A stretch of DNA of 64,000 bases from Pseudomonadota bacterium (GTDB taxonomy: Bacteria > Pseudomonadota > Alphaproteobacteria > Acetobacterales > Acetobacteraceae). This document shows, in pieces, positions 1 to 64,000 of this stretch. The position numbers and the translations under genes are program-made. The notes beneath the pieces are model-generated. The model did not search any database. It was not told where the DNA came from and saw only the letters and a program-made list of their open reading frames with translations. Position 1 is the stretch's first letter. Each line of letters opens with the position of its first letter. The DNA lies in NCBI GenBank assembly GCA_021798915.1, contig JAJZBM010000008.1:1-64000 (forward strand), given 5' to 3'.

Positions 1-469
1 CGTTCTGGGTGAAGCCGAGACAGGCCTCGGCCACCAGGGTCTGCAGATAGCCCCACAGCACCAGCGAGAGGGCGAGAAAGGGGAGATAATCGTGCAGCAC
101 CATCTTGAACAGCGTCGAATAAAGAAAACCGAGCGCCGCCACCATCACCGCGGTCGAGAGGGTCAGCCATAGCGGCCCGAGCATCGAGCCGCGATAGCGC
201 CCTTTCACATCGAGCCAGGCGAGGGTCGCGCCGAGTCGCCACAGCCGACCCGCCTCGGCGAAATCGGCCACCGCCTGGCGCTGACGGCCGGAAAACCCGA
301 GCCCGGCGACGAGATCGAGCATCGTATCGCCGGCGGTCCTGAGGCGCAGCGCCGCCGGGGGCGCGGTCAGGTTGGGATCACCAGGGTTCATGCGGTTGGC
401 GGCATAGCCCAGGCGGCCGGAGAGGGCAATCGCTGCATCCGCCCGCCCCGGTTTGCCGGCCTCAGCCAT
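1..469 (-). CDS. Polysaccharide ABC-transporter permease, 3'-truncated by window edge
   Basis: The first 156 codons of a membrane protein are visible; the rest lies left of the window. After a hydrophilic N-terminus of about 75 residues comes a segment resembling the start of ABC-2 type polysaccharide exporters (Wzm/KpsM/RfbA class): an amphipathic stretch, the short motif KGRYRGSMLGPLWLTLS near residues 85-101, then two hydrophobic helices. This family exports O-antigen or capsule precursors across the inner membrane with a separate ATPase, which is not in view. The ATG sits inside the stop region of the upstream lipoprotein gene (8-bp overlap), suggesting translational coupling. The substrate cannot be told. 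Confidence 0.75.
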   Translation of the reverse strand, partial: MAEAGKPGRADAAIALSGRLGYAANRMNPGDPNLTAPPAALRLRTAGDTMLDLVAGLGFSGRQRQAVADFAEAGRLWRLGATLAWLDVKGRYRGSMLGPLWLTLSTAVMVAALGFLYSTLFKMVLHDYLPFLALSLVLWGYLQTLVAEACLGFTQN

Positions 470-950
470 AAATCGGCGCCAGCCGCGTGCGGTCACCGCG
501 GATGATGGCGACGCGCTGGCCGGGGCGGAAATTATTTTCGTTGGTCTGCACCACGGAAATGGTCTGCCCGTCATCCTGGCGGATGATGAACTCGACCGCG
601 TTGCCCTTGCTCAACTCGCTTTCCGCGGTATTGCCGACGAGACCGCCGAGCAGCGCGCCGCCGACCGCGCCGAGCAGATTGCCGCGGAAACTATTGCCGC
701 CGATGAAACTGCCGGCGACGCCGCCGAGCGCAGCACCGCCGATGGTGCCGACCCCGCTATCGCCACCTTGGACGACGACATTGCGCATCGAGATGATGGT
801 GCCATAGGTGACGGCGGCGGTGCGGCCGACGCCGTAGCCGCTATAAGTACTGTTGGCGGGCGTGCCGGTGCAGGCCGCAACCGCAACCAGCCCGCAAAAC
901 GCAAGCGCCGCGACCGCCAACCGCCACGCCAGATCCGGGAATTTGCGCAT
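462..950 (-). CDS. SlyB-like glycine-zipper outer-membrane lipoprotein
   Basis: A 162-residue protein with a lipoprotein signal peptide: positively charged start, hydrophobic stretch, and a lipobox ending at Cys27 (VAAC). Residues about 70-110 are very rich in Gly and Ala in the spacing typical of the glycine-zipper two-transmembrane domain of SlyB/PcP lipoproteins. The C-terminal 45 residues form a small beta-rich domain (EFIIRQDDGQTISVVQ region). Such proteins stabilise the outer membrane; the precise role here is unknown. Its stop overlaps the start of the polysaccharide permease. Confidence 0.8.
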   Translation of the reverse strand: MRKFPDLAWRLAVAALAFCGLVAVAACTGTPANSTYSGYGVGRTAAVTYGTIISMRNVVVQGGDSGVGTIGGAALGGVAGSFIGGNSFRGNLLGAVGGALLGGLVGNTAESELSKGNAVEFIIRQDDGQTISVVQTNENNFRPGQRVAIIRGDRTRLAPIYG

Positions 951-1047
951 GATGTCCGACCATCACTGGATTTGCCGCCACTGCACATAGAGGCAATCGG
1001 AGGAAAATTCCAGGGATCAGAGCCGACCAGGCCGGCGTGCCCACATC

Positions 1048-1932
1048 TCATTGCCGTGCGCGCAGCTCGGCGATCATGGCGGCGAGCTTGGCTGCGGTTG
1101 CCGGCGGGGGCGCGTCGCTGGTGTCGATGGAGAGATCGGCCTTGGCGTAAAGCGGGCTGCGGCTCGCGAGAATGGCATGGAGGTCGCTCATCGCCCGGCG
1201 CGTGTCATCCATCGGCCGGAAATCCCCCTGAGCGATCACCCGTTGCATATGCAGCGCTGGCGCTGCGCGCACCCAGACGGTGAGGCAGTGGCGGAGCAGC
1301 AGCTCGAAGGTCGCCGGCTCGGTCACCAGGCTGCCGCCGGTCGCGATCACCATCGCCTCGCCGGCGGCGATCAAGCGGATAAGGGCGGCGCGCTCCAGCC
1401 GGCGATAGCCGACCTGGCCGTGAAGCTCGAAAATTTCCGCGAGACTCATTGCGCCCTCGTGCGTGATCTCGCGGTCGAGTTCGACGAAGCGCGCCCCGAG
1501 CTGCTCGGCGAGGAGCGGCCCGAGCGTCGATTTGCCGCCGCCGCGCAAACCGATCAAGGCAACCCGCGCCGCCCGCCCGGGCGCCGCAAGGCGCGGGAAA
1601 TGCGCCGTGATGAGCTGGCGCGCGGCGGCGAGATCGCCGGAATCGAGCCCGGACAGCATTTGTTCGAGGAGGACGAATTCGAAATCGCGATCCTCGCGCT
1701 CGGCGAGAAGGCCGCCGGTATCGCTGCCGAGCGCCAGCGCGATCCGGCGCAGCAGCAAAATCGAGACATTGCCCGCCCCGCTCTCGATCTGCGCGATATA
1801 GCGTTCGGAAACCCGCGCCCGGCGGGCCAGAAGCCGCCGCGTCATGCCGCGCTGGGCGCGCAGCCGCCGCAACCGGGCGCCGATCAGGGCGAGATAGGCG
1901 CTCGCCTCGGCGTCCGGGGTGAACCCGGTCAC
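1048..1932 (-). CDS. HTH-XRE / shikimate-kinase-like fusion regulator (BzdR/BoxR type)
   Basis: 294 residues. The N-terminal third (about 16-75) is a Cro/CI-type helix-turn-helix. After a linker, residues about 123-290 form a shikimate-kinase fold with Walker [10 protein letters not shown], the LD of the substrate Asp motif, YR matching the shikimate Arg, ATGGS for the GGG motif, an RPM lid Arg and RSPLYAKAD near the end. This architecture is known from BzdR and BoxR, regulators of aerobic or anaerobic benzoyl-CoA catabolism, where the kinase-like domain senses the ligand. No box or bzd genes are visible. The start is GTG, overlapping the tyrS stop by 4 bp, so it is probably co-translated with tyrS. 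The ligand is unknown; the kept substrate residues leave enzyme activity open. Confidence 0.85.
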
Positions 1933-3197
1933 ACCGGCCGCACCAGCCGATGCTGCTTGCGCCCGGCGGAAAGTTTGATCGCCCCGGAGCGAACGTCCCG
2001 GTCGGTGATGTCCTGGGTTTCCTCGGTGAGGATCTGATCGTTGAGACGTGCGCCACCACCCCGGATCAGCCGCCGCGCCTCGGCATTGCTCGCGGCGAGC
2101 CCGGCCGCGACGAAAAGCTGAAATGCCGGAAGGCCGGCGGCAAGCGCAGTCGCGGCGATCTCGACGCTGGGCAGATCCGCGCCGGCTGGACCCTGGCTTT
2201 CGGCGCCGAACACCTCGCGCGCGGTTTGCGCCGCCGCCGCCGCCGCCGCCCGCCCATGCGCAAGCGCCGTGGCCTCGGTCGCGAGTACGATTTTCGCCTC
2301 ATTGATCCCGGCGTCGCGCAAGGCTTCGAGGCGCGCGATCTCGGGAAGCGGCAGATCGGTGAACAGGCGCAGGAATCGCCCGACATCGGCATCCTCGACA
2401 TTGCGCCAGAACTGCCAGTATTCGAACGGGGCCAGCCGGTCGGCGGTGAGCCAGATGGCACCGCGCGCGGTCTTGCCCATCTTGGCCCCCGATGCGGTAG
2501 TGATCAGCGGCGAGGTGAGGCCGAACACCGTCTTGCCCTCGGTGCGGCGGACCAGTTCCATCCCGGCGACGATATTGCCCCATTGATCGGACCCGCCGCA
2601 CTGCAAAACCACGCCATGGCGGCGATGAAGTTCACGAAAATCATAGCTCTGGAGGATCATGTAGTTGAATTCGAGAAAGGTCAGCGGCTGCTCGCGCTCG
2701 AGCCGCAGGCGCACGGCATCGAAGCCGAGCATGCGGTTGATGGTGAAATGCGTCCCGACCTCGCGTAACAGCGCGATATAGCCGAGTGCATCGAGCCAAT
2801 CGGCGTTGTTCACCACCATCGCCTCGCCCGGGCCGCCACCGAAGCTGAGGAATGGATCGAACACGCGGCGGATGCCGGCCATGTTGGCGGCGATCTGGGC
2901 GTCGGTAAGCAATTGTCGGGCTTCGTCCTTGCCCGAGGGATCGCCGATCCGGCTGGTGCCACCGCCGAGCAGCACCACCGGGGCATGGCCATGGCGCTGC
3001 AACAGACGAAGCAGCATGATCTGCACCAGACTGCCGACATGCAGGCTGTCGGCCGTGCAATCGAACCCGATATAAGCGGCGATCGGCCCGGCTTCGAGCC
3101 GCGCATCGAGTGCCTCGAGATCGGTGCATTGAAAAACGAAGCCACGGGCGATGGCTTCGGTGAGAAAGGCGCTGCGCGGCATGTTCGTTCGCTTCAT
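1929..3197 (-). CDS. tyrS: Tyrosyl-tRNA synthetase
   Basis: 422 residues, the usual length of bacterial TyrRS. It charges tRNA-Tyr with tyrosine in the cytosol. The class I signatures are present: HVGS at residues 53-56 (HIGH-type) and KMGKT at 239-243 (KMSKS-type), with the tyrosine-binding segment YMILQSYDF near 179. The last 65 residues form an S4 RNA-binding domain. An alternative start is Met6. The gene reads into the HTH/kinase regulator with a 4-bp overlap. No T-box leader is seen upstream; instead the 75 bp before it hold a dispersed hairpin element. Confidence 0.97.
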
Positions 3198-3219
3198 CGC
3201 TGATGGGGTAGAAAAGACT

Positions 3220-3253
3220 CTTCTTTTTCTGAAGAAAAAGAAGCAAAAAGACT
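3220..3253. repeat. Dispersed A/T-rich hairpin element, copy 1
   Basis: A perfect 10-bp stem (CTTCTTTTTC / GAAAAAGAAG) with a TGAA loop at 3220-3243, followed by CAAAAAGACTTTTATCC. The 34 bases 3220-3253 are the exact reverse complement of 29281-29314 and of 58377-58410. It lies between the divergent tyrS and anmK starts, so it is not simply a terminator. Confidence 0.85.
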
Positions 3254-3272
3254 TTTATCCTGATTTCCTGGA

Positions 3273-4352
3273 GTGGCAACGCCGGTGACATTGCGGCGCG
3301 TGATCGGGCTGATGAGCGGCACCTCGCTCGATGGCGTCGATGCCGCCGTCATCGAGACCGATGGCGAGCGCGTGCAAAGCTTCGGCCCGGCGCTCACCCT
3401 CCCCTATTCGCCGCCACTCCGCGCCGAGCTGCGCGCTTTGCTTACCCGCGCCCCGAGTCTTGCGGCGGACGATCCGGCGCTCCGCGCCGCCGAGGCGGCA
3501 CTCACCGCGCGCCACGCCGAGGCGGTCGCAGCACTCGGGGTCGCCGCCGAACTGATCGGCTTTCACGGCCAAACCATCCTCCACGACCCGAAGGCCCGCC
3601 GCACCTGGCAAATCGGCGACGCCGCGGCGCTGGCGCGCGCGACCGGGCTGCCCGTTGTGCATGATTTCCGCGCCAATGACGTCGCCGCCGGCGGCGAGGG
3701 GGCGCCGCTCGCCCCCGTCTTCCACGCCGCTCTCGCCGCCGGCATGGCGCATCCGCTGGCGATCCTCAATATCGGCGGCGTCGCCAATGTCACCTGGATC
3801 GGAGACGGGGGGCGCCTCGTCGCCTGCGACACCGGACCCGGCAACGGCCCGCTCGATGACTGGATGGCACGCCATACCGGCCTTCCATGCGATGTCGATG
3901 GCGCGCTCGCGCAAGCCGGACAGGCGAACGACGCGGTGCTCGCGCACCTCCTCGGCGATCCCTATTTCCGCCGCGAAGCCCCGAAATCCCTCGATCGCCT
4001 CGCTTTTGCGGAACGGCTCACGCAAAGCGGGATCGAGGCGCTCTCGCCGGCCGATGGCGCCGCGACACTCACCGCCTTCATCGCCGCCGCGATTGCCGCC
4101 GCACCGCTGCCGGTGCCGCCGCGGCGCTGGCTGGTCACCGGCGGCGGGCGGCATAATCCGGCGATCATGGCGGCGCTGCAAAAGCGGCTCGCCGCCCCGG
4201 TGGACGCGGTCGAAACCCTCGGCTGGAATGGCGACGCGCTCGAAGCACAGTGCTTCGCCTTCCTCGCCGCCCGCCACCGCGCCGGCCTCCCGATCAGCTT
4301 CCCGGAAACCACCGGCGCGCCACGGCCGCTGCCCGGGGGAAGGCTCGGGTAG
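3273..4352 (+). CDS. anmK: Anhydro-N-acetylmuramic acid kinase
   Basis: 359 residues, full family length. AnmK phosphorylates and opens 1,6-anhydro-MurNAc to give MurNAc-6-phosphate during peptidoglycan recycling. It has the N-terminal phosphate loop GLMSGTSLDGVD (residues 12-23), GFHGQTI near 92, NIGGVANVTW near 167, CDTGPGN near 185 and the C-terminal VTGGGRHNP adenosine motif. The GTG at 3273 gives a normal length; a start further in would damage the phosphate loop region. It is divergent from tyrS and stands alone. Confidence 0.95.
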   Translation: MATPVTLRRVIGLMSGTSLDGVDAAVIETDGERVQSFGPALTLPYSPPLRAELRALLTRAPSLAADDPALRAAEAALTARHAEAVAALGVAAELIGFHGQTILHDPKARRTWQIGDAAALARATGLPVVHDFRANDVAAGGEGAPLAPVFHAALAAGMAHPLAILNIGGVANVTWIGDGGRLVACDTGPGNGPLDDWMARHTGLPCDVDGALAQAGQANDAVLAHLLGDPYFRREAPKSLDRLAFAERLTQSGIEALSPADGAATLTAFIAAAIAAAPLPVPPRRWLVTGGGRHNPAIMAALQKRLAAPVDAVETLGWNGDALEAQCFAFLAARHRAGLPISFPETTGAPRPLPGGRLG

Positions 4353-4419
4353 GTCAAAGGGGAAGAAAAAACGAGCTTTTCAAAGGCCGAAAAAGTTTCA
4401 CATGCTGGTCATGGCCGGC

Positions 4420-4447
4420 TTGACTTTCCAATTTGATTTGGTAACTT
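4420..4447 (+). promoter_or_regulatory. Possible sigma-70 type promoter of the AT-rich gene
   Basis: TTGACT at 4420-4425 and TAACTT at 4442-4447 with a 16-bp spacer. The -10 ends 6 bp before the ATG at 4454 and no Shine-Dalgarno is visible, so the transcript could be leaderless. Inferred from similarity to consensus only. Confidence 0.35.
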
Positions 4448-4453
4448 TTTTTA

Positions 4454-5014
4454 ATGACTCTATATCAGTTGGCAAAGGATATCCTGGTTCCGCTTCTGGC
4501 GCCGACAGTCGCAGCATTTTCCCTAATCGCCACCTTCTATTTTGACCGACGACGTATCTATAGGGAGCAAGAAAACCGAATAGAGAATGCAGCCAAAGCT
4601 ATTTATAGGGATTGTTTGTCAATAAGACATCAGTATTCAAAATTAATAATGTGCTTGGCCGAAGAACAAAAAATCTCCCCCGAGCGTTATGATGTCATAG
4701 AAGCGACTGCACAAAGGATTATTACGAAGCTTTATGAAGATGGGTTTGTGTACGAATACTATTTCAATAAGAGTGACTTAAATATTAAAAATAAAAAAAT
4801 AAATAGGGAAAATATTCTTTCATTGCTTTCTGATATGGAAATTGGTTTTAAATCGATACGAAATACAAATGAACCGAACAATATCCTCATTTTTGGTTAT
4901 GAATTGTTGATTTATGCCGGCGCTGACAACGAAATTGATCGAGAAACAGCAAAAAATTACTTATTAGGATTTATAAAAGATAACCCAAATTTTTTAGAAA
5001 ACTTTTGGTCATAG
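4454..5014 (+). CDS. AT-rich membrane-anchored protein of unknown function
   Basis: 186 residues, not recognised. One hydrophobic segment at residues about 8-26 (LVPLLAPTVAAFSLIATFYF) is followed by a charged cytosol-type region DRRRIYREQENR and a long helical body rich in Lys, Asn, Ile and Glu. The base composition is strikingly AT-rich compared with every neighbour, and codons such as AAA, ATA and TTA are common, a sign of recent transfer. It has no operon partner: anmK ends 101 bp before it and the peroxiredoxin gene converges from the other side. Small, single-helix, AT-rich orphans of this kind are often defence or phage-related cargo, but nothing in the sequence proves that. Confidence 0.75.
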   Translation: MTLYQLAKDILVPLLAPTVAAFSLIATFYFDRRRIYREQENRIENAAKAIYRDCLSIRHQYSKLIMCLAEEQKISPERYDVIEATAQRIITKLYEDGFVYEYYFNKSDLNIKNKKINRENILSLLSDMEIGFKSIRNTNEPNNILIFGYELLIYAGADNEIDRETAKNYLLGFIKDNPNFLENFWS

Positions 5015-5046
5015 CCAAAAATTCAAACCGTGCGTGCAAATCCCGT

Positions 5047-5084
5047 CAAAAAAAATTAACAAGTGAGGCGCGGACGCGCCCCAC
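5047..5084 (-). terminator. Rho-independent terminator after the peroxiredoxin gene
   Basis: On the minus strand a GC-rich hairpin (stems GTG-GGCGCG and CGCGCC-CAC, 5063-5084, with a two-base loop and small bulges) is followed by TTGTTAATTTTTTTT. It lies 33 bp past the peroxiredoxin stop. The A-rich strand upstream of the stem means it is much weaker for the plus-strand gene. Confidence 0.7.
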
Positions 5085-5116
5085 TATGCGTAAGATTGAT
5101 TCGGACAAATAAACTT

Positions 5117-5599
5117 TCAAAGAGCCGCGAGCACCGCCTCGGCGCGGCTGACATCGAATCCGCCCGGCGCCTCGATGGCGAGATGGGTGACTTTGCCGTC
5201 TTTCGCGATCAGTGCGAAACGCTGGCTGCGCACCCCGAGGCCGCGCGCGACGAGGTCGAGTTCGAGGCCCATGGCTTTGGTGAGCGCACCCGAACCATCG
5301 GCGAGCATCAGGATCTTGTCGCCCGACCCCTGATCCTTCGCCCAGGCACCGAGCACGAAGGGGTCGTTCACCGCCATGCAGACGATGCGATCGACACCCT
5401 TGGCGAAGAATTTATCGGCATGTTCGATGAACCCGGGCAGATGCTTGGCGCTGCAGGTCGGGGTGAAGGCGCCGGGGACCGCGAACAGAACCACCGTCTT
5501 GCCGCGGAAAATCTCGTCGGTGGAGATTTCCTTCGGCCCCTCGGGCGAGGCGGTCATCAGTTTCATGGCCGGGATGGTGTCGCCAACCTTGATCGTCAT
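5117..5599 (-). CDS. Peroxiredoxin, Prx5 / hybrid type
   Basis: 160 residues from the ATG at 5599, which has AAGAGAG about 12 bases upstream; a longer in-frame start exists at 5635 but adds a non-conserved tail. The peroxidatic Cys49 lies in PGAFTPTCSAKHLPGF, the Prx5 (AhpE/PMP20-like) signature with Pro, Thr and Cys in order. A second Cys near residue 74 (IVCMAVND) is in a place common in this subfamily. These enzymes reduce hydroperoxides using glutaredoxin or thioredoxin in the cytosol. Single gene with its own terminator. Confidence 0.92.
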   Translation of the reverse strand: MTIKVGDTIPAMKLMTASPEGPKEISTDEIFRGKTVVLFAVPGAFTPTCSAKHLPGFIEHADKFFAKGVDRIVCMAVNDPFVLGAWAKDQGSGDKILMLADGSGALTKAMGLELDLVARGLGVRSQRFALIAKDGKVTHLAIEAPGGFDVSRAEAVLAAL

Positions 5600-5752
5600 G
5601 CGCGTGCTCACTCTCTTGCGGCCCTTCGTGATCACCAGCGGCTCGGGATCACGCGGGGCGCGGGTTGCCAGGAAGAGGGCTTCCTAAACCAAATTCCGGC
5701 GCGAACCAACCGATGCTTGCGTTGCGGCGCGAATATCCCCAATTCTACCGCC

Positions 5753-6385
5753 ATGGCTCGTCGCACATCCCCTCGCGTCCCCACCACCAAGGGTCGCGCC
5801 GCCCCGAGGACCACCGCCCCCAAGCCGGGCGGGTTGATGCTGACCGGGCAGATCCTGATCGCCATGCCGGAACTGAATGACCCCAATTTCGCCCGGAGCG
5901 TGATCTATCTTTGCGCGCACACGCCGGAAGGCGCGATGGGGATCATGCTCAACCGTCCGCTCGAACAGCCGAGCTTCACCGATCTCCTGCGCCAGCTCGA
6001 CATCGCGCCCTTGCCGCCGGCACGCCATATCCGGCTCTGTTCCGGCGGCCCGGTCGATCATGCGCGTGGCTTCGTGCTCCACACCGCCGACTGGACCGAT
6101 GAGGCCAGCCTCCGCGTCGATGAGCGTCTCGCGCTGACCGCCAGCCTCGACATCTTGAAGGCGATCGCCGGTGGCGCCGGGCCGCGCCAGGGGCTGCTCG
6201 CGCTCGGCTATGTCGGCTGGGGACCGGGCCAGCTCGACCAGGAGTTCCAGCAGAATACCTGGCTCTCCGCCCCGGCGGACGAGGCGCTGCTGTTCGATGC
6301 CGACCATGAGACGAAATGGCGCCGCGCGCTGGCCAAGCTCCGGATCGACCCGCTGCTGCTCTCCGGCACCGCCGGGCACGCCTGA
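5753..6385 (+). CDS. YqgE/AlgH family protein
   Basis: 210 residues with the DUF179 fold: LTGQILIAMPELNDPNFARS near residue 30, GAMGIMLNRP near 63, and SGGPVDHARGFVLH near 100. The function of the family is not settled; AlgH was first linked to alginate regulation in Pseudomonas. The ATG at 5753 gives a short basic N-terminus before the conserved domain. The reading frame is open further upstream, but that part runs antisense through the peroxiredoxin gene and is not conserved-looking. Confidence 0.9.
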   Translation: MARRTSPRVPTTKGRAAPRTTAPKPGGLMLTGQILIAMPELNDPNFARSVIYLCAHTPEGAMGIMLNRPLEQPSFTDLLRQLDIAPLPPARHIRLCSGGPVDHARGFVLHTADWTDEASLRVDERLALTASLDILKAIAGGAGPRQGLLALGYVGWGPGQLDQEFQQNTWLSAPADEALLFDADHETKWRRALAKLRIDPLLLSGTAGHA

Positions 6386-6568
6386 CCGCGGCCCGACCTT
6401 CCCCCGTCATACGGTTGTCGCTTGACAGGGAAGGGGTGTCGTTCTCAGATTGGCGCATGACAAAAGGGGTTGGTACACGGCTTTGCGCTTGACCGCCGCG
6501 CCGTGGAGGGCAATGGCTCCGCTGCCGCCGTCCGGGTTGTTCCGGCGGCGACGATTGGAGCGATTGCG

Positions 6569-7978
6569 ATGACCATCCGCCCCCCGCTTCCGGCTGCCTT
6601 TTCTTCAGTGACCCGCCCCCTCCGGCGTCTCCACGTGGTCACCTGGGGCTGCCAGATGAACGTCTATGACAGCACCCGGATGGCCGATGTCCTGGCGCCA
6701 CTCGGCTATGGCCCGGCGGCCTCGGCCGAGGACGCCGATATGGTGATCCTGAATACCTGCCATATCCGCGAACACGCGACGGAAAAGCTGTTTTCCGAAC
6801 TCGGCCGGCTGCGCCGCCTCAAAGACGCCCGCGCCAGCGCGGGTGGACGCATGTTGCTGGCCGTCGCCGGCTGCGTCGCCCAGGCCGAGGGGGCGGAGAT
6901 CCTGCGGCGCGCGCCTTATGTCGATATCGTGCTCGGGCCGCAAACCTATCATCGCCTGCCGGAGATGATCGCCGCTGCCGAACGCGCCGGGCGGGCGGTG
7001 GTCGATACCGAATTCCCCCCCGAGAGCAAATTCGACCATCTGCCCGAAGCGGCGCTGCCCGGGGGCGGCGTTACCGCCTTCCTCGCGATCCAGGAGGGGT
7101 GCGACAAATTCTGCAGCTTCTGCGTCGTCCCCTATACCAGGGGGGTGGAGGCCTCGCGCCCGGCCGCCGCCGTACTCGCGGAAGCCCGCGCCCTGGTCGC
7201 CGCCGGGGCGAGGGAAATCACCCTGCTCGGCCAGAACGTCAACGCCTGGCATGGCGAGGCGCCTGCCGGCGGTGAATGGACTCTCGCGCGCCTGCTGCGG
7301 GCGCTCGCCGAAATCTCCGGCCTCACGCGCCTCCGCTATACCACGTCGCATCCGCGCGACATGGATGACGCGCTGATCGCGGCGCACGGCGAATTACCCG
7401 CCCTGATGCCGTTTCTGCATCTGCCGGTGCAATCCGGCGCCGACCGCATCCTGAGCGCGATGAACCGCCGCCATACGGCGGCCGATTATCGCCGCATCGT
7501 CGAGCGCCTTCGCCACGCCCGGCCGGACATCGCCCTCTCCTCTGATTTCATCGTCGGCCATCCCGGTGAGACGGCGGCGGATTTCGCGGCCACCCTGGCG
7601 CTCGTGCGCGAGATCGGCTTCGCCCAGGCCTATAGCTTCAAATACTCGCCCCGCCCCGGCACCCCGGCCGCGAGTGCCGCCGATCAGATCCCCGAGCTCG
7701 AAAAAGAGGACCGCCTCGCCGCCCTCCAGGATCTCCTCGCCGCCCAGCAGCGCGATTTCAACGCCCGCCAGGTCGGGCGCCGGCTCGACGTCCTGATCAC
7801 CGGGCGTGGCCGCCATCCCGGCCAAATCGCCGGCCGCAGCCCTTATCTCCAGGCGGTCCATCTCGCCGCGCCCGAGACCCTGATCGGCCGCGAAATCGCG
7901 GTCACCATCGCCGCCGCCGGCCCGCGCTCGCTGACCGGGGCATGGCATCCAACCTCCGAGGAGCATGCCGCCGCTTGA
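6569..7978 (+). CDS. miaB: tRNA-2-methylthio-N6-dimethylallyladenosine synthase
   Basis: 469 residues. MiaB is a radical-SAM methylthiotransferase that adds the methylthio group to i6A37 of tRNAs. The N-terminal UPF0004 domain has its three cluster cysteines (WGCQMN, NTCHIRE, AGCVAQ). The radical-SAM CxxxCxxC motif is CDKFCSFC, and a TRAM domain ends the protein ([13 protein letters not shown] onwards). The ATG at 6569 is preceded by TTGGAG; upstream in-frame codons add an unlikely tail. It leads the conserved miaB-phoH-ybeY-corC block. Confidence 0.96.
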
Positions 7979-8973
7979 GCCCCCTTTCCCCCTCATCGCT
8001 CACCGCCGACGGCGACAAACCCGTCACCCTGCAGTTCGCCGACAACGCCCTGCTCTCGCTTCTGCTCGGCGAGCATGATCGCCATCTGGCGCGGCTGGAG
8101 AAGGGGCTGCATGTGCGGCTTTCATGCCGGGGTAACCGGATCGCGATCAGCGGAGCACCGGAGCAGGTGGGGGTGGCGCAGGCGGCGCTCTCTGGGCTCT
8201 ATCGCCGGCTCGAAGGCGGCCAGCCGGTGGGGGCCTCGGAGATCGACGCCGCCATCCGCCTTGCCGCGCCCGAAGCCGACCCGCGTCTGCCGCTCGCCGA
8301 TCTGCCGGCGATCCGCACCCGCCGCGGCGCCGTCGGACCGCGCAGCCCCGGGCAGTTGCACTATATCGAACTCCTGTCGCGGTGTGAGGCGGTATTCGCC
8401 GTTGGCCCCGCTGGCACCGGCAAAACCTATCTTGCCGTCGCGCAGGCGGTCGCCATGCTGCAATCCGGCCGTGTCGACCGCATCGTGCTCTCGCGCCCCG
8501 CCGTCGAGGCTGGCGAGCGGCTCGGCTTTCTCCCTGGCGATCTCAAGGAGAAGGTCGACCCCTATCTACGCCCGCTCTATGACGCGCTCAATGACATGAT
8601 GCCGGCCGAGCAGGTGACGCGACGCCTCGCGAGCGGTGAAATCGAGGTTGCTCCGCTCGCCTTCATGCGCGGGCGCACCCTGGCGCATGCCTTCGTCATT
8701 CTCGACGAAGCCCAGAACACGACGCCGGTACAGATGAAAATGTTCCTGACCCGCATGGGCGAGGGCACGCGCATGGTGATCACCGGCGATCCGAGCCAGA
8801 TCGATCTCCCCGCCGGCCAACGTTCCGGCCTGCTCGACGCGCTGGAGACGCTGGCCGATGTGGACGGCATCGCGTTCGCGCGGCTCACCGCCGGCGACGT
8901 CGTGCGCCATCCCCTGGTCGCGCGCATCGTCGCGGCCTATGACGAGCGCCATGGCCAAAGATCGAAAGCCTAG
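7975..8973 (+). CDS. PhoH-like ATPase (YbeZ family)
   Basis: About 332 residues. Walker A is GPAGTGKT and Walker B is VILDEAQN, both in the usual PhoH places, after an N-terminal KH-like segment. YbeZ/PhoH works beside the RNase YbeY in ribosome and RNA quality control; ybeY follows directly and overlaps. Start choice: TTG at 7975 overlaps the miaB stop and has GAGGAG 11 bases upstream; an ATG at 7942 in the same frame is the alternative and adds 11 residues. Confidence 0.92.
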
Positions 8974-9475
8974 CCCCGCCACGGCGGGGCTCCCCCGAAA
9001 CCCGGCGGCCGCTCCTCCCGAGGCCGTCATACCGGAGGTCGTGGTCGCGGTGCCGGCCTGGCGACGCCTGGTGCCGCGCGCCGAGGCACTCGCCCGCCGC
9101 GCCGCCGCCGCCGCCGGGACCGCTCATGGCGGCGCGAGGGCGATCGGCACGGGCGCGATCACTGTCATGCTTGCCGATGACCGCGCCGTGCGCCGGCTCA
9201 ATGCCCGCCATCGTGGCCGTGACAAGCCGACCAACGTGCTGAGTTTTCCCGATTGCGCCGGTGGCGACCTCATCCTCGCGCTCGGCGTCGTCCGCCGCGA
9301 AGCCAGCGCGGCCGGCAAGCGGCCGGGGCATCACCTCGCCCATCTCGTCGTCCATGGCGTGCTCCATCTCGCCGGGCACGACCATCATCATCCAGGCGAT
9401 GCGCGGCGGATGGAAATGGCCGAGGCCCGTATCCTCCGCCGCCTCGGCGTGCCCAACCCGTGGCGGCCGACGTAA
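8951..9475 (+). CDS. ybeY: Endoribonuclease YbeY
   Basis: 174 residues, with the zinc motif [11 protein letters not shown] (His135, His139, His145) and the upstream TNVLSFP strand signature. YbeY is a single-strand endoribonuclease needed for 16S rRNA 3' maturation and ribosome quality control. The start overlaps the end of phoH by 23 bp. The first 30 residues are an unconserved Pro/Ala-rich extension. Confidence 0.95.
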
Positions 9476-9485
9476 CCATGCCGGC

Positions 9486-10418
9486 ATGAGTACGATGCCA
9501 CCCGCTTTCATCCAGCGTCTACGCGGGCTTTGGGGCTGGCGCGGCGCCGAGCATTCGGTGCGCGCCTCGATCGCCGAGCTGGTGCAGGAGGCAGCGGACG
9601 CGCCGCTCACGCCCGGCGTCGCCCCCGAACTCGACCGCCAGGAGCGGGTGCTGATCGCCAATATCCTGCGGCTGCGCGGCACCACCGCCGATGACGTGAT
9701 GGTGCCGCGCGCCGATATCGTCGCGCTGCCGCTCGATCTCGGCCATGCCGAACTGCTCGCCGTGATCCGCCGCGAGGGCCATTCGCGCTTTCCGATCTAT
9801 CGCGACCAGCTCGATGACATCGTCGGTATGGTCCATATCAAGGACATCTATGCCGCGGAGGGGCCGCGTGAGACCTTCTCGCTGGAGAAAATCCTCCGCC
9901 GGCCACTGCTCGTTGCGCCGCAGATTCCGGTGCTCGATCTCCTGTTACAGATGCGCCAGGCGCGCATGCATCTCGCTTTGGTCATCGACGAATATGGCGG
10001 CGTCGATGGTTTGGTGACGATCGAGGATCTGGTCGAGACCATCGTCGGCGATATTGCCGACGAGCATGACGACGAACAGAAGAAGCTGCTCATCGAACGC
10101 CCCGACGGCGCGCTCGACATCGATGCCCGTCTGCCGATCGAGGATTTCGAGGCGGCGCTTGGCCCGGTGCTGACCGAGGATGAGCGGAACGCCGATATCG
10201 ATACCGTCGGCGGCCTGGTATTCACCCTCGCCGAACGTGTCCCGGCGCGTGGCGAGGTGATCAGCCACCCTTCTGGGATCGAATTTCTGGTGGTGGACGC
10301 CGATGCCAGGCGCATTCGGAGCCTTCGCATCCGCCGCCCGGCCAGCGCGCCATCCCCGAGCCCGTCCCCGGACGAGGGACAGACAAAGCCGCCGCCGCCG
10401 GCCGCCGATGCCGGCTGA
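9486..10418 (+). CDS. CorC/HlyC-family CBS-domain protein
   Basis: 310 residues. Two CBS domains (about 60-185; MVPRADIVALP and LALVIDEYGGVDGLVTIEDL) are followed by a CorC_HlyC domain with DIDTVGGLVF. There are no membrane helices, so this is the soluble CorC/YbeX type, not the membrane-bound form. CorC is linked to Mg/Co efflux and, through genome context with ybeYZ, to ribosome maintenance. The gene lies 10 bp after ybeY and probably shares its transcript. The C-terminus is a Pro/Ser-rich tail. lnt, which often follows in this cluster, is absent here. Confidence 0.92.
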   Translation: MSTMPPAFIQRLRGLWGWRGAEHSVRASIAELVQEAADAPLTPGVAPELDRQERVLIANILRLRGTTADDVMVPRADIVALPLDLGHAELLAVIRREGHSRFPIYRDQLDDIVGMVHIKDIYAAEGPRETFSLEKILRRPLLVAPQIPVLDLLLQMRQARMHLALVIDEYGGVDGLVTIEDLVETIVGDIADEHDDEQKKLLIERPDGALDIDARLPIEDFEAALGPVLTEDERNADIDTVGGLVFTLAERVPARGEVISHPSGIEFLVVDADARRIRSLRIRRPASAPSPSPSPDEGQTKPPPPAADAG

Positions 10419-10507
10419 ACCCCCTATCACCCCCAGGGGTAGTGGCGAAACACCCGAGGCGGCCACAATTTTAGCGAGTTTTCCACAGATTTTATGACCC
10501 AAGGTGA

Positions 10508-10537
10508 TTGAGTGTCACAGCCGTCTTACTGTATGTT
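10508..10537 (+). promoter_or_regulatory. Possible gcrA promoter
   Basis: TTGAGT at 10508-10513 and TATGTT at 10532-10537 with an 18-bp spacer, 28 bp before the gcrA start. GGAGG at 10552-10556 provides the ribosome binding site. Each box matches consensus at four of six positions. No GANTC methylation site is seen in this interval. Confidence 0.35.
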
Positions 10538-10565
10538 GTGGTCAGATCATGCGGAGGACCACGAA

Positions 10566-11060
10566 ATGGAGTGGACCGAGGAAACCGTCGCCTGTCTGCG
10601 CGGCCTCTGGAGTGAGGGGTTGCCGACCGCCGAGATCGGTCGGCGTCTCGGAATAACCAAGAACGCCGTCATCGGCAAAGCGCATCGCCTGGTTTTGCCG
10701 CCCCGCCCATCGCCGATTCGCGTCGTTGCGGCGACGGCGGAAGTTCACGCCGAAACCAAGGCCTCCGTGGGCTCCGGCCGTGTCGCCAGCGCGGCGGGGG
10801 CGGGCAATCCGGGATCGGGCGCTATGACAGCGATGGCGCAAGCCGCCTGGTCGCCGCCGCCGCGTGCCGTCCCGCCGCCGCATCGCGTCGAACCGCCGCC
10901 CTTTCGCCGCGCCCATAGCTGCTGCTGGCCGCTCGGTGAGCCGGGAAAGCCAGGATTTCATTTCTGCGATGATGCCGCCCTGCCGACCAAACCCTATTGC
11001 GCGCGCCACGCTGATCTCGCGTATGTGAAAGTGCGCGAGAAGCGCGAGGAAGCCGCATAA
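10566..11060 (+). CDS. gcrA: Cell-cycle regulator GcrA
   Basis: 164 residues. The N-terminal helix-turn-helix begins MEWTEETVACLRGLWSEG and contains GRRLGITKNAVIGKAHRL. A Pro/Ala-rich linker follows, and the C-terminal sigma-70-binding domain has CCWPLG, FC and PYCARH. GcrA binds RNA polymerase sigma-70 and activates promoters carrying GANTC sites methylated by CcrM; it is restricted to Alphaproteobacteria. The ATG at 10566 has GGAGGACC just upstream. Confidence 0.96.
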   Translation: MEWTEETVACLRGLWSEGLPTAEIGRRLGITKNAVIGKAHRLVLPPRPSPIRVVAATAEVHAETKASVGSGRVASAAGAGNPGSGAMTAMAQAAWSPPPRAVPPPHRVEPPPFRRAHSCCWPLGEPGKPGFHFCDDAALPTKPYCARHADLAYVKVREKREEAA

Positions 11061-11123
11061 AGCGGTTTCTACGCGTCGTTTCGGCTGCATGTCGCGTCAT
11101 GACGACGAACTTTTACGTTGCCG

Positions 11124-11152
11124 TTGCGATAGCCGTGCTTGCGTCGTATCGT
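11124..11152 (+). promoter_or_regulatory. Possible cold-shock gene promoter
   Basis: TTGCGA at 11124-11129 and TATCGT at 11147-11152 with a 17-bp spacer. This would give a leader of about 140 bases, in keeping with the long 5' untranslated regions of cspA-type messages. Weak evidence from consensus alone. Confidence 0.3.
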
Positions 11153-11297
11153 CGCCTCTGGTGACGATGGTGGCCAGCAAAATTCCGTCATCGCCGCCGG
11201 GAGGAAGACGTGCCGCCCAAGAGCACGTCGGTTCAAGCAAGGGGCAAGGGGGTGCCTCGCACCTTCCCCCGCCCCGCAGACAGAAAGGCGTGTGGCG

Positions 11298-11507
11298 ATG
11301 CCGCAGGGCACCGTGAAATGGTTCAATCCGACCAAAGGCTATGGCTTCATTGCCCCCGATCATGGCGGGAAGGACGTATTCGTCCATATCAGCGCCGTGC
11401 AGAAAGCGGGGTTGCGTAGTCTCAGCGAGGGGGAAAAGCTCGGCTTCGAAATCGAGCAGCAGCCGAATGGCCGTGCCGCCGCGGTCAATCTCTCCAAGCT
11501 TGCCTGA
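11298..11507 (+). CDS. CspA-family cold-shock protein
   Basis: 69 residues, a single cold-shock domain with RNP1 (KGYGFIAP) and RNP2 (DVFVHISA). It starts [11 protein letters not shown], as in all CspA homologues, and acts as an RNA chaperone. The region before it, about 237 bp free of genes, is likely promoter and leader. Confidence 0.95.
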
Positions 11508-11911
11508 GACCGGGGCCGCTTGACGCCGCGGGCCGAGGCCGGTTTTGCGCACTCGAGGCCGGCGGGCATAGCGGTCCGACTTGTCTGGGATTATGTCCAC
11601 GCGCCACGCCCCCGGCAGGGCGCGGTGATGCGTCTTGAGCTGCGCGCGTTCACCCCAATCACGCCAGCGGACGGGCGTGCGCGGCCGGATTTCCGGTGCA
11701 GCGACTCTGCCATGCGGGATGGGCTTGCATCTGGCGTCTTGTTTCGCTTCAACATTCGTGGTTGTCATTCCCGGTCCCCTATTCTCGTTCGCGTCCCTTC
11801 CGTTTTGTCTCCTCTCATCTTCTCGCGTTTCGCCGCCACGAAAGCCCCGCTCCTCGCCCACGACCCGCTCCCGCGTTCTGGCCGTATCGCAAACAAGGAT
11901 CGCCGACGATC
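11508..11911. other. Intergenic region of 404 bp, no gene supported
   Basis: Between the cold-shock gene and the phospholipid methyltransferase. The last 150 bp are pyrimidine-rich on the plus strand. Open frames pass through it on both strands, but none has a plausible start or recognisable protein. No clear terminator was found; nothing else is seen. Confidence 0.5.
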
Positions 11912-12580
11912 ATGACCCACGCCTTTCCCTCGTCACGCTCGGCACCGAAATCCGCCTTGGATGCCGAAGCGGTTCGCGCCGCCTATCGGCGCTGGGCGGG
12001 CATCTATGATTCGTCCTTCGGCGGCGTTTCCGCTTTCGCCCGCCGCCGCACGGTGGCGGAGGTCAACCGGCTGGCGGGCAGCGCGGTGCTGGAGGTCGGG
12101 GTCGGCACCGGCCTCGCGCTGCCCCGTTACACGCCGGGCAAGCGCATCACCGGCATCGACCTCTCGACCGAAATGCTCGCCATCGCCCGCCGCCGCGTCG
12201 CCGCGGATGGCCTCGCCCAGGTCGACGCGCTGATCGAGATGGATGCCGAGGCGATGAGCTTCGATTCCGGCAGCTTCGATATCGCGGTCGCCATGTTCGT
12301 CGCCTCGGTGGTGCCGCATCCGCGCCGGCTGATGGCGGAGATGCGCCGGGTGGTGCGGCCAGGCGGGCATCTTCTGTTCGTCAACCATTTCGCCGCCGAG
12401 CGTGGGCCACGCTGGTGGGTGGAGCGGGCGCTGGCCCCGGCCTCGCGCGCGCTCGGCTGGCATCCGGATTTCGCGGTCGATGCCTTGCTGCTGCCCGAGG
12501 AACGCGAGAAGGCGGCGGTGTCGGCAATGCCGCCGTTCGGCCTCTTCACCCTGATCCGTCTCGATAACGAGCCAATCTGA
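11912..12580 (+). CDS. pmtA: Class I SAM methyltransferase, PmtA-like
   Basis: 222 residues. SAM motif I is LEVGVGTGLALP near residue 53, with GIDLSTEML as motif II and RRVVRPGGHLLFVNH later. The start YRRWAGIYDSSFGG matches the phosphatidylethanolamine N-methyltransferases of alphaproteobacteria, which turn phosphatidylethanolamine into phosphatidylcholine at the inner membrane. The function follows from resemblance to the PmtA family; ubiquinone or other small-molecule methyltransferases share the fold. It stands alone on the plus strand. Confidence 0.8.
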   Translation: MTHAFPSSRSAPKSALDAEAVRAAYRRWAGIYDSSFGGVSAFARRRTVAEVNRLAGSAVLEVGVGTGLALPRYTPGKRITGIDLSTEMLAIARRRVAADGLAQVDALIEMDAEAMSFDSGSFDIAVAMFVASVVPHPRRLMAEMRRVVRPGGHLLFVNHFAAERGPRWWVERALAPASRALGWHPDFAVDALLLPEEREKAAVSAMPPFGLFTLIRLDNEPI

Positions 12581-12623
12581 CCCTTCGCCGGCTGGGGGCA
12601 TTATTGCCAGCGATTACAGGCGA

Positions 12624-12890
12624 TTACCGACGATAAAATCCCGGGGTTTCGGGCGGCGGTGCCAGGTCTTCCTCGATGCTCGTCACCCGCGCGAGACGCG
12701 GCCCCCGGCGGCAGGCGCGCAGCAATTCCTCGACCGCGGCAGGATCGCCGGCGACCAGCGCCTCCACCGCGCCGTCGTCGCGGTTGCGCACCCAGCCCGA
12801 GAGGCCGAGCACCGTCGCCCGGACGGTCATCCAGTCACGAAACCCGACCGCCTGGACCTGGCCGCGAAAGACGAGACGCTTGGCGCTCAT
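12624..12890 (-). CDS. acyP: Acylphosphatase
   Basis: 88 residues with both catalytic residues: Arg18 in GQVQAVGFR and Asn36 in WVRNRDDG. It hydrolyses acyl-phosphates in the cytosol. The ATG overlaps the stop of the ATP12-family gene (4 bp), and it is the last gene of a seven-gene minus-strand run. Confidence 0.95.
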
Positions 12891-13600
12891 GACGGCGTTC
12901 CCTCGGCATGGTGCGTCAGCGCCAGGATGCGGGCGGCGGCGGCGATCTCGCCGGCGACATGCGTTCGCCGGGCCGTGCTCGCTTCGTCCTGACCCCAGAT
13001 TTCTTCTTGGAACAAGGCATCGAGTTCGGCAAGTTCCTGCGCTTGCGCGCCATCGAGCGCCCCCGCCGCGACCGCGAGGCCGAGCACGAGGCTCCCGAGC
13101 GCTGGCACCAGAACCCCGAGGGCCGCGAGCCGGATCGCCCCCTCCCGGGCCAGCGCCGCCCGCAGCGCCGCGAGACTTGCCGCCAGCTGCGGGCACGGCA
13201 TCACGCCGTCGGTGATCGCAAGTGGCGCATCGAGCACGCGCGCCGCCCAATCCAGCCAGGGTTGCCAGCGCTCCTGCTGGCGCCGGGCCAGGGCCACGGG
13301 CGTGCTGGCGCGGTAGCAGAGCAGGTCGCTCTCGCCATAGCGCGCCAGGGCCGCGATACTCGGCTCCGGCGCGGGCGCGATCCGGCTCGTCCCGGTGCCG
13401 ATGATGCGGGTCAATTTCACATCCTCATAGCTGAATTCTTGCCCAAGACCGCGCCATTCCTCGGCCACCGCTTGTGCCAACGCCGCCCCCGGGAGGCGCA
13501 ATTCCTCTCCCTCCGGCAGCCGCAGCGGTCGGCGATCGAGATGGATCGTGAACCCCTCCACCAGCGCAACCACTGCAACCTCATTCCAGAACCGCCGCAT
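12887..13600 (-). CDS. ATP12-family F1-ATPase assembly chaperone
   Basis: 237 residues. It begins with the family-typical RRFW and has [22 protein letters not shown] and [12 protein letters not shown], which match the ATP12 chaperone that binds the F1 alpha subunit before ATP synthase assembly. Bacterial members are mostly alphaproteobacterial. It overlaps acyP by 4 bp and starts 7 bp after the AsmA gene. Confidence 0.93.
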
Positions 13601-13607
13601 CGCCGCC

Positions 13608-15359
13608 CTACTTCACCAGCCCGCGCAGAATGTCATGCAGCGAGAGGCCCTTCGCCGGCTTCGCAGGCGCTGGCGCCGGCCCTGCTCGTCCGCCCCGCGC
13701 CCGCGCCAGCGCCGGCTCGCAGGCCGCGCCGGCGAGGGCACCATCCTCCTGGTCGGGGTCGGGCGCCAGTTTCGGTGCGGCAAGCGGGCCATCGAGGCGA
13801 AGCGGCACCACCAGCGCATTGCCGCCGATGCGGAGCGACGGCACCAGCCGCACCGCCATCGTCGCGGCACCGAGATCGAGGGTTCCGGCGGCGCCGAGAT
13901 CGAGACGCGAGGTCTGTGCCAGCGCCGGATCGAGATGCGCGACGCCTGCGGCGATCTCGGCGCCGAGCGCGAGGCAGCGGAGATCGGTTCGCCCGCCGAT
14001 ATCGAGCCCGATCGCCGGCAGCCTCGCCTGCCGCAGCACTTGTTCGAGTGCTTGCAAAAGCAGGCGATTGGCAAGCGTCGCATTGACCGCGGCGAGTCCG
14101 AGCCGCCCGGTGAGCGTTGCCGCCAGCGCCTGCGGCGTCGCCCCGGCGGCGCTGAGATCGGCGAAAACCTCGAGCGCGCCGGTATCGTCCGCCGGCCAGT
14201 GAAATGCCCCGGCGAGCGGCCCGAGCGCCAGCGCCGGCGCCAGCACATGCAGCGTCGCCGAAGGCGGGCTGGCTGCGGCATCGAGGCTCAGCGTCCCGCT
14301 CACCTCCCCGCCCGGGACCATGAGATGGAGCGGGTCGAGCACCAACCGCCGGTCATGGAGCACGACCTGGGCGGCAATGTCGCGATAGGTGGCGCCGCTT
14401 TCGATCAGGGTTTCGACCGTGACCGAGAGATCGAGATCGGCGGCGCCGAGGAAGGCGAGGAACGCAAGTGGTCGCTCGCGCCATCCGGGGGCCGCAGGTG
14501 CCGGCGTGGCGCCTGCGGCCCCCGCTGCCGGTGGCAACGGTTGCGGCGCGCGGCGCGGCAGGGCGTGACGCAGGGCATCGAGATCGAGGCGATGGATCAC
14601 GAGTTTGCCGGCGAAAGCGGGATGCGGTCCGAGATGGAGCGTGCCGTCGAGCCCGAGATCGCCCTGCCGCGCGACCACGCGGAGCCCTTCGAGCGACAGC
14701 GCATCTCCGGGCAGGCGGGCGATCATGCCACTGACGCTGAACGGGACACCGGCATAGCGGGCATCGATGGTGACCGCGGTCGCACTCGGCCCTGGCAGCG
14801 CCGGCAGGTCGAGCCGGATGATGGCGAGCGGCGCCGCCGGCCCGGCGATCGCGACATGCGCATCAGTGAGACGCAGCGCGAGCAAGCTGATCCGCCAATC
14901 CCTTGGCTTGTGGGTGCTGGGCTTGCGGGCAGGCGGCGGGGTGCCGTCCGCGCCGCCCGGCATGCCATTCTCCGAGGCTATTATCTTTGCTGGGGCGATT
15001 TCCGGGATGTCCTTTCCCGGCGATGGGTGGAAAACCGCGTGATCGAGATCGAGCCGCGTCACCACGATCTGTCGCGCGAGCAGTGGGCGGAGCGCGAGAT
15101 GCGCGACCAGATGTCCGGCCTCGATCCGCCCCGGCCCCGCGGTGAGCGCGACCGTCTCGGCGCGCAGGACCGGGCGCGGCAGCAGCGAGAGCGAAATCGG
15201 CCCGTCGAGCGTGATGCTCTGGTGGCCGTCGCGTGCCACCAGCGCGATCACCAGCGGCTTCAGCCGGTCGGGCGCCGCCACCACCACCACCACCGCCACG
15301 GCCAGCAAAAGGACACTCGCCGCGAGCGCGGCGGCGAGCACGATCAGACCCCGCTTCAT
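13608..15359 (-). CDS. AsmA-family inner-membrane-anchored protein
   Basis: 583 residues. One N-terminal transmembrane helix (about 5-30) is followed by a long periplasmic region with the repetitive beta-strand pattern of AsmA/TamB-like proteins, including LDGPISLSLLPRPVLRAETV near residue 52. AsmA-like proteins are bridge-like phospholipid carriers between the membranes. A Pro/Lys-rich linker interrupts the middle (about 138-152). It overlaps the pseudouridine synthase gene by 4 bp. Confidence 0.85.
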   Translation of the reverse strand: MKRGLIVLAAALAASVLLLAVAVVVVVAAPDRLKPLVIALVARDGHQSITLDGPISLSLLPRPVLRAETVALTAGPGRIEAGHLVAHLALRPLLARQIVVTRLDLDHAVFHPSPGKDIPEIAPAKIIASENGMPGGADGTPPPARKPSTHKPRDWRISLLALRLTDAHVAIAGPAAPLAIIRLDLPALPGPSATAVTIDARYAGVPFSVSGMIARLPGDALSLEGLRVVARQGDLGLDGTLHLGPHPAFAGKLVIHRLDLDALRHALPRRAPQPLPPAAGAAGATPAPAAPGWRERPLAFLAFLGAADLDLSVTVETLIESGATYRDIAAQVVLHDRRLVLDPLHLMVPGGEVSGTLSLDAAASPPSATLHVLAPALALGPLAGAFHWPADDTGALEVFADLSAAGATPQALAATLTGRLGLAAVNATLANRLLLQALEQVLRQARLPAIGLDIGGRTDLRCLALGAEIAAGVAHLDPALAQTSRLDLGAAGTLDLGAATMAVRLVPSLRIGGNALVVPLRLDGPLAAPKLAPDPDQEDGALAGAACEPALARARGGRAGPAPAPAKPAKGLSLHDILRGLVK

Positions 15360-16327
15360 GCCGGCTTCACCCGGGATGGCGCCGCGGCCTTGGGGGCGGT
15401 GAAGCCGAAATGGCGGAAGCTCTCCCGCATAAGCGGGGGAAGCGGGGCTTCGACGGTCAGGGTACCGCCCTCGGGGTGGGGCAAGGTGAGGCGGCGGGCG
15501 TGGAGATGAAGGCGGGTTCCAGGCTCGCTCGCCCGCTCCGGCCGGGCGTCATATTTGTCGTCGCCGAGGATCGGCGTGCCGATCGCCGCACAATGGACAC
15601 GAAGCTGATGGGTGCGCCCGGTGAGCGGCGAGAGTTCGAGCCAGGTGACATGCCGCCCGGTATGGTCGCGGGTACGGTAATCGGTAATGGCGCGGGCGGC
15701 GGCCTCATCGCCGGGAGCGGCCTGGCTGCGCGCCCCCTTCGCCCCTTTGAGGCGCAGGAGCGGCAGGTCGATGCGCCCCGCCGGCGCTTCCGGCCGACCG
15801 CTTACCAGCGCCCAGTAGATTTTTTCCACCCGGCGCTCGCGAAAGGCGCGGGCGAGCCAGGCGGCAACGCCGGGGCTCCGCGCCAACACCAGAACGCCCG
15901 AAGTTTCCTGATCGAGGCGATGGACGAGGCGCGGCCGCTCCACCCGCTCGCCGCGCAGCGCGTCCAGCATGCCATCGAGATGGCGGCGGATACCCGGGCC
16001 GCCCTGGACGGCGAGACCGGCCGGCTTATCGAGCACGATCACCGCCGCGTCCTGATAGAGGATCAGACGCGCGAGTTCGGCGGCGGCATGGGGATCGACC
16101 GGCGGCGGCGGCGGCGCTGGCGCGACCGGGAGAGGCGGGATGCGCACCGCCTGGCCGGGCGCGAGCCGGGTCGCCGCTTCGGCGCGGCGGCCATCGACGC
16201 GGATCTGCCCGGTGCGGCAGAGCTTCTCGATCATGCCTTGGGTGACACCTGGAAAATAACGGCGAAACCAGCGATCGAGGCGGATACCCGCGTCATCGGC
16301 GCCAACCTCGCGCTGGCCGACACTCAT
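15356..16327 (-). CDS. rluC: RluA-family pseudouridine synthase (RluC/RluD type)
   Basis: 323 residues. An N-terminal S4 RNA-binding domain (about 15-65) precedes the catalytic domain with RLVHRLDQETSG, in which Asp139 is the catalytic aspartate. RGRTHQLRVH-type motif II is present (TGRTHQLRVHCAAIG). These enzymes modify uridines of 23S rRNA; RluC is the likelier target set, but RluD cannot be excluded. A Pro-rich insertion (about 67-80) separates the domains. It overlaps rarA and the AsmA gene by 4 bp each. Confidence 0.9.
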   Translation of the reverse strand: MSVGQREVGADDAGIRLDRWFRRYFPGVTQGMIEKLCRTGQIRVDGRRAEAATRLAPGQAVRIPPLPVAPAPPPPPVDPHAAAELARLILYQDAAVIVLDKPAGLAVQGGPGIRRHLDGMLDALRGERVERPRLVHRLDQETSGVLVLARSPGVAAWLARAFRERRVEKIYWALVSGRPEAPAGRIDLPLLRLKGAKGARSQAAPGDEAAARAITDYRTRDHTGRHVTWLELSPLTGRTHQLRVHCAAIGTPILGDDKYDARPERASEPGTRLHLHARRLTLPHPEGGTLTVEAPLPPLMRESFRHFGFTAPKAAAPSRVKPA

Positions 16328-17679
16328 TGGCCACGCTCCGCACGCAGCCTGGCCCAGGCAGCGAGGCGTTCGGCGATGGCGCGTTCCTGCCCACGCCCAC
16401 TCGGGCGATAGAATTGCGCCCGCGTCATGCCGTCGGGAAAGTAATTCTGGCCGGAGAACGCCTCCGGCGCCTCGTGGTCATATTCGTAGCCGGCGCCATA
16501 GCCGATTTCCTTCATCAGCTTGGTCGGCGCATTCAGGATATGGGCCGGTGGCATCAGGCTGCCGGTCGCCCGCGCCGCTGCCATCGCCGCCCCGAAGGCG
16601 CGATAGACGGCGTTCGATTTCGGCGCCGTCGCCAGATGGATCACCACTTCGGCGAGCGCCAATTCCCCTTCAGGACTGCCCATCCGCTCATAGGCTTCCC
16701 AGCCCGAGAGCGCCAGGGTGAGGGCCGAGGGGTCGGCAAGACCGATATCTTCCGCGGCGAAGCGGGCGAGGCGGCGGGCGATGTAGCGCGCATCCTCGCC
16801 GCCGGTCAGCATGCGCGCGAACCAATAAAGCGCCGCGTCGGGGTCCGAGCCGCGCAGTGATTTATGCAGCGCCGAAATGAGATTGTAATGCTCCTCGCGA
16901 TCCTTGTCGTAGAGGGCGGCGCGCCGGGCGAGCAGCGCCGCGAGTTCGGCGGCGCCGAGGGGAAGCTGATCGGGCGGCAGGGCGAAGAGCTGCTCGGCCA
17001 TGTTGAGGAGATAGCGGCCATCGCCATCGGCCATGGCGCGAAGCGCGGCGCGGCCCTCCTCGGTGAGCGGAAGGCCGCGGCCGGTCGCGGCCTCGGCGCG
17101 GGAGACGAGTTCCATGAGCGCCGGATCGTCGAGCCGGCGCAGAACCAGCACCTGGCAGCGCGAGAGCAAGGCGCCATTGAGGGCAAAGGACGGGTTTTCG
17201 GTGGTGGCGCCAATCAGCACCACGATCCCCTCCTCCACCACCGGCAGGAAAGCGTCCTGCTGGGCGCGGTTGAAGCGATGGATTTCATCGACGAAAAGCA
17301 ATGTCCCGGTGCCGGTGCGGCGCCGCTTCGCCGCTTCCTCGAAGACCCGCTTGAGATCGGCGACCCCCGAGAAAACCGCCGATAATTGGTGGAAATGGAG
17401 CCCCGTCCGCTCGGCGAGCAGACGCGCCAGCGTGGTCTTGCCCACCCCCGGCGGGCCCCACAGGATGAGGGAGGCGAGCGAGCCCTGGCGCAACATGCGG
17501 GTGAGCACGCCGTCGGCGCCGAGGAGATGATCCTGGCCGACCACCTCGGACAACGCGCGCGGGCGGAGGCGATCGGCGAGCGGTCGCGCACTCGCGCCGC
17601 CGCGCGCCGTCGCCGGCGTGGGGGCGGCGGCCGGCGTCGCCGCTGGGCCGAACAGATCCGGGGTCGGGATAGGTGCCAC
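16324..17679 (-). CDS. rarA: Replication-associated recombination protein RarA (MgsA)
   Basis: About 451 residues from a GTG at 17679 that gives the usual PDLFG N-terminus; a TTG at 17697, overlapping the previous stop, is an alternative. AAA+ motifs: Walker A GPPGVGKTT, Walker B LLFVDEIHRFN, sensor GATTENPSF. The C-terminal part has the tetramer domain signature (GGEDARYIARRL). RarA acts at stalled replication forks with SSB. Confidence 0.95.
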   Translation of the reverse strand: MAPIPTPDLFGPAATPAAAPTPATARGGASARPLADRLRPRALSEVVGQDHLLGADGVLTRMLRQGSLASLILWGPPGVGKTTLARLLAERTGLHFHQLSAVFSGVADLKRVFEEAAKRRRTGTGTLLFVDEIHRFNRAQQDAFLPVVEEGIVVLIGATTENPSFALNGALLSRCQVLVLRRLDDPALMELVSRAEAATGRGLPLTEEGRAALRAMADGDGRYLLNMAEQLFALPPDQLPLGAAELAALLARRAALYDKDREEHYNLISALHKSLRGSDPDAALYWFARMLTGGEDARYIARRLARFAAEDIGLADPSALTLALSGWEAYERMGSPEGELALAEVVIHLATAPKSNAVYRAFGAAMAAARATGSLMPPAHILNAPTKLMKEIGYGAGYEYDHEAPEAFSGQNYFPDGMTRAQFYRPSGRGQERAIAERLAAWARLRAERGQ

Positions 17680-17689
17680 GCCCAGCGTT

Positions 17690-18418
17690 TTAGCCAAGCT
17701 CGGGCGAGAGTTCCATGCCGGCCGGCGAAAGATCGATCCAGGAGAGATGCCCGCCCTTGCCGGCGCCGGTATCGAGGAACACCGCCCGCCCGCCCGAAGC
17801 CGCGGCGCGGATATAGGGGCGGCCATCGGCGCTGCGCCGATCATGGCCGCAATAGACGGTCAAGCCGGCGGGAATACGATCGACCCAGCGGAGACTGCGC
17901 TCGGGAAACCCGTCCGGCTGCATCCGGCCGGTCGGCTCACCATACAACGCCCGGGCGAGTAGGCCGTTGACCCGCCCACCGGCGAGAGGGGCCAGCGGCG
18001 GCGGCGCCATCAGCATGGCGTCATGAAAGCCGCCATGGACGAAAAACGCGGCCCCGGCCCGGCACCAGGCCGGGGCACGGGCAATGGCCGCCAGCGCGTG
18101 CGCAGCGAGATCGGCATCGAGCGCCGCCAGCGTCGCGGCGGTTTCGGGGGCGAGCGGCGCGGCGCGCCCGCAGAGCGCGCGGGCAAGACGGAAATCATGG
18201 TTGCCGAGCAGAAACAGGCCGCGCCCATCTTCGATCAGGCGCAGCATCAGCCGCAGCACGCCGGCACTGTCCGGGCCGCCATCGACGAGGTCGCCGAGCT
18301 GCACGACAAAGCGATCAGTCGCGACGGCGTGGCGGAAGGCCCGGATATCGCCATGCACGTCCCCGACGACGCGGAGCGGGGCGCCAGGCGGAATGGTCGG
18401 CAAGGCGGAAGAGGTCAC
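17690..18418 (-). CDS. Metallophosphoesterase (calcineurin-like)
   Basis: 242 residues from GTG 18418, which overlaps the photolyase stop by 4 bp; a longer frame exists but would run deep into the photolyase gene. The metal-binding signatures are all there: VVGDVHGD, GDLVDGG, GNHD, HGG and GHD. It resembles serine/threonine phosphatase or ApaH-like enzymes; the substrate is unknown. Confidence 0.88.
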   Translation of the reverse strand: MTSSALPTIPPGAPLRVVGDVHGDIRAFRHAVATDRFVVQLGDLVDGGPDSAGVLRLMLRLIEDGRGLFLLGNHDFRLARALCGRAAPLAPETAATLAALDADLAAHALAAIARAPAWCRAGAAFFVHGGFHDAMLMAPPPLAPLAGGRVNGLLARALYGEPTGRMQPDGFPERSLRWVDRIPAGLTVYCGHDRRSADGRPYIRAAASGGRAVFLDTGAGKGGHLSWIDLSPAGMELSPELG

Positions 18419-19863
18419 GCCGCCCGCCGCGGCAGGGCGGCGAAGGCGGCCAAGGCCCGTGCCCGCCCGAGGGCGAGATCGACGATCGGCTGCGGGTAGG
18501 TGCGGCCCAGAGCCACCCCGGCGGCGTCGAGCACGAGACGCGGCGCCGTCCACGGCGCATGGATGACATCATCGGGCAATCCAGCGAGTTCGGGGACGAA
18601 GCGGCGGACATAGGCGCCATTGGGGTCGAATTTACGCCCCTGAAGGATGGGGTTGAAGATGCGGAAATAGGGCGCGGCATCGGCGCCGCTGCCGGCGACC
18701 CATTGCCAACTCGCGGCATTGGCGGCGAGATCGGCATCGAGAAGCGTGTCCCAGAACCACGCCTCGCCAACCTGCCAGGGCAGCAGCAGGTGCTTGACCA
18801 GGAACGAGGCGGCGATCATCCGCACCCGGTTGTGCATCCAGCCCCAGCGCCAGAGCTGGCGCATCCCGGCGTCAATGATCGGAATGCCGGTTTCGCCGCG
18901 CCGCCAAGCGCCGAGGGCGTCCTCGTCGCGACGCCAGGGCATGGCGGCGAATTCGGCGCGCAGCGGCTGCTCGGGAAGGCGCGGGTGATGCCAGAGGAGA
19001 TAGGCGGAGAACTCCCGCCACAGCATCTCGTTCAGAAAACTCTGGAGGAATTTGCCGCCCCCGGGGGCGGCGCGGCTTGCCGCCTGCCAGACACGGCGGG
19101 GCGAAATCTCGCCCCAATGGAGATGCGGCGAGAGCATCGAGGTGCTGGCATGGCCGGGGATGTCGCGGGCATGGTCATAGGCGGGGAAGGCGTCGGCGAG
19201 AAACCGCGTGAGCCGCGCCGTCGCACCGGCCGCGCCGGGCGTCCACAGGGCGCGCATCTCGGCCGCCCAATCGGGACGGGTGGGGCGCAGCCGCCAGGCG
19301 GCGAGAGTGTCGCTGGCCAGGGGCGCGGGAAAGCCGGGAAGGGTTGCCGGCGCCGGCCAGACCGAGGCGTCGGTGCCGGCGGCGAGGGCGGCGCGGGCAA
19401 ACGGCGTGAACACCGAAAAGGCGCCGCCGTTCTGGGTGCGGAGCCGATCGGGGGCAAACAAAACTCGGGTTTCATGCTCATGGAGCGCAACCCCGCGCCG
19501 CGCCAGCGCCGGCCGCAATTCCCCGATCGCCGCGCGCAGCCAGGGTTCGACCGCACGCCCGCAATGGATTTCCGCCGCCCCGGTCTCTGTGGCGAGACGC
19601 AGGATCTCCGGCGCCATCCTGCCACGCCGCAGCACGAGGGAGGCGCCGCGCGCGGCCAGATCCTCGGCCAGCGCGGCAAGGCTGCCCTCGAGCCACCAGC
19701 GCCCCGCGCCACCCGGCGCCCACGCCCCGGGCGAGATGGTATCGAGGACAAAAACCGTGACCAATGGCCGGCCCGAGGCGAGGGCGGCCGCCAGCGCCGG
19801 CTGATCATCGAGGCGGAGATCTTGGAAAAACCACACTATTGCCGGCGCCCGCGTCGTCATCAC
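18415..19863 (-). CDS. phrB: Deoxyribodipyrimidine photolyase
   Basis: 482 residues (Met1 or Met2). The N-terminal antenna Rossmann domain starts IVWFFQDLRLDDQPAL. The FAD domain has STSMLSPHLHWGEISPR, WREFSAYLLWHHP, GMRQLWRWGWMHNRVRM, and DADLAANAASWQWVAGSGAD, as in class I CPD photolyases. It repairs cyclobutane pyrimidine dimers using light. First gene of the seven-gene minus-strand run that ends with acyP, divergent from the Nudix gene across 182 bp. Confidence 0.95.
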   Translation of the reverse strand: MMTTRAPAIVWFFQDLRLDDQPALAAALASGRPLVTVFVLDTISPGAWAPGGAGRWWLEGSLAALAEDLAARGASLVLRRGRMAPEILRLATETGAAEIHCGRAVEPWLRAAIGELRPALARRGVALHEHETRVLFAPDRLRTQNGGAFSVFTPFARAALAAGTDASVWPAPATLPGFPAPLASDTLAAWRLRPTRPDWAAEMRALWTPGAAGATARLTRFLADAFPAYDHARDIPGHASTSMLSPHLHWGEISPRRVWQAASRAAPGGGKFLQSFLNEMLWREFSAYLLWHHPRLPEQPLRAEFAAMPWRRDEDALGAWRRGETGIPIIDAGMRQLWRWGWMHNRVRMIAASFLVKHLLLPWQVGEAWFWDTLLDADLAANAASWQWVAGSGADAAPYFRIFNPILQGRKFDPNGAYVRRFVPELAGLPDDVIHAPWTAPRLVLDAAGVALGRTYPQPIVDLALGRARALAAFAALPRRAA

Positions 19864-20045
19864 CGTCTCGTCTCCCTCCGCTATGCGCGATCACGCCAGC
19901 CTCTCGCGATATGGGGCGCGGGCACGATTTGCCAGCCCCGGGCCATCGTACTCTTCATATGCCCGTACGCCCGAAAAAGGGGTTTGGATGCAAGGCTTGG
20001 CGGGCCAGCTTCGGGCCGCGATAATCCCCGCATGCGAGAGCGACG

Positions 20046-20807
20046 ATGATGGCCATTCCGACCGAGCTTCCGCCCATCCCGCCGGGATGGCGCGTCCACC
20101 CGCTCGCAGCGATGGTCACCGCGCGGGTCAGCGGGACGCGGTCGCCCTTGGCGGCTGGGCTCGCCGCCGAAATCGATCAGCATTGGCTCGCCGCCCAAGC
20201 CGTATGCGGCGGCGCCCTGTTCAATGGCGCGGTGTTCAGCGCCGATGAGATCACGCCGGCGCTGATCGGCGGCCATATGACCGAATATCGCCGCGTCCTC
20301 GCGCAATTTCGTGATCCAGGCTTGTTCGCCGCATTGCGGCTTCGCCCGCTCGCGGTCTGCGGTGTTTTATTATCGCCGGACGGTGTCCTGCTCGGACGGC
20401 GCCATCACGGGGCAGTCTATCAATCCGGGATGTGGCAGACGCCACCGGCCGGCAATGTCGATGGCCGGGCGGTGCGGCCGGGCGGCGAGGTCGATCTCCC
20501 CGGCCAGATATTCACCGAATTGCGCGAGGAGATCGGCCTCACGCGGGATGCGATCGCGGCCCTCCGCCCGCTCGCGCTGATCGAGCACGCAGAAACCCAT
20601 GTGCTCGATCTCGGCTTCCTGCTCTCGACCCGGCTTGGTGCCGGCGCGATCATGAGCGCCCATGCCCATGACGGCAACGACGAATACGAGACGCTCCGCG
20701 TGGTGCCGCTTGGCGATTTACCTGCCTTTCTAGCCCGGATGGGGCCGGAAATCGTGCCCTCGGTGCCGATTTTGCTCGACGCCGCCGGTCTCCTCGGGAC
20801 GTGCTGA
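20046..20807 (+). CDS. Nudix hydrolase with a degenerate Nudix box
   Basis: 253 residues (Met1 or Met2). The C-terminal two thirds are Nudix-like: WQTPPAGNVDG, then ELREEIGL. In that box the conserved Arg before Glu is Thr (TELREEIGL), and the first Glu is one residue out of register, while the metal-binding E..EE set is kept. The N-terminal 95 residues do not match a known domain. Its end overlaps the murJ start by 7 bp, so it is likely co-translated with murJ. A nucleotide or sugar-nucleotide pyrophosphatase is possible; the substrate is unknown. Confidence 0.8.
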   Translation: MMAIPTELPPIPPGWRVHPLAAMVTARVSGTRSPLAAGLAAEIDQHWLAAQAVCGGALFNGAVFSADEITPALIGGHMTEYRRVLAQFRDPGLFAALRLRPLAVCGVLLSPDGVLLGRRHHGAVYQSGMWQTPPAGNVDGRAVRPGGEVDLPGQIFTELREEIGLTRDAIAALRPLALIEHAETHVLDLGFLLSTRLGAGAIMSAHAHDGNDEYETLRVVPLGDLPAFLARMGPEIVPSVPILLDAAGLLGTC

Positions 20808-22351
20808 GAAACATCGCGACGGTCGGCGTATGGACGGCAGGAAGCCGTGTGCTCGGCTTCCTGCGCGATATCCTGATCGCCACCCTCCTCGGCACCGGTC
20901 CAGTCGCCGATGCCTTCTTCGTCGCGCTCAAATTGCCCAATCTATTCCGCCGCCTGTTCGGCGAGGGCGCCTTCAACGCCGCCTTCGTGCCCGCTTTCGC
21001 CGCCAGCCTGGCCGGGGAAGGGGCGGCACCGGCGCGCCGTCTGGCCGAGGACGTCGCGAGCGTGATGGTGGTCTGGCTCGGGTTCCTGACACTGCTCGGC
21101 CTCCTTCTCATGCCGCTCCTGATGCATCTCCTGGCGCCGGGTTTTGCCGCCGACCCGGCGAAATTCGCCCTCAGTGTCGCGCTCAGCCGTCTCACCTTCC
21201 CCTATCTCATGCTGATTTGCCTCGCCGCCCTGTTGTCCGGCGTCCTCAACGGGATCAATCGCTTCGCCGCCGCCGCCGCGACCCCGGTGGTATTCAACAT
21301 CGCCCTCATCGGCGCGCTGGTGCTCATTCCCCCCGGCATTCTCCCGCGCGGGCAGGCGCTGGCGGTCGGCGTCACCGTCTCCGGGATGGCGCAGCTCGGC
21401 TTGCTCGCGATCGCGCTCGGACGCGGCGGCATGGCGCTCAGGCTGCGCGCGCCACGGCTGACCGCGGGGGTGCGGCTGGTGCTGTGGCGCATGGGGCCGG
21501 GGATTGTCGGCGCCGGCGTCACACAGATCAACGTCGCCATCGATACCATCATCGCGAGCCTGCTGCCGGCCGGCACCGTTTCGGTGCTCTATTACGCCGA
21601 TCGCGTCAATCAGCTTCCCCTCGGAACCATCGGCACGGCGGTCGGGACCGCGCTTTTGCCGCTGCTCGCGCGCCAGATCCGCGCCCAGGCCCAGGCCGAG
21701 ATGTGGGCGACGCTTAATCAGGCGCTCGCGCTCACGCTCGCGCTCACGTTGCCGGCCGCTTTTGCCCTCATGCTGCTCGCCGAGCCGATCATGCTGGCTT
21801 TGTTCCGCCATGGCGCGCTGAGTGGGGCGGCGGCGGCGAAAAGTGCTGCGGCGCTCGCCGCCTATGCCATCGGCTTGCCGGCCTTCGTGCTCGCGAAACT
21901 GTTCTCGCCGGGGTTTTTCGCCCGCGGCGATACCAAGACCCCGGTCAAGATCGGGGTCATCGCGGTTTTTCTCAATCTCGCCCTCAATCTCGCCTTGATG
22001 CGCCCGCTCGGCTATCTCGGCCCGCCTCTGGCGACCAGCCTTGCGGCCTTCTTCAACGCCTTCGCGCTCGCGCTGCTGCTCGCCCGCGCCGGCCATTTCC
22101 GCCCCGATCGGGCGCTGCTCGGGCGCATCGGGCGCATTCTCGCCGCAGCCCTGGCGATGAGTATCGCCCTCGTTCTCGCTCGCGCCGTGATTTGCGCGGC
22201 CCGACCGGGGCTCATGGCGACCCCGCTCGGCGCCATCGCGCTGCTCGCGGCGCTGATTCCGCTCGGGCTGGTCTGCTACGGCGCCGCCGGGCTCACCTTT
22301 GGCGCCTTCCCCCTGACTTTATTGCGAGAAATGCGCCGGCGCCGGGCCTGA
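20801..22351 (+). CDS. murJ: Lipid II flippase MurJ
   Basis: 516 residues, GTG start. About 14 hydrophobic segments are visible. MVF-family signatures include SRVLGFLRDILIATLLGTG (11-29), DAFFVALKLPNLFRRLFGEG (33-52) and the alternating-access RVNQLPLGTIGTAVGTALLP segment. MurJ moves lipid II across the inner membrane for peptidoglycan synthesis. Confidence 0.96.
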   Translation: MLRNIATVGVWTAGSRVLGFLRDILIATLLGTGPVADAFFVALKLPNLFRRLFGEGAFNAAFVPAFAASLAGEGAAPARRLAEDVASVMVVWLGFLTLLGLLLMPLLMHLLAPGFAADPAKFALSVALSRLTFPYLMLICLAALLSGVLNGINRFAAAAATPVVFNIALIGALVLIPPGILPRGQALAVGVTVSGMAQLGLLAIALGRGGMALRLRAPRLTAGVRLVLWRMGPGIVGAGVTQINVAIDTIIASLLPAGTVSVLYYADRVNQLPLGTIGTAVGTALLPLLARQIRAQAQAEMWATLNQALALTLALTLPAAFALMLLAEPIMLALFRHGALSGAAAAKSAAALAAYAIGLPAFVLAKLFSPGFFARGDTKTPVKIGVIAVFLNLALNLALMRPLGYLGPPLATSLAAFFNAFALALLLARAGHFRPDRALLGRIGRILAAALAMSIALVLARAVICAARPGLMATPLGAIALLAALIPLGLVCYGAAGLTFGAFPLTLLREMRRRRA

Positions 22352-22374
22352 TACGAAAAGGCCTGATACGAAAA

Positions 22375-22433
22375 GGGCAGTGCCAAAGGCACTGCCCCGG
22401 AACAAAATTTTTGGTTCTTTTTTTAAAAAGAAC
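22375..22433. terminator. Bidirectional hairpin pair between murJ and clpA
   Basis: A perfect 10-bp GC hairpin (GGGCAGTGCC AAA GGCACTGCCC, 22375-22397) is followed by AACAAAATTTTTGG and a second hairpin (GTTCTTTTT / AAAAAGAAC, 22414-22433). The genes on both sides converge here, so it can end both transcripts. The two hairpins are the same kinds found at 29180-29242, so this is also a copy of a dispersed element. Confidence 0.7.
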
Positions 22434-22458
22434 TTCTCTTCCCTTGATACCCCGTCAT

Positions 22459-24804
22459 TCAGCCTGCGATTTCGGCCTCGCGTTCGGAGCCATCCTCGCC
22501 CTCCGGCCCGGGGAGCGCCGGCGGGGTGATTTCGACGAACTCGAAATCGAGTCCCCCGTCCTTGACGCTGACCTTGACGGCGCCGCCTTTGGCGAGGCGG
22601 CCGAACAGCAACTCCTCGGCGAGCGGCTTCTTGATGTGTTCCTGGATCACACGCGCCAGCGGCCGCGCGCCGTAGAGCGGATCATAGCCGCGTTCGGCGA
22701 GCCATTCCTTGGCCGCCGAACTCAGCTCGATGGTGACGTTGCGGTCGGCGAGCTGGGCTTCGAGCTGCATGACGAATTTCTCGACGACGCGGGCGACGAT
22801 CTCCGGGGTCAAGCCGGAGAAGGCGATGATGGCGTCGAGGCGGTTGCGGAATTCCGGGGTGAAGAGCCGCTTGATCGCCTCCTCGTCCTCGCCGATACGA
22901 ACGTCACGGCCGAAACCGATCGCCGCGCGGGCCAGATCGGAAGCACCGGCATTGGTGGTCATGATCAGGATGATGTTACGGAAATCGACCGATTTGCCGT
23001 TATGGTCGGTGAGTTTACCGTGATCCATCACTTGGAGCAGGATGTTGAAGAGATCGGGATGTGCCTTCTCGATCTCGTCGAGCAGCAGGACGGCGTGCGG
23101 ATGCTGGTCGATCGCGTCGGTCAGCAAGCCGCCCTGATCGAAGCCGACATAGCCGGGCGGCGCGCCGATCAGGCGCGAGACCGAATGCCGCTCCATGTAT
23201 TCGCTCATGTCGAAGCGGATCAGCTCGATCCCCAAGGTCGCGGCGAGCTGGCGGGCGACCTCGGTCTTGCCGACGCCGGTCGGGCCGCTGAAGAGATAAT
23301 TGCCGATCGGCTTTTCCACCTCGCGCAGACCGGCGCGGGACAATTTGATCGCCGCCGCCAGCGCCTCGATGGCGGGATCCTGACCGAACACCATCGCCTT
23401 GAGGTCGCGATCGAGATTGCGCAGCGTCTCCTTGTCGTCGCTGGAGACCGATTTCGGGGGAATGCGCGCGATTTTGGCGACGATCTCCTCGACATCGCGG
23501 AGCGTCACCGTTTTGCGGCGCTTGTTCTCGGGGAGCAGCATGCGCGAGGCGCCGACCTCGTCGATGACGTCGATCGCCTTGTCCGGCAGTTTGCGGTCGT
23601 TGATGTATTTCGACGACAATTCGACGGCGGCGCGGATCGCCTCGTCGGTGTAGCGCACCTTGTGGTGTTTTTCGTAATTCGTTTTGAGGCCACGGAGAAT
23701 TTTCACCGCGTCTTCAATATTGGGCTCGTTGACGTCGATTTTCTGGAAGCGCCGCACCAGGGCGCGATCCTTCTCGAAATAATTACGGAATTCCTTGTAG
23801 GTGGTGCTGCCGATGCAGCGCAGCGTGCCCGAGGCGAGGGCCGGTTTGAGCAGGTTGGAGGCGTCCATCGCGCCGCCGCTGGTCGCACCAGCGCCGATCA
23901 CGGTGTGGATCTCGTCGATGAACAGGATCGCGTCGGGGTGATTTTCGAGTTCGGAGACCACCGCCTTCAGCCGCTCCTCGAAATCGCCGCGATAGCGTGT
24001 GCCGGCGAGGAGGGCGCCCATGTCGAGCGCGAAGATGGTCGCCTTGGTCAGCACGTCCGGCACATCGCCCTCGACGATGCGCTTGGCGAGCCCCTCGGCG
24101 ATGGCGGTTTTGCCGACCCCCGGCTCACCGACATAAAGCGGGTTGTTCTTGGTCCGCCGGCAGAGAATCTGGATCGTGCGCTCGATCTCCAATTCACGGC
24201 CGATCAGCGGGTCGATCTTGCCGGCAACCGCCTTCTTGTTGAGATTGACGCAGTAATTGGAGAGCGCGTCCTGACCGCGCTTGGCGTGTTTCTCCTCGCG
24301 CTCGCCCTCGCCTTGGGCGTGCGGCTCGCCGCCGGCGGCGCCCTGCACCGGGCGCGGGTTCGACCGGCCGGGCGCCTTGGCGATGCCGTGGCTGATGAAA
24401 TTGACCGCATCGAGCCGCGTCATGTCCTGCAATTGCAGGAAATAGACGGCATGGCTTTCGCGCTCGCTGAACAGCGCGACGAGCACATTGGCGCCGGTCA
24501 CCTCATCGCGCCCGGAGGATTGGACATGGATCGCCGCGCGCTGCACGACGCGCTGGAAGCCCGCGGTCGGCTTCGGGTCGCCGCGCCGGTCGGTGACCAG
24601 GCCGGAGAGATCCTTGTCGAGGAATTCGACCAGATCGACACGCAATTTTTCGAGATCGAGGCCGCAGGCGCGGAGAACAGTCGCCGCGTCGCTATCATCG
24701 GTGAGGCTGAGCAGGAGGTGCTCGAGGGTTGCGTATTCGTGACGCCGTTCATTGGCGAAAGAGAGCGCCCGGTGAAGCGTCTGTTCCAGATTTCGTGAGA
24801 GCAT
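22459..24804 (-). CDS. clpA: ATP-dependent Clp protease ATPase subunit ClpA
   Basis: 781 residues. The N-terminal ClpA/ClpB repeat domain (1-145) binds ClpS. Then come two AAA+ modules: D1 with GEPGVGKT and D2 with GPTGVGKT, separated by a short middle region without the ClpB coiled coil, which marks ClpA. The ClpP-binding loop near residue 620 (IGFGRD) is of the usual I/LGF type. ClpA unfolds substrates for ClpP. clpS lies upstream in the same direction, but a 210-bp gap suggests a separate promoter. Confidence 0.97.
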
Positions 24805-24903
24805 GGCCGATCAACGCTCCTTCGCTATCCGAGGCCGACCCGGTTCGGCGCCGCCTCGCAAATTAAACTGGCCTTCCGCGGCGCACAAACGAGACTACAC
24901 ACG

Positions 24904-24933
24904 AAAATATTTCCAGACCATGACCGATGACAA
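24904..24933 (-). promoter_or_regulatory. Possible clpA promoter
   Basis: On the minus strand, TTGTCA (24933-24928) and TATTTT (24909-24904) with an 18-bp spacer, giving a leader of about 90 bases before clpA. It lies in the AT-richest part of the clpS-clpA gap. Consensus match only. Confidence 0.35.
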
Positions 24934-24970
24934 AAAATCTTCGTGCGCCTGCCGCTCCCAGCCACTCCCT

Positions 24971-25023
24971 CTCGCCCGGTCATTCCTTCTCGCCCGGTCA
25001 TTCCTTCTCGCCGGTCATTCCTT
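24971..25023. repeat. Three tandem 17-18 bp repeats at the clpS 3' end
   Basis: CTCGCCCGGTCATTCCTT occurs at 24971-24988 and 24989-25006, then once more with one C missing at 25007-25023. The third unit contains the clpS stop codon (TGA) and its last codons, so the array seems to have grown by duplication of the gene end into the spacer. Confidence 0.85.
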
Positions 25024-25353
25024 CTCGATCGTGCATTGCAGCGGATGCTGGTTCTGCCGCGCGAGATCCATCACCTGCGTCACCTTGGTTTCCGCCACCT
25101 CATAGGTATAGACGCCGCAGACACCGACCCCGCGACGATGCACATGCAGCATGATGCGGGTCGCCTCCTCACGGTTTTTCTGAAAAAACCGCTCGAGGAC
25201 ATGCACGACGAACTCCATCGGCGTGTAATCGTCGTTCAGCATCAAAACCTTGTACATCGTTGGCTTGCGGGTCTTGGGCCGCGCGCGTACCACCACCCCG
25301 GTCGTCGGGCCATCGCCATTGCCATTGCCGCCACGCTTGTCGTTATCGCTCAT
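25015..25353 (-). CDS. clpS: ClpA adaptor protein ClpS
   Basis: 112 residues. The conserved core is present: [20 protein letters not shown] (N-degron pocket residues), then [19 protein letters not shown]. ClpS delivers N-degron substrates to ClpAP. A Gly/Asn-rich 20-residue N-terminal tail precedes the core, as expected for a ClpS that must thread into ClpA. It stands 210 bp upstream of clpA. Confidence 0.96.
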
Positions 25354-25518
25354 CGCTGCTTATTGCCCGGACCCGCGACGGGTCGCCTCAACCATGCGGG
25401 AGCCGGCGGCCGCAAAAATCCTCATTCGGTCCGCCACTGCTCCCCTCCTCGGCACAGGATATCGGAATTGTCCCGCCGGGGAAAAGCCTCTTGCGCGGCC
25501 GCTGTCCGATTGTCGCGT

Positions 25519-26133
25519 TCAACCTGCTTTCGCGCCCATCCCGGGCACCGTTACGCCGATCATATCCCCCTCGCGGACCAGAGACGCCAGCGCCGCCTCA
25601 TCCCACCCCGCCGTGCCGGGCGGGCGTTGGGGCAGCACCATCCAGCGGTAATCGGCGGTCGAGTCGACCACCACGATTTCGGTCCCAGGCGCCAAAACCG
25701 TGCCCCATTCGGCGATCAGCCCGGCCGGGTCACGCACCGCGCGGGCGCGGTAGGCCGCGGATTTGAACCAGAACGGCGGATAGCCGAGCACCGCGCGTGG
25801 ATAGCAGCTACAGAGCGTGCACACGACGAGATGGTGCCGGCCGGGGCGGTTTTCCAGTACCCCGAGCGGCGGCGCGCCGCGCATCGGGATGCCGAGCGCC
25901 TCCGCCGCTTGCGTGCCATCGGCGATCATCAGCGCGCGATAGGCGGGATCGGTCCAGGCCCGCGCCACCATCCGCGCCCCTTGCGCCGGCGCCGCGGCAT
26001 CGGTCTCGGCCATGCGGGCGGCGAGTTCGGCTTCGCTCACCATCCCCTTGGCGGCGAGCACGGCGAGCAAGGCCGCGAACAATGCCTCGGCCGGGGTTTC
26101 GAGCAGGGCTTGCGTTTCGCGCGGCGTGGTCAT
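25519..26133 (-). CDS. Nitrile hydratase alpha / thiocyanate hydrolase gamma-like subunit, Co-type
   Basis: 204 residues from ATG 26133 (4-bp overlap with the preceding gene). The metal site VCTLCSCYPRAVLG has the CTLCSC sequence of cobalt enzymes (iron forms usually have Ser in place of Thr). FWFKSAAYRARAVRDP and DSTADYRWMVLPQRPPGT follow in the family order. Nitrile hydratases turn nitriles into amides; thiocyanate hydrolase uses the same fold for SCN. The separate-gene layout of the partner subunit resembles thiocyanate hydrolase, but three-gene nitrile hydratases also exist, so the substrate is open. Confidence 0.85.
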   Translation of the reverse strand: MTTPRETQALLETPAEALFAALLAVLAAKGMVSEAELAARMAETDAAAPAQGARMVARAWTDPAYRALMIADGTQAAEALGIPMRGAPPLGVLENRPGRHHLVVCTLCSCYPRAVLGYPPFWFKSAAYRARAVRDPAGLIAEWGTVLAPGTEIVVVDSTADYRWMVLPQRPPGTAGWDEAALASLVREGDMIGVTVPGMGAKAG

Positions 26134-26414
26134 CGCGCCTCCAGCCAATGCCCGAAAATCTCAACCAGGAGCACGCCGGCGCTCCGTGGCGGCGGCCAGA
26201 TCGCGCTTGGGTCGAAGCGCACGTGATAGAGCGGGAGGATCGCCGCCGGGCGGGCGAAGGCGAGATCCTCGGGGTTCGGGAAATCGCCGAGATGGCGCGC
26301 CACCACCCCTTCGCGTCCGCGCAGATAATGCGGTGTCCGGATATGCGCCTCGCCGCGCGCCTCCGGCCAGTCATCGCGAACACGAACCCGGGTGCCGGGA
26401 GCGAGAAGCGTCAT
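26130..26414 (-). CDS. Nitrile hydratase beta C-terminal-half subunit (SCNase alpha-like)
   Basis: 94 residues forming only the SH3-like C-terminal barrel of a nitrile hydratase beta subunit: GTRVRVRDDWPEARGEAHIR, TPHYLRGREGVV and LYHVRFDPSAIW are its hallmark segments. A separate gene for this half is seen in thiocyanate hydrolase and a few three-subunit nitrile hydratases. It overlaps both neighbours by 4 bp, so the three parts are made in step. Confidence 0.85.
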   Translation of the reverse strand: MTLLAPGTRVRVRDDWPEARGEAHIRTPHYLRGREGVVARHLGDFPNPEDLAFARPAAILPLYHVRFDPSAIWPPPRSAGVLLVEIFGHWLEAR

Positions 26415-26749
26415 CGCCCGTCCCCCCGCTCTGCCGCAAGCGCCGCGCGCAGTTCCTCGGCGCTGACCACGCCCTTCCTCAGAAGATTATCGGCGATCGA
26501 GCGCACCCAGCGTTGATAATAGGACAAACGGTGATATTCGGCCGCCGGGATCGCCTCGATCCCGCGCCGCAATTCATCGACCCGCATGACCCCGGAAGCG
26601 CCAAGGATCTGGCGCAAGGCATCGACACGGCGATCGAACAGGGTGAGCGCGTGCGGCGCGGTATCAACCGTCTCGCAAAGAAACTTCGCCACCCCACCGA
26701 GATCGTGATGGGCGCGTTTCGGGTTCTCGCCGGGCTCCGTTCCGTTCAA
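26411..26749 (-). CDS. Nitrile hydratase beta N-terminal-half subunit or accessory protein
   Basis: 112 residues from a TTG at 26749 that overlaps the stop of the SH3 gene (TTGA). Conserved segments are HHDLGG near residue 15 and AAEYHRLSYYQRWVRSIADN near 70, as in the N-terminal half of nitrile hydratase beta. The cobalt chaperone (activator) proteins have the same fold, so it may be a structural subunit, a metallochaperone, or both. The order beta-N, beta-C, alpha is that of scnB-scnA-scnC. Confidence 0.75.
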   Translation of the reverse strand: MNGTEPGENPKRAHHDLGGVAKFLCETVDTAPHALTLFDRRVDALRQILGASGVMRVDELRRGIEAIPAAEYHRLSYYQRWVRSIADNLLRKGVVSAEELRAALAAERGDGR

Positions 26750-27276
26750 TTCACTGCTTCCCCCGGGAAACTCCCCCAGAACGCCGCGCGTGGCAGAAAT
26801 CCATGATAGCCCTTGATCTCCACCTCGCACCAGGGGGCATCGGCGGCGCAATGGCTGATCCGGCCGACGACGCCGGGCGCCGCGCGGGCGACGATGGCGG
26901 CGCTTTCCTGCGGCGCGCCGCGCAGCGCCTGCTCGCCACCGATGACGAGCAGCGTCCGCCGCCCGGTCAATGTCGCCTCATGCACCCAGCCTTCGGTGCC
27001 GTCAGCGTCACGGATCAGGCGCCAGACATCGAATTCGCGCTCGATCTCGACCGGCAGGCCACGCCGCTTATAGACCCAGGAGATCGGATAGCGCGTGCCC
27101 GGCCCGGCGCGGAGATTGACGTCGTCCGAACGCAAAGCCGCAAAGCGCGGCAGCGGCAGGCCGGTCACGCTGCCTTTCCCGGGCGCCGGGGAGGGCGCCG
27201 ATGGCGGGGCCGGCGGCGCGGGCGCGGCGGCGATGAGCAGAAGCGCCAGAAACCCTCCGAGCCATCGCCATATCAT
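26746..27276 (-). CDS. Exported SH3-domain protein
   Basis: 176 residues with a signal peptide (WLGGFLALLLIAAAPAPPAP), a Pro-rich spacer, and two bacterial SH3 modules; the first has NLRAGPGTRYPISWVYKRRG near residue 54. Proteins of this type are periplasmic and often bind cell-wall material; the function here is unknown. It overlaps the glycosyltransferase and nitrile-hydratase-like genes at its two ends by 4 and 4 bp. Confidence 0.85.
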   Translation of the reverse strand: MIWRWLGGFLALLLIAAAPAPPAPPSAPSPAPGKGSVTGLPLPRFAALRSDDVNLRAGPGTRYPISWVYKRRGLPVEIEREFDVWRLIRDADGTEGWVHEATLTGRRTLLVIGGEQALRGAPQESAAIVARAAPGVVGRISHCAADAPWCEVEIKGYHGFLPRAAFWGSFPGEAVN

Positions 27277-28076
27277 GACGGCACCTCCCGATCAGGCGGC
27301 AGAATTTCAGGCGTGAGGATCTCGGGGCGGACGCCGCGCCGCATCAGCCAATAGACCCCGGCGAGATCGACCAGGCCGACCAAGAGCCGGTCGAACGTGC
27401 CGTAATTCGAGCGCCCGGCGCGGCGCGGACGATGATTGACGGCGACGCTGACCACCCGCCCGCCGACGCGGCGAAACAGCGCCGGCAGAAACCGGTGCAT
27501 ATGGTCAAAGCGCGGCAGATCGAGAAAAGCGGCGCGGCGAAACAGCTTCAGCCCGCAGCCGGTATCCGGCGTCGCATCGCCGAGCAGGGCAGCGCGGACG
27601 CGATTGGCAAGCCACGAGGCCACGCGTTTTTGCCAACCATCCCGCCGCGCTTTCCGCCATCCGGTGATCAGCACCGGCGCGCCGTTACCCTCCTCGGTCA
27701 GGGCACACTCAAAAAGACGCCGAATATCGGCGGGATCGTTCTGGCCGTCGCCGTCCAGGGTTGCGATCCAATCGCCGGCGGCAGCGGTGATGCCGGTCGC
27801 GATCGCCGCACTCTGCCCGCAGGCGACACGATGGCGGCGCCAGCGGAGGGGCGTCCCAGGCAGCCGGGCCGCCTCGGCGAGGCGCTTCGGCGTCTCATCC
27901 GCGCTGCCGTCATCGACATAGAGGATTTCCGTGCCGGCCCCATGCCGCGCGCCCAGTTCGGCGAGAACGGCCCGCAATTCGCCGACCAGCGGCAGAATAT
28001 TCGGCGCCTCGTTCCTGACCGGCACGACGGCGGAGAGCAAAACGCTTGGCAACAGGGCGGGAACGGGGCCTGGCAT
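27273..28076 (-). CDS. Family 2 glycosyltransferase, dolichyl-phosphate-mannose synthase-like
   Basis: 267 residues from ATG 28076. GT2 motifs: VVPVRNEAPNI, YVDDGSADET, GQSAAIATGI, and the metal-binding TLDGDGQNDPADI. These match the DPM1/ArnC group, which moves a sugar from a nucleotide to a polyprenyl phosphate on the cytosolic membrane face. A hydrophobic stretch near the C-terminus (LLVGLVDLAGVYWLM) may anchor it. First gene of the five-gene minus run; divergent from the ELM1-like gene. Confidence 0.88.
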   Translation of the reverse strand: MPGPVPALLPSVLLSAVVPVRNEAPNILPLVGELRAVLAELGARHGAGTEILYVDDGSADETPKRLAEAARLPGTPLRWRRHRVACGQSAAIATGITAAAGDWIATLDGDGQNDPADIRRLFECALTEEGNGAPVLITGWRKARRDGWQKRVASWLANRVRAALLGDATPDTGCGLKLFRRAAFLDLPRFDHMHRFLPALFRRVGGRVVSVAVNHRPRRAGRSNYGTFDRLLVGLVDLAGVYWLMRRGVRPEILTPEILPPDREVPS

Positions 28077-28158
28077 CGTCGTCGCTGGCGGTAGCACCGG
28101 GAAAGACCGCCGGCAAGCCGGTTGACCGAGGGAACACGGCCGGGCAAACCCGCGCGCC

Positions 28159-29124
28159 ATGACCCGCACCCAGCCGGCTTCGCCGCCATCATCCTGGATC
28201 CTGAGTGAATCCTATGCCGGGCTGATGGCCCAGGCGCGGGGATTGGCCGAAGCCGCCGCACTCACCCCGGAAAGCCGCATCCTCACGCCGCGCGCGCCCT
28301 GGCGCTTCGTCACCGCGCGGCTATGGCCGGCGCCGCTCGCCGCCGTCGGCGATACCATCGCCGGGCCACTCCCGGAAATCGTGATCGGCTGCGGGGGCGT
28401 CGGCGCGGTCATCGGCGCGACCCTCCGCCGCCGCCATGGCGTGCGCGCGGTGCAAATCCAGCACCCGCGCATGGACCCGCGCCGCTTCGACGTCATTCTC
28501 GTCGCGAGTCACGATGACCTCACCGGCCCCAACGTCATCGTCACACGGACCGCGCTGCATGGCGTGACGCCGGCAAGGCTCGCCGCGGCGGCGGCGATCT
28601 GGCGGCCGCGTCTTGCCCATCTGCCCCGCCCGCTGATCGCGGTTCTGGTCGGTGGCTCGAACGGGCGGTTTCGCCTCGGCGCCCTGGAAGCCGAGGCGCT
28701 TGGCGTCCGGCTCGCGGCCCTCGCCGCCGACGGCGCCGGAATCGCCGTGACCCCGTCGCGCCGCACCTCGCGCGCGGCGCAAATGGCGCTCGCGCAGGCC
28801 CTCGCCCGGCCGCGTGACGCCGGCGCCGCCTATCTCTGGGATGGCAGTGGTGAAAATCCCTATTTCGGCCTGCTCGCCCTCGCCGACGTGATCATCGCGA
28901 CCGAAGATAGCGTCTCGATGATGTCGGAGGCGGCGGCAACCACGGCGCCGCTGCTGATTGCCCGCCTGCCCGGCCATTCGCGGCGCATCCGCGATTTCAG
29001 CGCCGATTTGGTCGCCAGCGGGCGGGCGCGCGATTTCACCGGCCGGCTGGAGGTTTGGCCGACCGCCCCGATCGATGATACAGAAGCGGCCGCGACCGAG
29101 CTGCGCCGGCGGCTCGGCTACTGA
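28159..29124 (+). CDS. ELM1 / DUF1022-family protein
   Basis: 321 residues. The family pattern is clear: WILSESYAGLMAQARGLAEA at the start, VIGCGG, QIQHPRMDP, VILVASHDDL, VLVGGSNGRF, and TEDSVSMMSEAA near the end. The name comes from plant mitochondrial fission ELM1, while the fold is glycosyltransferase-B-like; bacterial members are uncharacterised and lie near envelope genes, as here. Confidence 0.88.
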   Translation: MTRTQPASPPSSWILSESYAGLMAQARGLAEAAALTPESRILTPRAPWRFVTARLWPAPLAAVGDTIAGPLPEIVIGCGGVGAVIGATLRRRHGVRAVQIQHPRMDPRRFDVILVASHDDLTGPNVIVTRTALHGVTPARLAAAAAIWRPRLAHLPRPLIAVLVGGSNGRFRLGALEAEALGVRLAALAADGAGIAVTPSRRTSRAAQMALAQALARPRDAGAAYLWDGSGENPYFGLLALADVIIATEDSVSMMSEAAATTAPLLIARLPGHSRRIRDFSADLVASGRARDFTGRLEVWPTAPIDDTEAAATELRRRLGY

Positions 29125-29179
29125 TCGCTGCCGGCCGGAAAATGCTGTGGATTTTTGTCGTAAGGAAGAAAAAAGGGTT

Positions 29180-29314
29180 GTTCTTTTTTGAAAAAAAGAA
29201 CCAAAAAACTTTTATCCGTTTGGCAGTGCCTGCGGCACTGCCATTCCGAGGAAAATTGCCCCTCCGAGGGGAACGGGAAAAGTCTTTTTGCTTCTTTTTC
29301 TTCAGAAAAAGAAG
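29180..29314. repeat. Composite dispersed hairpin element (types 1 and 2)
   Basis: Three hairpins in a row: type 2 (GTTCTTTTTT / AAAAAAGAAC) at 29180-29201 followed by CAAAAAACTTTTATCC; a GC hairpin (GGCAGTGCC TGC GGCACTGCC) at 29222-29242; and type 1 at 29291-29314, which with its left flank (29281-29314) is identical to 58377-58410 and to the complement of 3220-3253. It fills most of the 220-bp gap before the next gene. Confidence 0.85.
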
Positions 29315-29344
29315 GTTTTCTTTCCTGTCAACCGAGAGGCTGTG

Positions 29345-31264
29345 ATGCTCGCGATCGAGACTTTCGACCAGCGCCAGGGCGGCAACGTGCTGTACAAAGC
29401 GCTCTCGCACCCGCTCGCCGCGGCGGCTCTCGGCGCGCTCACGGCGCGGCTCCGCCCGCTCGCCCCGATCGCGCTGTTCGACCCCGATGGCATCGCCCCC
29501 GCACTCCTCGCCCTGGCCCCGGATCTGCCGCCGATCGGCGAGGTGTATGTCCAGGACGCGCGGGCGATCGGGCGCGAGATCGCTGGCCTGCCCGCCCGCC
29601 CGCTCACTGAGCTGCCACAGAGCGCCGCCGGCGCGCTGCTGATCGCGGCATTCGATGCCGACCGGATCGTCGCGCGCCTCGCGCCCTTGCTCCCGGCCGG
29701 CGTGGAATGCCTCTCGCTCGACGCCATCCGCCTGCCGCGCGAGCTGCTGACGGTCCCCGAGCGCTATGCCGAGCGGCGCAATTTCGCGACCAATTTCGCC
29801 TTTTTTCGCGACCAGGATGGGCTTTCGACGCGCCTCGTCTCGGCCAATTACTGGTCCGGCTACGGCGCCGGCGCGGTCCGGCTGTGGCTTCGCCTGTTCG
29901 CAGCCGATGGCAGCGTGCTCGCCACCTGGGAAGAGGCCCTGCCTTCCGGCGCCGGCGGCTTCGCGCTCGACAGCCGGGCCATTCGCGCCCGCTTCGGGCT
30001 GCCGCCATTCACCGGCCAGCTCTTCCTCCACGTCATCGGCGCCGCCGGGCATGACGTGGTCAAATACGCGCTCGATACCTTCCCGACCGACACGAGCGGC
30101 GCAACCGCGAGCCTCTCCTGCACCCATGACGCCAATGCCTGGCCGTCGGAGCGCTATGCCGGTCTCCCGGCGCCGCGCGCCGATGAGCGGGTGATCCTCT
30201 GGGTGCAGAACAGCCACGCCGTCACCATTCCGGCCGGCGCGATCGCCCTCGACCGCATGGGCGCGGAGCGGCCGGTGGCGTTTTCCCGCCCGATCGCCCC
30301 GTTCGCGACCGAGGCACTCGATGTCGCAGCGCTTCTGCCCGGCGTTCACTGGCCGGCGCAGATCGAGGTTCGCGCCGGGCGCCATGTCGTACGGCCGCGC
30401 TATGAGGTGGTGCGGGCCGGACGCACGCGGATCGCCCATGTCAATGTCGAGCGTGCCGATCTCGCCCCCGATCCCGCCCTTCGCACACTTGCGGCACCGC
30501 TCGGACGTGGCTTTCTGCTGCCGTTTCCGATCCTGCCGCGGCGGCGTTTTGCGACCATCGTGCAGCCGACACCGATGGCGACGACCGAAACCACCTTGCC
30601 GCTCCGTCTCGATCTCTTCGACCCCGAAGGACGCCCTGCCGGCAGCCATTTCCTCGGCTGTCTTGCGCGCGATCACGATATCGCCCTCGATCTCGACAAT
30701 ATTCTCGCCCCCGACGCCCTGCCCGAGGGCGGGCATGGCGAACTGGTCTATGATTTTCGCGCCGGTGGCGACGGCAATGGCTGGCTGCACGCGCTGTTCC
30801 GCTATGCCGACCGCGAAACCCGGCACGAGGCGGAATCGAGTTTCGGCGGTCATATCTTCAACACCCTCATGACCTACCGCGACGAGCCGCAATCCTATAA
30901 CGGCAAGCCGCCGGGGCTTTCGACACGGCTGTTCCTCCGCCTCGGCGGGGGCGGGGGCGAGGGCGGGCGGCAGAGTTTCACCTGCCTCATCTACCCCACC
31001 TCAGCGCCGTGGCACCCGCATTCGGCAACGAGCCTGCTGCTTCATGACGCAGGTGGCGCGGTGATCGCGGAGACGCATCTCGCCATCGCCGGCTCGGGCT
31101 CGGCGCTGATCCGCCCGCGCGACGTGTTCGGCCCGGATCGCCTCGCCCGCGCCGGGGCGAACGGCTATGTCCTGGTGCGTGATACCACCTGCCGCCTGTT
31201 CGGCTATCACGGCTTGATGGACGCAGCCGGCGGGTTCTCCCTCGATCATATGTTTGGTTTCTGA
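29345..31264 (+). CDS. Large protein of unknown function
   Basis: 639 residues, not recognised. The first 125 residues alternate strands and helices rich in Ala/Leu (Rossmann-like look). Then a segment with NFATNFAFFRDQDGLSTRLV and several beta-rich stretches follows; FGGHIFNTLMTYRDEPQSYN near residue 505 and YGFHG-like CRLFGYHGLMDAAGG near the end look conserved. There is no signal peptide or membrane helix. The ATG at 29345 (after GTG 29342) has GAGAGG upstream. A GntR regulator starts 11 bp later and is probably co-transcribed. Confidence 0.8.
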   Translation: MLAIETFDQRQGGNVLYKALSHPLAAAALGALTARLRPLAPIALFDPDGIAPALLALAPDLPPIGEVYVQDARAIGREIAGLPARPLTELPQSAAGALLIAAFDADRIVARLAPLLPAGVECLSLDAIRLPRELLTVPERYAERRNFATNFAFFRDQDGLSTRLVSANYWSGYGAGAVRLWLRLFAADGSVLATWEEALPSGAGGFALDSRAIRARFGLPPFTGQLFLHVIGAAGHDVVKYALDTFPTDTSGATASLSCTHDANAWPSERYAGLPAPRADERVILWVQNSHAVTIPAGAIALDRMGAERPVAFSRPIAPFATEALDVAALLPGVHWPAQIEVRAGRHVVRPRYEVVRAGRTRIAHVNVERADLAPDPALRTLAAPLGRGFLLPFPILPRRRFATIVQPTPMATTETTLPLRLDLFDPEGRPAGSHFLGCLARDHDIALDLDNILAPDALPEGGHGELVYDFRAGGDGNGWLHALFRYADRETRHEAESSFGGHIFNTLMTYRDEPQSYNGKPPGLSTRLFLRLGGGGGEGGRQSFTCLIYPTSAPWHPHSATSLLLHDAGGAVIAETHLAIAGSGSALIRPRDVFGPDRLARAGANGYVLVRDTTCRLFGYHGLMDAAGGFSLDHMFGF

Positions 31265-31275
31265 GAGCGCCGAAG

Positions 31276-31959
31276 ATGACAACCGGCGATCAACCGCCTC
31301 CCCCCGCGTCTGGCGTAGCCGCGAGAGAAGCCTGCTCTCTGACCGAGCGCGCCTGGCGCATCCTCGAGGAAGACATCGCGATGCTGCGTCTTGCGCCCGG
31401 CGCGACGCTTTCCGAGGCGGTTCTGAGCCAACGCTGCGGGCTTGGCCGCACACCGGTGCGCGAGGCATTGCAGCGCCTCGCGCGCGAGGGGCTGGTCCGG
31501 GTGCTGCCGCGCCGCGGCATCGTCGTCACCGAAATCGACATTCCCCGGCAATTGCGGCTCCTCGCCGTTCGCCGCGAGATCGAGCGCCTGCTCGCCCGCA
31601 CCGCCGCAACCGAGGCGAGCCCCGCCCAGCGCGCGCGCTTCGCCGAGATCGCCGCCGGTATGGAAACGGCCGCCGCCAGCAACGACGATACCGCTTTCAT
31701 GCGCTTGGACCGCGCCTTCAACCTCCTGCTTCTGGAAAGCGCGAGCAACGAGTTCGCCACCGGCGCGATGACGCTGATGAACGGGCTTTCGCGGCGCTTC
31801 TGGTACATGCATTACCGCGAGGTCGCCGATCTCGCCCGCACCGCCCGCCTGCATGCCGCCGTCGCCCGCGCCGTCGCCGCCGGCGCAGCAGAGGCGGCGG
31901 CGCAAGCCTCCGACGCGCTGGTCGATTACATCGCGGAATTCGCCCGCGCCGCCGGATAG
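31276..31959 (+). CDS. GntR-family regulator, FadR/FCD type
   Basis: 227 residues. An N-terminal winged helix has LSQRCGLGRTPVREALQRLA followed by VRVLPRRGIVVTEI, and the C-terminal helical FCD domain is the ligand-binding part. FCD members sense small acids such as acyl-CoAs, lactate or glycolate; the effector here is unknown. Its 3' end overlaps that of the opposite-strand FkbM gene by 34 bp. Confidence 0.9.
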   Translation: MTTGDQPPPPASGVAAREACSLTERAWRILEEDIAMLRLAPGATLSEAVLSQRCGLGRTPVREALQRLAREGLVRVLPRRGIVVTEIDIPRQLRLLAVRREIERLLARTAATEASPAQRARFAEIAAGMETAAASNDDTAFMRLDRAFNLLLLESASNEFATGAMTLMNGLSRRFWYMHYREVADLARTARLHAAVARAVAAGAAEAAAQASDALVDYIAEFARAAG

Positions 31960-32870
31960 CGCGCCATATCGGGAAAACGAAGGGCGGCGATCAGGTCGGC
32001 GCGCTCGGCGCGGCAGGCGATGTAATTGGGGCCGAGGAAATCCTCATCCGCAAGGTCGTAATCCTTGAAAATCACGCCTTCGGGATAGAGTTTCCCGACG
32101 ACAAACCCACGTTCTGTGAAAAATTTATAATAATCCTCAAGAAAATCACGGGTCTTGAGGTTGATTTCGCCATATTCGAACTGCACGAGGTCGATCGCCT
32201 GGCGGGTGAAAGCCGCCTCGAAACCACGCAAAACCGAAAATTCTGCGCCTTCGACATCGATTTTCAAAAAATCGACACGGCTGATCCCGTGCTCATCCAA
32301 AAAACCATCGCCGGTGGTGATGCGGGCCGCGACCTCCTCGATCGTCTGGCGGCCATTCGCGTCGGCCGAGATCACGACCGCGTCGCGGAGCGTGCTGTTC
32401 GCGGTGTTGTCTCTGGGGGAGACGTAAACCGTGATCGCCCCGTCATGATCGCCGAGGCCGAAGGGATGGATGGCGAGGCGCGCGCCGAAGGGGGCTGCGT
32501 TACCGGTGAGGGTCGCCGCGGTCGCCGGGGTGATCTCGAAGGCATGGATACGCGCCTCCGGCAGCACGCGGGCGGCGGCAAGCGACCAGTCGCCGATATT
32601 CGCCCCGACATCGAACAAGACGCCGGGCCGGAATGGCGCCAGCGCCGCGAGCAGCGCCGTCTCGCCATTGCGATCGACATCGTATTGTCGGTTTTTCCAC
32701 GCCTCGATACTTTGCTGCGCGAATTCGGCGAATGCGCGCGCGTGGGGATCGCTTCGGTCCCGCATCATCCATCGTGCGAGCCACGCCCGGTTCTCCGGCC
32801 CCATCCTTTCCAACAGGCGGGTGAGCAGGCGGATTTGAATGTCTGCGGCAATTCTGGTGAAATTAGGCAT
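31926..32870 (-). CDS. FkbM-family SAM methyltransferase
   Basis: 314 residues from ATG 32870. Core motifs: FDVGANIGDWSLAAARVLPE, AFEITPATA, and VDFLKIDVEGAEFSVLRGF, as in FkbM sugar O-methyltransferases. It probably methylates a glycan made nearby. The start codon shares the palindrome CATG with the start of the divergent glycosyltransferase gene, leaving no intergenic DNA. Confidence 0.88.
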   Translation of the reverse strand: MPNFTRIAADIQIRLLTRLLERMGPENRAWLARWMMRDRSDPHARAFAEFAQQSIEAWKNRQYDVDRNGETALLAALAPFRPGVLFDVGANIGDWSLAAARVLPEARIHAFEITPATAATLTGNAAPFGARLAIHPFGLGDHDGAITVYVSPRDNTANSTLRDAVVISADANGRQTIEEVAARITTGDGFLDEHGISRVDFLKIDVEGAEFSVLRGFEAAFTRQAIDLVQFEYGEINLKTRDFLEDYYKFFTERGFVVGKLYPEGVIFKDYDLADEDFLGPNYIACRAERADLIAALRFPDMARYPAARANSAM

Positions 32871-33906
32871 GAGCAGCGCTGTTCCCGACCATGGCGTTCC
32901 CGACCGCACGACGCTTTCCATCGGGGTCGTCGTGCCGAGCTATAATCGTGCCGGCTTTCTTCCGGAAACCCTCGATGCCATTCTCGGCCAAACACGGCCG
33001 CCGGATGAGATCGTCGTCGTCGATGACGGCTCGAGTGATGACACGCCTTCCGTGCTCGCCCGCTACGCGCCGCGGGTCAAGGCGCTGCGGATCGCGAATT
33101 CCGGCGATCTGGTGGCGCGCAATACCGGGGTTGCGGCGCTCGCGACCGATCTCGTCGCGTTTTGCGACAGCGACGATCTCTGGCGGGACGGCTATCTCGC
33201 GGCGATGGAGCGGCTGTGGCAGGCGGAGCCGCGCACCCGCGCCGCTTACGGCGATTTCGTCATCGTTCGCGATGGCGTCTGGGAAGAGACCAGCAAATTC
33301 GCGCAGGCACCGCCCGGTTTCTGGGAGGGTCTCCGCCCGCTCGGCCCGGAAAGCGGCGCATTCGAGATCGGCGTGTTCGACACCCCGATCGTTCCGCGCC
33401 TGATCGCCTATCAGCCGTTTTTCCCCTCCGCCATGGTCGTCGCGCGGCGGTTTTTCCGCGAGGCCGGCGGCTGGGACGAGGCGGTGAGCCGCACCGTCGG
33501 CACGGATTTCGCGACAGCTTTGAGAATTGCCGAACACGCGCCGCTCGGCGTGGTGCGCGCGCCACTGGTCGGCATCCGGAAACACGGCGATAATTACTCC
33601 GCCGATGTGCAAAAAATGAATCTTGGCGATGCAACCGTGCTCGAACACGTGCTGCGCACCCGCCCGAGCCTTGCCCCGCACGCGGCGCTGATCCAAGCGA
33701 GCATCGCGCGGCGGCGGCGCGACGCATTGGAGACCGCGTTCGCGCGTGGCGATTTCGCCGCCGTGCGGGCGATCCACGCCCTGCTGCCGGTGGCCGAGCG
33801 GGGGGGGAAAATCACCGTCAAGCATGCCGTCGCGACGCTTCCCACGCCGCTCGCCAAACCCCTCGCCGCCGTCCTGCGCGCCGCCGGCTCCGCCCGCGCG
33901 CGATAG
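32869..33906 (+). CDS. Family 2 glycosyltransferase
   Basis: 345 residues. GT2/GT-A motifs: VVVPSYNRAGFLPETLDAIL, VVVDDGSSDDTP and the DXD-type FCDSDDLWRDG. A second part with PSAMVVARRFFREAGGWDE is the usual acceptor region. It makes part of a surface glycan. The ATG at 32869 shares CATG with the divergent FkbM gene; an upstream ATG at 32839 would overlap that gene further. Confidence 0.88.
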   Translation: MSSAVPDHGVPDRTTLSIGVVVPSYNRAGFLPETLDAILGQTRPPDEIVVVDDGSSDDTPSVLARYAPRVKALRIANSGDLVARNTGVAALATDLVAFCDSDDLWRDGYLAAMERLWQAEPRTRAAYGDFVIVRDGVWEETSKFAQAPPGFWEGLRPLGPESGAFEIGVFDTPIVPRLIAYQPFFPSAMVVARRFFREAGGWDEAVSRTVGTDFATALRIAEHAPLGVVRAPLVGIRKHGDNYSADVQKMNLGDATVLEHVLRTRPSLAPHAALIQASIARRRRDALETAFARGDFAAVRAIHALLPVAERGGKITVKHAVATLPTPLAKPLAAVLRAAGSARAR

Positions 33907-33916
33907 GGTCACCGTT

Positions 33917-35413
33917 TCACCGTGCCGCCGAGGCCGCTGCGAGATTGGCGGTGAGATCGGGGGTCGCGGCGAGGAAGGCGCGGAGCCGCGCCGCCGCCGC
34001 GTCCTCGCCCATCGCGCGGACCGGCGCCAGCACCGCGATCAGCGGCACGCCGGAACCGCCACGCAGGCTGCGCAGCCCCTGACGCAGGCGGAGTCCAACC
34101 CCCGGCCCGGCGCGTTCCCCGGCGATCCAGAGCGCAGCAGTGGTGAGGCGAAACGGCGCTTCCGTCTCCGCCCGTGTTGCGATCAGTCGCCAGGGTTTTG
34201 CCGGGAGCGGCGAGATCACCGCATCATCCGCGCCCGCCTCCCCGGTCAGAACCCGCATCACCCGCAACACCAGGCCAGGCTCGGTCCGCGCCGGCAAGGC
34301 GACGAGCGTGAGGCGAATTTCCCCCCCGGCGCAGAGAAAGCCAAGCGTTGCGCCGTTCGCCGCGACCAGCAGCGCCGGCCGGGCTTCATCGGGCGTGGCG
34401 CTGCAGCCCGTCGGCGCGGCGAAGGCAAATCGCACGCCTTCCGCCGCCGCTATCCGGTCGAGCGCCAGGGCAGCGAGCGGCGCGGCAAGGGCGAGCAGGC
34501 CGAGCGCGACCCCAGGCCAGATCACCCACCCCCGCGCCGGTTCAGACGCGGCCGGCGCAACCCCGCCAGCGATCGGTTCGCGGAACGGCAGCCCGCCGAG
34601 GATCAGAACGAACGTGACGAAGGCGAAAAACCCCCAGCCATAGATGAGATGATCGGCGGTCGCGGCGCGAGCGCTGCCGATGACATGGCCGAGCACGACG
34701 ATGCCGAGCGCGCGCATTCCGTTCGCCAGCACCGGGACGATCAGGGAGGCGAGCACGAAAACCACCCGTCGCCCGGTGCGCCGATACATCACCCCGGCAT
34801 AGAGCACGCCGAAGGCGAGCGAGGCGATCAGGAAGCGGAGTCCGGCGCAGGCTTCCGCGACGTAGAATTTCCCCTCCGGGATCTCGACCGAGAACCCGTC
34901 GGAAAAAAAGGGAATGCCGAGCAGCGTCAGACCGTGATCGATGAAGCCGAGCGTGAAATTCTGCAGCGCCGGCACCAGAAACCCACCGAACGGTACCAGG
35001 AAAAACAGATAGAGCGCCGGCCAGAGCAGGCGGCGATAAAAATCCCACCCGAGAACGGCGAGCAACAACACCTGCACCAGCGCCATCGCCGCGAGCTGCC
35101 GCCCCTCCATGACGCCGAGACGTTCGGCGACGAACCACATCCCCGCCAGCGGCAAGGCGGCGAGGAGAACAAGCAGAGTTGGGCGCGCCATCGCTCCGAT
35201 CAGCAACATGCGCCGCTCCCAAAGCAGCCAGAACGCGATCGGCAGCACCAGGAAACCGTGATTATAGGCGGTGGAATCCCACCAGGTGGTGACCGCGGCC
35301 TCGCCCTCGCGGTAAAACGCGAGCGCGAGCAGGACGAGACCAGCCGCCAATGCCGGCGCCGCCGGGCGGAATCCGGCCCACCACATGGGCGGCGACATCG
35401 AGCGCTGTTTCAT
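33917..35413 (-). CDS. xrtA: Exosortase A with C-terminal EpsI-like domain
   Basis: 498 residues. About eight membrane helices carry the exosortase triad: Cys189 (VAEACAGLRF), Arg234 (LANGMRALG) and His255 (ADHLIYGW). The signature SAYNHGF-type motif is at 48-53. After about residue 290 a soluble region resembles the EpsI (DUF3485) family, which elsewhere is a separate gene. XrtA is a transpeptidase-like enzyme of the inner membrane that processes PEP-CTERM proteins during export and attachment to polysaccharide. It overlaps the preceding glycosyltransferase gene by 4 bp. Confidence 0.93.
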   Translation of the reverse strand: MKQRSMSPPMWWAGFRPAAPALAAGLVLLALAFYREGEAAVTTWWDSTAYNHGFLVLPIAFWLLWERRMLLIGAMARPTLLVLLAALPLAGMWFVAERLGVMEGRQLAAMALVQVLLLAVLGWDFYRRLLWPALYLFFLVPFGGFLVPALQNFTLGFIDHGLTLLGIPFFSDGFSVEIPEGKFYVAEACAGLRFLIASLAFGVLYAGVMYRRTGRRVVFVLASLIVPVLANGMRALGIVVLGHVIGSARAATADHLIYGWGFFAFVTFVLILGGLPFREPIAGGVAPAASEPARGWVIWPGVALGLLALAAPLAALALDRIAAAEGVRFAFAAPTGCSATPDEARPALLVAANGATLGFLCAGGEIRLTLVALPARTEPGLVLRVMRVLTGEAGADDAVISPLPAKPWRLIATRAETEAPFRLTTAALWIAGERAGPGVGLRLRQGLRSLRGGSGVPLIAVLAPVRAMGEDAAAARLRAFLAATPDLTANLAAASAAR

Positions 35414-36639
35414 GCGATGGCCTCCCCGAGCGCCGGCGTGGATGACGCAGCAAATAGCGCATCGAGCGGGGCCAGCGTCTCATCCCAGGCATAGCCACGC
35501 AGCATCGCCGCCCGCGCGGCAGGGCCCAGCCCGGGATACCGCCCGGCGAGCACCGCCTGCGCCGCGCTGATCATCGCCGGCGCATCCTCGGCGACCAGCA
35601 GATCGCGCCCCGGGCTCGCGATGATTCCCTCGAACGCCGCCGGGGTCGCGAGCACCGGGCGCGCCATCGCCATCGCCTCCAAAACCTTGTTCTGGATGCC
35701 GCGGGCGATGCGGAGCGGCGCGACGACCAGAGCGGCATGGGCGAGATAGGGGCGGGTGTCGGGGACACGGCCGGTGACGACCACCCCAGGTCGGCGGGCG
35801 AGGCGGCGCAGCGCCGGCCCCGGCCGCGCACCGACGATGTAAAACACCGGCGCCGTCCCGCCCGAAGCCACCGCGCGCAGCGCCGGCAGCACTTCCTCGG
35901 CGAACCAGACCACGGCATCCTCGTTCGGGCGATAATCCATGGTCCCGGTGAAGACGATCGCAGGCACCCCCGCGGGATAGGGATCGGCGAGGGCGAGATC
36001 GGGCGCGAAATGGGCGAGATCGACGCCATTGGCGAGCGCCGCGACGCGCCCGGCAAGCTCGGGCGCCAAAGCGGTGAAATGCGCGCATTCCGCCGCCGAG
36101 ACCAGCAATGTCCGGTCGAATTCCATGGCCGCGGCGCGCTCCAACGCCAGCAGCGTGCGCCCCTCGCGGGCATAGAGCCAACGCCCCGGCCAGGCGCTGG
36201 CCTCGGCATAGGCGCGCCATTTCTCGGAATCGATATCGACCATGTCGAGCACCCGCCGCCCACCGCGCCGGCCCATGACATAAGGCGCCATCGCCGAGGA
36301 ATAGACGAAGACATCGCGGATGCCGCCGGCATATTTGCCTTCGACCCAGCGCGCGAGACCGCGATGGTGGAAATAATCGACCGTCAGCGCCCGCCCCGGC
36401 CGCATTTTAGCGAGCGCCGCCAGCCGCCGCCAGCGCCGATGCAGCGGAAAACAGGCGAGATCGCTACAAAACTCTCGCAACTGCGCGACATGCCGCCAAT
36501 CCTCGGGCTCATCGATCAGGCAGCCGAGATGGATGCGATGGTGCCGCGCGAGATGACGAAGCATATGAAAGGCGCGGATTTTCTCGCCCTTGTCGGGGGG
36601 ATAGGGAATGCGATGGCTGAGAAAAAGCAGATCGGCCAT
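35410..36639 (-). CDS. XrtA-system glycosyltransferase (TIGR03087 type)
   Basis: 409 residues. The start LFLSHRIPYPPDKGEKIRAF is the hallmark of the sugar transferases linked to XrtA loci. GT-B features follow: GTMDYRPNEDAVVWF and the C-terminal GIQNKVLEAMAMARPVLATP. It adds a sugar to the exopolysaccharide repeat in the cytosol. Confidence 0.92.
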   Translation of the reverse strand: MADLLFLSHRIPYPPDKGEKIRAFHMLRHLARHHRIHLGCLIDEPEDWRHVAQLREFCSDLACFPLHRRWRRLAALAKMRPGRALTVDYFHHRGLARWVEGKYAGGIRDVFVYSSAMAPYVMGRRGGRRVLDMVDIDSEKWRAYAEASAWPGRWLYAREGRTLLALERAAAMEFDRTLLVSAAECAHFTALAPELAGRVAALANGVDLAHFAPDLALADPYPAGVPAIVFTGTMDYRPNEDAVVWFAEEVLPALRAVASGGTAPVFYIVGARPGPALRRLARRPGVVVTGRVPDTRPYLAHAALVVAPLRIARGIQNKVLEAMAMARPVLATPAAFEGIIASPGRDLLVAEDAPAMISAAQAVLAGRYPGLGPAARAAMLRGYAWDETLAPLDALFAASSTPALGEAIA

Positions 36640-36645
36640 GGCGGA

Positions 36646-37689
36646 TCAGCCGATCCCGCGCACGATCGGCGGGCCGAGACGATTGGCGAGCGCGAGCGGC
36701 AGCTGCTTCCAGGCAGCGATCATCAGGCGATATTTCGGGTTGAGCGGGTTGTTGTCCGGGATGCGCGCGCCCTCCGCCAGAAGATAGCGATAGCGGAGCG
36801 GGGTCGGCGAAAATCCCCAGTTTTTCTTGAAGGAAAACGCGCCGGTGCCGAGCTTGCTGCGGCCGAAATCAAACAGGCGGACGCCGCGCGCCGCCGCCGC
36901 GCGCATCACTTCCCAATACATGAAATCATTCGCAGCGCGCCCGCGCGCCCGCGCCGTGCCGCCGCCGTAATAGGGCAGCACCTCGTCGCGGAAATAAAAA
37001 TTCAGCACCGCCGCGATCGGCGCCCCGTCATCGAGGACAGTGAGGACATCGGCGCAATCGGCGAAAGCATCGAGCAGCAGGCGGAAATAGCGGCGGGAAA
37101 ACACCGGTGTGCCGAGATTGCGCACGCTTTCGGCGTAGATGCGATAAAATGGATCGATCGCGGCGCCGATATGTGACGTCAATCCATTGCCGATCCCCTT
37201 GCGCACCATCGCCCGCTGCTTGCGCGGAATCGCCTGCAAATTGGCGTCGTCATCAGCGGCGATCGCCTTGCGGAAGGTGACATAACGCTCCGGCCCCTCG
37301 ACCCAGCCCTCGGCGAGCGGCGTCGCCTCGGCGTGGTAATGGCGGAATTCGACCGAGGCGACGCCGTATTTTCGCCTCATCTCGGCGGCGTAGGCGGCGA
37401 GTGCGGCAGCGGCCTCGTCATCGGCGGCGAGCGGGCCGCCATAGACGCAAAATGGGCTGGAAACCAAGGCTTTGCCGAACAGCAGCGATGTCATGTGAAA
37501 CAGCGGCAGAACGCCGACGATCGCGCCGTCGCGCTCGGCGAGCGCATAGAGCGGCTTATGGCCGAAGGCGCGTGCAATCACGTCGCGCCAGGCGACACGA
37601 TGGAAAAACGTGCCCATCGGCTGCGCAAAAACGAAGGCATCCCACGCTTGATCAGCGCCTTCGGCCAATGGTTTGACAAAAACGGCCAT
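36646..37689 (-). CDS. FemAB-like XrtA-system protein (GNAT fold)
   Basis: 347 residues with the FemAB/GNAT-like pattern of the PEP-CTERM-associated family: GTFFHRVAWRDVIARAFGHK near residue 26, SPFCVYGGP near 97, and FDFGRSKLGTGAFSFKKNWG near 295. It may transfer an amino-acyl or acyl group onto the polysaccharide. Six bp separate it from the next gene. Confidence 0.9.
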   Translation of the reverse strand: MAVFVKPLAEGADQAWDAFVFAQPMGTFFHRVAWRDVIARAFGHKPLYALAERDGAIVGVLPLFHMTSLLFGKALVSSPFCVYGGPLAADDEAAAALAAYAAEMRRKYGVASVEFRHYHAEATPLAEGWVEGPERYVTFRKAIAADDDANLQAIPRKQRAMVRKGIGNGLTSHIGAAIDPFYRIYAESVRNLGTPVFSRRYFRLLLDAFADCADVLTVLDDGAPIAAVLNFYFRDEVLPYYGGGTARARGRAANDFMYWEVMRAAAARGVRLFDFGRSKLGTGAFSFKKNWGFSPTPLRYRYLLAEGARIPDNNPLNPKYRLMIAAWKQLPLALANRLGPPIVRGIG

Positions 37690-37695
37690 GCCCGA

Positions 37696-38556
37696 TCAGG
37701 CGGCCAATTGGGCGGCGAACACGCGGTCCATCCGGTCCCAGGCGAAATCATGCAAAAGCCGTTCGAGACGCCCGGCGGTCTGCGCGAGATTGACGTAATG
37801 GCGGAAGCGGGCGCGCGGCGAAAGCCCGGCGACACGCGGCTGCGCGGCGTCGATCTCCCAGGGGTGGATGTAGAAAATCCCGGCCCGCCCTTCGCTCCGG
37901 TTGAGCCGGGCGAGGCCGAGACGAAACAGCCGATAGGGCAGCAGCCGGAAATAGCCGCCGCCGGCGCAAGGCAAATTGCGCCCGAGCATGCGGATGGTGG
38001 TCATCGGGATCTCCCAAAGCACGCCGCTGCCAGGGCGGAAGGGCGCACGTGGCGCCTCGGGCATGCCGTAGAGGTCATGGCGGATCGGATAGACGCTGGA
38101 GCTGTAGCGATAGCCCTGCTCGGCGAGCACCGCGAAGGCCCAGGGGTTGCGCCGATTGATGGAAAAGGTCGGCGCGCGATACCCCGCGACGGCGACCCCG
38201 CCGATCTGTTCGAGAAGGGTCTTGGTGCGGGCGATATCGGCGGCGAAGGAGGCCGGGTCGAGGCGATCGACGCGGATATGGTCATAGCCGTGGCTCGCGA
38301 GTTCATGCCCGGCGGCGACGATCCGCCGCACCATCGCCGGATGGCGCTCAGCGATCCAGCCGAGGGTGAAGAACGTGCCGTGGACGCCGGCGGCGGCGAA
38401 GCGATCGAGAAGGCGCGCGACATTGTCCTCGACCCGACAGGCGATCGCGTCCCAGTCGGCGCGCGAGATCACACCGGACAGCGCCTGGACCTGGAAATAA
38501 TCCTCGACGTCCACCGTCATCGCATTGGCGATCGTCGCCATTCTTCCTCCGCTCAT
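37696..38556 (-). CDS. XrtA-system polysaccharide deacetylase
   Basis: 286 residues. The NodB-type domain begins NAMTVDVEDYFQVQAL (Asp residues for base and metal), with TFFTLGWIAERHP, HELASHGYDH (metal His) and GYRAPTFSI. This is the form linked to XrtA loci and removes N-acetyl groups from the polymer. The ATG at 38556 overlaps the ATPase stop by 4 bp; Met6 or Met13 are alternatives. Confidence 0.93.
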   Translation of the reverse strand: MSGGRMATIANAMTVDVEDYFQVQALSGVISRADWDAIACRVEDNVARLLDRFAAAGVHGTFFTLGWIAERHPAMVRRIVAAGHELASHGYDHIRVDRLDPASFAADIARTKTLLEQIGGVAVAGYRAPTFSINRRNPWAFAVLAEQGYRYSSSVYPIRHDLYGMPEAPRAPFRPGSGVLWEIPMTTIRMLGRNLPCAGGGYFRLLPYRLFRLGLARLNRSEGRAGIFYIHPWEIDAAQPRVAGLSPRARFRHYVNLAQTAGRLERLLHDFAWDRMDRVFAAQLAA

Positions 38557-39548
38557 CGCTTCAGGCCGTCAGCGCCGAGAACATCGAGCAGACGCTCGAA
38601 TATCCGCTCCCGGCGGGCCACCACCTGCTCCAGGGCCTGGACACGCTGGAGCAGATCGAACACCATCGAAACCTGCGGCTGCGCCGGTAAAGCAAGGGTC
38701 TGCCCGGGCTCGGGCGTCACCGCGACCGGGGTTCCGGCGCCGAGATCGTCGTGCAGTTCGCGCGCCGTGGTGTCCACCATCGGCTCGCTGATCAGCGATG
38801 TCTCCTCGAGCGCGCCATAGAGCAGAACCCGCGAGCAGAGCCGGTTGATGCGGCGCGGCACGCCGCCGGTATGGCGATAGACGGCGGCGAAGGCGCCGGA
38901 ATCGAAGCTCGGATTGTTCCCCGACCAGCCGGCGGCCTTGAGACGATATTCGATATAGGCGCGGGTCTCCTCCTCGTTCAGCGGGCCGAGATGATAGGAG
39001 GCGAGAACGCGCTGGCGGAGCTGGTCGAGATCGGGGCTCGCCAGCGTGCGGCGGAATTGCGGCTGGCCGAGCAGAATGGTCTGCATCAAGGCATGCCCGC
39101 CATCGGTGATGTTGGAGAGCATACGCAATTCTTCGAGCGCCGGGATATCCAGATTCTGCACTTCGTCGACGACCAGAAGCGTGCGCCGCCCGGAAGCGCG
39201 GTGGCCGCGCAGCATCGCCTCGAAATCGCGGAGCAGCGCCGCCTTGTCGCCGCCATCGATCCCGAACGCGGCGGCGATCAGGCGAAAGAGATCATTGCCG
39301 GAAACCTGCGTCGTGACGATGCGCGCCAGCACATAGCTCGCATGGTCGATCTCGGAGGCGAGACGCTCGACCAAGGTCGTCTTGCCGGCGCCGACCTCGC
39401 CGGTGATGATGATGAACCCCTCTTCCTGCGACAGCCCATAGACGAGATGGGCGATCGCGCGGCTATGCACGCTCGACCCGAAAAAGAAACGGTGATCAGG
39501 CGTGAGCTGGAACGGCGGCAGAGCGAGCTTGTAGTATTCCTGGAACAT
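38553..39548 (-). CDS. XrtA-system ATPase (ExeA/GspA-like)
   Basis: 331 residues. It begins with YYKLALPPFQLTPDHRFFFG, then Walker A GEVGAGKTT (about residues 50-58) and Walker B LLVVDEVQNL, all typical of the AAA ATPase of XrtA loci. It has no membrane helix. The last 45 residues look like a coiled coil (VFDLLQRVQALEQVV). Confidence 0.92.
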   Translation of the reverse strand: MFQEYYKLALPPFQLTPDHRFFFGSSVHSRAIAHLVYGLSQEEGFIIITGEVGAGKTTLVERLASEIDHASYVLARIVTTQVSGNDLFRLIAAAFGIDGGDKAALLRDFEAMLRGHRASGRRTLLVVDEVQNLDIPALEELRMLSNITDGGHALMQTILLGQPQFRRTLASPDLDQLRQRVLASYHLGPLNEEETRAYIEYRLKAAGWSGNNPSFDSGAFAAVYRHTGGVPRRINRLCSRVLLYGALEETSLISEPMVDTTARELHDDLGAGTPVAVTPEPGQTLALPAQPQVSMVFDLLQRVQALEQVVARRERIFERLLDVLGADGLKR

Positions 39549-39569
39549 CCAAATTCTACTTGTGAAACG

Positions 39570-41306
39570 CTACTGGAAGGTTTTGGTCAACCCGATCGTC
39601 ACCATGTTCGCGGTTGCGCTGACACCGGGCAAATTGCCGAGAAACTCCATATACGTATATGTCGCGATAGCACTTAACGTCGGGCTAATGGTGTAGGTCA
39701 GGGACGTGGATCCGGTAACGGTGGTGAAATTCTGTGCCGGCTGGCCCGCGACATAAAACGACATCGGCCCGTAGGTGAGCGACGAGGTCGAGGTCAGATC
39801 ATCGGAAACCGTGTGGGTCCAGCTCGCCGTGCCATAGGACATGCGATCGGAATAAGAAAGAATGCCGGGGACGGTCGCGATCGCGTAGTCGGTCTCATGG
39901 TTGACGGTGAGCGAGAACGTGTCGCGGTCATAGGTCGTGGTGAGGCCGGCATTGAACAGCTTGGTCTCGAGCAACCCTTCCTCGAGCGCAAAAAACGGAT
40001 TGGCGACCGCGATCGGCGCACCGGTCGCGGTCGAGGTGGTCTGCCCGGTCGGCAGCAGCGTCGAATTGGCGAGGTTGTTCTGAATCGCCTGCGGCGCGGT
40101 GTCGAGATATTCGGTGTAATTGGCGTTGATCTTGGTGCGTTTGGTGAGTTGGTATTCGCCGTCGAGATAAGGATAGGTGAGACCGTATTTGTGGCCGTAG
40201 GTCGCGATGACGGTGCTGTCGGCGTTGGGTTTCCACTTAAAGCCGACATCCCAGATCGCATCATGGATCGCGATGTCGGGCTGCATGTTGTAGTTGATGT
40301 CTTCCCAGCCGCCGCCGAAGAGCAGCGCGAAGCTATGCGTCAGCGCATAGGAAAACTCGTTGTCATAGATGTTCTGATAGGAATCCGGCCCCATGCCGAA
40401 ACCGTTATATTGCTGCAGATCGGCGGTGCTCTGGAGTTGCAGCCGGCCGAGGAAATTCCCGGTGGTGAATTGCGCCTGCTCCTCCTCGGTCATCAGATTG
40501 CCGTTGAACGGATTGAAATAGGAGGGGAACTGCGAACTCGATGGAATATAGGTATCGACGCCGTTGAGGCCGGCCATGCCGAAATTGGTGTTGTTAAAAG
40601 AATACATCAGCTTGCCGGTGCCGTAATCGCCGAACTGATGCTGGATATAGGGCGCGACCGAAAAACTGGTGACCTGCTCGGTAAACGCGGGATTATAGCC
40701 GAACGGGCCGATCGTGCCGCCCGGTGTCGCCTGGGTCGAGGCGAACCCTTGGAGATTGAGGAACAGCGTATCCGGAACCAGGGTGATGGTGGCCTGGGCG
40801 GTGCCGTTCTCGTCGATCTGATTGAGACCCGAATAGCCCGGATAAATCATGAAATTCGGATCGTAGACGGCGGTCGCCTGGACGCGCTGGGTATCACCCA
40901 CGATCGTGATCGAGGGGTTGATCGAGGTGTAGATGTCGCTATCGCGCGGCGCGCTAATCATCAGCACGTTGTCGATATAGGTCTCGCTGACATTGAGGCT
41001 GGGCGTGATCGTCCAGGCCTGCGGCCCTGGCGGCGCCGGCGCCGGAGCCGCAGGCGTGAGCGGGGTGGGCAGCACGTCGGGATTGGCGAGCAGCGGCGCG
41101 CCGAGATTGACCTGCGCCACGGCAATCGGGGACGTCGGCGCCGCAGGTGGCGGGGCGGGGAGCGGGGCGGCGTCCTGCGCCAGGGCCTCACCGGCGCCGA
41201 GGCCAAGCCCGCCAGCGCCGAAAACCAAGCCAACGGCGACCCGGCGGAAACGCCCGCCCGCCCGGCGGCGCGCACGAGTGGCAGCGCTGCGGCTAAAAGC
41301 GCTCAT
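39570..41306 (-). CDS. XrtA-system outer-membrane beta-barrel protein
   Basis: 578 residues from ATG 41306. Signal peptide with AxA cleavage after about residue 43 (GEALA/QD), then a Pro/Ala-rich linker and a C-terminal domain of many amphipathic strands ending in Phe-Gln (LTKTFQ), as in outer-membrane barrels. It matches the TIGR03016-type protein of XrtA loci, thought to form the export channel for the polymer with the lipoprotein. A longer open frame upstream adds no signal-peptide-like sequence. Confidence 0.88.
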   Translation of the reverse strand: MSAFSRSAATRARRRAGGRFRRVAVGLVFGAGGLGLGAGEALAQDAAPLPAPPPAAPTSPIAVAQVNLGAPLLANPDVLPTPLTPAAPAPAPPGPQAWTITPSLNVSETYIDNVLMISAPRDSDIYTSINPSITIVGDTQRVQATAVYDPNFMIYPGYSGLNQIDENGTAQATITLVPDTLFLNLQGFASTQATPGGTIGPFGYNPAFTEQVTSFSVAPYIQHQFGDYGTGKLMYSFNNTNFGMAGLNGVDTYIPSSSQFPSYFNPFNGNLMTEEEQAQFTTGNFLGRLQLQSTADLQQYNGFGMGPDSYQNIYDNEFSYALTHSFALLFGGGWEDINYNMQPDIAIHDAIWDVGFKWKPNADSTVIATYGHKYGLTYPYLDGEYQLTKRTKINANYTEYLDTAPQAIQNNLANSTLLPTGQTTSTATGAPIAVANPFFALEEGLLETKLFNAGLTTTYDRDTFSLTVNHETDYAIATVPGILSYSDRMSYGTASWTHTVSDDLTSTSSLTYGPMSFYVAGQPAQNFTTVTGSTSLTYTISPTLSAIATYTYMEFLGNLPGVSATANMVTIGLTKTFQ

Positions 41307-41338
41307 GTGATGACCACCCTGCCTCCCGTCCGACGCGA

Positions 41339-42220
41339 TCAGTAATAATAGGCGCCGAACGTGCTGTTTGTCGTCAACTGTGATTTGTTGAGCAAAAGCG
41401 TGATCGTCGGGCACGCGGCGATGAGGTCGAGCGAAGATTCCACCTCGCCGCGGCGTGTCCGCTCGGCTTCGACCACGAAGATGGTCTGCCCGACGACCGG
41501 CGCGAGCGCGCTCGGGTCGCTGGTCGAAAGACAGGGGGGCGCATCGAGCACGATCACCGTCGGCGCAAAGCGGCGGGCCAGCCGCTCGATGGCCGCCGCG
41601 ATGGAAACCTTGGCGGCGAGATCATGGCGGCTCGGCCCGACCCCGCCGATGGGCAGGATCGAGAGGGTCTCAAGCCGCGTCGGCACGATCAGGGTCTCCG
41701 GGCGCGGCGTGAGGCCGGCGCCGAAATCGAGCAGGCCAGGCTGCTCGCTGATGTTGAGGTGGTGCGAGAGTGAGGTGTGCTTGGCATCGGCATCGACGAG
41801 CAGCACCTGCCGCGCCCCGAAATGCGCGATGCTGGCGGCAAGATTGAGGGAGACGAAGCTCTTGCCCTCGTTCGGCCGGGCGCTGGTGATCATCACCAGA
41901 TTGGGCAGACTCGTCCCTTGCGGGCCGGGCTTCGCGGCGGCGTCGAGCTGACGCAGAACCTGGCTCTGGACGAGACGGAATTCCTCGGCCACGCGATCGC
42001 GCTTGCGTCCCCAGGGGATCATGCCGGCTTGCTCCAGAACCGCGAACTCGATCGGCGGCGGCGGGACGAACGCGGTGGCGGGAGAGAGCGGCGCCGCCTG
42101 GACGACGGCCTCCTCGCTGGGCGCCGGCGGCAAGGGCGCCGAGCGGGCGAGATCCTCGAGACCACGCAGATGTCTCGCCGCGCGCTCGATCAGATGAGAG
42201 GTTTTCGTTTGCACCGTCAC
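41339..42220 (-). CDS. XrtA-system tyrosine autokinase (BY-kinase)
   Basis: 293 residues from GTG 42220 (GTGA overlap with the chain-length gene). Walker A' is SARPNEGKS with Lys120, Walker B LLVDADA and VIVLDAPP. The C-terminal tail has the Tyr cluster FGAYYY typical of autophosphorylation sites. BY-kinases steer polymer length together with the chain-length protein, which here is a separate gene just upstream, as in Gram-positive systems. Confidence 0.9.
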   Translation of the reverse strand: MTVQTKTSHLIERAARHLRGLEDLARSAPLPPAPSEEAVVQAAPLSPATAFVPPPPIEFAVLEQAGMIPWGRKRDRVAEEFRLVQSQVLRQLDAAAKPGPQGTSLPNLVMITSARPNEGKSFVSLNLAASIAHFGARQVLLVDADAKHTSLSHHLNISEQPGLLDFGAGLTPRPETLIVPTRLETLSILPIGGVGPSRHDLAAKVSIAAAIERLARRFAPTVIVLDAPPCLSTSDPSALAPVVGQTIFVVEAERTRRGEVESSLDLIAACPTITLLLNKSQLTTNSTFGAYYY

Positions 42221-43809
42221 ACGAACCTCGCCAACCAATGCGAGCCCGGCATGGCGGCGAACCAATGCGGCCCGGTAATGAAGGCGCCGAACATGAAGAC
42301 CAGCAGCACGACGCCAAAACCGAAAGTGACGAAGGGCATCATCGCCGCACGCCGCGGCCCGTGCGAGGTCAGCGAGATGCCGCCGAGCACCGGCAGGCCG
42401 AGGCTGCGGAGATCGTTCGTCGTATAGAAGCAGGAATCGAGATGGGCGAGCAGCAGCGCAAGGCCGGCGCCGCCGCCGAGCCCGGCCACCAGCACCCCGG
42501 CCATCAGCAGCGCCCGTTTCGGCGCCGCCGGTACCCGCGGCATCTGCGGCGGATCGATGATTTGCAGGCGGAGCTTGTCGGCATCGGTATCGGCCGCCGA
42601 GGAGAGCCGCATCACCTCGCGCCGGCTGAGCAATTCCTCATAGGTCTTGCGCAACACCGAATAATCGCGGTCGAGATCCATATATTCCGCCTGCAGCCCT
42701 GGCTCGTTGCGGACGATCGCAGCAAGCCGGTCCCGCGATTTGATCGCGTCATCGCGCTGGCGTTTGAGCGAGTTGACCGTCGCCTCGGCGTCCAGGAGCC
42801 GGACCTTGATCTGGTCGTAAACCCCGTTCGGCAGCCCATGCCCGCCATTGGCGCCGGCATGCCCGCCTCCACCACCACCACCGGCGGCACCGGCGCCGGC
42901 ATAGGGCGCGGCTTTCAACGCCTCGACCAGTCGGCGAGCGGCGATCACGTCGGGGTGGTCCTCGGTATATTTGAGGCGTAGTTCGCGGAGCTTCTTCTCC
43001 GCGGCGATGAGATCGGGGTCGGCGGCGCCGGCGCCGGCATTATGCTGCAGCGCCGCGCGGCCGGCCTCTGACATCTGCAACGGCGAGTTCGAGTGCAGAT
43101 CCTGGGCCAGCATGTCGCGTTTGGCGATGGCGTCGGCGAGTTCGCCGTCGAGTTGCGTCACCTGCGCACGCGCCGCTTCGAGCCCGCCGACGCCGCCATT
43201 CGCGTCGGACGGCAGCAGCTCCATGTATTTGGCCTGGAAATCGGCCCGCCGATGCTCGGCTTCGCGCAGCTTGGCCTCATATTCGGCGATCTGCGCATCA
43301 AGGAAGCGAGCCGCGTTCTGCATCTGCGAACGGTTGGTGCCGGTCGCGCTTTCAATGAAAATGGTGATCAGCGTCTGCACCACGTCATAGGCGAGGCGCG
43401 GTCGGGTATTGCGATAGGTGATGGTGAAGAGATTATTGGTCTGTGACTGGATGCGGATCGCCGTCGCCAGTTGCTCGATCAGAGCATTGCGGCGGACCGG
43501 GTCGGGGGCGACAAGGTCGAGATCGGTCTTTGAGATCAGTTTTTCGAGATTCGGCCGGCTGAGCAACGTGCGCTGTAAAAGATCGACCTGGTTGGCCGGC
43601 GTGCTGTCGATGGCGAGGCCGCGGAGCAGCGGCGTGAGCACGGCGTCGGCATCGACATAGAGCCGCGTGCTCGCCTCATACTGATTGGGCATCAGCACGA
43701 CGCCGATCCAGCCGCCGACGCAAAGCAGCCAGGCGCCGGCCAGCGCCAGCCAACGCCGCCGCCAGGCGCCGATGAGGTAGCGATGCAGCAGCGTGAGAAG
43801 CTGGTCCAT
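42217..43809 (-). CDS. XrtA-system polysaccharide chain-length determinant
   Basis: 530 residues. Wzz-type: an N-terminal transmembrane helix (about 18-37) followed by the Wzz domain, a large periplasmic helical region, and two C-terminal helices (about 430-510). A Gly-rich insertion lies near residues 301-323. It controls polymer size together with the BY-kinase encoded next. Confidence 0.92.
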   Translation of the reverse strand: MDQLLTLLHRYLIGAWRRRWLALAGAWLLCVGGWIGVVLMPNQYEASTRLYVDADAVLTPLLRGLAIDSTPANQVDLLQRTLLSRPNLEKLISKTDLDLVAPDPVRRNALIEQLATAIRIQSQTNNLFTITYRNTRPRLAYDVVQTLITIFIESATGTNRSQMQNAARFLDAQIAEYEAKLREAEHRRADFQAKYMELLPSDANGGVGGLEAARAQVTQLDGELADAIAKRDMLAQDLHSNSPLQMSEAGRAALQHNAGAGAADPDLIAAEKKLRELRLKYTEDHPDVIAARRLVEALKAAPYAGAGAAGGGGGGGHAGANGGHGLPNGVYDQIKVRLLDAEATVNSLKRQRDDAIKSRDRLAAIVRNEPGLQAEYMDLDRDYSVLRKTYEELLSRREVMRLSSAADTDADKLRLQIIDPPQMPRVPAAPKRALLMAGVLVAGLGGGAGLALLLAHLDSCFYTTNDLRSLGLPVLGGISLTSHGPRRAAMMPFVTFGFGVVLLVFMFGAFITGPHWFAAMPGSHWLARFV

Positions 43810-43818
43810 CGCCGGGGC

Positions 43819-44445
43819 TCAGAACCAGGCTTGCGGGATGATCAGCGTATCGCCCGGCTTCATTTCGACATTCTGCGACACATCGCCGTCCTTGAGCAGG
43901 CTGCTGAGCTTGATGTGGATGATTTCCTGCTGGCCATTGGCGCCGCGACGCACGATCACCGAGCGGTTGCCGGCGGCATATTTGGTCAGTCCCTTGGCTT
44001 CGATCATCACGTCGAGCACGGTGAGATGGTCACGATAGGGGATCGCCATCGGGTCGGCGGCTTCGCCGATCACCCGCACCTGCCGGTCGAAGGGCCCGAC
44101 GAACGAGTGCATCATCACCGTCACCGTCGGATCCTTGACATATTTCTTGAGCTTCTCGGCGATGTCGTCGCCGAGCTGGGTCGGCGTCTTGCCGGCGGCC
44201 ATCATGTCGGGGACGAGTGGCACCGAGATTCGCCCGTCGGGCCGCACGGGCAGCGCCGTGACGCTGAGATCGGCCGCCTGATAGACGAAGATCGACAGCG
44301 TATCGCCAGGGCCGATGATGTAATCACTGGCGGTGGCCGGGGTGGATGTATTGGTCGGATCGAGCGCCTTCGGCGTCGGCGAACACGCGGACACCAGAGC
44401 CCCGGCGAGGGCCAAGGCGAAGATCCCAAAAATCACTCGCTTCAT
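43819..44445 (-). CDS. Polysaccharide export lipoprotein (Wza/PelC-like, XrtA-type)
   Basis: 208 residues from ATG 44445. Lipobox LVSAC with Cys21. The export domain starts IIGPGDTLSIFVYQAADLSV and the SLBB-type part has VRVIGEAADPMAIPYRDHLT. It forms the outer-membrane-side export ring for the polymer. First gene of the minus arm, 88 bp after the tRNA-Val 3' end. Confidence 0.92.
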   Translation of the reverse strand: MKRVIFGIFALALAGALVSACSPTPKALDPTNTSTPATASDYIIGPGDTLSIFVYQAADLSVTALPVRPDGRISVPLVPDMMAAGKTPTQLGDDIAEKLKKYVKDPTVTVMMHSFVGPFDRQVRVIGEAADPMAIPYRDHLTVLDVMIEAKGLTKYAAGNRSVIVRRGANGQQEIIHIKLSSLLKDGDVSQNVEMKPGDTLIIPQAWF

Positions 44446-44532
44446 GCTCACGACCGCCCGCTCGTCCTGTCGTTGTCTATGGTTATCGTTGTTTATAAGA
44501 AATCGTCGTAAACATCCATGCATCCGGCGGAT

Positions 44533-44604
44533 TAGGCGCGGAAGGAATTGAACCCCCAGCCTCTGCCATGTGATGGCAGCGCTCTGCCATTGAGCTACAC
44601 GCCT
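44533..44604 (-). tRNA. tRNA-Val (anticodon CAC)
   Basis: A 72-nt cloverleaf on the minus strand: acceptor AGGCGTG/CGCGCCT (one G-U), D stem GCTC/GAGC, anticodon stem CTGCC/GGCAG with loop ATCACAT (anticodon CAC), five-base variable loop, and T stem GGGGG/CCTTC with loop TTCAATT. CCA is not encoded. It lies between the two arms of the XrtA locus. Confidence 0.95.
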
Positions 44605-44791
44605 CCAAAACGCCGCCAACGCCCGGCCATCATACTCAGCCAGCAAATAGCAGAGAGATTATTTTTTTGTAAAGTTCGCTCCTATCGATACCAAACCTTA
44701 CCAGATCAGGCATGGCCGCCGCCACCATAGATTAACAATCGCTTCACATCGCCGCCATAGACGTCGCTTTGACGACGGTTTAACATGTTTG

Positions 44792-44820
44792 TTGACAGTC
44801 GGTGAATGTTTGTCGTAAAT
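44792..44820 (+). promoter_or_regulatory. Possible promoter P1 for the XrtA plus arm
   Basis: TTGACA at 44792-44797 and GTAAAT at 44815-44820 with a 17-bp spacer; perfect -35, weak -10. It would give a long leader (about 335 bases) before the sugar transferase gene. Confidence 0.3.
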
Positions 44821-44861
44821 TCCGGCTGTGGTCAAAGAATTTCGCACATTCATGAAATTTT

Positions 44862-44890
44862 TTGACAATTGGCTTAAATGAGAAGAAATT
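44862..44890 (+). promoter_or_regulatory. Possible promoter P2 for the XrtA plus arm
   Basis: TTGACA at 44862-44867 preceded by a T-run, and GAAATT at 44885-44890 with a 17-bp spacer. Perfect -35, weak -10. Confidence 0.3.
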
Positions 44891-45161
44891 GCGCAGAAGA
44901 AGGGCGTCAAGCAAAAACGTCGAGCAAAAACTGCGTGGACAAAAGGCAGCCAAGGCGGCGGTTAAAAATGCTTAATTAATCGTTTTCGAGTTGAATTAAC
45001 GAGTTTCCGAAGGGTAGGGTGCCGCATTGAGCGCAAAAATAACACCGCTATTCAGCGAGCAATCAAATCACACCCATGGCCGCAAGAATTGGGTTCATCC
45101 CGCTGGGCGGCTGCGATTTAATTTTTGAAATTTCCGCCGTGACGTTCCAGCGAGGATAGAA

Positions 45162-46526
45162 ATGACCAAGGTATTCGGCCATTACATGCCTTCTGAAATG
45201 CTGATGCTGTGGCTGGTCGAGGCTGTGCTCAGTTTTGCCCTGATCGCCGCCCTGCTCGCCTTCGGCGCGGCCGGCCTCATGCCTGCCGACGAGACATTGT
45301 CCGATAACGCGTTCCAAGCCGTTAACGTCGCGGCCCTGATCGCCCTCGCCTTCGGTCTCGCGGGCTCGGCGCTCGGCCTCTACCGGCTGGAGGCGCTGCT
45401 TTATACCCGCCGGCTGATGATCAATATCGGCATCGTCGCACTCACCGTGCTGCCGGCGTTGGCCATTTTCGCCCATCTGTTCCACACCGATCTCTTCGCC
45501 CTGCTCGCCAGCCGGGAAGCGCTTTGGCTGCCGCGCATCCTGGTCGTCTGGCTGTTGTGCCTCGCGCTCACCCGCTCGCTCTTTCGCTTCGCCCTCCGCC
45601 AGGGGGTTTTCGCCCGCCACATCCTGGTGGTCGGCGACAATGACGGCCGCAGCGGACCGCGGCTCGATGACGCCATGTTTTTCGCGATTGCCGGACGCGT
45701 GGCGCCGGGCAACCCCCTCGCATTCGATCCCGAGGCGCTGCGGGCGCGCAAAATCTGGGGGATCGTGATCAGCGCCTCGGCCCGCGCCACCCTCCCGACC
45801 TCGGCGCTGCTCCGTTGCAAGAGCGCCGGCATCCGCGTCTTCGACGAGGTCGAATTCCGCGAACGCCAATTCCGCCGCCTCGATCTCGACCGCTTGCCGC
45901 CGGATTGGCTGGTCTTCGCCGAAAACACGTTTTCGAGCCGGCTCAACCAGGCGTTCAAACGCGGCTTCGATCTGGTGCTCAGCGCTGCCATGTTGGTCCT
46001 GGTGCTGCCGCTCATGCTGCTGACCGCGCTCGCCATCCGCCTCGACAGCGAGGGCCCGGTCTTCTACCGCCAGGAGCGCGTCGGCCTGCACGGCAAAACC
46101 TTCATGCTGCTGAAATTCCGCAGCATGCGCGTCGACGCCGAGGCCGCGGGGCCGGCCTGGGCTGCCGATCATGATCCCCGCGTCACCAGGATCGGCGGGT
46201 TTCTGCGGCGCACCCGGATCGATGAATTGCCACAGCTCATCAACGTGCTGCGCGGCGAGATGAGCCTCATCGGGCCGCGTCCCGAGCGGCCGCATTTCGT
46301 TGCCAAGCTCGCCGCCGCGATCCCCCGCTATCATGACCGCAGCTTCGTCAAACCCGGCATCACCGGCTGGGCTCAGGTCAATTTCCCCTATGGCGCCTCG
46401 ATCGAGGATGCGCGGATGAAGCTCGCCTATGATCTCTATTACGTCGCCCGCCGCAACCTCTTCCTCGATCTGCTCATCCTCATCTCCACCGTCCGGGTGA
46501 TCCTGTTCCGCGAAGGTGCGCGCTGA
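45162..46526 (+). CDS. XrtA-system undecaprenyl-phosphate sugar phosphotransferase
   Basis: 454 residues. Four N-terminal membrane helices and a CoA-binding-like region precede the bacterial sugar transferase domain with KRGFDLVLSAAMLVL, YRQERVGLHGKTFMLLKFRS, RIDELPQLINVLRGEMSLIG and GPRPERP. This is the EpsB/TIGR03013 class linked to XrtA loci; it transfers the first sugar phosphate to undecaprenyl phosphate. First gene of the plus arm. Confidence 0.93.
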   Translation: MTKVFGHYMPSEMLMLWLVEAVLSFALIAALLAFGAAGLMPADETLSDNAFQAVNVAALIALAFGLAGSALGLYRLEALLYTRRLMINIGIVALTVLPALAIFAHLFHTDLFALLASREALWLPRILVVWLLCLALTRSLFRFALRQGVFARHILVVGDNDGRSGPRLDDAMFFAIAGRVAPGNPLAFDPEALRARKIWGIVISASARATLPTSALLRCKSAGIRVFDEVEFRERQFRRLDLDRLPPDWLVFAENTFSSRLNQAFKRGFDLVLSAAMLVLVLPLMLLTALAIRLDSEGPVFYRQERVGLHGKTFMLLKFRSMRVDAEAAGPAWAADHDPRVTRIGGFLRRTRIDELPQLINVLRGEMSLIGPRPERPHFVAKLAAAIPRYHDRSFVKPGITGWAQVNFPYGASIEDARMKLAYDLYYVARRNLFLDLLILISTVRVILFREGAR

Positions 46527-46566
46527 TCCGGCGACAGGATGAAAAAAATCGCGTATCGGGGCAGGA

Positions 46567-48609
46567 ATGGCGTGGATCGCCCCCTTTCTCTATCCCGGTT
46601 GCGCGGCGGCCTATCTGCTGCTCGCGCTGTTCGTCGCGTTCGCCGGGCGGAGGCGGGGTAGCAGGCTGGCGCTGAGTGGCGCTGCCCTCGTCACCGCGAC
46701 CCTCCTCACCGCCATCTGGGCCGCCGCCGTCGCCGCCGCCCCGGAAACGCCGCTCGCCGCCCTGCCCGGGGGGGTGGAACTGGCACGTGACACCGCCTGG
46801 TACGGCTTCGGCCTGCTTCTTCTGCCGCCGCCGGCCCCCGGGGTGCGTCCGCTGCGCCGCACCCTGCTCGGATTCGGCGTGGTGGTTCTCGCCATCGCCA
46901 TCGGCGCCGCCTCCCTCTCCCCCACGTCAGACACCGACCTGACCCTCGCCTCACCGGCGATCGCGGCAAGGCTCGGCTTCGCCGTCGCCAATCTGCTGCT
47001 GGTCGAGAACCTCTACCGCAACAGCCGCCCCGAGCGGCGCTGGCATATCAACCTGCTTTGCATCGCGCTTGGCACCTTTTTCGTGTACGATCTCGTGTTC
47101 TACGCCGACGCGGTGTTGTTTCGTCGCCTCTCGCCGCCGCTCTTCGCCGGCCACGCCATCGTTGTGACCGGCCTCGCCCCGCTGATCGCGCTCGCGGCAC
47201 TGCGCAACCGCAAGCGCGGGATCACATTGCAGGTTTCGCGGAGCGTCGTTTTCCACACGACGACGCTGGTCGCAAGCGGCCTGTTCCTTCTCGCTCTCGC
47301 CGCCGCCGGTGAGGTCTTCCGGCGTTTCGGCGCGAATTGGGGAACACTCGCCGAAATCTCCCTCCTTTCCGGCGGCATCGTGGTCATCGCGGTGCTGGCG
47401 AGTTCGGGCTCGGCGCGCTCGCGCCTGAAATCGCTGGTCGTCGATCATTTCTTTACCACTCGCTACGATTATCGGCGGGAATGGATGCGCTTCATCGCCG
47501 CTCTCTCGACGCCCGACCCTGCCGTCCCCCTGCACGAGCGGGTGATCCGCGCCGCCGCCGAGGTGGTGGACAGCCCCGGTGGCGTCCTGTTTCTGCGCGC
47601 CGCCGACGAAACCGGATTCCACTGGGGTGGGTCGCTCAACCTGCCGCCTGCGGGCACCATGCTCGGCTCCGACCACGCCCTACTCGCCCGGCTGGACGGG
47701 GGGGAGACGATCGCCGTCGCCGATCCCGATGCCGCGCCCTGGATCGAGGGTTTCCCGCCGCTCTGGCTCGCGGTGCCGCTGATCCATGCCGGGCGGCTGA
47801 TCGGGCTCATCCTGCTGCCCCCGCCACGCGCCCCCTTCCGCCTCGACGGCGAGGTCTTCACTCTGCTCCGCACCATCGGCCAGCAGGTCGCAGTGTTCAT
47901 CGCCGAACAGCGCGCGACGCAGAGCCTGGTCGAAACCCGGCATCTGCGCGAATACGGCCAGCGTTTCGCCTTCGTCGCGCACGATATCAAGAACGTCTCC
48001 AGCCAGCTCTCGCTGCTGCTCGCCAACGCCGAATTCCATCTCGACAACCCCGATTTCCAACGCGACATGCTGGCGACCGTGCGCGCCGCGGCCGCGAAGA
48101 TCACCGCCCTTCTCGCCCGGCTCAGCGCATCCGAGGGCGACGCGCCGGCAAGCGTGGTCGCGCCGCTGGAACGGATCGCCGCCATCGCCGCGACCTTGCG
48201 CCAGAGCCGTGGCGTCTCGCTCGCCATCGCGCCATCGCGCACGCACGGCAAGATCGCGATGCCGCTCGAAGCCTTCGACGCCGTCATCACCCATCTTCTC
48301 GACAATGCGCTCGATGCCGAGGAGAGCGCCGGGCGCCCGGGCCATGTCGAGATCCGGATCAGCGAGGAAAACGACACCGCGGTGATCGAAATCAGCGACC
48401 GCGGCACCGGCATGACAGCGGAATTCATCCGCGACGAATTGTTTCGCCCCTTCCGCTCCTCGAAACGCACCGGCTCGGGAATCGGCGCCTTCCAGGCCCG
48501 TGCCCTGCTCCAGAACGCCGGCGGCAGCCTGCACGTGACCAGCATCCCGGGCGCCGGTACCACCATGCGCCTGTCGCTGCCCCTCCTCAGCGCCGCTGTC
48601 GCCGCATGA
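46567..48609 (+). CDS. prsK: XrtA-system sensor histidine kinase PrsK
   Basis: 680 residues. About eight N-terminal membrane helices (1-290), a GAF-like domain (about 310-450) and a kinase core: H box FVAHDIKNVSSQLSLLLANA with His472, N box HLLDNALDAEE, and G boxes ISDRGTGM and GSGIGAFQARAL. PrsK belongs to the two-component pair that controls PEP-CTERM genes, with PrsR downstream. Confidence 0.93.
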   Translation: MAWIAPFLYPGCAAAYLLLALFVAFAGRRRGSRLALSGAALVTATLLTAIWAAAVAAAPETPLAALPGGVELARDTAWYGFGLLLLPPPAPGVRPLRRTLLGFGVVVLAIAIGAASLSPTSDTDLTLASPAIAARLGFAVANLLLVENLYRNSRPERRWHINLLCIALGTFFVYDLVFYADAVLFRRLSPPLFAGHAIVVTGLAPLIALAALRNRKRGITLQVSRSVVFHTTTLVASGLFLLALAAAGEVFRRFGANWGTLAEISLLSGGIVVIAVLASSGSARSRLKSLVVDHFFTTRYDYRREWMRFIAALSTPDPAVPLHERVIRAAAEVVDSPGGVLFLRAADETGFHWGGSLNLPPAGTMLGSDHALLARLDGGETIAVADPDAAPWIEGFPPLWLAVPLIHAGRLIGLILLPPPRAPFRLDGEVFTLLRTIGQQVAVFIAEQRATQSLVETRHLREYGQRFAFVAHDIKNVSSQLSLLLANAEFHLDNPDFQRDMLATVRAAAAKITALLARLSASEGDAPASVVAPLERIAAIAATLRQSRGVSLAIAPSRTHGKIAMPLEAFDAVITHLLDNALDAEESAGRPGHVEIRISEENDTAVIEISDRGTGMTAEFIRDELFRPFRSSKRTGSGIGAFQARALLQNAGGSLHVTSIPGAGTTMRLSLPLLSAAVAA

Positions 48610-48616
48610 TGCGCGC

Positions 48617-48819
48617 GGGAAGCAAGGCCAGGGGCGCTGCCCCTGGACCCCGCCAGGGACACTGTCCCTGGACCCCATTACTCAAGAATTCTCCGGGCGA
48701 GACGCGACGAGGCACGGGCCAATTCCGTGTCGCGCCCCACCCCGAAAACCCTTCAGGGATGCGGGTCTGGGGGCGCTGCCCCCAGCGGGTCCAGGGCAGC
48801 GCCCTGGCCTTGCTTCCCT
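48617..48819. repeat. Palindromic GC-rich repeat cluster between prsK and prsR
   Basis: Near-identical terminal inverted repeats, GGGAAGCAAGGCCAGGGGCG (left, 48617 on) and the matching complement ending GGCCTTGCTTCCC (right, to 48819). Inside lie further hairpins: CAGGGACACTGTCCCTG near 48654 and CTGGGGGCGCTGCCCCCAG near 48767, plus an imperfect GGCACGG/CCGTGTC pair. No open frame for a transposase; it looks like a small non-coding (MITE- or REP-like) element. Confidence 0.75.
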
Positions 48820-48832
48820 CGAGCGGCGCGTC

Positions 48833-50254
48833 ATGAGTGTCGCGAAATTATTGATCGTCGAGGATGACGAGGGGTTGTGTGGCCAGTATCGCTGGGCGTT
48901 TCCTGGTCTCAAGCCGGTCATCACCCATCGCCGGGCGCAGGCTTTGGCGGCGCTGGCCAAGGAGCGGCCGGGGGTGGTGGTGCTTGATCTCGGCCTGCCG
49001 CCCGATCCCGACGGGGTGAGCGAGGGGTTCGCGACGCTGGAGGAGATTTTACGCGCCGCCCCCGCGACCAAGGTCATTCTCGCGACCGGCAGCAACGAGC
49101 GTGAGAACGCGCTCCGCGCCATCGCCGCCGGGGCCTATGATTTCTACGAGAAGCCGATCGACATCGCGGTGTTGCGTGGCATCGTCGACCGGGCGCTCAG
49201 GCTGCATGAGCTGGAAGCGGAGAACAAGCGTCTCGCCGAGGCGGCGGCGCAAAGCCCGCTGCCGCGCATCATCACCGCCGCCGAACCGATGCTGAAAATC
49301 TGCCGTGACATCGAAAAGCTCGCGGCGACCAACGTGCCGGTGCTACTGCTCGGCGAAAGCGGCACCGGCAAGGAGGCGTTGGCGCGGGCCCTGCATGATC
49401 TCGGCCCACGCGCCAAGGGGCCGTTCATCGCCCTCAATTGCGGCGCCATTCCGGAAAACCTGCTGGAGAGTGAACTCTTCGGCCATGAGCGCGGCGCCTT
49501 CACCGGCGCGGTGCGGCAGACCCTCGGCAAAATCGAGATGGCGCATCTCGGCACGCTTTTCCTCGACGAGATCGGCGATCTGCCACACCCGCTGCAGGTC
49601 AAGCTGCTGCGCGTCCTCCAGGATCAGGTGATCGAACGGATCGGCGGGCGGCAGCGGATCCAGGTCGATGTGCGCATCGTTTCGGCCACCAACCAGGGGA
49701 TCGAGACCGAGGTGGCGGCGGGGCGGTTTCGCGGCGATCTCTTTTATCGTCTCAATTCGGTGACGCTGCGCATCCCGCCGCTCCGCGCCCGGGATGGCGA
49801 CGCGGTGCTGCTCGCGCGCTATTTCCTGCACCGCTTCAACGATGAGTTCCACCGCAACGTGCGCGGCCTGAGCGAAACCGCGGTGGCGGCGCTCACCGCG
49901 CATGACTGGCCGGGCAATGTGCGCGAGCTGGAAAACCGGATGAAGCGGGCGGTGGTGATGAGCGAGACGCGGCTGATCGAACCGGCCGATCTCGAACTCG
50001 AAGCGCCGGCGATCGCCGCTGACGGCGATGGCGGGGCGGGCGGCGATGACCCCAATCTCGATCTCCGCACCGCGCGGAGCCGCGCCGAGCGCGACGTGAT
50101 CGAGCGGGCGCTGGCCCGCAGCGGTGGGAATCTCTCCACCGCCGCACAATTGCTTGGCGTCAGCCGCACGACCTTGTACGGATTATTGCGCAATCATGGA
50201 CTCGAAGCCTCGCTTCCCGACGGGGCGACGCAAGACATAACGGAAAACCGATGA
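48833..50254 (+). CDS. prsR: XrtA-system sigma-54-dependent response regulator PrsR
   Basis: 473 residues. An N-terminal receiver domain with phospho-acceptor Asp52 (VVVLDLGLPPD) and Lys107 (EKPID), a sigma-54 AAA+ domain with Walker A GESGTGK (174-180) and the sigma-54 contact GAFTGA (221-226), and a C-terminal Fis-type helix-turn-helix (NLSTAAQLLGVSRTTLYGLL). It activates promoters through RpoN. Its stop overlaps prsT by 4 bp. Confidence 0.95.
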   Translation: MSVAKLLIVEDDEGLCGQYRWAFPGLKPVITHRRAQALAALAKERPGVVVLDLGLPPDPDGVSEGFATLEEILRAAPATKVILATGSNERENALRAIAAGAYDFYEKPIDIAVLRGIVDRALRLHELEAENKRLAEAAAQSPLPRIITAAEPMLKICRDIEKLAATNVPVLLLGESGTGKEALARALHDLGPRAKGPFIALNCGAIPENLLESELFGHERGAFTGAVRQTLGKIEMAHLGTLFLDEIGDLPHPLQVKLLRVLQDQVIERIGGRQRIQVDVRIVSATNQGIETEVAAGRFRGDLFYRLNSVTLRIPPLRARDGDAVLLARYFLHRFNDEFHRNVRGLSETAVAALTAHDWPGNVRELENRMKRAVVMSETRLIEPADLELEAPAIAADGDGGAGGDDPNLDLRTARSRAERDVIERALARSGGNLSTAAQLLGVSRTTLYGLLRNHGLEASLPDGATQDITENR

Positions 50255-53034
50255 TGTCCGCATCTCATCCGCGCTCTGACCGATTGGCCCGGCTCGCCCT
50301 CAGCGGCACGGCACTGGCGGCGCTGCTCTGGCCGGGGCTGGCTTTCGCCGCCGATCATTACGCCAAGGCGGAGGCGCTGCTCGCCAGCGGCGATCTCCGG
50401 GGCGCGCAGATCGAACTCCGCAACGCCGTCCGTGACGATCCCGAGAATGGCCGCGCGCATCTCGGCCTCGCCGATGTCGATCTCCGTCTCGGCGACCCGG
50501 CGGGCGCGGAAAAGGAGGCCGGCAAGGCGCGCGATCTCGGCACCGAGCCACGGCGGGCAACCGAGATTCTGCTGCAATCCTATCTCGATCAGCAGCGCCC
50601 GCGCGACCTGCTGCAAACCTTCCCGGCGACCGGCAACCCGCCCGATCTCGCGCCGACCATCCTCGCCGCGCGGGCCCGCGCCGAACTGATGCTCGATCAG
50701 GTGGACAAAGCCGCCGCCGATATCGACGCCGCCCGCGCGATCGCCCCGGATGCGACCGAAGTCCTTCTCACCGCCTCCCAAGTGGCGAGCGCCAAGGGCG
50801 ACACCAAGGCCGCGGAAGCGGCGGTCGCGGCGGTGCTCAAGGCCGATCCCCAAAATGCCGCCGCCTTGCGGCGCAAGGCGCAGTTCACCGCCAATGCCGG
50901 TGATCGCGCCGGCGCGATCACCATCCTGGACGGGGTTCTCGCGCGCGATCCCAACGACATCGTCGCCCGCCTGCAGCGCGCCGATCTCCTGATCGCGAGC
51001 CGCCAGAACGACAAGGCGAAGGAAGATATCGCGGCCGTCCAGAAAATGCTGCCGAACAACGCCCAGGCGGTCTATCTCCACGCCCTGATCCTCGCCGAGG
51101 CCGGGGATTTCAAGGGCGCCGGCGCCGATATGGAAAAACTGTCGAGCGTGCTCTCGCGCATGCCGAACGCCTATTACATCGACGCTCTGGTCAAAAACCA
51201 GCTCGGCGAGCGCGAACAGGCGCTCGACTCCGCCCGGCGCTACGTCGCCCGTTTCCCGGGCGACCCGCGCGGCGTCGCACTCCTGGTTCAGATCGACATG
51301 GCGCGCCACGCCCCCGACGAGGCGATCACGGCGCTCAACAAAGCAATCCTTCTGAACGACAAGAACCCCGCTTTGCACGAGATGCTGGGCCAGGTCTATC
51401 TCGCGACCGGCAAGCTCGCGCCAGCGATCACGAGCTATGAGACGGCGAGCACGCTCGCGCCCGATAACGCCGCCCTCCTGAGCCGGCTCGGGGAGTTGAA
51501 GCTCGATGCCGGCGACAATGAGGGTGCGGCGGCGGCGTTCGAGCGCTCGCTGAAGCTCGATCCCAAACAAGCCAAGGCTGGCGAGATGCTGGTCCTCACC
51601 GGGATCGTCGCCGGGGACTTCACGCAGGCCGAAAGCCACCTCGCCGAACTCCGCAAGCAGGAGGGCGATGCCGCGGTGGTCGGCAATCTCGATGGTCTGC
51701 TGAAGCTCGCCGAGATGGACTATCCCGGCGCGGAAGCGGCCTTCGCCGGCGTCATCAAGGCCCATCCCGACGCCATCGCCGCCAAGCTCAGCCTGGCGCG
51801 GCTGGAATTGATCGAGGGGCGAAACGACGACGCCTGGGCATTGCTCGACGAAGTGTTGGCCAAGCAGCCCGGAAACCGCACCGCGCTCAATATCGCCGTC
51901 GCCGCGCGCGAACAGCAGGGCAAGCCGAAGGAAGCGCTGGCGCTGCTTGCGGCAGCGCATGCGGCGGTGCCGAACGACGCCAACATCGCCGCGAGCTATG
52001 CCGGATTGCTGCTCCGCGGCAATGACGCCAAGGCGGCACTGGCGGTGACCCTGGGCAAGGACCAGCCGGCGCCGGTCGCGCTGCTGCTGGTGCAGGGCGC
52101 GGCGCAGGCATCGCTCGGCCTCAACGAGGCGGCACGCGACACCTACCGCCAGATCCTCACCAGTGATCCGGCACAGACGACGGCGCGGATCAATCTCATC
52201 CGGCTCCTGGTTTTGGCCAAGGATTACAGCGGCGCGCAAAGCGTGATCGATGCCGGGCTCAAGGCCTATCCCGCCAATTACGAGCTGATGCAGGCAGCTC
52301 TCGGCGTCGCGCTCGCCTCCGGTGGCGCGGATGCGGCGCTGGCGCGGGCCGACGCCCTGGCCAAGGATGCAGCGCATCTGCCGGCGGCACTCGCATTGGC
52401 GGGTGATTTCCACATGTCACAGAAACACTATGACGCGGCGGCAAAAGCCTATGCCGCGGCCGCCGCCGATCAGCCCTCGACGATGCTGACGCTGCGCGAG
52501 GCGGCGGCGGACAATGCCGCCGGCCACAAGGACCGGGCGATGGCGACGCTCACCACCTGGGTCGGGAGCCACGCCGATGACGTGCCGGCGCTCGTCGCGC
52601 TCGCCGATCTGGAAATCGCCGACCGACACTATCCGGAAGCGGCCGGGCATTTGCAGACCGCCCTCGCTCATCAGCCGAACAACATCGTCGCCCTCAACAA
52701 TCTCGCCTGGATCGACCAGCAGCTCGGCAAGCCAGAGGCGCTGAAACTCGCCGAACGCGCCTATCTCCTCGCCCCCGGCGCGCAGACCGCGGATACGCTC
52801 GGCGATATCCTGGTCCACGCGAAAAATCCGGCCGGGCTTCCCCTGCTCCGCCAGGCCCATGCCGAATTGCCGGGAGACCCCGCCATTCAATATCACCTCG
52901 CGGCCGCGCTGGCCCAGGCCGGACACCGCGACGAGGCGGTCGCGCTGCTGACCCCGATCACCGACGACAAAACCAACTTCCCCGAGAAGGACGGCGCCCG
53001 CCAGTTGCTCGCCGATCTCAACGCCGGCAAATAG
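50251..53034 (+). CDS. prsT: XrtA-system TPR-repeat protein PrsT
   Basis: 927 residues with a signal peptide (ALSGTALAALLWPGLAFA) and then about 22-25 TPR-like repeats running to the C-terminus (ALLASGDLRGAQIELRNAV type units). PrsT-type proteins are periplasmic and probably a scaffold for polysaccharide and PEP-CTERM export. ATGA overlap with prsR suggests coupled translation. Confidence 0.93.
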   Translation: MMSASHPRSDRLARLALSGTALAALLWPGLAFAADHYAKAEALLASGDLRGAQIELRNAVRDDPENGRAHLGLADVDLRLGDPAGAEKEAGKARDLGTEPRRATEILLQSYLDQQRPRDLLQTFPATGNPPDLAPTILAARARAELMLDQVDKAAADIDAARAIAPDATEVLLTASQVASAKGDTKAAEAAVAAVLKADPQNAAALRRKAQFTANAGDRAGAITILDGVLARDPNDIVARLQRADLLIASRQNDKAKEDIAAVQKMLPNNAQAVYLHALILAEAGDFKGAGADMEKLSSVLSRMPNAYYIDALVKNQLGEREQALDSARRYVARFPGDPRGVALLVQIDMARHAPDEAITALNKAILLNDKNPALHEMLGQVYLATGKLAPAITSYETASTLAPDNAALLSRLGELKLDAGDNEGAAAAFERSLKLDPKQAKAGEMLVLTGIVAGDFTQAESHLAELRKQEGDAAVVGNLDGLLKLAEMDYPGAEAAFAGVIKAHPDAIAAKLSLARLELIEGRNDDAWALLDEVLAKQPGNRTALNIAVAAREQQGKPKEALALLAAAHAAVPNDANIAASYAGLLLRGNDAKAALAVTLGKDQPAPVALLLVQGAAQASLGLNEAARDTYRQILTSDPAQTTARINLIRLLVLAKDYSGAQSVIDAGLKAYPANYELMQAALGVALASGGADAALARADALAKDAAHLPAALALAGDFHMSQKHYDAAAKAYAAAAADQPSTMLTLREAAADNAAGHKDRAMATLTTWVGSHADDVPALVALADLEIADRHYPEAAGHLQTALAHQPNNIVALNNLAWIDQQLGKPEALKLAERAYLLAPGAQTADTLGDILVHAKNPAGLPLLRQAHAELPGDPAIQYHLAAALAQAGHRDEAVALLTPITDDKTNFPEKDGARQLLADLNAGK

Positions 53035-53051
53035 GGGCGTGGGGTCGGGCG

Positions 53052-54380
53052 ATGCGCAACCTTGTCTTCATGATGGCGATGATGGGCGGCATGCTGCCGA
53101 TGACGATCGCGCGCCCGTTCGTCGGCGTCATCCTGTGGTGCTGGATTTCGTTCCAAAACCCCCATGAACTCACCTGGGGCATGTCGATGACCATCCCCTG
53201 GGCGATGATGATTTTCGCCGCGACGATCATGGGCTGCCTCGGGGCGCGCGAGCCCAAATCCTTCCCGATCAACGCCACCACCGTGCTGATCGCCCTGTTC
53301 ATCGTCCTGATCTCGCTCACCTCGCTCACCGCCCTCGCGCCGCCCGAGATGGTGGAATACAAATGGTCGTTCGTGGCCAAATCGTTTTTCGCGCAATTGC
53401 TGATCTTGGCGCTGCTCACCGAACGCCGGCGCATCCACGCCTTGATCTGGGTGATGGTCATCTCGCTCGGCTATTACGGTCTGCGCGGCGGGGTTTTCAC
53501 ATTGACCCATGCCGGCAATTACCGCGTGCTCGGGCCGCCGATGACGATGATCACCGACAACAACCATCTCGCCGCCGGTCTGCTCGTCTGCATGCCGATG
53601 ATGAATTACCTTCGCATGCAGTCCCGCCATCGTCTGGTGCGGCTTGGGCTGTTGGTGGTGATGGTTTTCACGCTGTTCTCGATCCTTGGCAGCTATTCGC
53701 GCGGCGCCCTCATCGGGCTCGGGGCGATGTCGCTGTTTCTGTGGTGGAACAGCCCGCACAAGATCGTCTCGGCGGCGGTGGTCGGTGTCGCGCTCGCCGG
53801 CGCGATCTCGTTCATGCCGCCGAGCTGGACGGCGCGGATGTCGACCATCGATTCCAGCCATGTCGATGACTCGGCGCAGGGCCGCCTCAATATCTGGCAC
53901 GCATCGTGGAAAATCGCCCTCGCCCGCCCGCTCACCGGCGGCGGCTTCATGGCGCCCTACCGCCAGAACATCGTCGATGAGTATGATTACGGCACCACCG
54001 CGCGCGCCGTGCACAGCATCTATTTCGAGGTCATCGGCGAACACGGTTTCCCGACCTTCTTCGTCTGGCTCGGCATCACGCTCGCCGGCATCGTCAATAC
54101 CTGGCGCATCATCCGCGCGACCCGCAAGGTGCCGGAACTGCGCTGGGCCTATGATCTCGCCAAGATGGCGCAAGTCTCGATCATCGCCTATCTCGTCGCC
54201 GGCACGTTTCTTTCGCTCTGCTACTGGGATTTCTATTTCACCCTGCTGATGGGCGTTGCCGCGACTTGGGAGCGGGTCAAGGAGGCGGCGCGTGTTGCGG
54301 CGCCGTCGCGTGCGGGCGTGCTTGCCACCCGCGCGCACTTGGCCGCGCCCGGCGCCGCGCTGCCCGCGCCGCGCGGCTGA
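53052..54380 (+). CDS. XrtA-system O-antigen-ligase/polymerase-like protein
   Basis: 442 residues with about 11 hydrophobic segments. The Wzy_C-type loop has SQGRLNIWHASWKIALARPL and HSIYFEVIGEHGF, as in the putative O-glycosylation ligase of XrtA loci (TIGR03097 type). It probably polymerises or transfers the glycan in the periplasm. A Pro/Ala-rich tail ends the protein. Confidence 0.92.
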   Translation: MRNLVFMMAMMGGMLPMTIARPFVGVILWCWISFQNPHELTWGMSMTIPWAMMIFAATIMGCLGAREPKSFPINATTVLIALFIVLISLTSLTALAPPEMVEYKWSFVAKSFFAQLLILALLTERRRIHALIWVMVISLGYYGLRGGVFTLTHAGNYRVLGPPMTMITDNNHLAAGLLVCMPMMNYLRMQSRHRLVRLGLLVVMVFTLFSILGSYSRGALIGLGAMSLFLWWNSPHKIVSAAVVGVALAGAISFMPPSWTARMSTIDSSHVDDSAQGRLNIWHASWKIALARPLTGGGFMAPYRQNIVDEYDYGTTARAVHSIYFEVIGEHGFPTFFVWLGITLAGIVNTWRIIRATRKVPELRWAYDLAKMAQVSIIAYLVAGTFLSLCYWDFYFTLLMGVAATWERVKEAARVAAPSRAGVLATRAHLAAPGAALPAPRG

Positions 54381-54385
54381 ACGCC

Positions 54386-54616
54386 ATGGACACGCTCTAT
54401 TTCCTGTCCTGCATCTTTGGGATCTTCTGGCTCGCGCTCTGGAGTATTCGCGACCCCACACGCCATTCGCGGTTATGGTGGCCGTTCGCCATGAAGGATG
54501 ACGCCGCGGCGCCGCCCGAACTACGATCCCCGCCGCCGGCCTCGCCACGCCCCGGCCGCCGACAGCCCCCCCCCTCGCGTCGCGCGCCGCCGCCGCCGCG
54601 CCGGCGTGCCGCGTGA
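54386..54616 (+). CDS. Small single-helix membrane protein
   Basis: 76 residues, not recognised. A hydrophobic N-terminal helix (YFLSCIFGIFWLALWSI, about 4-20), a short WWPFAMKDD segment, and a strongly basic Pro/Arg-rich tail (RRQPPPSRRAPPPPRRRAA). It starts 5 bp after the ligase and its stop overlaps the next start (GTGA), so translation is coupled on both sides. A real gene is likely from that coupling. Confidence 0.65.
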   Translation: MDTLYFLSCIFGIFWLALWSIRDPTRHSRLWWPFAMKDDAAAPPELRSPPPASPRPGRRQPPPSRRAPPPPRRRAA

Positions 54617-55791
54617 CCGCATCGCTCCGCCTCCTCACCTTCACCACGCTGTACCCCAATGCAGCGCAGCCCAATCACGGCGTTTTCGTCGAAAATCGTC
54701 TGCGCCATCTGCTGGCGAGCGAAGCGATCACCAGCACCGTGCTCGCGCCGGTGCCGTTTTTCCCCCTCTCATCGCCGCGTTTCGGCGCCTGGGCGGCGTA
54801 TGCCCGGGTGCCGCGGTTTGAGAGCCGGCACGGCATTCCGGTGCATCATCCGCGCTATGGCGTGATCCCCAAAATCGGCACTGCGCTCGCGCCGTTTTTC
54901 CTCTATCACACCGCCCGCCGCGCCATCGACGCCCTGATCGCGCGCGGCCTCCGTTTCGATGTCATCGATGCCCATTACGTCTATCCCGATGGGGTTGCCG
55001 CGACCTGGCTCGGGCGCCACTTCCGCCGCCCGGTGGTGATCACCGCGCGCGGCTCGGATGTGACGCAACTGCCCGATTACGCCATCCCCCGCCGGCTGAT
55101 CCGGCGCGCCATCGCCGATGCCGATCGTCTGATTTCGGTCAGCGCCGGGCTCAAGGAGGCGCTGATCGGGCTCGGCGCGCCAGCCGCCAAGGTAAGCGTG
55201 CTCCGGAACGGCGTCGATCTCGCGATGTTTCGCCCCCAAGAGCGCGAGGCCACCCGCGCCGCCCTTGCGCTCTCCGGCCCGACGCTGCTTTCGGTCGGCC
55301 ATCTCATCCCGCGCAAGGGCCATGACCGGGTGATCGAGGCGCTGGCATTGTTGCCGGGATTCAGCCTGCTGATCCTCGGCGAGGGGCCGGAGCGGGCCCG
55401 GCTCGCGGCGCTGATCGCGGCGCGCGGGCTCGGCGGGCGGGCGCGTCTCCTCGGCGCCGCACCCCATGAGACGCTTTCGCGCTATTATTCCGCCGCCGAT
55501 GCCCTGGTGCTGGCATCCAGCCGGGAGGGGTGGGCGAATGTGCTTTTGGAGGCGATGGCGTGCGGAACCCCGGTGATCGCGAGCCGAATTCCCGGCAACC
55601 CGGAAGTGGTGACGGCGCCGGAGGCGGGGTTGATCGTCGAGGAAAACTCTCCCGCCGGCATCGCCGACGCGGCGCGCAAGCTATTCGCCGCGCCGCCCGC
55701 GCGGGCGGCGACCCGCGCCTATGCCGAGCGCTTCGGCTGGGCGGAGACCAGCGCCGGGCAGGCGGCGCTGTTTCGCGCGCTGGCTCCGTAA
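54613..55791 (+). CDS. Family 4 glycosyltransferase
   Basis: 392 residues, GTG start. GT-B fold with FTTLYPNAAQPNHGVFVENR at the start, DVIDAHYVYPDGVAA near 118, the acceptor-domain SVGHLIPRKGHDRVIEALAL and the donor-binding Glu motif EAMACGTPVIASRIPGNPEV. It adds a sugar, likely hexose, to the exopolysaccharide lipid intermediate in the cytosol. Confidence 0.92.
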   Translation: MTASLRLLTFTTLYPNAAQPNHGVFVENRLRHLLASEAITSTVLAPVPFFPLSSPRFGAWAAYARVPRFESRHGIPVHHPRYGVIPKIGTALAPFFLYHTARRAIDALIARGLRFDVIDAHYVYPDGVAATWLGRHFRRPVVITARGSDVTQLPDYAIPRRLIRRAIADADRLISVSAGLKEALIGLGAPAAKVSVLRNGVDLAMFRPQEREATRAALALSGPTLLSVGHLIPRKGHDRVIEALALLPGFSLLILGEGPERARLAALIAARGLGGRARLLGAAPHETLSRYYSAADALVLASSREGWANVLLEAMACGTPVIASRIPGNPEVVTAPEAGLIVEENSPAGIADAARKLFAAPPARAATRAYAERFGWAETSAGQAALFRALAP

Positions 55792-55825
55792 ACCGCGCCC
55801 CTCATCAGGAATTGGAAGACGTGGC

Positions 55826-56662
55826 ATGGATGAAACGAACGAGCCGAACCCGCCCCCGGACATCGACGAGCGCCAGCGCCGCGAACTGGAATACCACCGC
55901 GACTTCGCCGCCCGCCATCGCGACAAGATCGAAACGCCGGTCGATCTCGATGTGGTGACGCCGGGGCGGCGGCGGCGCTGGAACGCCTATTGGTCGTCCT
56001 ATGACGCGCTCATGGCGCAGGGCGTCGCCGGCAAGAAAGTTCTGGTGCCGGGCTGCGGCTTCGGCGAGGACGCGATCCGTCTCGCGGTGCTCGGGGCGGA
56101 GGTGTTCGCGGCCGACCTCTCCCCCGATCTCATCGCCATCGCCCGCGCCCGTGCCGAGCGCATGGGGATCACCGGGATTCGTTTCGAGGTCATGCCGGCG
56201 GAACGGATGACCTATGCCGATGACTGCTTCGATCTCGTCTATTTCAACGACATCCTGCACCATGTCGATATCCCGCGTACCCTGGCCGAGGTGCGGCGGG
56301 TGTTGCGGCCGGGCGGATGCGTCGTCGCCAACGAGCTTTATACCCACTCGCTGTCCCAGAAAATTCGTGAAAGCCGCCTGATCGCCGGAATCCTCTATCG
56401 CCGCATGGTGCCGTTCATCTACGGCACCAAGACCCCCTATATCACCGAGGATGAACGCAAGATCGACGAGCGGGAACTCGCGATGATCGCGGCCATCCTG
56501 CGGGCGCCGCGCTATGAATATTTCCTCCTGATCGGCGGCCGGCTGGTGCCACCCTATTGGCCGCGGATCGGCCAATTCGACCACGCCGCGCTCAACGTCT
56601 TCCCCTCTCTCGGCCGGCTTCTCGCCGGTCGCGTCGTGGTGGTCGGCACGGTGAGGAAATAG
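55826..56662 (+). CDS. SAM-dependent methyltransferase
   Basis: 278 residues from ATG 55826. Class I SAM domain: VLVPGCGFGEDAIRLAVLGA near residue 70, AADLSPDLI, and FDLVYFNDILHHVDIPRTLA. The C-terminal part (CFIYGTKTPYITEDE type) has no clear match. Its end faces the Wzx-like gene at 18 bp. Probably methylates the polymer or a precursor. Confidence 0.88.
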   Translation: MDETNEPNPPPDIDERQRRELEYHRDFAARHRDKIETPVDLDVVTPGRRRRWNAYWSSYDALMAQGVAGKKVLVPGCGFGEDAIRLAVLGAEVFAADLSPDLIAIARARAERMGITGIRFEVMPAERMTYADDCFDLVYFNDILHHVDIPRTLAEVRRVLRPGGCVVANELYTHSLSQKIRESRLIAGILYRRMVPFIYGTKTPYITEDERKIDERELAMIAAILRAPRYEYFLLIGGRLVPPYWPRIGQFDHAALNVFPSLGRLLAGRVVVVGTVRK

Positions 56663-56680
56663 CGCGCGGCGGCGGCCGGC

Positions 56681-58258
56681 TCAGTCGCGCGGCAGGCCGC
56701 GCCCGCGAAGCGGACGGCGCAGCCTGGCCAGCGTCGGACGCAGCATGGCGAGAAGATCGGTCTCCGCCCCCTCCGGCCTGCCGGCGGCGAACCACGCGGC
56801 CACCAGCGCGACGCCATAGGTAACCACCCCGAGCGGAACCAGAATAATGAGCGCTTCCACCTGAACCGAAGCCGGCGCGTTCGGCGCCGGGTGGGCGTAG
56901 CCGCTGCCGAGCAGCAGCACCGCCATCACCGAACAGGCGAGCAGTGGCCGCCAGGTTTGCGCCCCCAGCGCCCCGAGACTGATGCCGTAGCGGCGAAACA
57001 GCGTCCACGTCATGAGCCCGATTTCGAGCAGACTGCCGAGCATGCCGCCGAACACCCCCCCGACGAGACCGAATTTGATCGTCATCACGATGAACACCGG
57101 CGCGCCGATGACATAGGAGACGGTAATGATTCGAAACAGCGGCCGGAGCACGGCGTGGGCGCTGAGCAGCGTCCCGGCGATCGCGCCGAACGCCCCGAAA
57201 ATGCCGCCCACCGCCATGATCTGCAACAATGGCACCGCCGACATCCAGCGCGCGCCGAGCGCGAGATAAACCACCGGCTCGGCGACCAGCGCGATGCCGA
57301 TCGAGGCCGGCAGAACCACAAGCGTGGTGGTGCCGATCACCCGAAGATAGGTCTCGGCGATGTTCTCCCCGGTGTGGCGCGCGGCGGCGAAAGCCGACCA
57401 GCAGGCGCGGCAGAGCGGTTGCACCAGCTCCGTCCCCGGCAGGCTCGCGATCTCGCCGGCGACCGAAAAAATACCCACCTGCGCCGGGCCCAGCAGACGC
57501 CCGATGACGAAGCTGCCGGTGCGGTCACGCACCAGGACGACCAGGCTGATGATCCACGTCCACACCGAAAACCCGATGATATGCCGCCAGGCGCCAATCG
57601 AGAGCCTGGCGCGATAGGGGTGCATGACGTAGCTCATCACCACCCGCATGACGCGGAGCGTCAGAATACCGACCACCAGCGCCCAGTAGCTGCGCCAGAG
57701 GAAGGCAAGCGCGATGGTCACCGTGGTGCCGGCGAGGCGTGGCAGGAGGCGGAGCTGGAATTCCTTCTCGAACGCCATCTCGCGGCGGAAATCGATGATG
57801 CCGACATTGTCGAACGCCTCGATCGCGGTCGCGATGGCAAGCGCGTAGAGCACATGCGCGAGCCTCGGTTCGTTGAAGAACACGGCGATCGGCACGGCGG
57901 TCGCGGCGACGATCAGGGCCGTTCCGAAATTGCGGATGAGGTTGAGGGTGAAGGCGGTATCGTAGAGATCACGCCCGGGGTTTTTCTCGCGGATCAGGAC
58001 GTCGTCGACGCCGAGGATGGAAAGCGCGTCGATCGCCTGGGCGAAGCTGGTGCCGAGCGCGACCAGCCCGAAATCCGCCGGCAACAGGAGGCGGACCAGG
58101 ATCAGCGTGCTGAGAAGGCCGATGCCGCGGGTGAAGAGGCGCCAGATCATCACCCAGCCGGTCGCCTTCGCGGTCTTGGCGAGCAGCGCGTTCTGCCCCG
58201 CTTTGCCTGCCTTCGCCACCGGTCGTTCCACGACGGGATGATCCACTGTTTCGCTCAT
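56681..58258 (-). CDS. Wzx-like oligosaccharide flippase / LPS biosynthesis protein
   Basis: 525 residues from ATG 58258. MATE/MOP-type flippase with about 12-14 helices: MIWRLFTRGIGLLSTLILVR at residues 37-56, GLVALGTSFAQAIDALSILG near 65 and RPLLACSVMAVLLLGSGY near the end. It moves polyprenyl-linked oligosaccharides across the inner membrane and is the missing flippase of the XrtA locus. Single minus-strand gene, converging on the methyltransferase. Confidence 0.93.
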   Translation of the reverse strand: MSETVDHPVVERPVAKAGKAGQNALLAKTAKATGWVMIWRLFTRGIGLLSTLILVRLLLPADFGLVALGTSFAQAIDALSILGVDDVLIREKNPGRDLYDTAFTLNLIRNFGTALIVAATAVPIAVFFNEPRLAHVLYALAIATAIEAFDNVGIIDFRREMAFEKEFQLRLLPRLAGTTVTIALAFLWRSYWALVVGILTLRVMRVVMSYVMHPYRARLSIGAWRHIIGFSVWTWIISLVVLVRDRTGSFVIGRLLGPAQVGIFSVAGEIASLPGTELVQPLCRACWSAFAAARHTGENIAETYLRVIGTTTLVVLPASIGIALVAEPVVYLALGARWMSAVPLLQIMAVGGIFGAFGAIAGTLLSAHAVLRPLFRIITVSYVIGAPVFIVMTIKFGLVGGVFGGMLGSLLEIGLMTWTLFRRYGISLGALGAQTWRPLLACSVMAVLLLGSGYAHPAPNAPASVQVEALIILVPLGVVTYGVALVAAWFAAGRPEGAETDLLAMLRPTLARLRRPLRGRGLPRD

Positions 58259-58376
58259 TGTCCGTTGCTTCAGATACCAAGGCTTGACCCGACACCCTAG
58301 CGGCAAAAATATTAGCGCGAGGTTACAGGGAGATGAGCACCTGCGGCACTGCCCACCCTGAGAAAACCGAGAAGAA

Positions 58377-58410
58377 AGTCTTTTTGCTTCTTTTTCTTCA
58401 GAAAAAGAAG
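58377..58410. repeat. Dispersed A/T-rich hairpin element, copy 3
   Basis: Identical over 34 bases to 29281-29314 and to the complement of 3220-3253: AGTCTTTTTG followed by the 10-bp stem hairpin (CTTCTTTTTC TTCA GAAAAAGAAG). CTGCGGCACTGCC just upstream (58341 on) matches half of the GC hairpin at 29222-29242. It lies between the flippase and the DUF447 gene. Confidence 0.85.
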
Positions 58411-58426
58411 CGCTGTCCTTCCCCTT

Positions 58427-58996
58427 TCAGCCGACCGGGGAAGCCAGCGCCGCCACCAGCCATGCCCATGCGGCTGCCTCCCTGGGCCCGGCGGTTTTAT
58501 CGACCGCGACCCGCAAGCGGCGCATCTCCTCGGCGATGGTCGCCGGGGGCAGAAGATGGCGGCGGCTGACAAGGATCGCGGCCTCGATGACCGCGGCCTG
58601 GGCGCGGTTGAAGCCCCGGAACGGGGCGTGGCTCGCCTCGAACACGGTCTCGCAGTGAAAGCGCGGCCGGGCCTCATCCGCCTCGATCGCGACCACCCGC
58701 AATTCGGCATGGGCGAGGGCGGCGGCGAGGCGTGGCGGGCGGACATGGTCTGCGGCCAGCAGCGGAAAATCCCGCCGCCCGGTGAGGCAGCCGGCGAAAA
58801 TCCGCACGTCATCGACGTAATTCGCGACCAGTTCGGGCACCGCGCGGAGATTGGCGAGCGTCGTCGAGGGATGGAACGGCGCCGCGATCCAGCGGCCACC
58901 ACTCTCGTCGCCGGCGATCAGGCCAAGCGGCGCGAGATGCGGCGTCCCATCAGCGGCAAGCGTCGTGACGATGGTTTCACGAATGAGCGGCATCAC
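58427..58996 (-). CDS. DUF447-family protein (H4MPT-linked)
   Basis: 189 residues with a flavin-reductase-like split-barrel look: PLIRETIVTTLAADGTPHLA at the start, ANYVDDVRIFAGCL near 59, and an ECE-type FHCETVFEASHAPFRGF near 113. DUF447 members accompany H4MPT genes in methylotrophs, but their step is not known. It overlaps the previous gene by 20 bp, so it is last in a coupled run of five. Confidence 0.85.
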   Translation of the reverse strand: MMPLIRETIVTTLAADGTPHLAPLGLIAGDESGGRWIAAPFHPSTTLANLRAVPELVANYVDDVRIFAGCLTGRRDFPLLAADHVRPPRLAAALAHAELRVVAIEADEARPRFHCETVFEASHAPFRGFNRAQAAVIEAAILVSRRHLLPPATIAEEMRRLRVAVDKTAGPREAAAWAWLVAALASPVG

Positions 58997-60380
58997 GCTT
59001 GACCCTCAGCGTATGGCCGGCTTCGGCGAGCCGCGTCCGTTCCTCGCCCTCCTCGGCCATCGCAACCCCGAAGCGCAGCCCCTCGTCCTGGACATAGCGC
59101 TTGCCGAGCCGAAAGGCGATCTCGGCCTTGGCGAGTTCGGTGCCGAGATAAAACGCATGCGCGGGATCATCGGCGAGGGCGAGGGCGGGATAGCAGGAGA
59201 GCGCATCCCGGCGCACGATATGGAGGCGGTTGTTGAAGACATGGATCCCGTCCTCGGCGACACCGATGCGATAATTCTCGTCGCGCGTCGCGGCGGCGAG
59301 GGCGGCGAGATCGGCGGCGGTCTCGGTGAGCGGCACGCGATCATGGATCTGAAGCAGCGCATCGGAATAGAGCCGCGGCAGCGCGCCGTCGGCGCGGGCG
59401 GCGAACAGCATCCGCCGCGCCGCGTCATGCTCGGCGAGGGTCCGCCGCGTATGCGGGCTGACCTGCACGGTGAGCACGTTGCGAATACCGAGTTCGGAGC
59501 AGATGCCGAGCAGAATGGCGGTAACGCCGGCGGAATCGGCGTCGGTCAACTCGGTGAGATTGCCGGTCCCCATCAGCATCTCGGCGCGCGGCAGAAGCCG
59601 CCGCGTCTCATGATAGCGGGTGAGCGAGGCGCTGAGGCCGGAATGGATCGGATCGAGGATCGGATCGACGAGGAAGGGCAGCCCCATCGCCTCGGCTTTG
59701 GCGGCGGCGCGGACCAGGGAGGCGAGATCGCCATGCGGCGCCGGGATCAGGACCGGGGTCGCCCTGGTGCCGACAGCGAGGGCGAGCGTCGCCTCGGTGA
59801 GGCTGAGGAGAAAATCCGCCCCCGCGAGGGCGGCGCGGCGGAGTTCCTCGGGGTCGCCGGAATCGACGCTGACCGCGATCCCGGCACCGCGAAGATCGCT
59901 GATTTTCGCCTCGAGATCAGGAAACGCCGCACCCGGCCGGCAGCCGAGATCGATGACCCCGGCGCCTTCGGCGACGAGGGCGCGGGCGCGGGCGAGCAAC
60001 GTCTCGCGCGGCAATACGGCGGCATCGACGATTTCGGCGAACAAGCGAATATCGAAGCGCGAGAGGTCGCGCGCACCAGTGGCGAGGCCGAGAAACGCCG
60101 GCAGATCGACGATCTCGTCCGGCCCGCGCACGAAAGGCACCCCGAAATGCTCCGTCAACGCCGCGGCGTCGAGCCCGGCGCGGCCGGGGAAAATCACCCG
60201 GTCGGCATCGAGCGGCGGGCGCAACCGGCGGCGCAGGATCGCCTCGGTCATCAGCGCCGCGACCTTGACGCCGATATTGACGATTTGGACCGAAAACCTC
60301 TCGCCGAGTTCACCGGCGACCAGGCGGCGGAGCCGCGCTTCGGCGAGATGGCCGGTGAGGAGAAGAAGTTTTTCAGCCAT
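58977..60380 (-). CDS. Dihydropteroate-synthase-like protein (H4MPT-linked)
   Basis: 467 residues from ATG 60380. The middle (about 140-310) has the DHPS-type TIM barrel: LARARALVAEGAGVIDLGCR, SVDSGDPEEL, LIPAPHGD and FLVDPILDP. The rest is specific to the H4MPT-linked family. In methylotrophs and methanogens such proteins are thought to join the pterin with the arylamine in place of FolP. It overlaps its neighbours by 8 and 20 bp. Confidence 0.9.
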   Translation of the reverse strand: MAEKLLLLTGHLAEARLRRLVAGELGERFSVQIVNIGVKVAALMTEAILRRRLRPPLDADRVIFPGRAGLDAAALTEHFGVPFVRGPDEIVDLPAFLGLATGARDLSRFDIRLFAEIVDAAVLPRETLLARARALVAEGAGVIDLGCRPGAAFPDLEAKISDLRGAGIAVSVDSGDPEELRRAALAGADFLLSLTEATLALAVGTRATPVLIPAPHGDLASLVRAAAKAEAMGLPFLVDPILDPIHSGLSASLTRYHETRRLLPRAEMLMGTGNLTELTDADSAGVTAILLGICSELGIRNVLTVQVSPHTRRTLAEHDAARRMLFAARADGALPRLYSDALLQIHDRVPLTETAADLAALAAATRDENYRIGVAEDGIHVFNNRLHIVRRDALSCYPALALADDPAHAFYLGTELAKAEIAFRLGKRYVQDEGLRFGVAMAEEGEERTRLAEAGHTLRVKRDAAHS

Positions 60381-60930
60381 CACCCTGGCCGAGACCTTGC
60401 TTGCGCCGGGCGATCGCGGTCTCGAGATCGGCGAGCGACAGCGCGACCTCGGTCGCCTCGAAAGCCGCAAGCCGCGCGGTGTTTTCGAGATCGATCCGGC
60501 GCGGATAGACCTTCACCATCCCGCCAGGGGCGCGGGTTTCGAGTTCGGGGGCATTGTCGCAGGCGAACACGATGATCGGCACACGGCATTTCCCGGCCTG
60601 GCAGAAGACGTTGCTGGCCAGCGTGTCGGCGATGCCGTAGACGCATTTCGCGACCGTATTGGAGGTCGCCGGGGCCAGCACCAGGGTGTGATAAAACCCT
60701 TCATAGAAGCGCCCGACCGGGGCGGCGGAGGCGGTGGTATCGCGGAAAATACGTGCCCCCTTCGGCAGGATCAGCCGATCACGGTACATGCGCACGACCT
60801 CGGCGGCGGCCTTGCTCACGAACAGATCGACGGCGTCGAGCCCGCGGATGAGAGCGAGGCTCTCGGTGAAGAAATGCCCCGAGCCGGTGAGCGCCCAGGC
60901 CCAGCGCGGCGTTTTCGTCTCGCGCGCCAT
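60373..60930 (-). CDS. dmrB: Dihydromethanopterin reductase-like flavoprotein (DmrB/AfpA family)
   Basis: 185 residues from ATG 60930. The archaeal-flavoprotein pattern is clear: WALTGSGHFFTESLALIRGL near the start, VDLFVSKAAAEVVRMY, LVLAPATSNTVAKCVYGIAD (FMN site) and CFC-type VFCQAGKCRVP. A related enzyme from Burkholderia reduces dihydromethanopterin, the last step in H4MPT synthesis. It follows the kinase gene at 1 bp. Confidence 0.85.
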   Translation of the reverse strand: MARETKTPRWAWALTGSGHFFTESLALIRGLDAVDLFVSKAAAEVVRMYRDRLILPKGARIFRDTTASAAPVGRFYEGFYHTLVLAPATSNTVAKCVYGIADTLASNVFCQAGKCRVPIIVFACDNAPELETRAPGGMVKVYPRRIDLENTARLAAFEATEVALSLADLETAIARRKQGLGQGDG

Positions 60931-60931
60931 G

Positions 60932-61564
60932 TCAGGCGAATTGCCTCGCCACGAGCACCTGCCCGGGCAGGCGCGTGCCATCGAGCGCGCCGGCGGCGGG
61001 CAGATCGGCCGGGCCGGCGAGATGGATCGGGGGGCGGAATCCTGCCGCGAGGCCAGGAAAAAACCGATCGATGACGCCCGCCTCGGCGAGCCCGGCGAGG
61101 CTCGCCCCGGGCGCGGTGCTCACCGGCTTGATCAGGAGGAGCGGGGCCGAAAGCCGGCGCGCGAACCAGAGCGCGATCGAATCCGAAGTCACATCCCAGG
61201 ATGGCGGCAGGGTCACCTCGGCGGCCAGCATCGGCCACGGCACCAGGATGCCGATCCCCCCCGCGCCACAGATCTCGGCGATGCGATCATGGCTCGCGAC
61301 CATCGCGCAGGCGGGCGCGAGGGACGCGAGGGCGCGGCCGAACTGCGCCATCGCCAGCATCGCCATTTCATGCGCGGCGCGCTCGTCATAGCCGATCGCG
61401 GCCTGCTGGGCGCGCACGGTGTCGGCAAACGGGCCACCACCGGGGACCAGGAGTGTGCCCGGGCTCGCCGCGATCCGGGTGAGCCAGTCGCGCAGGCGCG
61501 GGTTCGCCGCCTGGCTGCCGCCGAGCTTGACGACGAGACGGACGGCAAGCGGGGCCGCGTTCAT
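60932..61564 (-). CDS. MfnE-like amino-acid-kinase-fold enzyme (furan branch of H4MPT)
   Basis: 210 residues. The amino-acid-kinase fold signatures are LVVKLGGS at residues 11-18, LLVPGGGPFAD near 39 and LLIKPVSTAPG near 147. In methanogens MfnE phosphorylates the aminomethylfuran phosphate; orthologues in methylotrophs lie in H4MPT clusters as here. It overlaps the MfnB-FolB gene by 4 bp. Confidence 0.85.
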   Translation of the reverse strand: MNAAPLAVRLVVKLGGSQAANPRLRDWLTRIAASPGTLLVPGGGPFADTVRAQQAAIGYDERAAHEMAMLAMAQFGRALASLAPACAMVASHDRIAEICGAGGIGILVPWPMLAAEVTLPPSWDVTSDSIALWFARRLSAPLLLIKPVSTAPGASLAGLAEAGVIDRFFPGLAAGFRPPIHLAGPADLPAAGALDGTRLPGQVLVARQFA

Positions 61565-62718
61565 GATACCTCCGACGCGCCCAACAGATAAGGCAGCATC
61601 GTCACCGCCGCCGCTTCCCGGGTGCGTTCGAGGGTGATGCCGACGATGCCGGTCCCGGTTTCGAGCTTTTCGACGCAGATCTCGACCTTGAGCACCCGTG
61701 GATGGGCCAGGAGCCGGGCCGCGATCCGCTCCGCCAGGGTCTCCACCAGCCCGACATGCCCGGCACCGGCGAGCATGCGGATGGTGTCGCTGATCACGTC
61801 ATAGGAAAACACGTCGCGAAGATCGGCAACCTGCCGCCGCGGCCGGGCGATCACCGCGGTCACCGCGAAACGCACCTTCTGCAACCGCGCGCGCTCATGG
61901 GCATAGACGCCGATGGCCATCGGCAGCACGAAATCGCGGAGATGGACACGGTCGGCGAGCGCCGGGTCGCTCTCCTCGGCCGGCGCATAGCCACGCGCAG
62001 CGAGCAGGCGGAAATCCACCCCGCCCGGCGCCTCATCACTGCCGAAGCCGGGGATGAGGGCGCGGACCATGGCGACATTCCCGGCCTCGATCGCACCGGC
62101 GCGGCCATGGGCGCCGCAAAGTGCGGTGCGAAAGCCGAGGAGATCGGGCGCGAGCAGCAGAAGCCGCGGAATATCGGGCAATTCCAGCCCCCCGGCGAGG
62201 CCCGCGCGCAGGCCGAGCCGGCGGCATTCGGCAACGAAGCGATCGAGCCGCGCGATATCCAGGTGATCGAGCAGCCGCCCGCCATTCTTCCCGGCGGTAT
62301 CGAGCATGGCGCCGGCGAAGCCGTGCTCGACGAGCAGCGCGAGCAGCGAAAAATCAGGGGCGCGGTCGGCGAAAAACACCGCGACCAGCTTCACCCGCGC
62401 CGCCAATGGCGCCAACCCGGCAAGAGCGGCCTCGGCCTCGCCGCCGGGGAAAATGCCGAGCTTCAGATAATCGACGCCGGTCGCGGCCATCGTTTCGGCG
62501 GCATCGCGCAGAAGGGCGGCTTGCATCGGCAGATCGCCGAGGACGGCGCTGACCGGCCGCGCGCCGGCGACCCGTGCCACACCTGCGCGCACGACGTCGG
62601 GGGCGACGGCACCGAGCGCGCCCGCCGCCGGATCCTTGAAATCGATGACATCGGCGCCGCCGGCAAGCGCGGTCACGGCTTCGTCCGCGTCCCGGACACT
62701 GGCGAGAAACCAGGTCAT
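61561..62718 (-). CDS. mfnB: (5-formylfuran-3-yl)methyl phosphate synthase fused to dihydroneopterin aldolase
   Basis: 385 residues from ATG 62718. Residues 1-235 are MfnB (DUF556): DVIDFKDPAAGALGAV with the Schiff-base Lys, VDYLKLGIFPGG, and MLDTAGKNGGRLLDHL with a second conserved Lys. Residues about 265-375 are a FolB-type dihydroneopterin aldolase: VLPMAIGVYAHERA, the Tyr of VFSYD and the catalytic-Lys region VEICVEKLETG. The fusion joins the furan branch and the pterin branch of H4MPT synthesis in one chain. First gene of the coupled run; asnB ends 123 bp upstream. Confidence 0.9.
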   Translation of the reverse strand: MTWFLASVRDADEAVTALAGGADVIDFKDPAAGALGAVAPDVVRAGVARVAGARPVSAVLGDLPMQAALLRDAAETMAATGVDYLKLGIFPGGEAEAALAGLAPLAARVKLVAVFFADRAPDFSLLALLVEHGFAGAMLDTAGKNGGRLLDHLDIARLDRFVAECRRLGLRAGLAGGLELPDIPRLLLLAPDLLGFRTALCGAHGRAGAIEAGNVAMVRALIPGFGSDEAPGGVDFRLLAARGYAPAEESDPALADRVHLRDFVLPMAIGVYAHERARLQKVRFAVTAVIARPRRQVADLRDVFSYDVISDTIRMLAGAGHVGLVETLAERIAARLLAHPRVLKVEICVEKLETGTGIVGITLERTREAAAVTMLPYLLGASEVS

Positions 62719-62841
62719 GCCAGCGCCTCCCGCCGGCAGCAGCACAATCCGGCCATGCGTGGCCCCCTGTTCGGTTTGCCTCGCGCCGCAACCTACAGGA
62801 AGACGGGCGCGAGGAAAGAGCAAAGACGCGCCCCCGGCCGT

Positions 62842-64000
62842 TCAGCCCTCGCTGCCGGCGGCGAGGCTCGGCGCCGCGCTATCGGCGAGACCGGCTTCCT
62901 GGGCGAGAAACCCCTCGAACACCAGCAAAAGCCAGAGCGCGGTGCTGTGATCGAAGCGCCCGCTCTCATGCTCGCGCACCAGGCGGGTCAGCGCCTCGGG
63001 TTGAAAGAGGCCGCTATCCAGCATCGCCTCGCCCATCAGCCGGGCATGCAGACGCGGCGCGCCGGCGCGGAATTGCGCCGCGAGCGGCATCGCGAAGCCC
63101 TGTTTGCGGCGATGGAGGATTTCCCCCGGGACATACGGGGCCAGCGCCCGCTTGAGCACGTCCTTGCCGCTGCCGCCACGGAGTTTCAGCGCCTGCGGCA
63201 GGGCGAACCCCCATGCGACGAAATCGCGATCGAGCAGCGGCGCGCGCGCCTCGAGCGAGACCGCCATGCTGGCGCGATCGACCTTCACCAGGATATCGCC
63301 GGGGAGGTAGGTGTTGATATCGACATATTGCGCTTGCGCGAGCGGCGAGGCGTCCTCGCGCTCGGCCATCAGGGCGAGGATGCGCGCGCCAGGGTCGTGG
63401 CCGTCGAGCCGGGCGCGGAGCCCTGGCGATAGCAGGGCGCGGCGCCGCGCCTCATGCACCTTGGTCACGGTGCGGTAATAGCCGAGCGCCGAATCGAGGC
63501 TGATCTCGGTCAGCGTGTGCTTGGCGCGGAGCCAGCGCGGCGCGCGGTCGAGCTTGGGATAGGCGCGGGCGAGCGGGGCGAGGGCGTGGCGGCGAAGCGC
63601 GGCCGGAAGCAGCCGCCGCACCGCTTCGGCGAGGACGTGGAAGCGATAGCGCCGATAGCCGCCGAGCACCTCGTCGCCGCCATCGCCGGAAAGGGCGACG
63701 GTGACGTGCCGGCGGGCGAGGGCGCAGACATCGCGGGTCGGGACCGAGGAGTGATCGCCGAACGGCTCGCCGAACATCCGCGCCTGATCACGGGCGGCGG
63801 CGATATAGTCGATCTCGGTCGCATCGGTGTGGTGGTTTGTGTGGTAGCGTTGCGCCATCAGGGCAGCGTAGGGACGTTCGTCGGCGTCACCGGGGAAGCC
63901 GATGGTGAAGGTATCGAGCGGCGTCCGCCGCATCCCGGCGGCGCGGGCGACGACGGCGCTCGAATCGACGCCGCCGGAAAGAAAGGCGCCGAGCGGCACA
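62842..64000 (-). CDS. asnB: Asparagine synthase (glutamine-hydrolysing), N-terminus beyond window
   Basis: 386 codons of the C-terminal synthase domain are in view; the glutaminase part lies to the right. The PP-loop is FLSGGVDSSAV, then VALSGDGGDEVLGGYRRYRF, YLPGDILVKVDRASMAVSLE and ARAPLLDRDFVAW, as in AsnB. XrtA loci often carry amidotransferase-like AsnB copies, so it may belong to the exopolysaccharide system instead of making asparagine; the full sequence is needed. The last 25 residues are Ala/Ser-rich. Confidence 0.9.
   Translation of the reverse strand, partial: VPLGAFLSGGVDSSAVVARAAGMRRTPLDTFTIGFPGDADERPYAALMAQRYHTNHHTDATEIDYIAAARDQARMFGEPFGDHSSVPTRDVCALARRHVTVALSGDGGDEVLGGYRRYRFHVLAEAVRRLLPAALRRHALAPLARAYPKLDRAPRWLRAKHTLTEISLDSALGYYRTVTKVHEARRRALLSPGLRARLDGHDPGARILALMAEREDASPLAQAQYVDINTYLPGDILVKVDRASMAVSLEARAPLLDRDFVAWGFALPQALKLRGGSGKDVLKRALAPYVPGEILHRRKQGFAMPLAAQFRAGAPRLHARLMGEAMLDSGLFQPEALTRLVREHESGRFDHSTALWLLLVFEGFLAQEAGLADSAAPSLAAGSEG

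Follow-up and report, generated by a model that had tools for sequence, protein, structure and literature searches.

Why would a bacterium make an enzyme of furan synthesis and an enzyme of pterin synthesis as one polypeptide, and what becomes of such a fusion when the surrounding pathway is lost? The question is raised by five genes in the window, the whole 64,000-nucleotide stretch of DNA analysed here, which lie on the minus strand throughout, from an ATG at 62718 to a final stop at 58427, and encode, in this order, an MfnB-FolB fusion, an MfnE-like kinase, an AfpA/DmrB-like flavoprotein, a DUF6513/dihydropteroate synthase (DHPS)-like protein and a DUF447 protein. The answer that we consider likely is that the enzyme is bifunctional and that folate synthesis, too, draws on its aldolase half, so that the gene would outlive a lost tetrahydromethanopterin (H4MPT)/methylofuran pathway. 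The features of the locus are as follows.

61561 to 62718, minus strand: mfnB-folB fusion (orf22 with a C-terminal FolB domain), 385 amino acids; Pfam PF04476 and PF02152, start choice, 4-base overlap with mfnE, alignment with L047-L049.
62065 to 62706, minus strand: MfnB domain; HMM span and alignment to 4rc1/4u9p, equivalents of MJ1099 Lys27, Lys85 and Lys155 present.
61657 to 61947, minus strand: FolB (dihydroneopterin aldolase) domain; catalytic Glu/Tyr/Glu/Lys present, alignment with 3v9o and 1nbu, sole FolB match in the genome.
60932 to 61564, minus strand: MfnE-like kinase of the amino-acid-kinase fold (orf21); PF00696, below the NCBIfam MfnE cut-off.
60373 to 60930, minus strand: AfpA/DmrB-like flavoprotein; PF02441, TIGR02700 and TIGR02699 near-equal, start at 60930.
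58977 to 60383, minus strand: DUF6513 plus DHPS-like protein (orf20); PF20123, PF14251 and TIGR00284, start GTG 60383 or ATG 60380.
58427 to 58996, minus strand: DUF447 protein (orf19); PF04289 and PF20766, start GTG 58996 or ATG 58993.

The first-pass annotation had described all five genes as overlapping head to tail. Overlaps were found at three junctions, namely 4 bases between mfnB-folB and mfnE and, depending on the choice of start codon, 8-11 bases between afpA and orf20 and 17-20 bases between orf20 and orf19, whereas mfnE and afpA are 1 base apart. The fusion that it had called was confirmed, with both Pfam domains above their curated cut-offs in a single frame (4HFCP_synth, 219 bits, cut-off 22.4; FolB, 64.1 bits, cut-off 31.8). 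The partner domains also exceeded the curated cut-offs (AA_kinase 28.6, Flavoprotein 70.6, DUF6513 69.9, DUF447_N 78.5 and DUF447_C 56.1 bits). With NCBIfam models, the MfnB half scored at best 271.8 against the MfnB equivalogs (cut-off 297), and the FolB half passed the domain model TIGR00526 (49.6, cut-off 45.05) and stayed below the equivalog TIGR00525 (45.4, cut-off 72.15). Because the kinase (MfnE, 58 bits, cut-off 300), the DHPS-like protein (TIGR00284, 170 bits, cut-off 257) and the flavoprotein (DmrB, 88.6 bits, cut-off 251; AfpA, 86.9 bits, cut-off 192) all fell below cut-off, we treat them as homologues, not certified equivalogs; of the earlier DmrB-like assignment the flavoprotein part stands, but DmrB and AfpA are indistinguishable by NCBIfam score. 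An AlphaFold2 model of the fusion (4 rows) had a pLDDT of 65.4, its FolB half being too weak to use.

Regarding the active sites, we take Lys27 and Lys85 of MJ1099 to be active-site lysines of MfnB, and a Glu, Tyr, Glu and Lys to hold the catalytic roles in FolB. Lys155 of MJ1099 is described as an active-site lysine in the accessible text of PMC11365854. The window protein has lysines at all three equivalent positions, and its aldolase half, which the earlier reading required to be catalytically intact, retains the Glu/Tyr/Glu/Lys set, as do 89 of the 92 rows of the alignment, in which some genomes appear twice.

The five-gene operon is already known as the published methylotroph island orf22-orf21-afpA-orf20-orf19, a C1 cluster of archaeal-like type, and the window locus holds these five families in that order on one strand. 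As the same order recurs in diverged loci, with proteins roughly 40-75% identical, a chance arrangement is excluded. In Methylosinus trichosporium OB3b, the same five genes form a separate island (orf19-orf20-afpA-orf21-orf22), apart from mch-orf5-orf7-fae-orf17, fhcCDAB, orf9-mtdB and pcbD-mptG, and the available portion of the source does not mention a fusion (PMC3615186). Homologues from the methylofuran branch are Orf22/MfnB and Orf21/MfnE of Methylorubrum extorquens, and the words 'fusion' and 'aldolase' do not occur in the text of that source as accessible (PMC8141765). A Phyllobacterium zundukense plasmid (NZ_CP017942.1) resembles the window in both fusion and gene order; its protein, WP_100002479.1 (47% identity), is annotated solely as (5-formylfuran-3-yl)methyl phosphate synthase, and its gene is surrounded by those for methanol dehydrogenase and by pqq, fae, mch, mtdB and mptG. 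Azospirillum sp. TSH58 likewise has the same families in a single operon (folB-kinase-DUF6513-DUF447-mfnB), but there folB opens the operon and mfnB, a separate gene, closes it, and no flavoprotein gene is annotated in between. FolB is also joined to another pathway enzyme in the FolB-FolK fusions covered by the accessible part of PMC1971073; their partner, however, is the next folate enzyme, whereas here it comes from the pathway of another coenzyme. Our literature search found no paper on an MfnB-FolB fusion, and the new points are the fused FolB as the only FolB match and orphan fusions in which an MfnB lysine is lost and FolB is intact.

An H4MPT-dependent formaldehyde pathway had been predicted from the operon, with C1 genes expected elsewhere in the genome. 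Indeed, the window's genome (G000) carries two copies of fae as well as mch, mtdB, mptG, fhcABCD and myfB, the sole basis of the mtdB call being 67% identity to an annotated Phyllobacterium protein and fhcB scoring below its NCBIfam cut-off. With fae, mch, mtdB, fhcABCD and mptG present, the predicted H4MPT-linked pathway stands, and this gene content supports an encoded H4MPT/methylofuran route of formaldehyde oxidation. What had to be abandoned is the notion that the fusion joins two halves of one cofactor, since MfnB makes the furan of methylofuran, a coenzyme distinct from H4MPT (PMC8141765, accessible text), while the pterin would go to H4MPT and probably folate. Judged by its domains, the operon would supply two C1 coenzymes with precursors. 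The fusion protein is predicted to condense two glyceraldehyde-3-phosphates into the furan precursor of methylofuran with its N-terminal MfnB half, and to cleave 7,8-dihydroneopterin to 6-hydroxymethyl-7,8-dihydropterin, destined for H4MPT and very probably folate too, with its C-terminal FolB half. The kinase would carry the furan branch further, and roles in the pterin branch are probable for the DHPS-like protein and the flavoprotein.

The fusion is not rare. In the survey that the first-pass annotation had proposed, it was read in 21 genomes of f1, the family to which the window belongs, and in 54 of a second family, f70, as well as on named Rhizobium and Phyllobacterium plasmids; a scan of named genomes with a single protein as query returned three close relatives only. 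By our guess, f1 is Acetobacteraceae-like, f70 Beijerinckiaceae-like and a further genus, g223, Methylobacterium-like. MfnB was unfused in the six g223 genomes read, whose FolB belongs to another clade and lies outside the operon. A FolB tree of few columns placed the fused FolBs on one side of a branch (73% support), and a single origin is likely. G418 proved to be unfused. An apparent frameshift separates the MfnB and FolB halves in G685.

In 22 genomes the fusion is an orphan: the 3.3-16 kb retrieved around it contained none of its four operon partners and none of 13 C1-cluster genes, and 0 of the 22 genomes gave an mch match. Lys27 of these orphan MfnB halves was lost in 21 genomes and unreadable in one, some orphans still having lysine at one or two of the three positions, while the FolB Glu/Tyr/Glu/Lys set was retained in 21 of 22; in G424 the FolB half is truncated. 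In the window's family, whose 23 genomes with MfnB were not chosen by MfnB state, Lys27 was kept in 15 of 15 with mch and lost in 6 of 8 without (Fisher p 0.0003). Lysine-intact fusion genomes had mch in 27 of 29 cases tested; G455 and G474 have intact lysines yet no mch match (genomes 87% and 79% complete), and in G927, which has mch, Thr takes the place of Lys155. A tree of the fusions (370 columns, the three lysine columns left unmasked) required a minimum of 11 changes between intact and decayed states, at least 8 of them forced by starred branches; we infer that these ran towards decay. L047-L049, whose equal identities suggest that they duplicate G565, G635 and G603, were kept out of the tree but are among the 30 intact rows of the comparison that gave those identities. 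G931 (L149), at first counted as a decayed fusion, was dropped because it encodes an MfnB-like protein of another type without FolB. More decayed fusions may lie in ten genomes that have a weak FolB and no MfnB match.

Lineages losing the H4MPT/methylofuran pathway would accordingly have retained the fusion gene by itself, because its FolB bears a folate duty. Since FolB is translated through the MfnB half, stops and frameshifts there would be selected against but missense changes tolerated, so that lysines are lost while FolB stays intact. The orphan MfnB half could instead have taken on a new task, such as FolB-oligomer scaffold, ligand sensor or other aldolase chemistry. Pfam still detects MfnB in all 22 orphans, the motif GLAG.LE.PD.PRLL is largely conserved, and omega is below 1 in all pairs (0.22-0.77 for the MfnB half of orphan pairs), so some constraint persists. 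We nevertheless regard a new task as unlikely, as the lysines are replaced by different residues in different lineages, sizeable in-frame deletions occur in the alignment (G641, G860, G862), and the MfnB/FolB dN ratio is raised (2.27 in 16 orphan pairs versus 1.38 in 11 intact pairs), although, since most f70 orphans were first spotted by weak MfnB scores, this faster divergence is partly circular, which the absence of mch and the retention of FolB are not. Moreover, removing the MfnB half needs a new start and ribosome site before FolB, so its persistence requires no new task.

The folate duty itself is suggested by FolB copy number. The window's genome has a single FolK match, around which seven frames scanned for a folate cluster contained neither FolB nor FolP; as the fused domain is its only FolB match, the product probably feeds folate besides H4MPT, and the fused FolB very probably serves both. 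Leaving genus g223 aside, MfnB is present in 95 f70 genomes, in 54 of which it was read as a fusion; exactly one FolB match was found in 91 of these 95 and in 15 of 16 f70 orphans, the orphans covered by this count, and in nine genomes of the class with an unfused operon including folB the operon copy is the only FolB. G809 retained an orphan fusion alongside a second FolB. In 43 of 298 f70 genomes there is no FolB match, so a member of this family can do without any recognisable FolB, and being the sole copy is no proof that a FolB is essential. These 43 genomes, and the transaldolase-type replacements predicted in the accessible part of PMC1971073, leave a small chance that the FolB half works for H4MPT alone and that folate is made through another, unrecognised aldolase of that or another type; an enzyme so dedicated, however, should decay alongside MfnB, whereas its catalytic residues are kept in 21 of the 22 orphans, none of which has mch, and the FolK of the window's genome likewise argues for a folate role. 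Least probable is the earlier idea, recast for two coenzymes, that the fusion balances furan and pterin supply: it does fix a 1:1 ratio and is retained in many mch-bearing lineages, but genus g223 and Azospirillum-type operons run the pathway with separate proteins, and with the pterin probably shared with folate, equal supply would not bring the two coenzymes into balance.

On the reading that the aldolase half also serves folate, a single chain connects two C1 coenzymes with each other and probably with folate, and a natural experiment, repeated at least 8 times on the tree, has separated the halves of a presumed bifunctional enzyme. More tentatively, fusion to what would be the cell's only folate aldolase may have made an accessory C1 gene hard to shed, leaving orphan MfnB as a folded pseudoenzyme, possibly a scaffold or sensor, and orphans as marks of lost methylotrophy across alphaproteobacteria. 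An MfnB annotation is not a marker of methylotrophy; on the first of these readings the fusion would explain the apparent lack of a stand-alone folB in many alphaproteobacteria, and the loss of methylotrophy would be readable from a single gene.

The five genes lie at 62718 to 58427 on the minus strand, exactly where the first-pass annotation had placed them, and all domains were above the Pfam cut-offs:
61561..62718, minus strand: mfnB-folB fusion (385 aa), MfnB (PF04476) and FolB (PF02152) in one frame
60932..61564, minus strand: amino-acid-kinase gene
minus strand: flavoprotein gene
minus strand: DUF6513/DHPS-like gene
minus strand: DUF447 gene

Among the NCBIfam models, the kinase was closest to MfnE, the flavoprotein about equally close to DmrB and AfpA, and the fourth operon protein matched TIGR00284, all below cut-off. 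The genes overlap head to tail as proposed, except for mfnE and afpA, which are 1 base apart. Both operon neighbours, an asparagine-synthase gene upstream on the same strand and a polysaccharide-biosynthesis gene downstream, are non-C1 genes. The operon itself is already known and ordinary; Methylosinus trichosporium has orf19-orf20-afpA-orf21-orf22 among its five H4MPT islands (PMC3615186).

The predicted H4MPT-dependent formaldehyde pathway was borne out in the genome of the window (G000; 3.09 Mb, 61 contigs, 100% complete), in which fae, mtdB, mch and fhc were all found. Contig C22 groups mch, an orfY-like gene, mtdB, mptG and fhcB, A, D and C, contig C40 carries fae, orf7 and myfB(orf5), and a second fae is located on contig C37. 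NCBIfam cut-offs were passed by mch, fae, fhcA, fhcC and fhcD; fhcB and mptG scored below their equivalog cut-offs, mptG being above the family-level TIGR00144, and mtdB was called by 67% identity to an annotated Phyllobacterium protein. The two fae genes (L051:224-799 and L052:8474-9079, one at a contig edge) are identical from ITKVSVGES to the end and differ in their N-termini. G517, from the genus of the window (99% complete), has mch and no MfnB match, which may reflect an assembly gap or a different furan enzyme.

MfnB converts two glyceraldehyde-3-phosphates to 4-HFC-P, and FolB converts dihydroneopterin to 6-hydroxymethyl-dihydropterin. The suggestion that their fusion joins and balances two halves of one cofactor is wrong, because the furan belongs to methylofuran, a coenzyme distinct from H4MPT, according to PMC8141765, which also gives Orf22 and Orf21 as homologues of MfnB and MfnE. 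Public records label the fusion by the name of one or other partner, and searches of open-licence papers retrieved no text on an MfnB-FolB fusion. What is new is the single-FolB state together with the repeated decay of one half of the fusion.

The fused domain is the sole FolB match in G000, which has one FolK (on C46). With one FolB per genome, the pterin product of FolB would have to feed both H4MPT and folate, barring an unknown aldolase. Four MfnB-free relatives in the family of the window (f1) have one FolB each, that of G256 sharing a frame with FolK. In the second family (f70), exactly one FolB match was obtained in 91 of 95 MfnB genomes outside genus g223 (G931 excluded), the exceptions being G809 and G831 with two matches and G925 and G991 (incomplete assemblies) with none. 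Similarly, in nine genomes of the class with folB in an unfused operon on the contig, that FolB was the sole match. FolB is not indispensable everywhere, since 43 of 298 f70 genomes lack a match. Ten f70 genomes (G788, G828, G884, G807, G845, G874, G896, G798, G805 and G876) have a single weak FolB match and neither an MfnB match nor mch; these are possibly fusions with an MfnB half decayed past recognition.

Profile matches to MfnB were found in 20/385 genomes of the class, 23/397 of f1 and 120/298 of f70. When frames were read, 21 of 23 f1 carriers proved to be fused, the exceptions being G418 (unfused) and G685 (apparent frameshift). The f70 count stands at 54 fusions, with the frames of 41 further f70 genomes outside g223 unread; 16 of the 54 are decayed, having lost one or more of the MfnB active-site lysines (Lys27, Lys85 and Lys155 in MJ1099 numbering), and one (G070) is spread over two contigs. 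In 12 of the 52 plasmid records with a match, each from Phyllobacterium or Rhizobium, the match spans 80% or more of the query, and one Sinorhizobium plasmid match covered 74%, spanning both halves. Azospirillum TSH58 and several class genomes have an unfused layout with folB first and mfnB last, and g223 is unfused with mfnB first and without folB (six genomes read: L040, L163-L167); the g223 FolBs examined form a clade well separated from fused and operon FolBs. Stand-alone MfnB genes at L027, L030, L032, L035 and L037 have no operon families in the fetched 16 kb. L149:7498-8256 encodes an MfnB-like protein of a different type without FolB (Glu at Lys27 by eye), in a genome without mch. The Phyllobacterium zundukense MfnE-like kinase WP_100002477.1 (L055:13203-13841) is labelled 'dihydroneopterin aldolase', apparently a misplaced name.

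Fusions without C1 genes nearby (orphans) occur in 22 genomes, 16 of f70 and six of f1, and none of the four operon partners or 13 other C1-cluster genes was found in the fetched 3.3 to 16 kb. In comparison, operon partners are present at 16/18 intact loci, the other two adjoining mtdB and mptG. Both domains were detected by Pfam in all 22 orphans. In 21 of them another residue or a gap stands in place of the Lys27 equivalent; the contig of the remaining one, G953, starts past Lys27, and its Lys85 equivalent is replaced. Not every orphan has lost all three lysines, as several retain one or two. The FolB Glu/Tyr/Glu/Lys residues are kept in 21/22, the FolB of G424 being truncated. Whereas none of the 22 orphan genomes has mch, it is present in 27/29 tested genomes with a lysine-intact fusion (G685 included despite its apparent frameshift) and in 6/6 with unfused MfnB (five of g223 plus G418); the f70 genomes in this comparison were hand-chosen. 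The two lysine-intact genomes without mch are G455 (87% complete) and G474 (79% complete); one of the 27, G927, has Thr at the Lys155 position. Among all MfnB carriers found in f1, Lys27 was kept in 15/15 mch-positive genomes and lost in 6/8 mch-negative ones (Fisher p 0.0003). A pterin-4a-carbinolamine dehydratase gene adjoins the orphan at 4/18 loci searched (L140, L141, L152 and L178; three genera), a pterin setting consistent with an orphan role outside C1 metabolism. Outside the 22 orphans, a lone decayed fusion with Pro at Lys27 sits beside fae on each of two Phyllobacterium plasmids (L057:8995-10113, L058:8995-10101), and their annotation shows no further C1 gene within 9 kb. In strain T1293, a second plasmid holds another, less diverged fusion-length match.

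Intact and decayed fusions coexist in five genera (g399, g365, g372, g389 and g415). A tree of 52 fusions, including the two Phyllobacterium plasmid genes (mch status unknown) as decayed rows, required 11 intact/decayed changes, eight of them forced by starred branches alone. The tree itself gives no direction; because lost lysines and lost mch coincide, we infer that MfnB decay represents repeated loss. MfnB/FolB amino-acid divergence was 1.25 in 24 decayed rows and 0.97 in 30 intact rows (p 5e-5; rows are related and three intact ones are duplicates), and the mean dN ratio was 2.27 across 16 orphan pairs compared to 1.38 across 11 intact pairs (overlapping pairs). The orphan MfnB half is relaxed yet still constrained, as omega is < 1 and GLAG.LE.PD.PRLL is mostly retained. 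The shared frame would keep the decayed MfnB half open, because a stop or frameshift there would silence the fused FolB.
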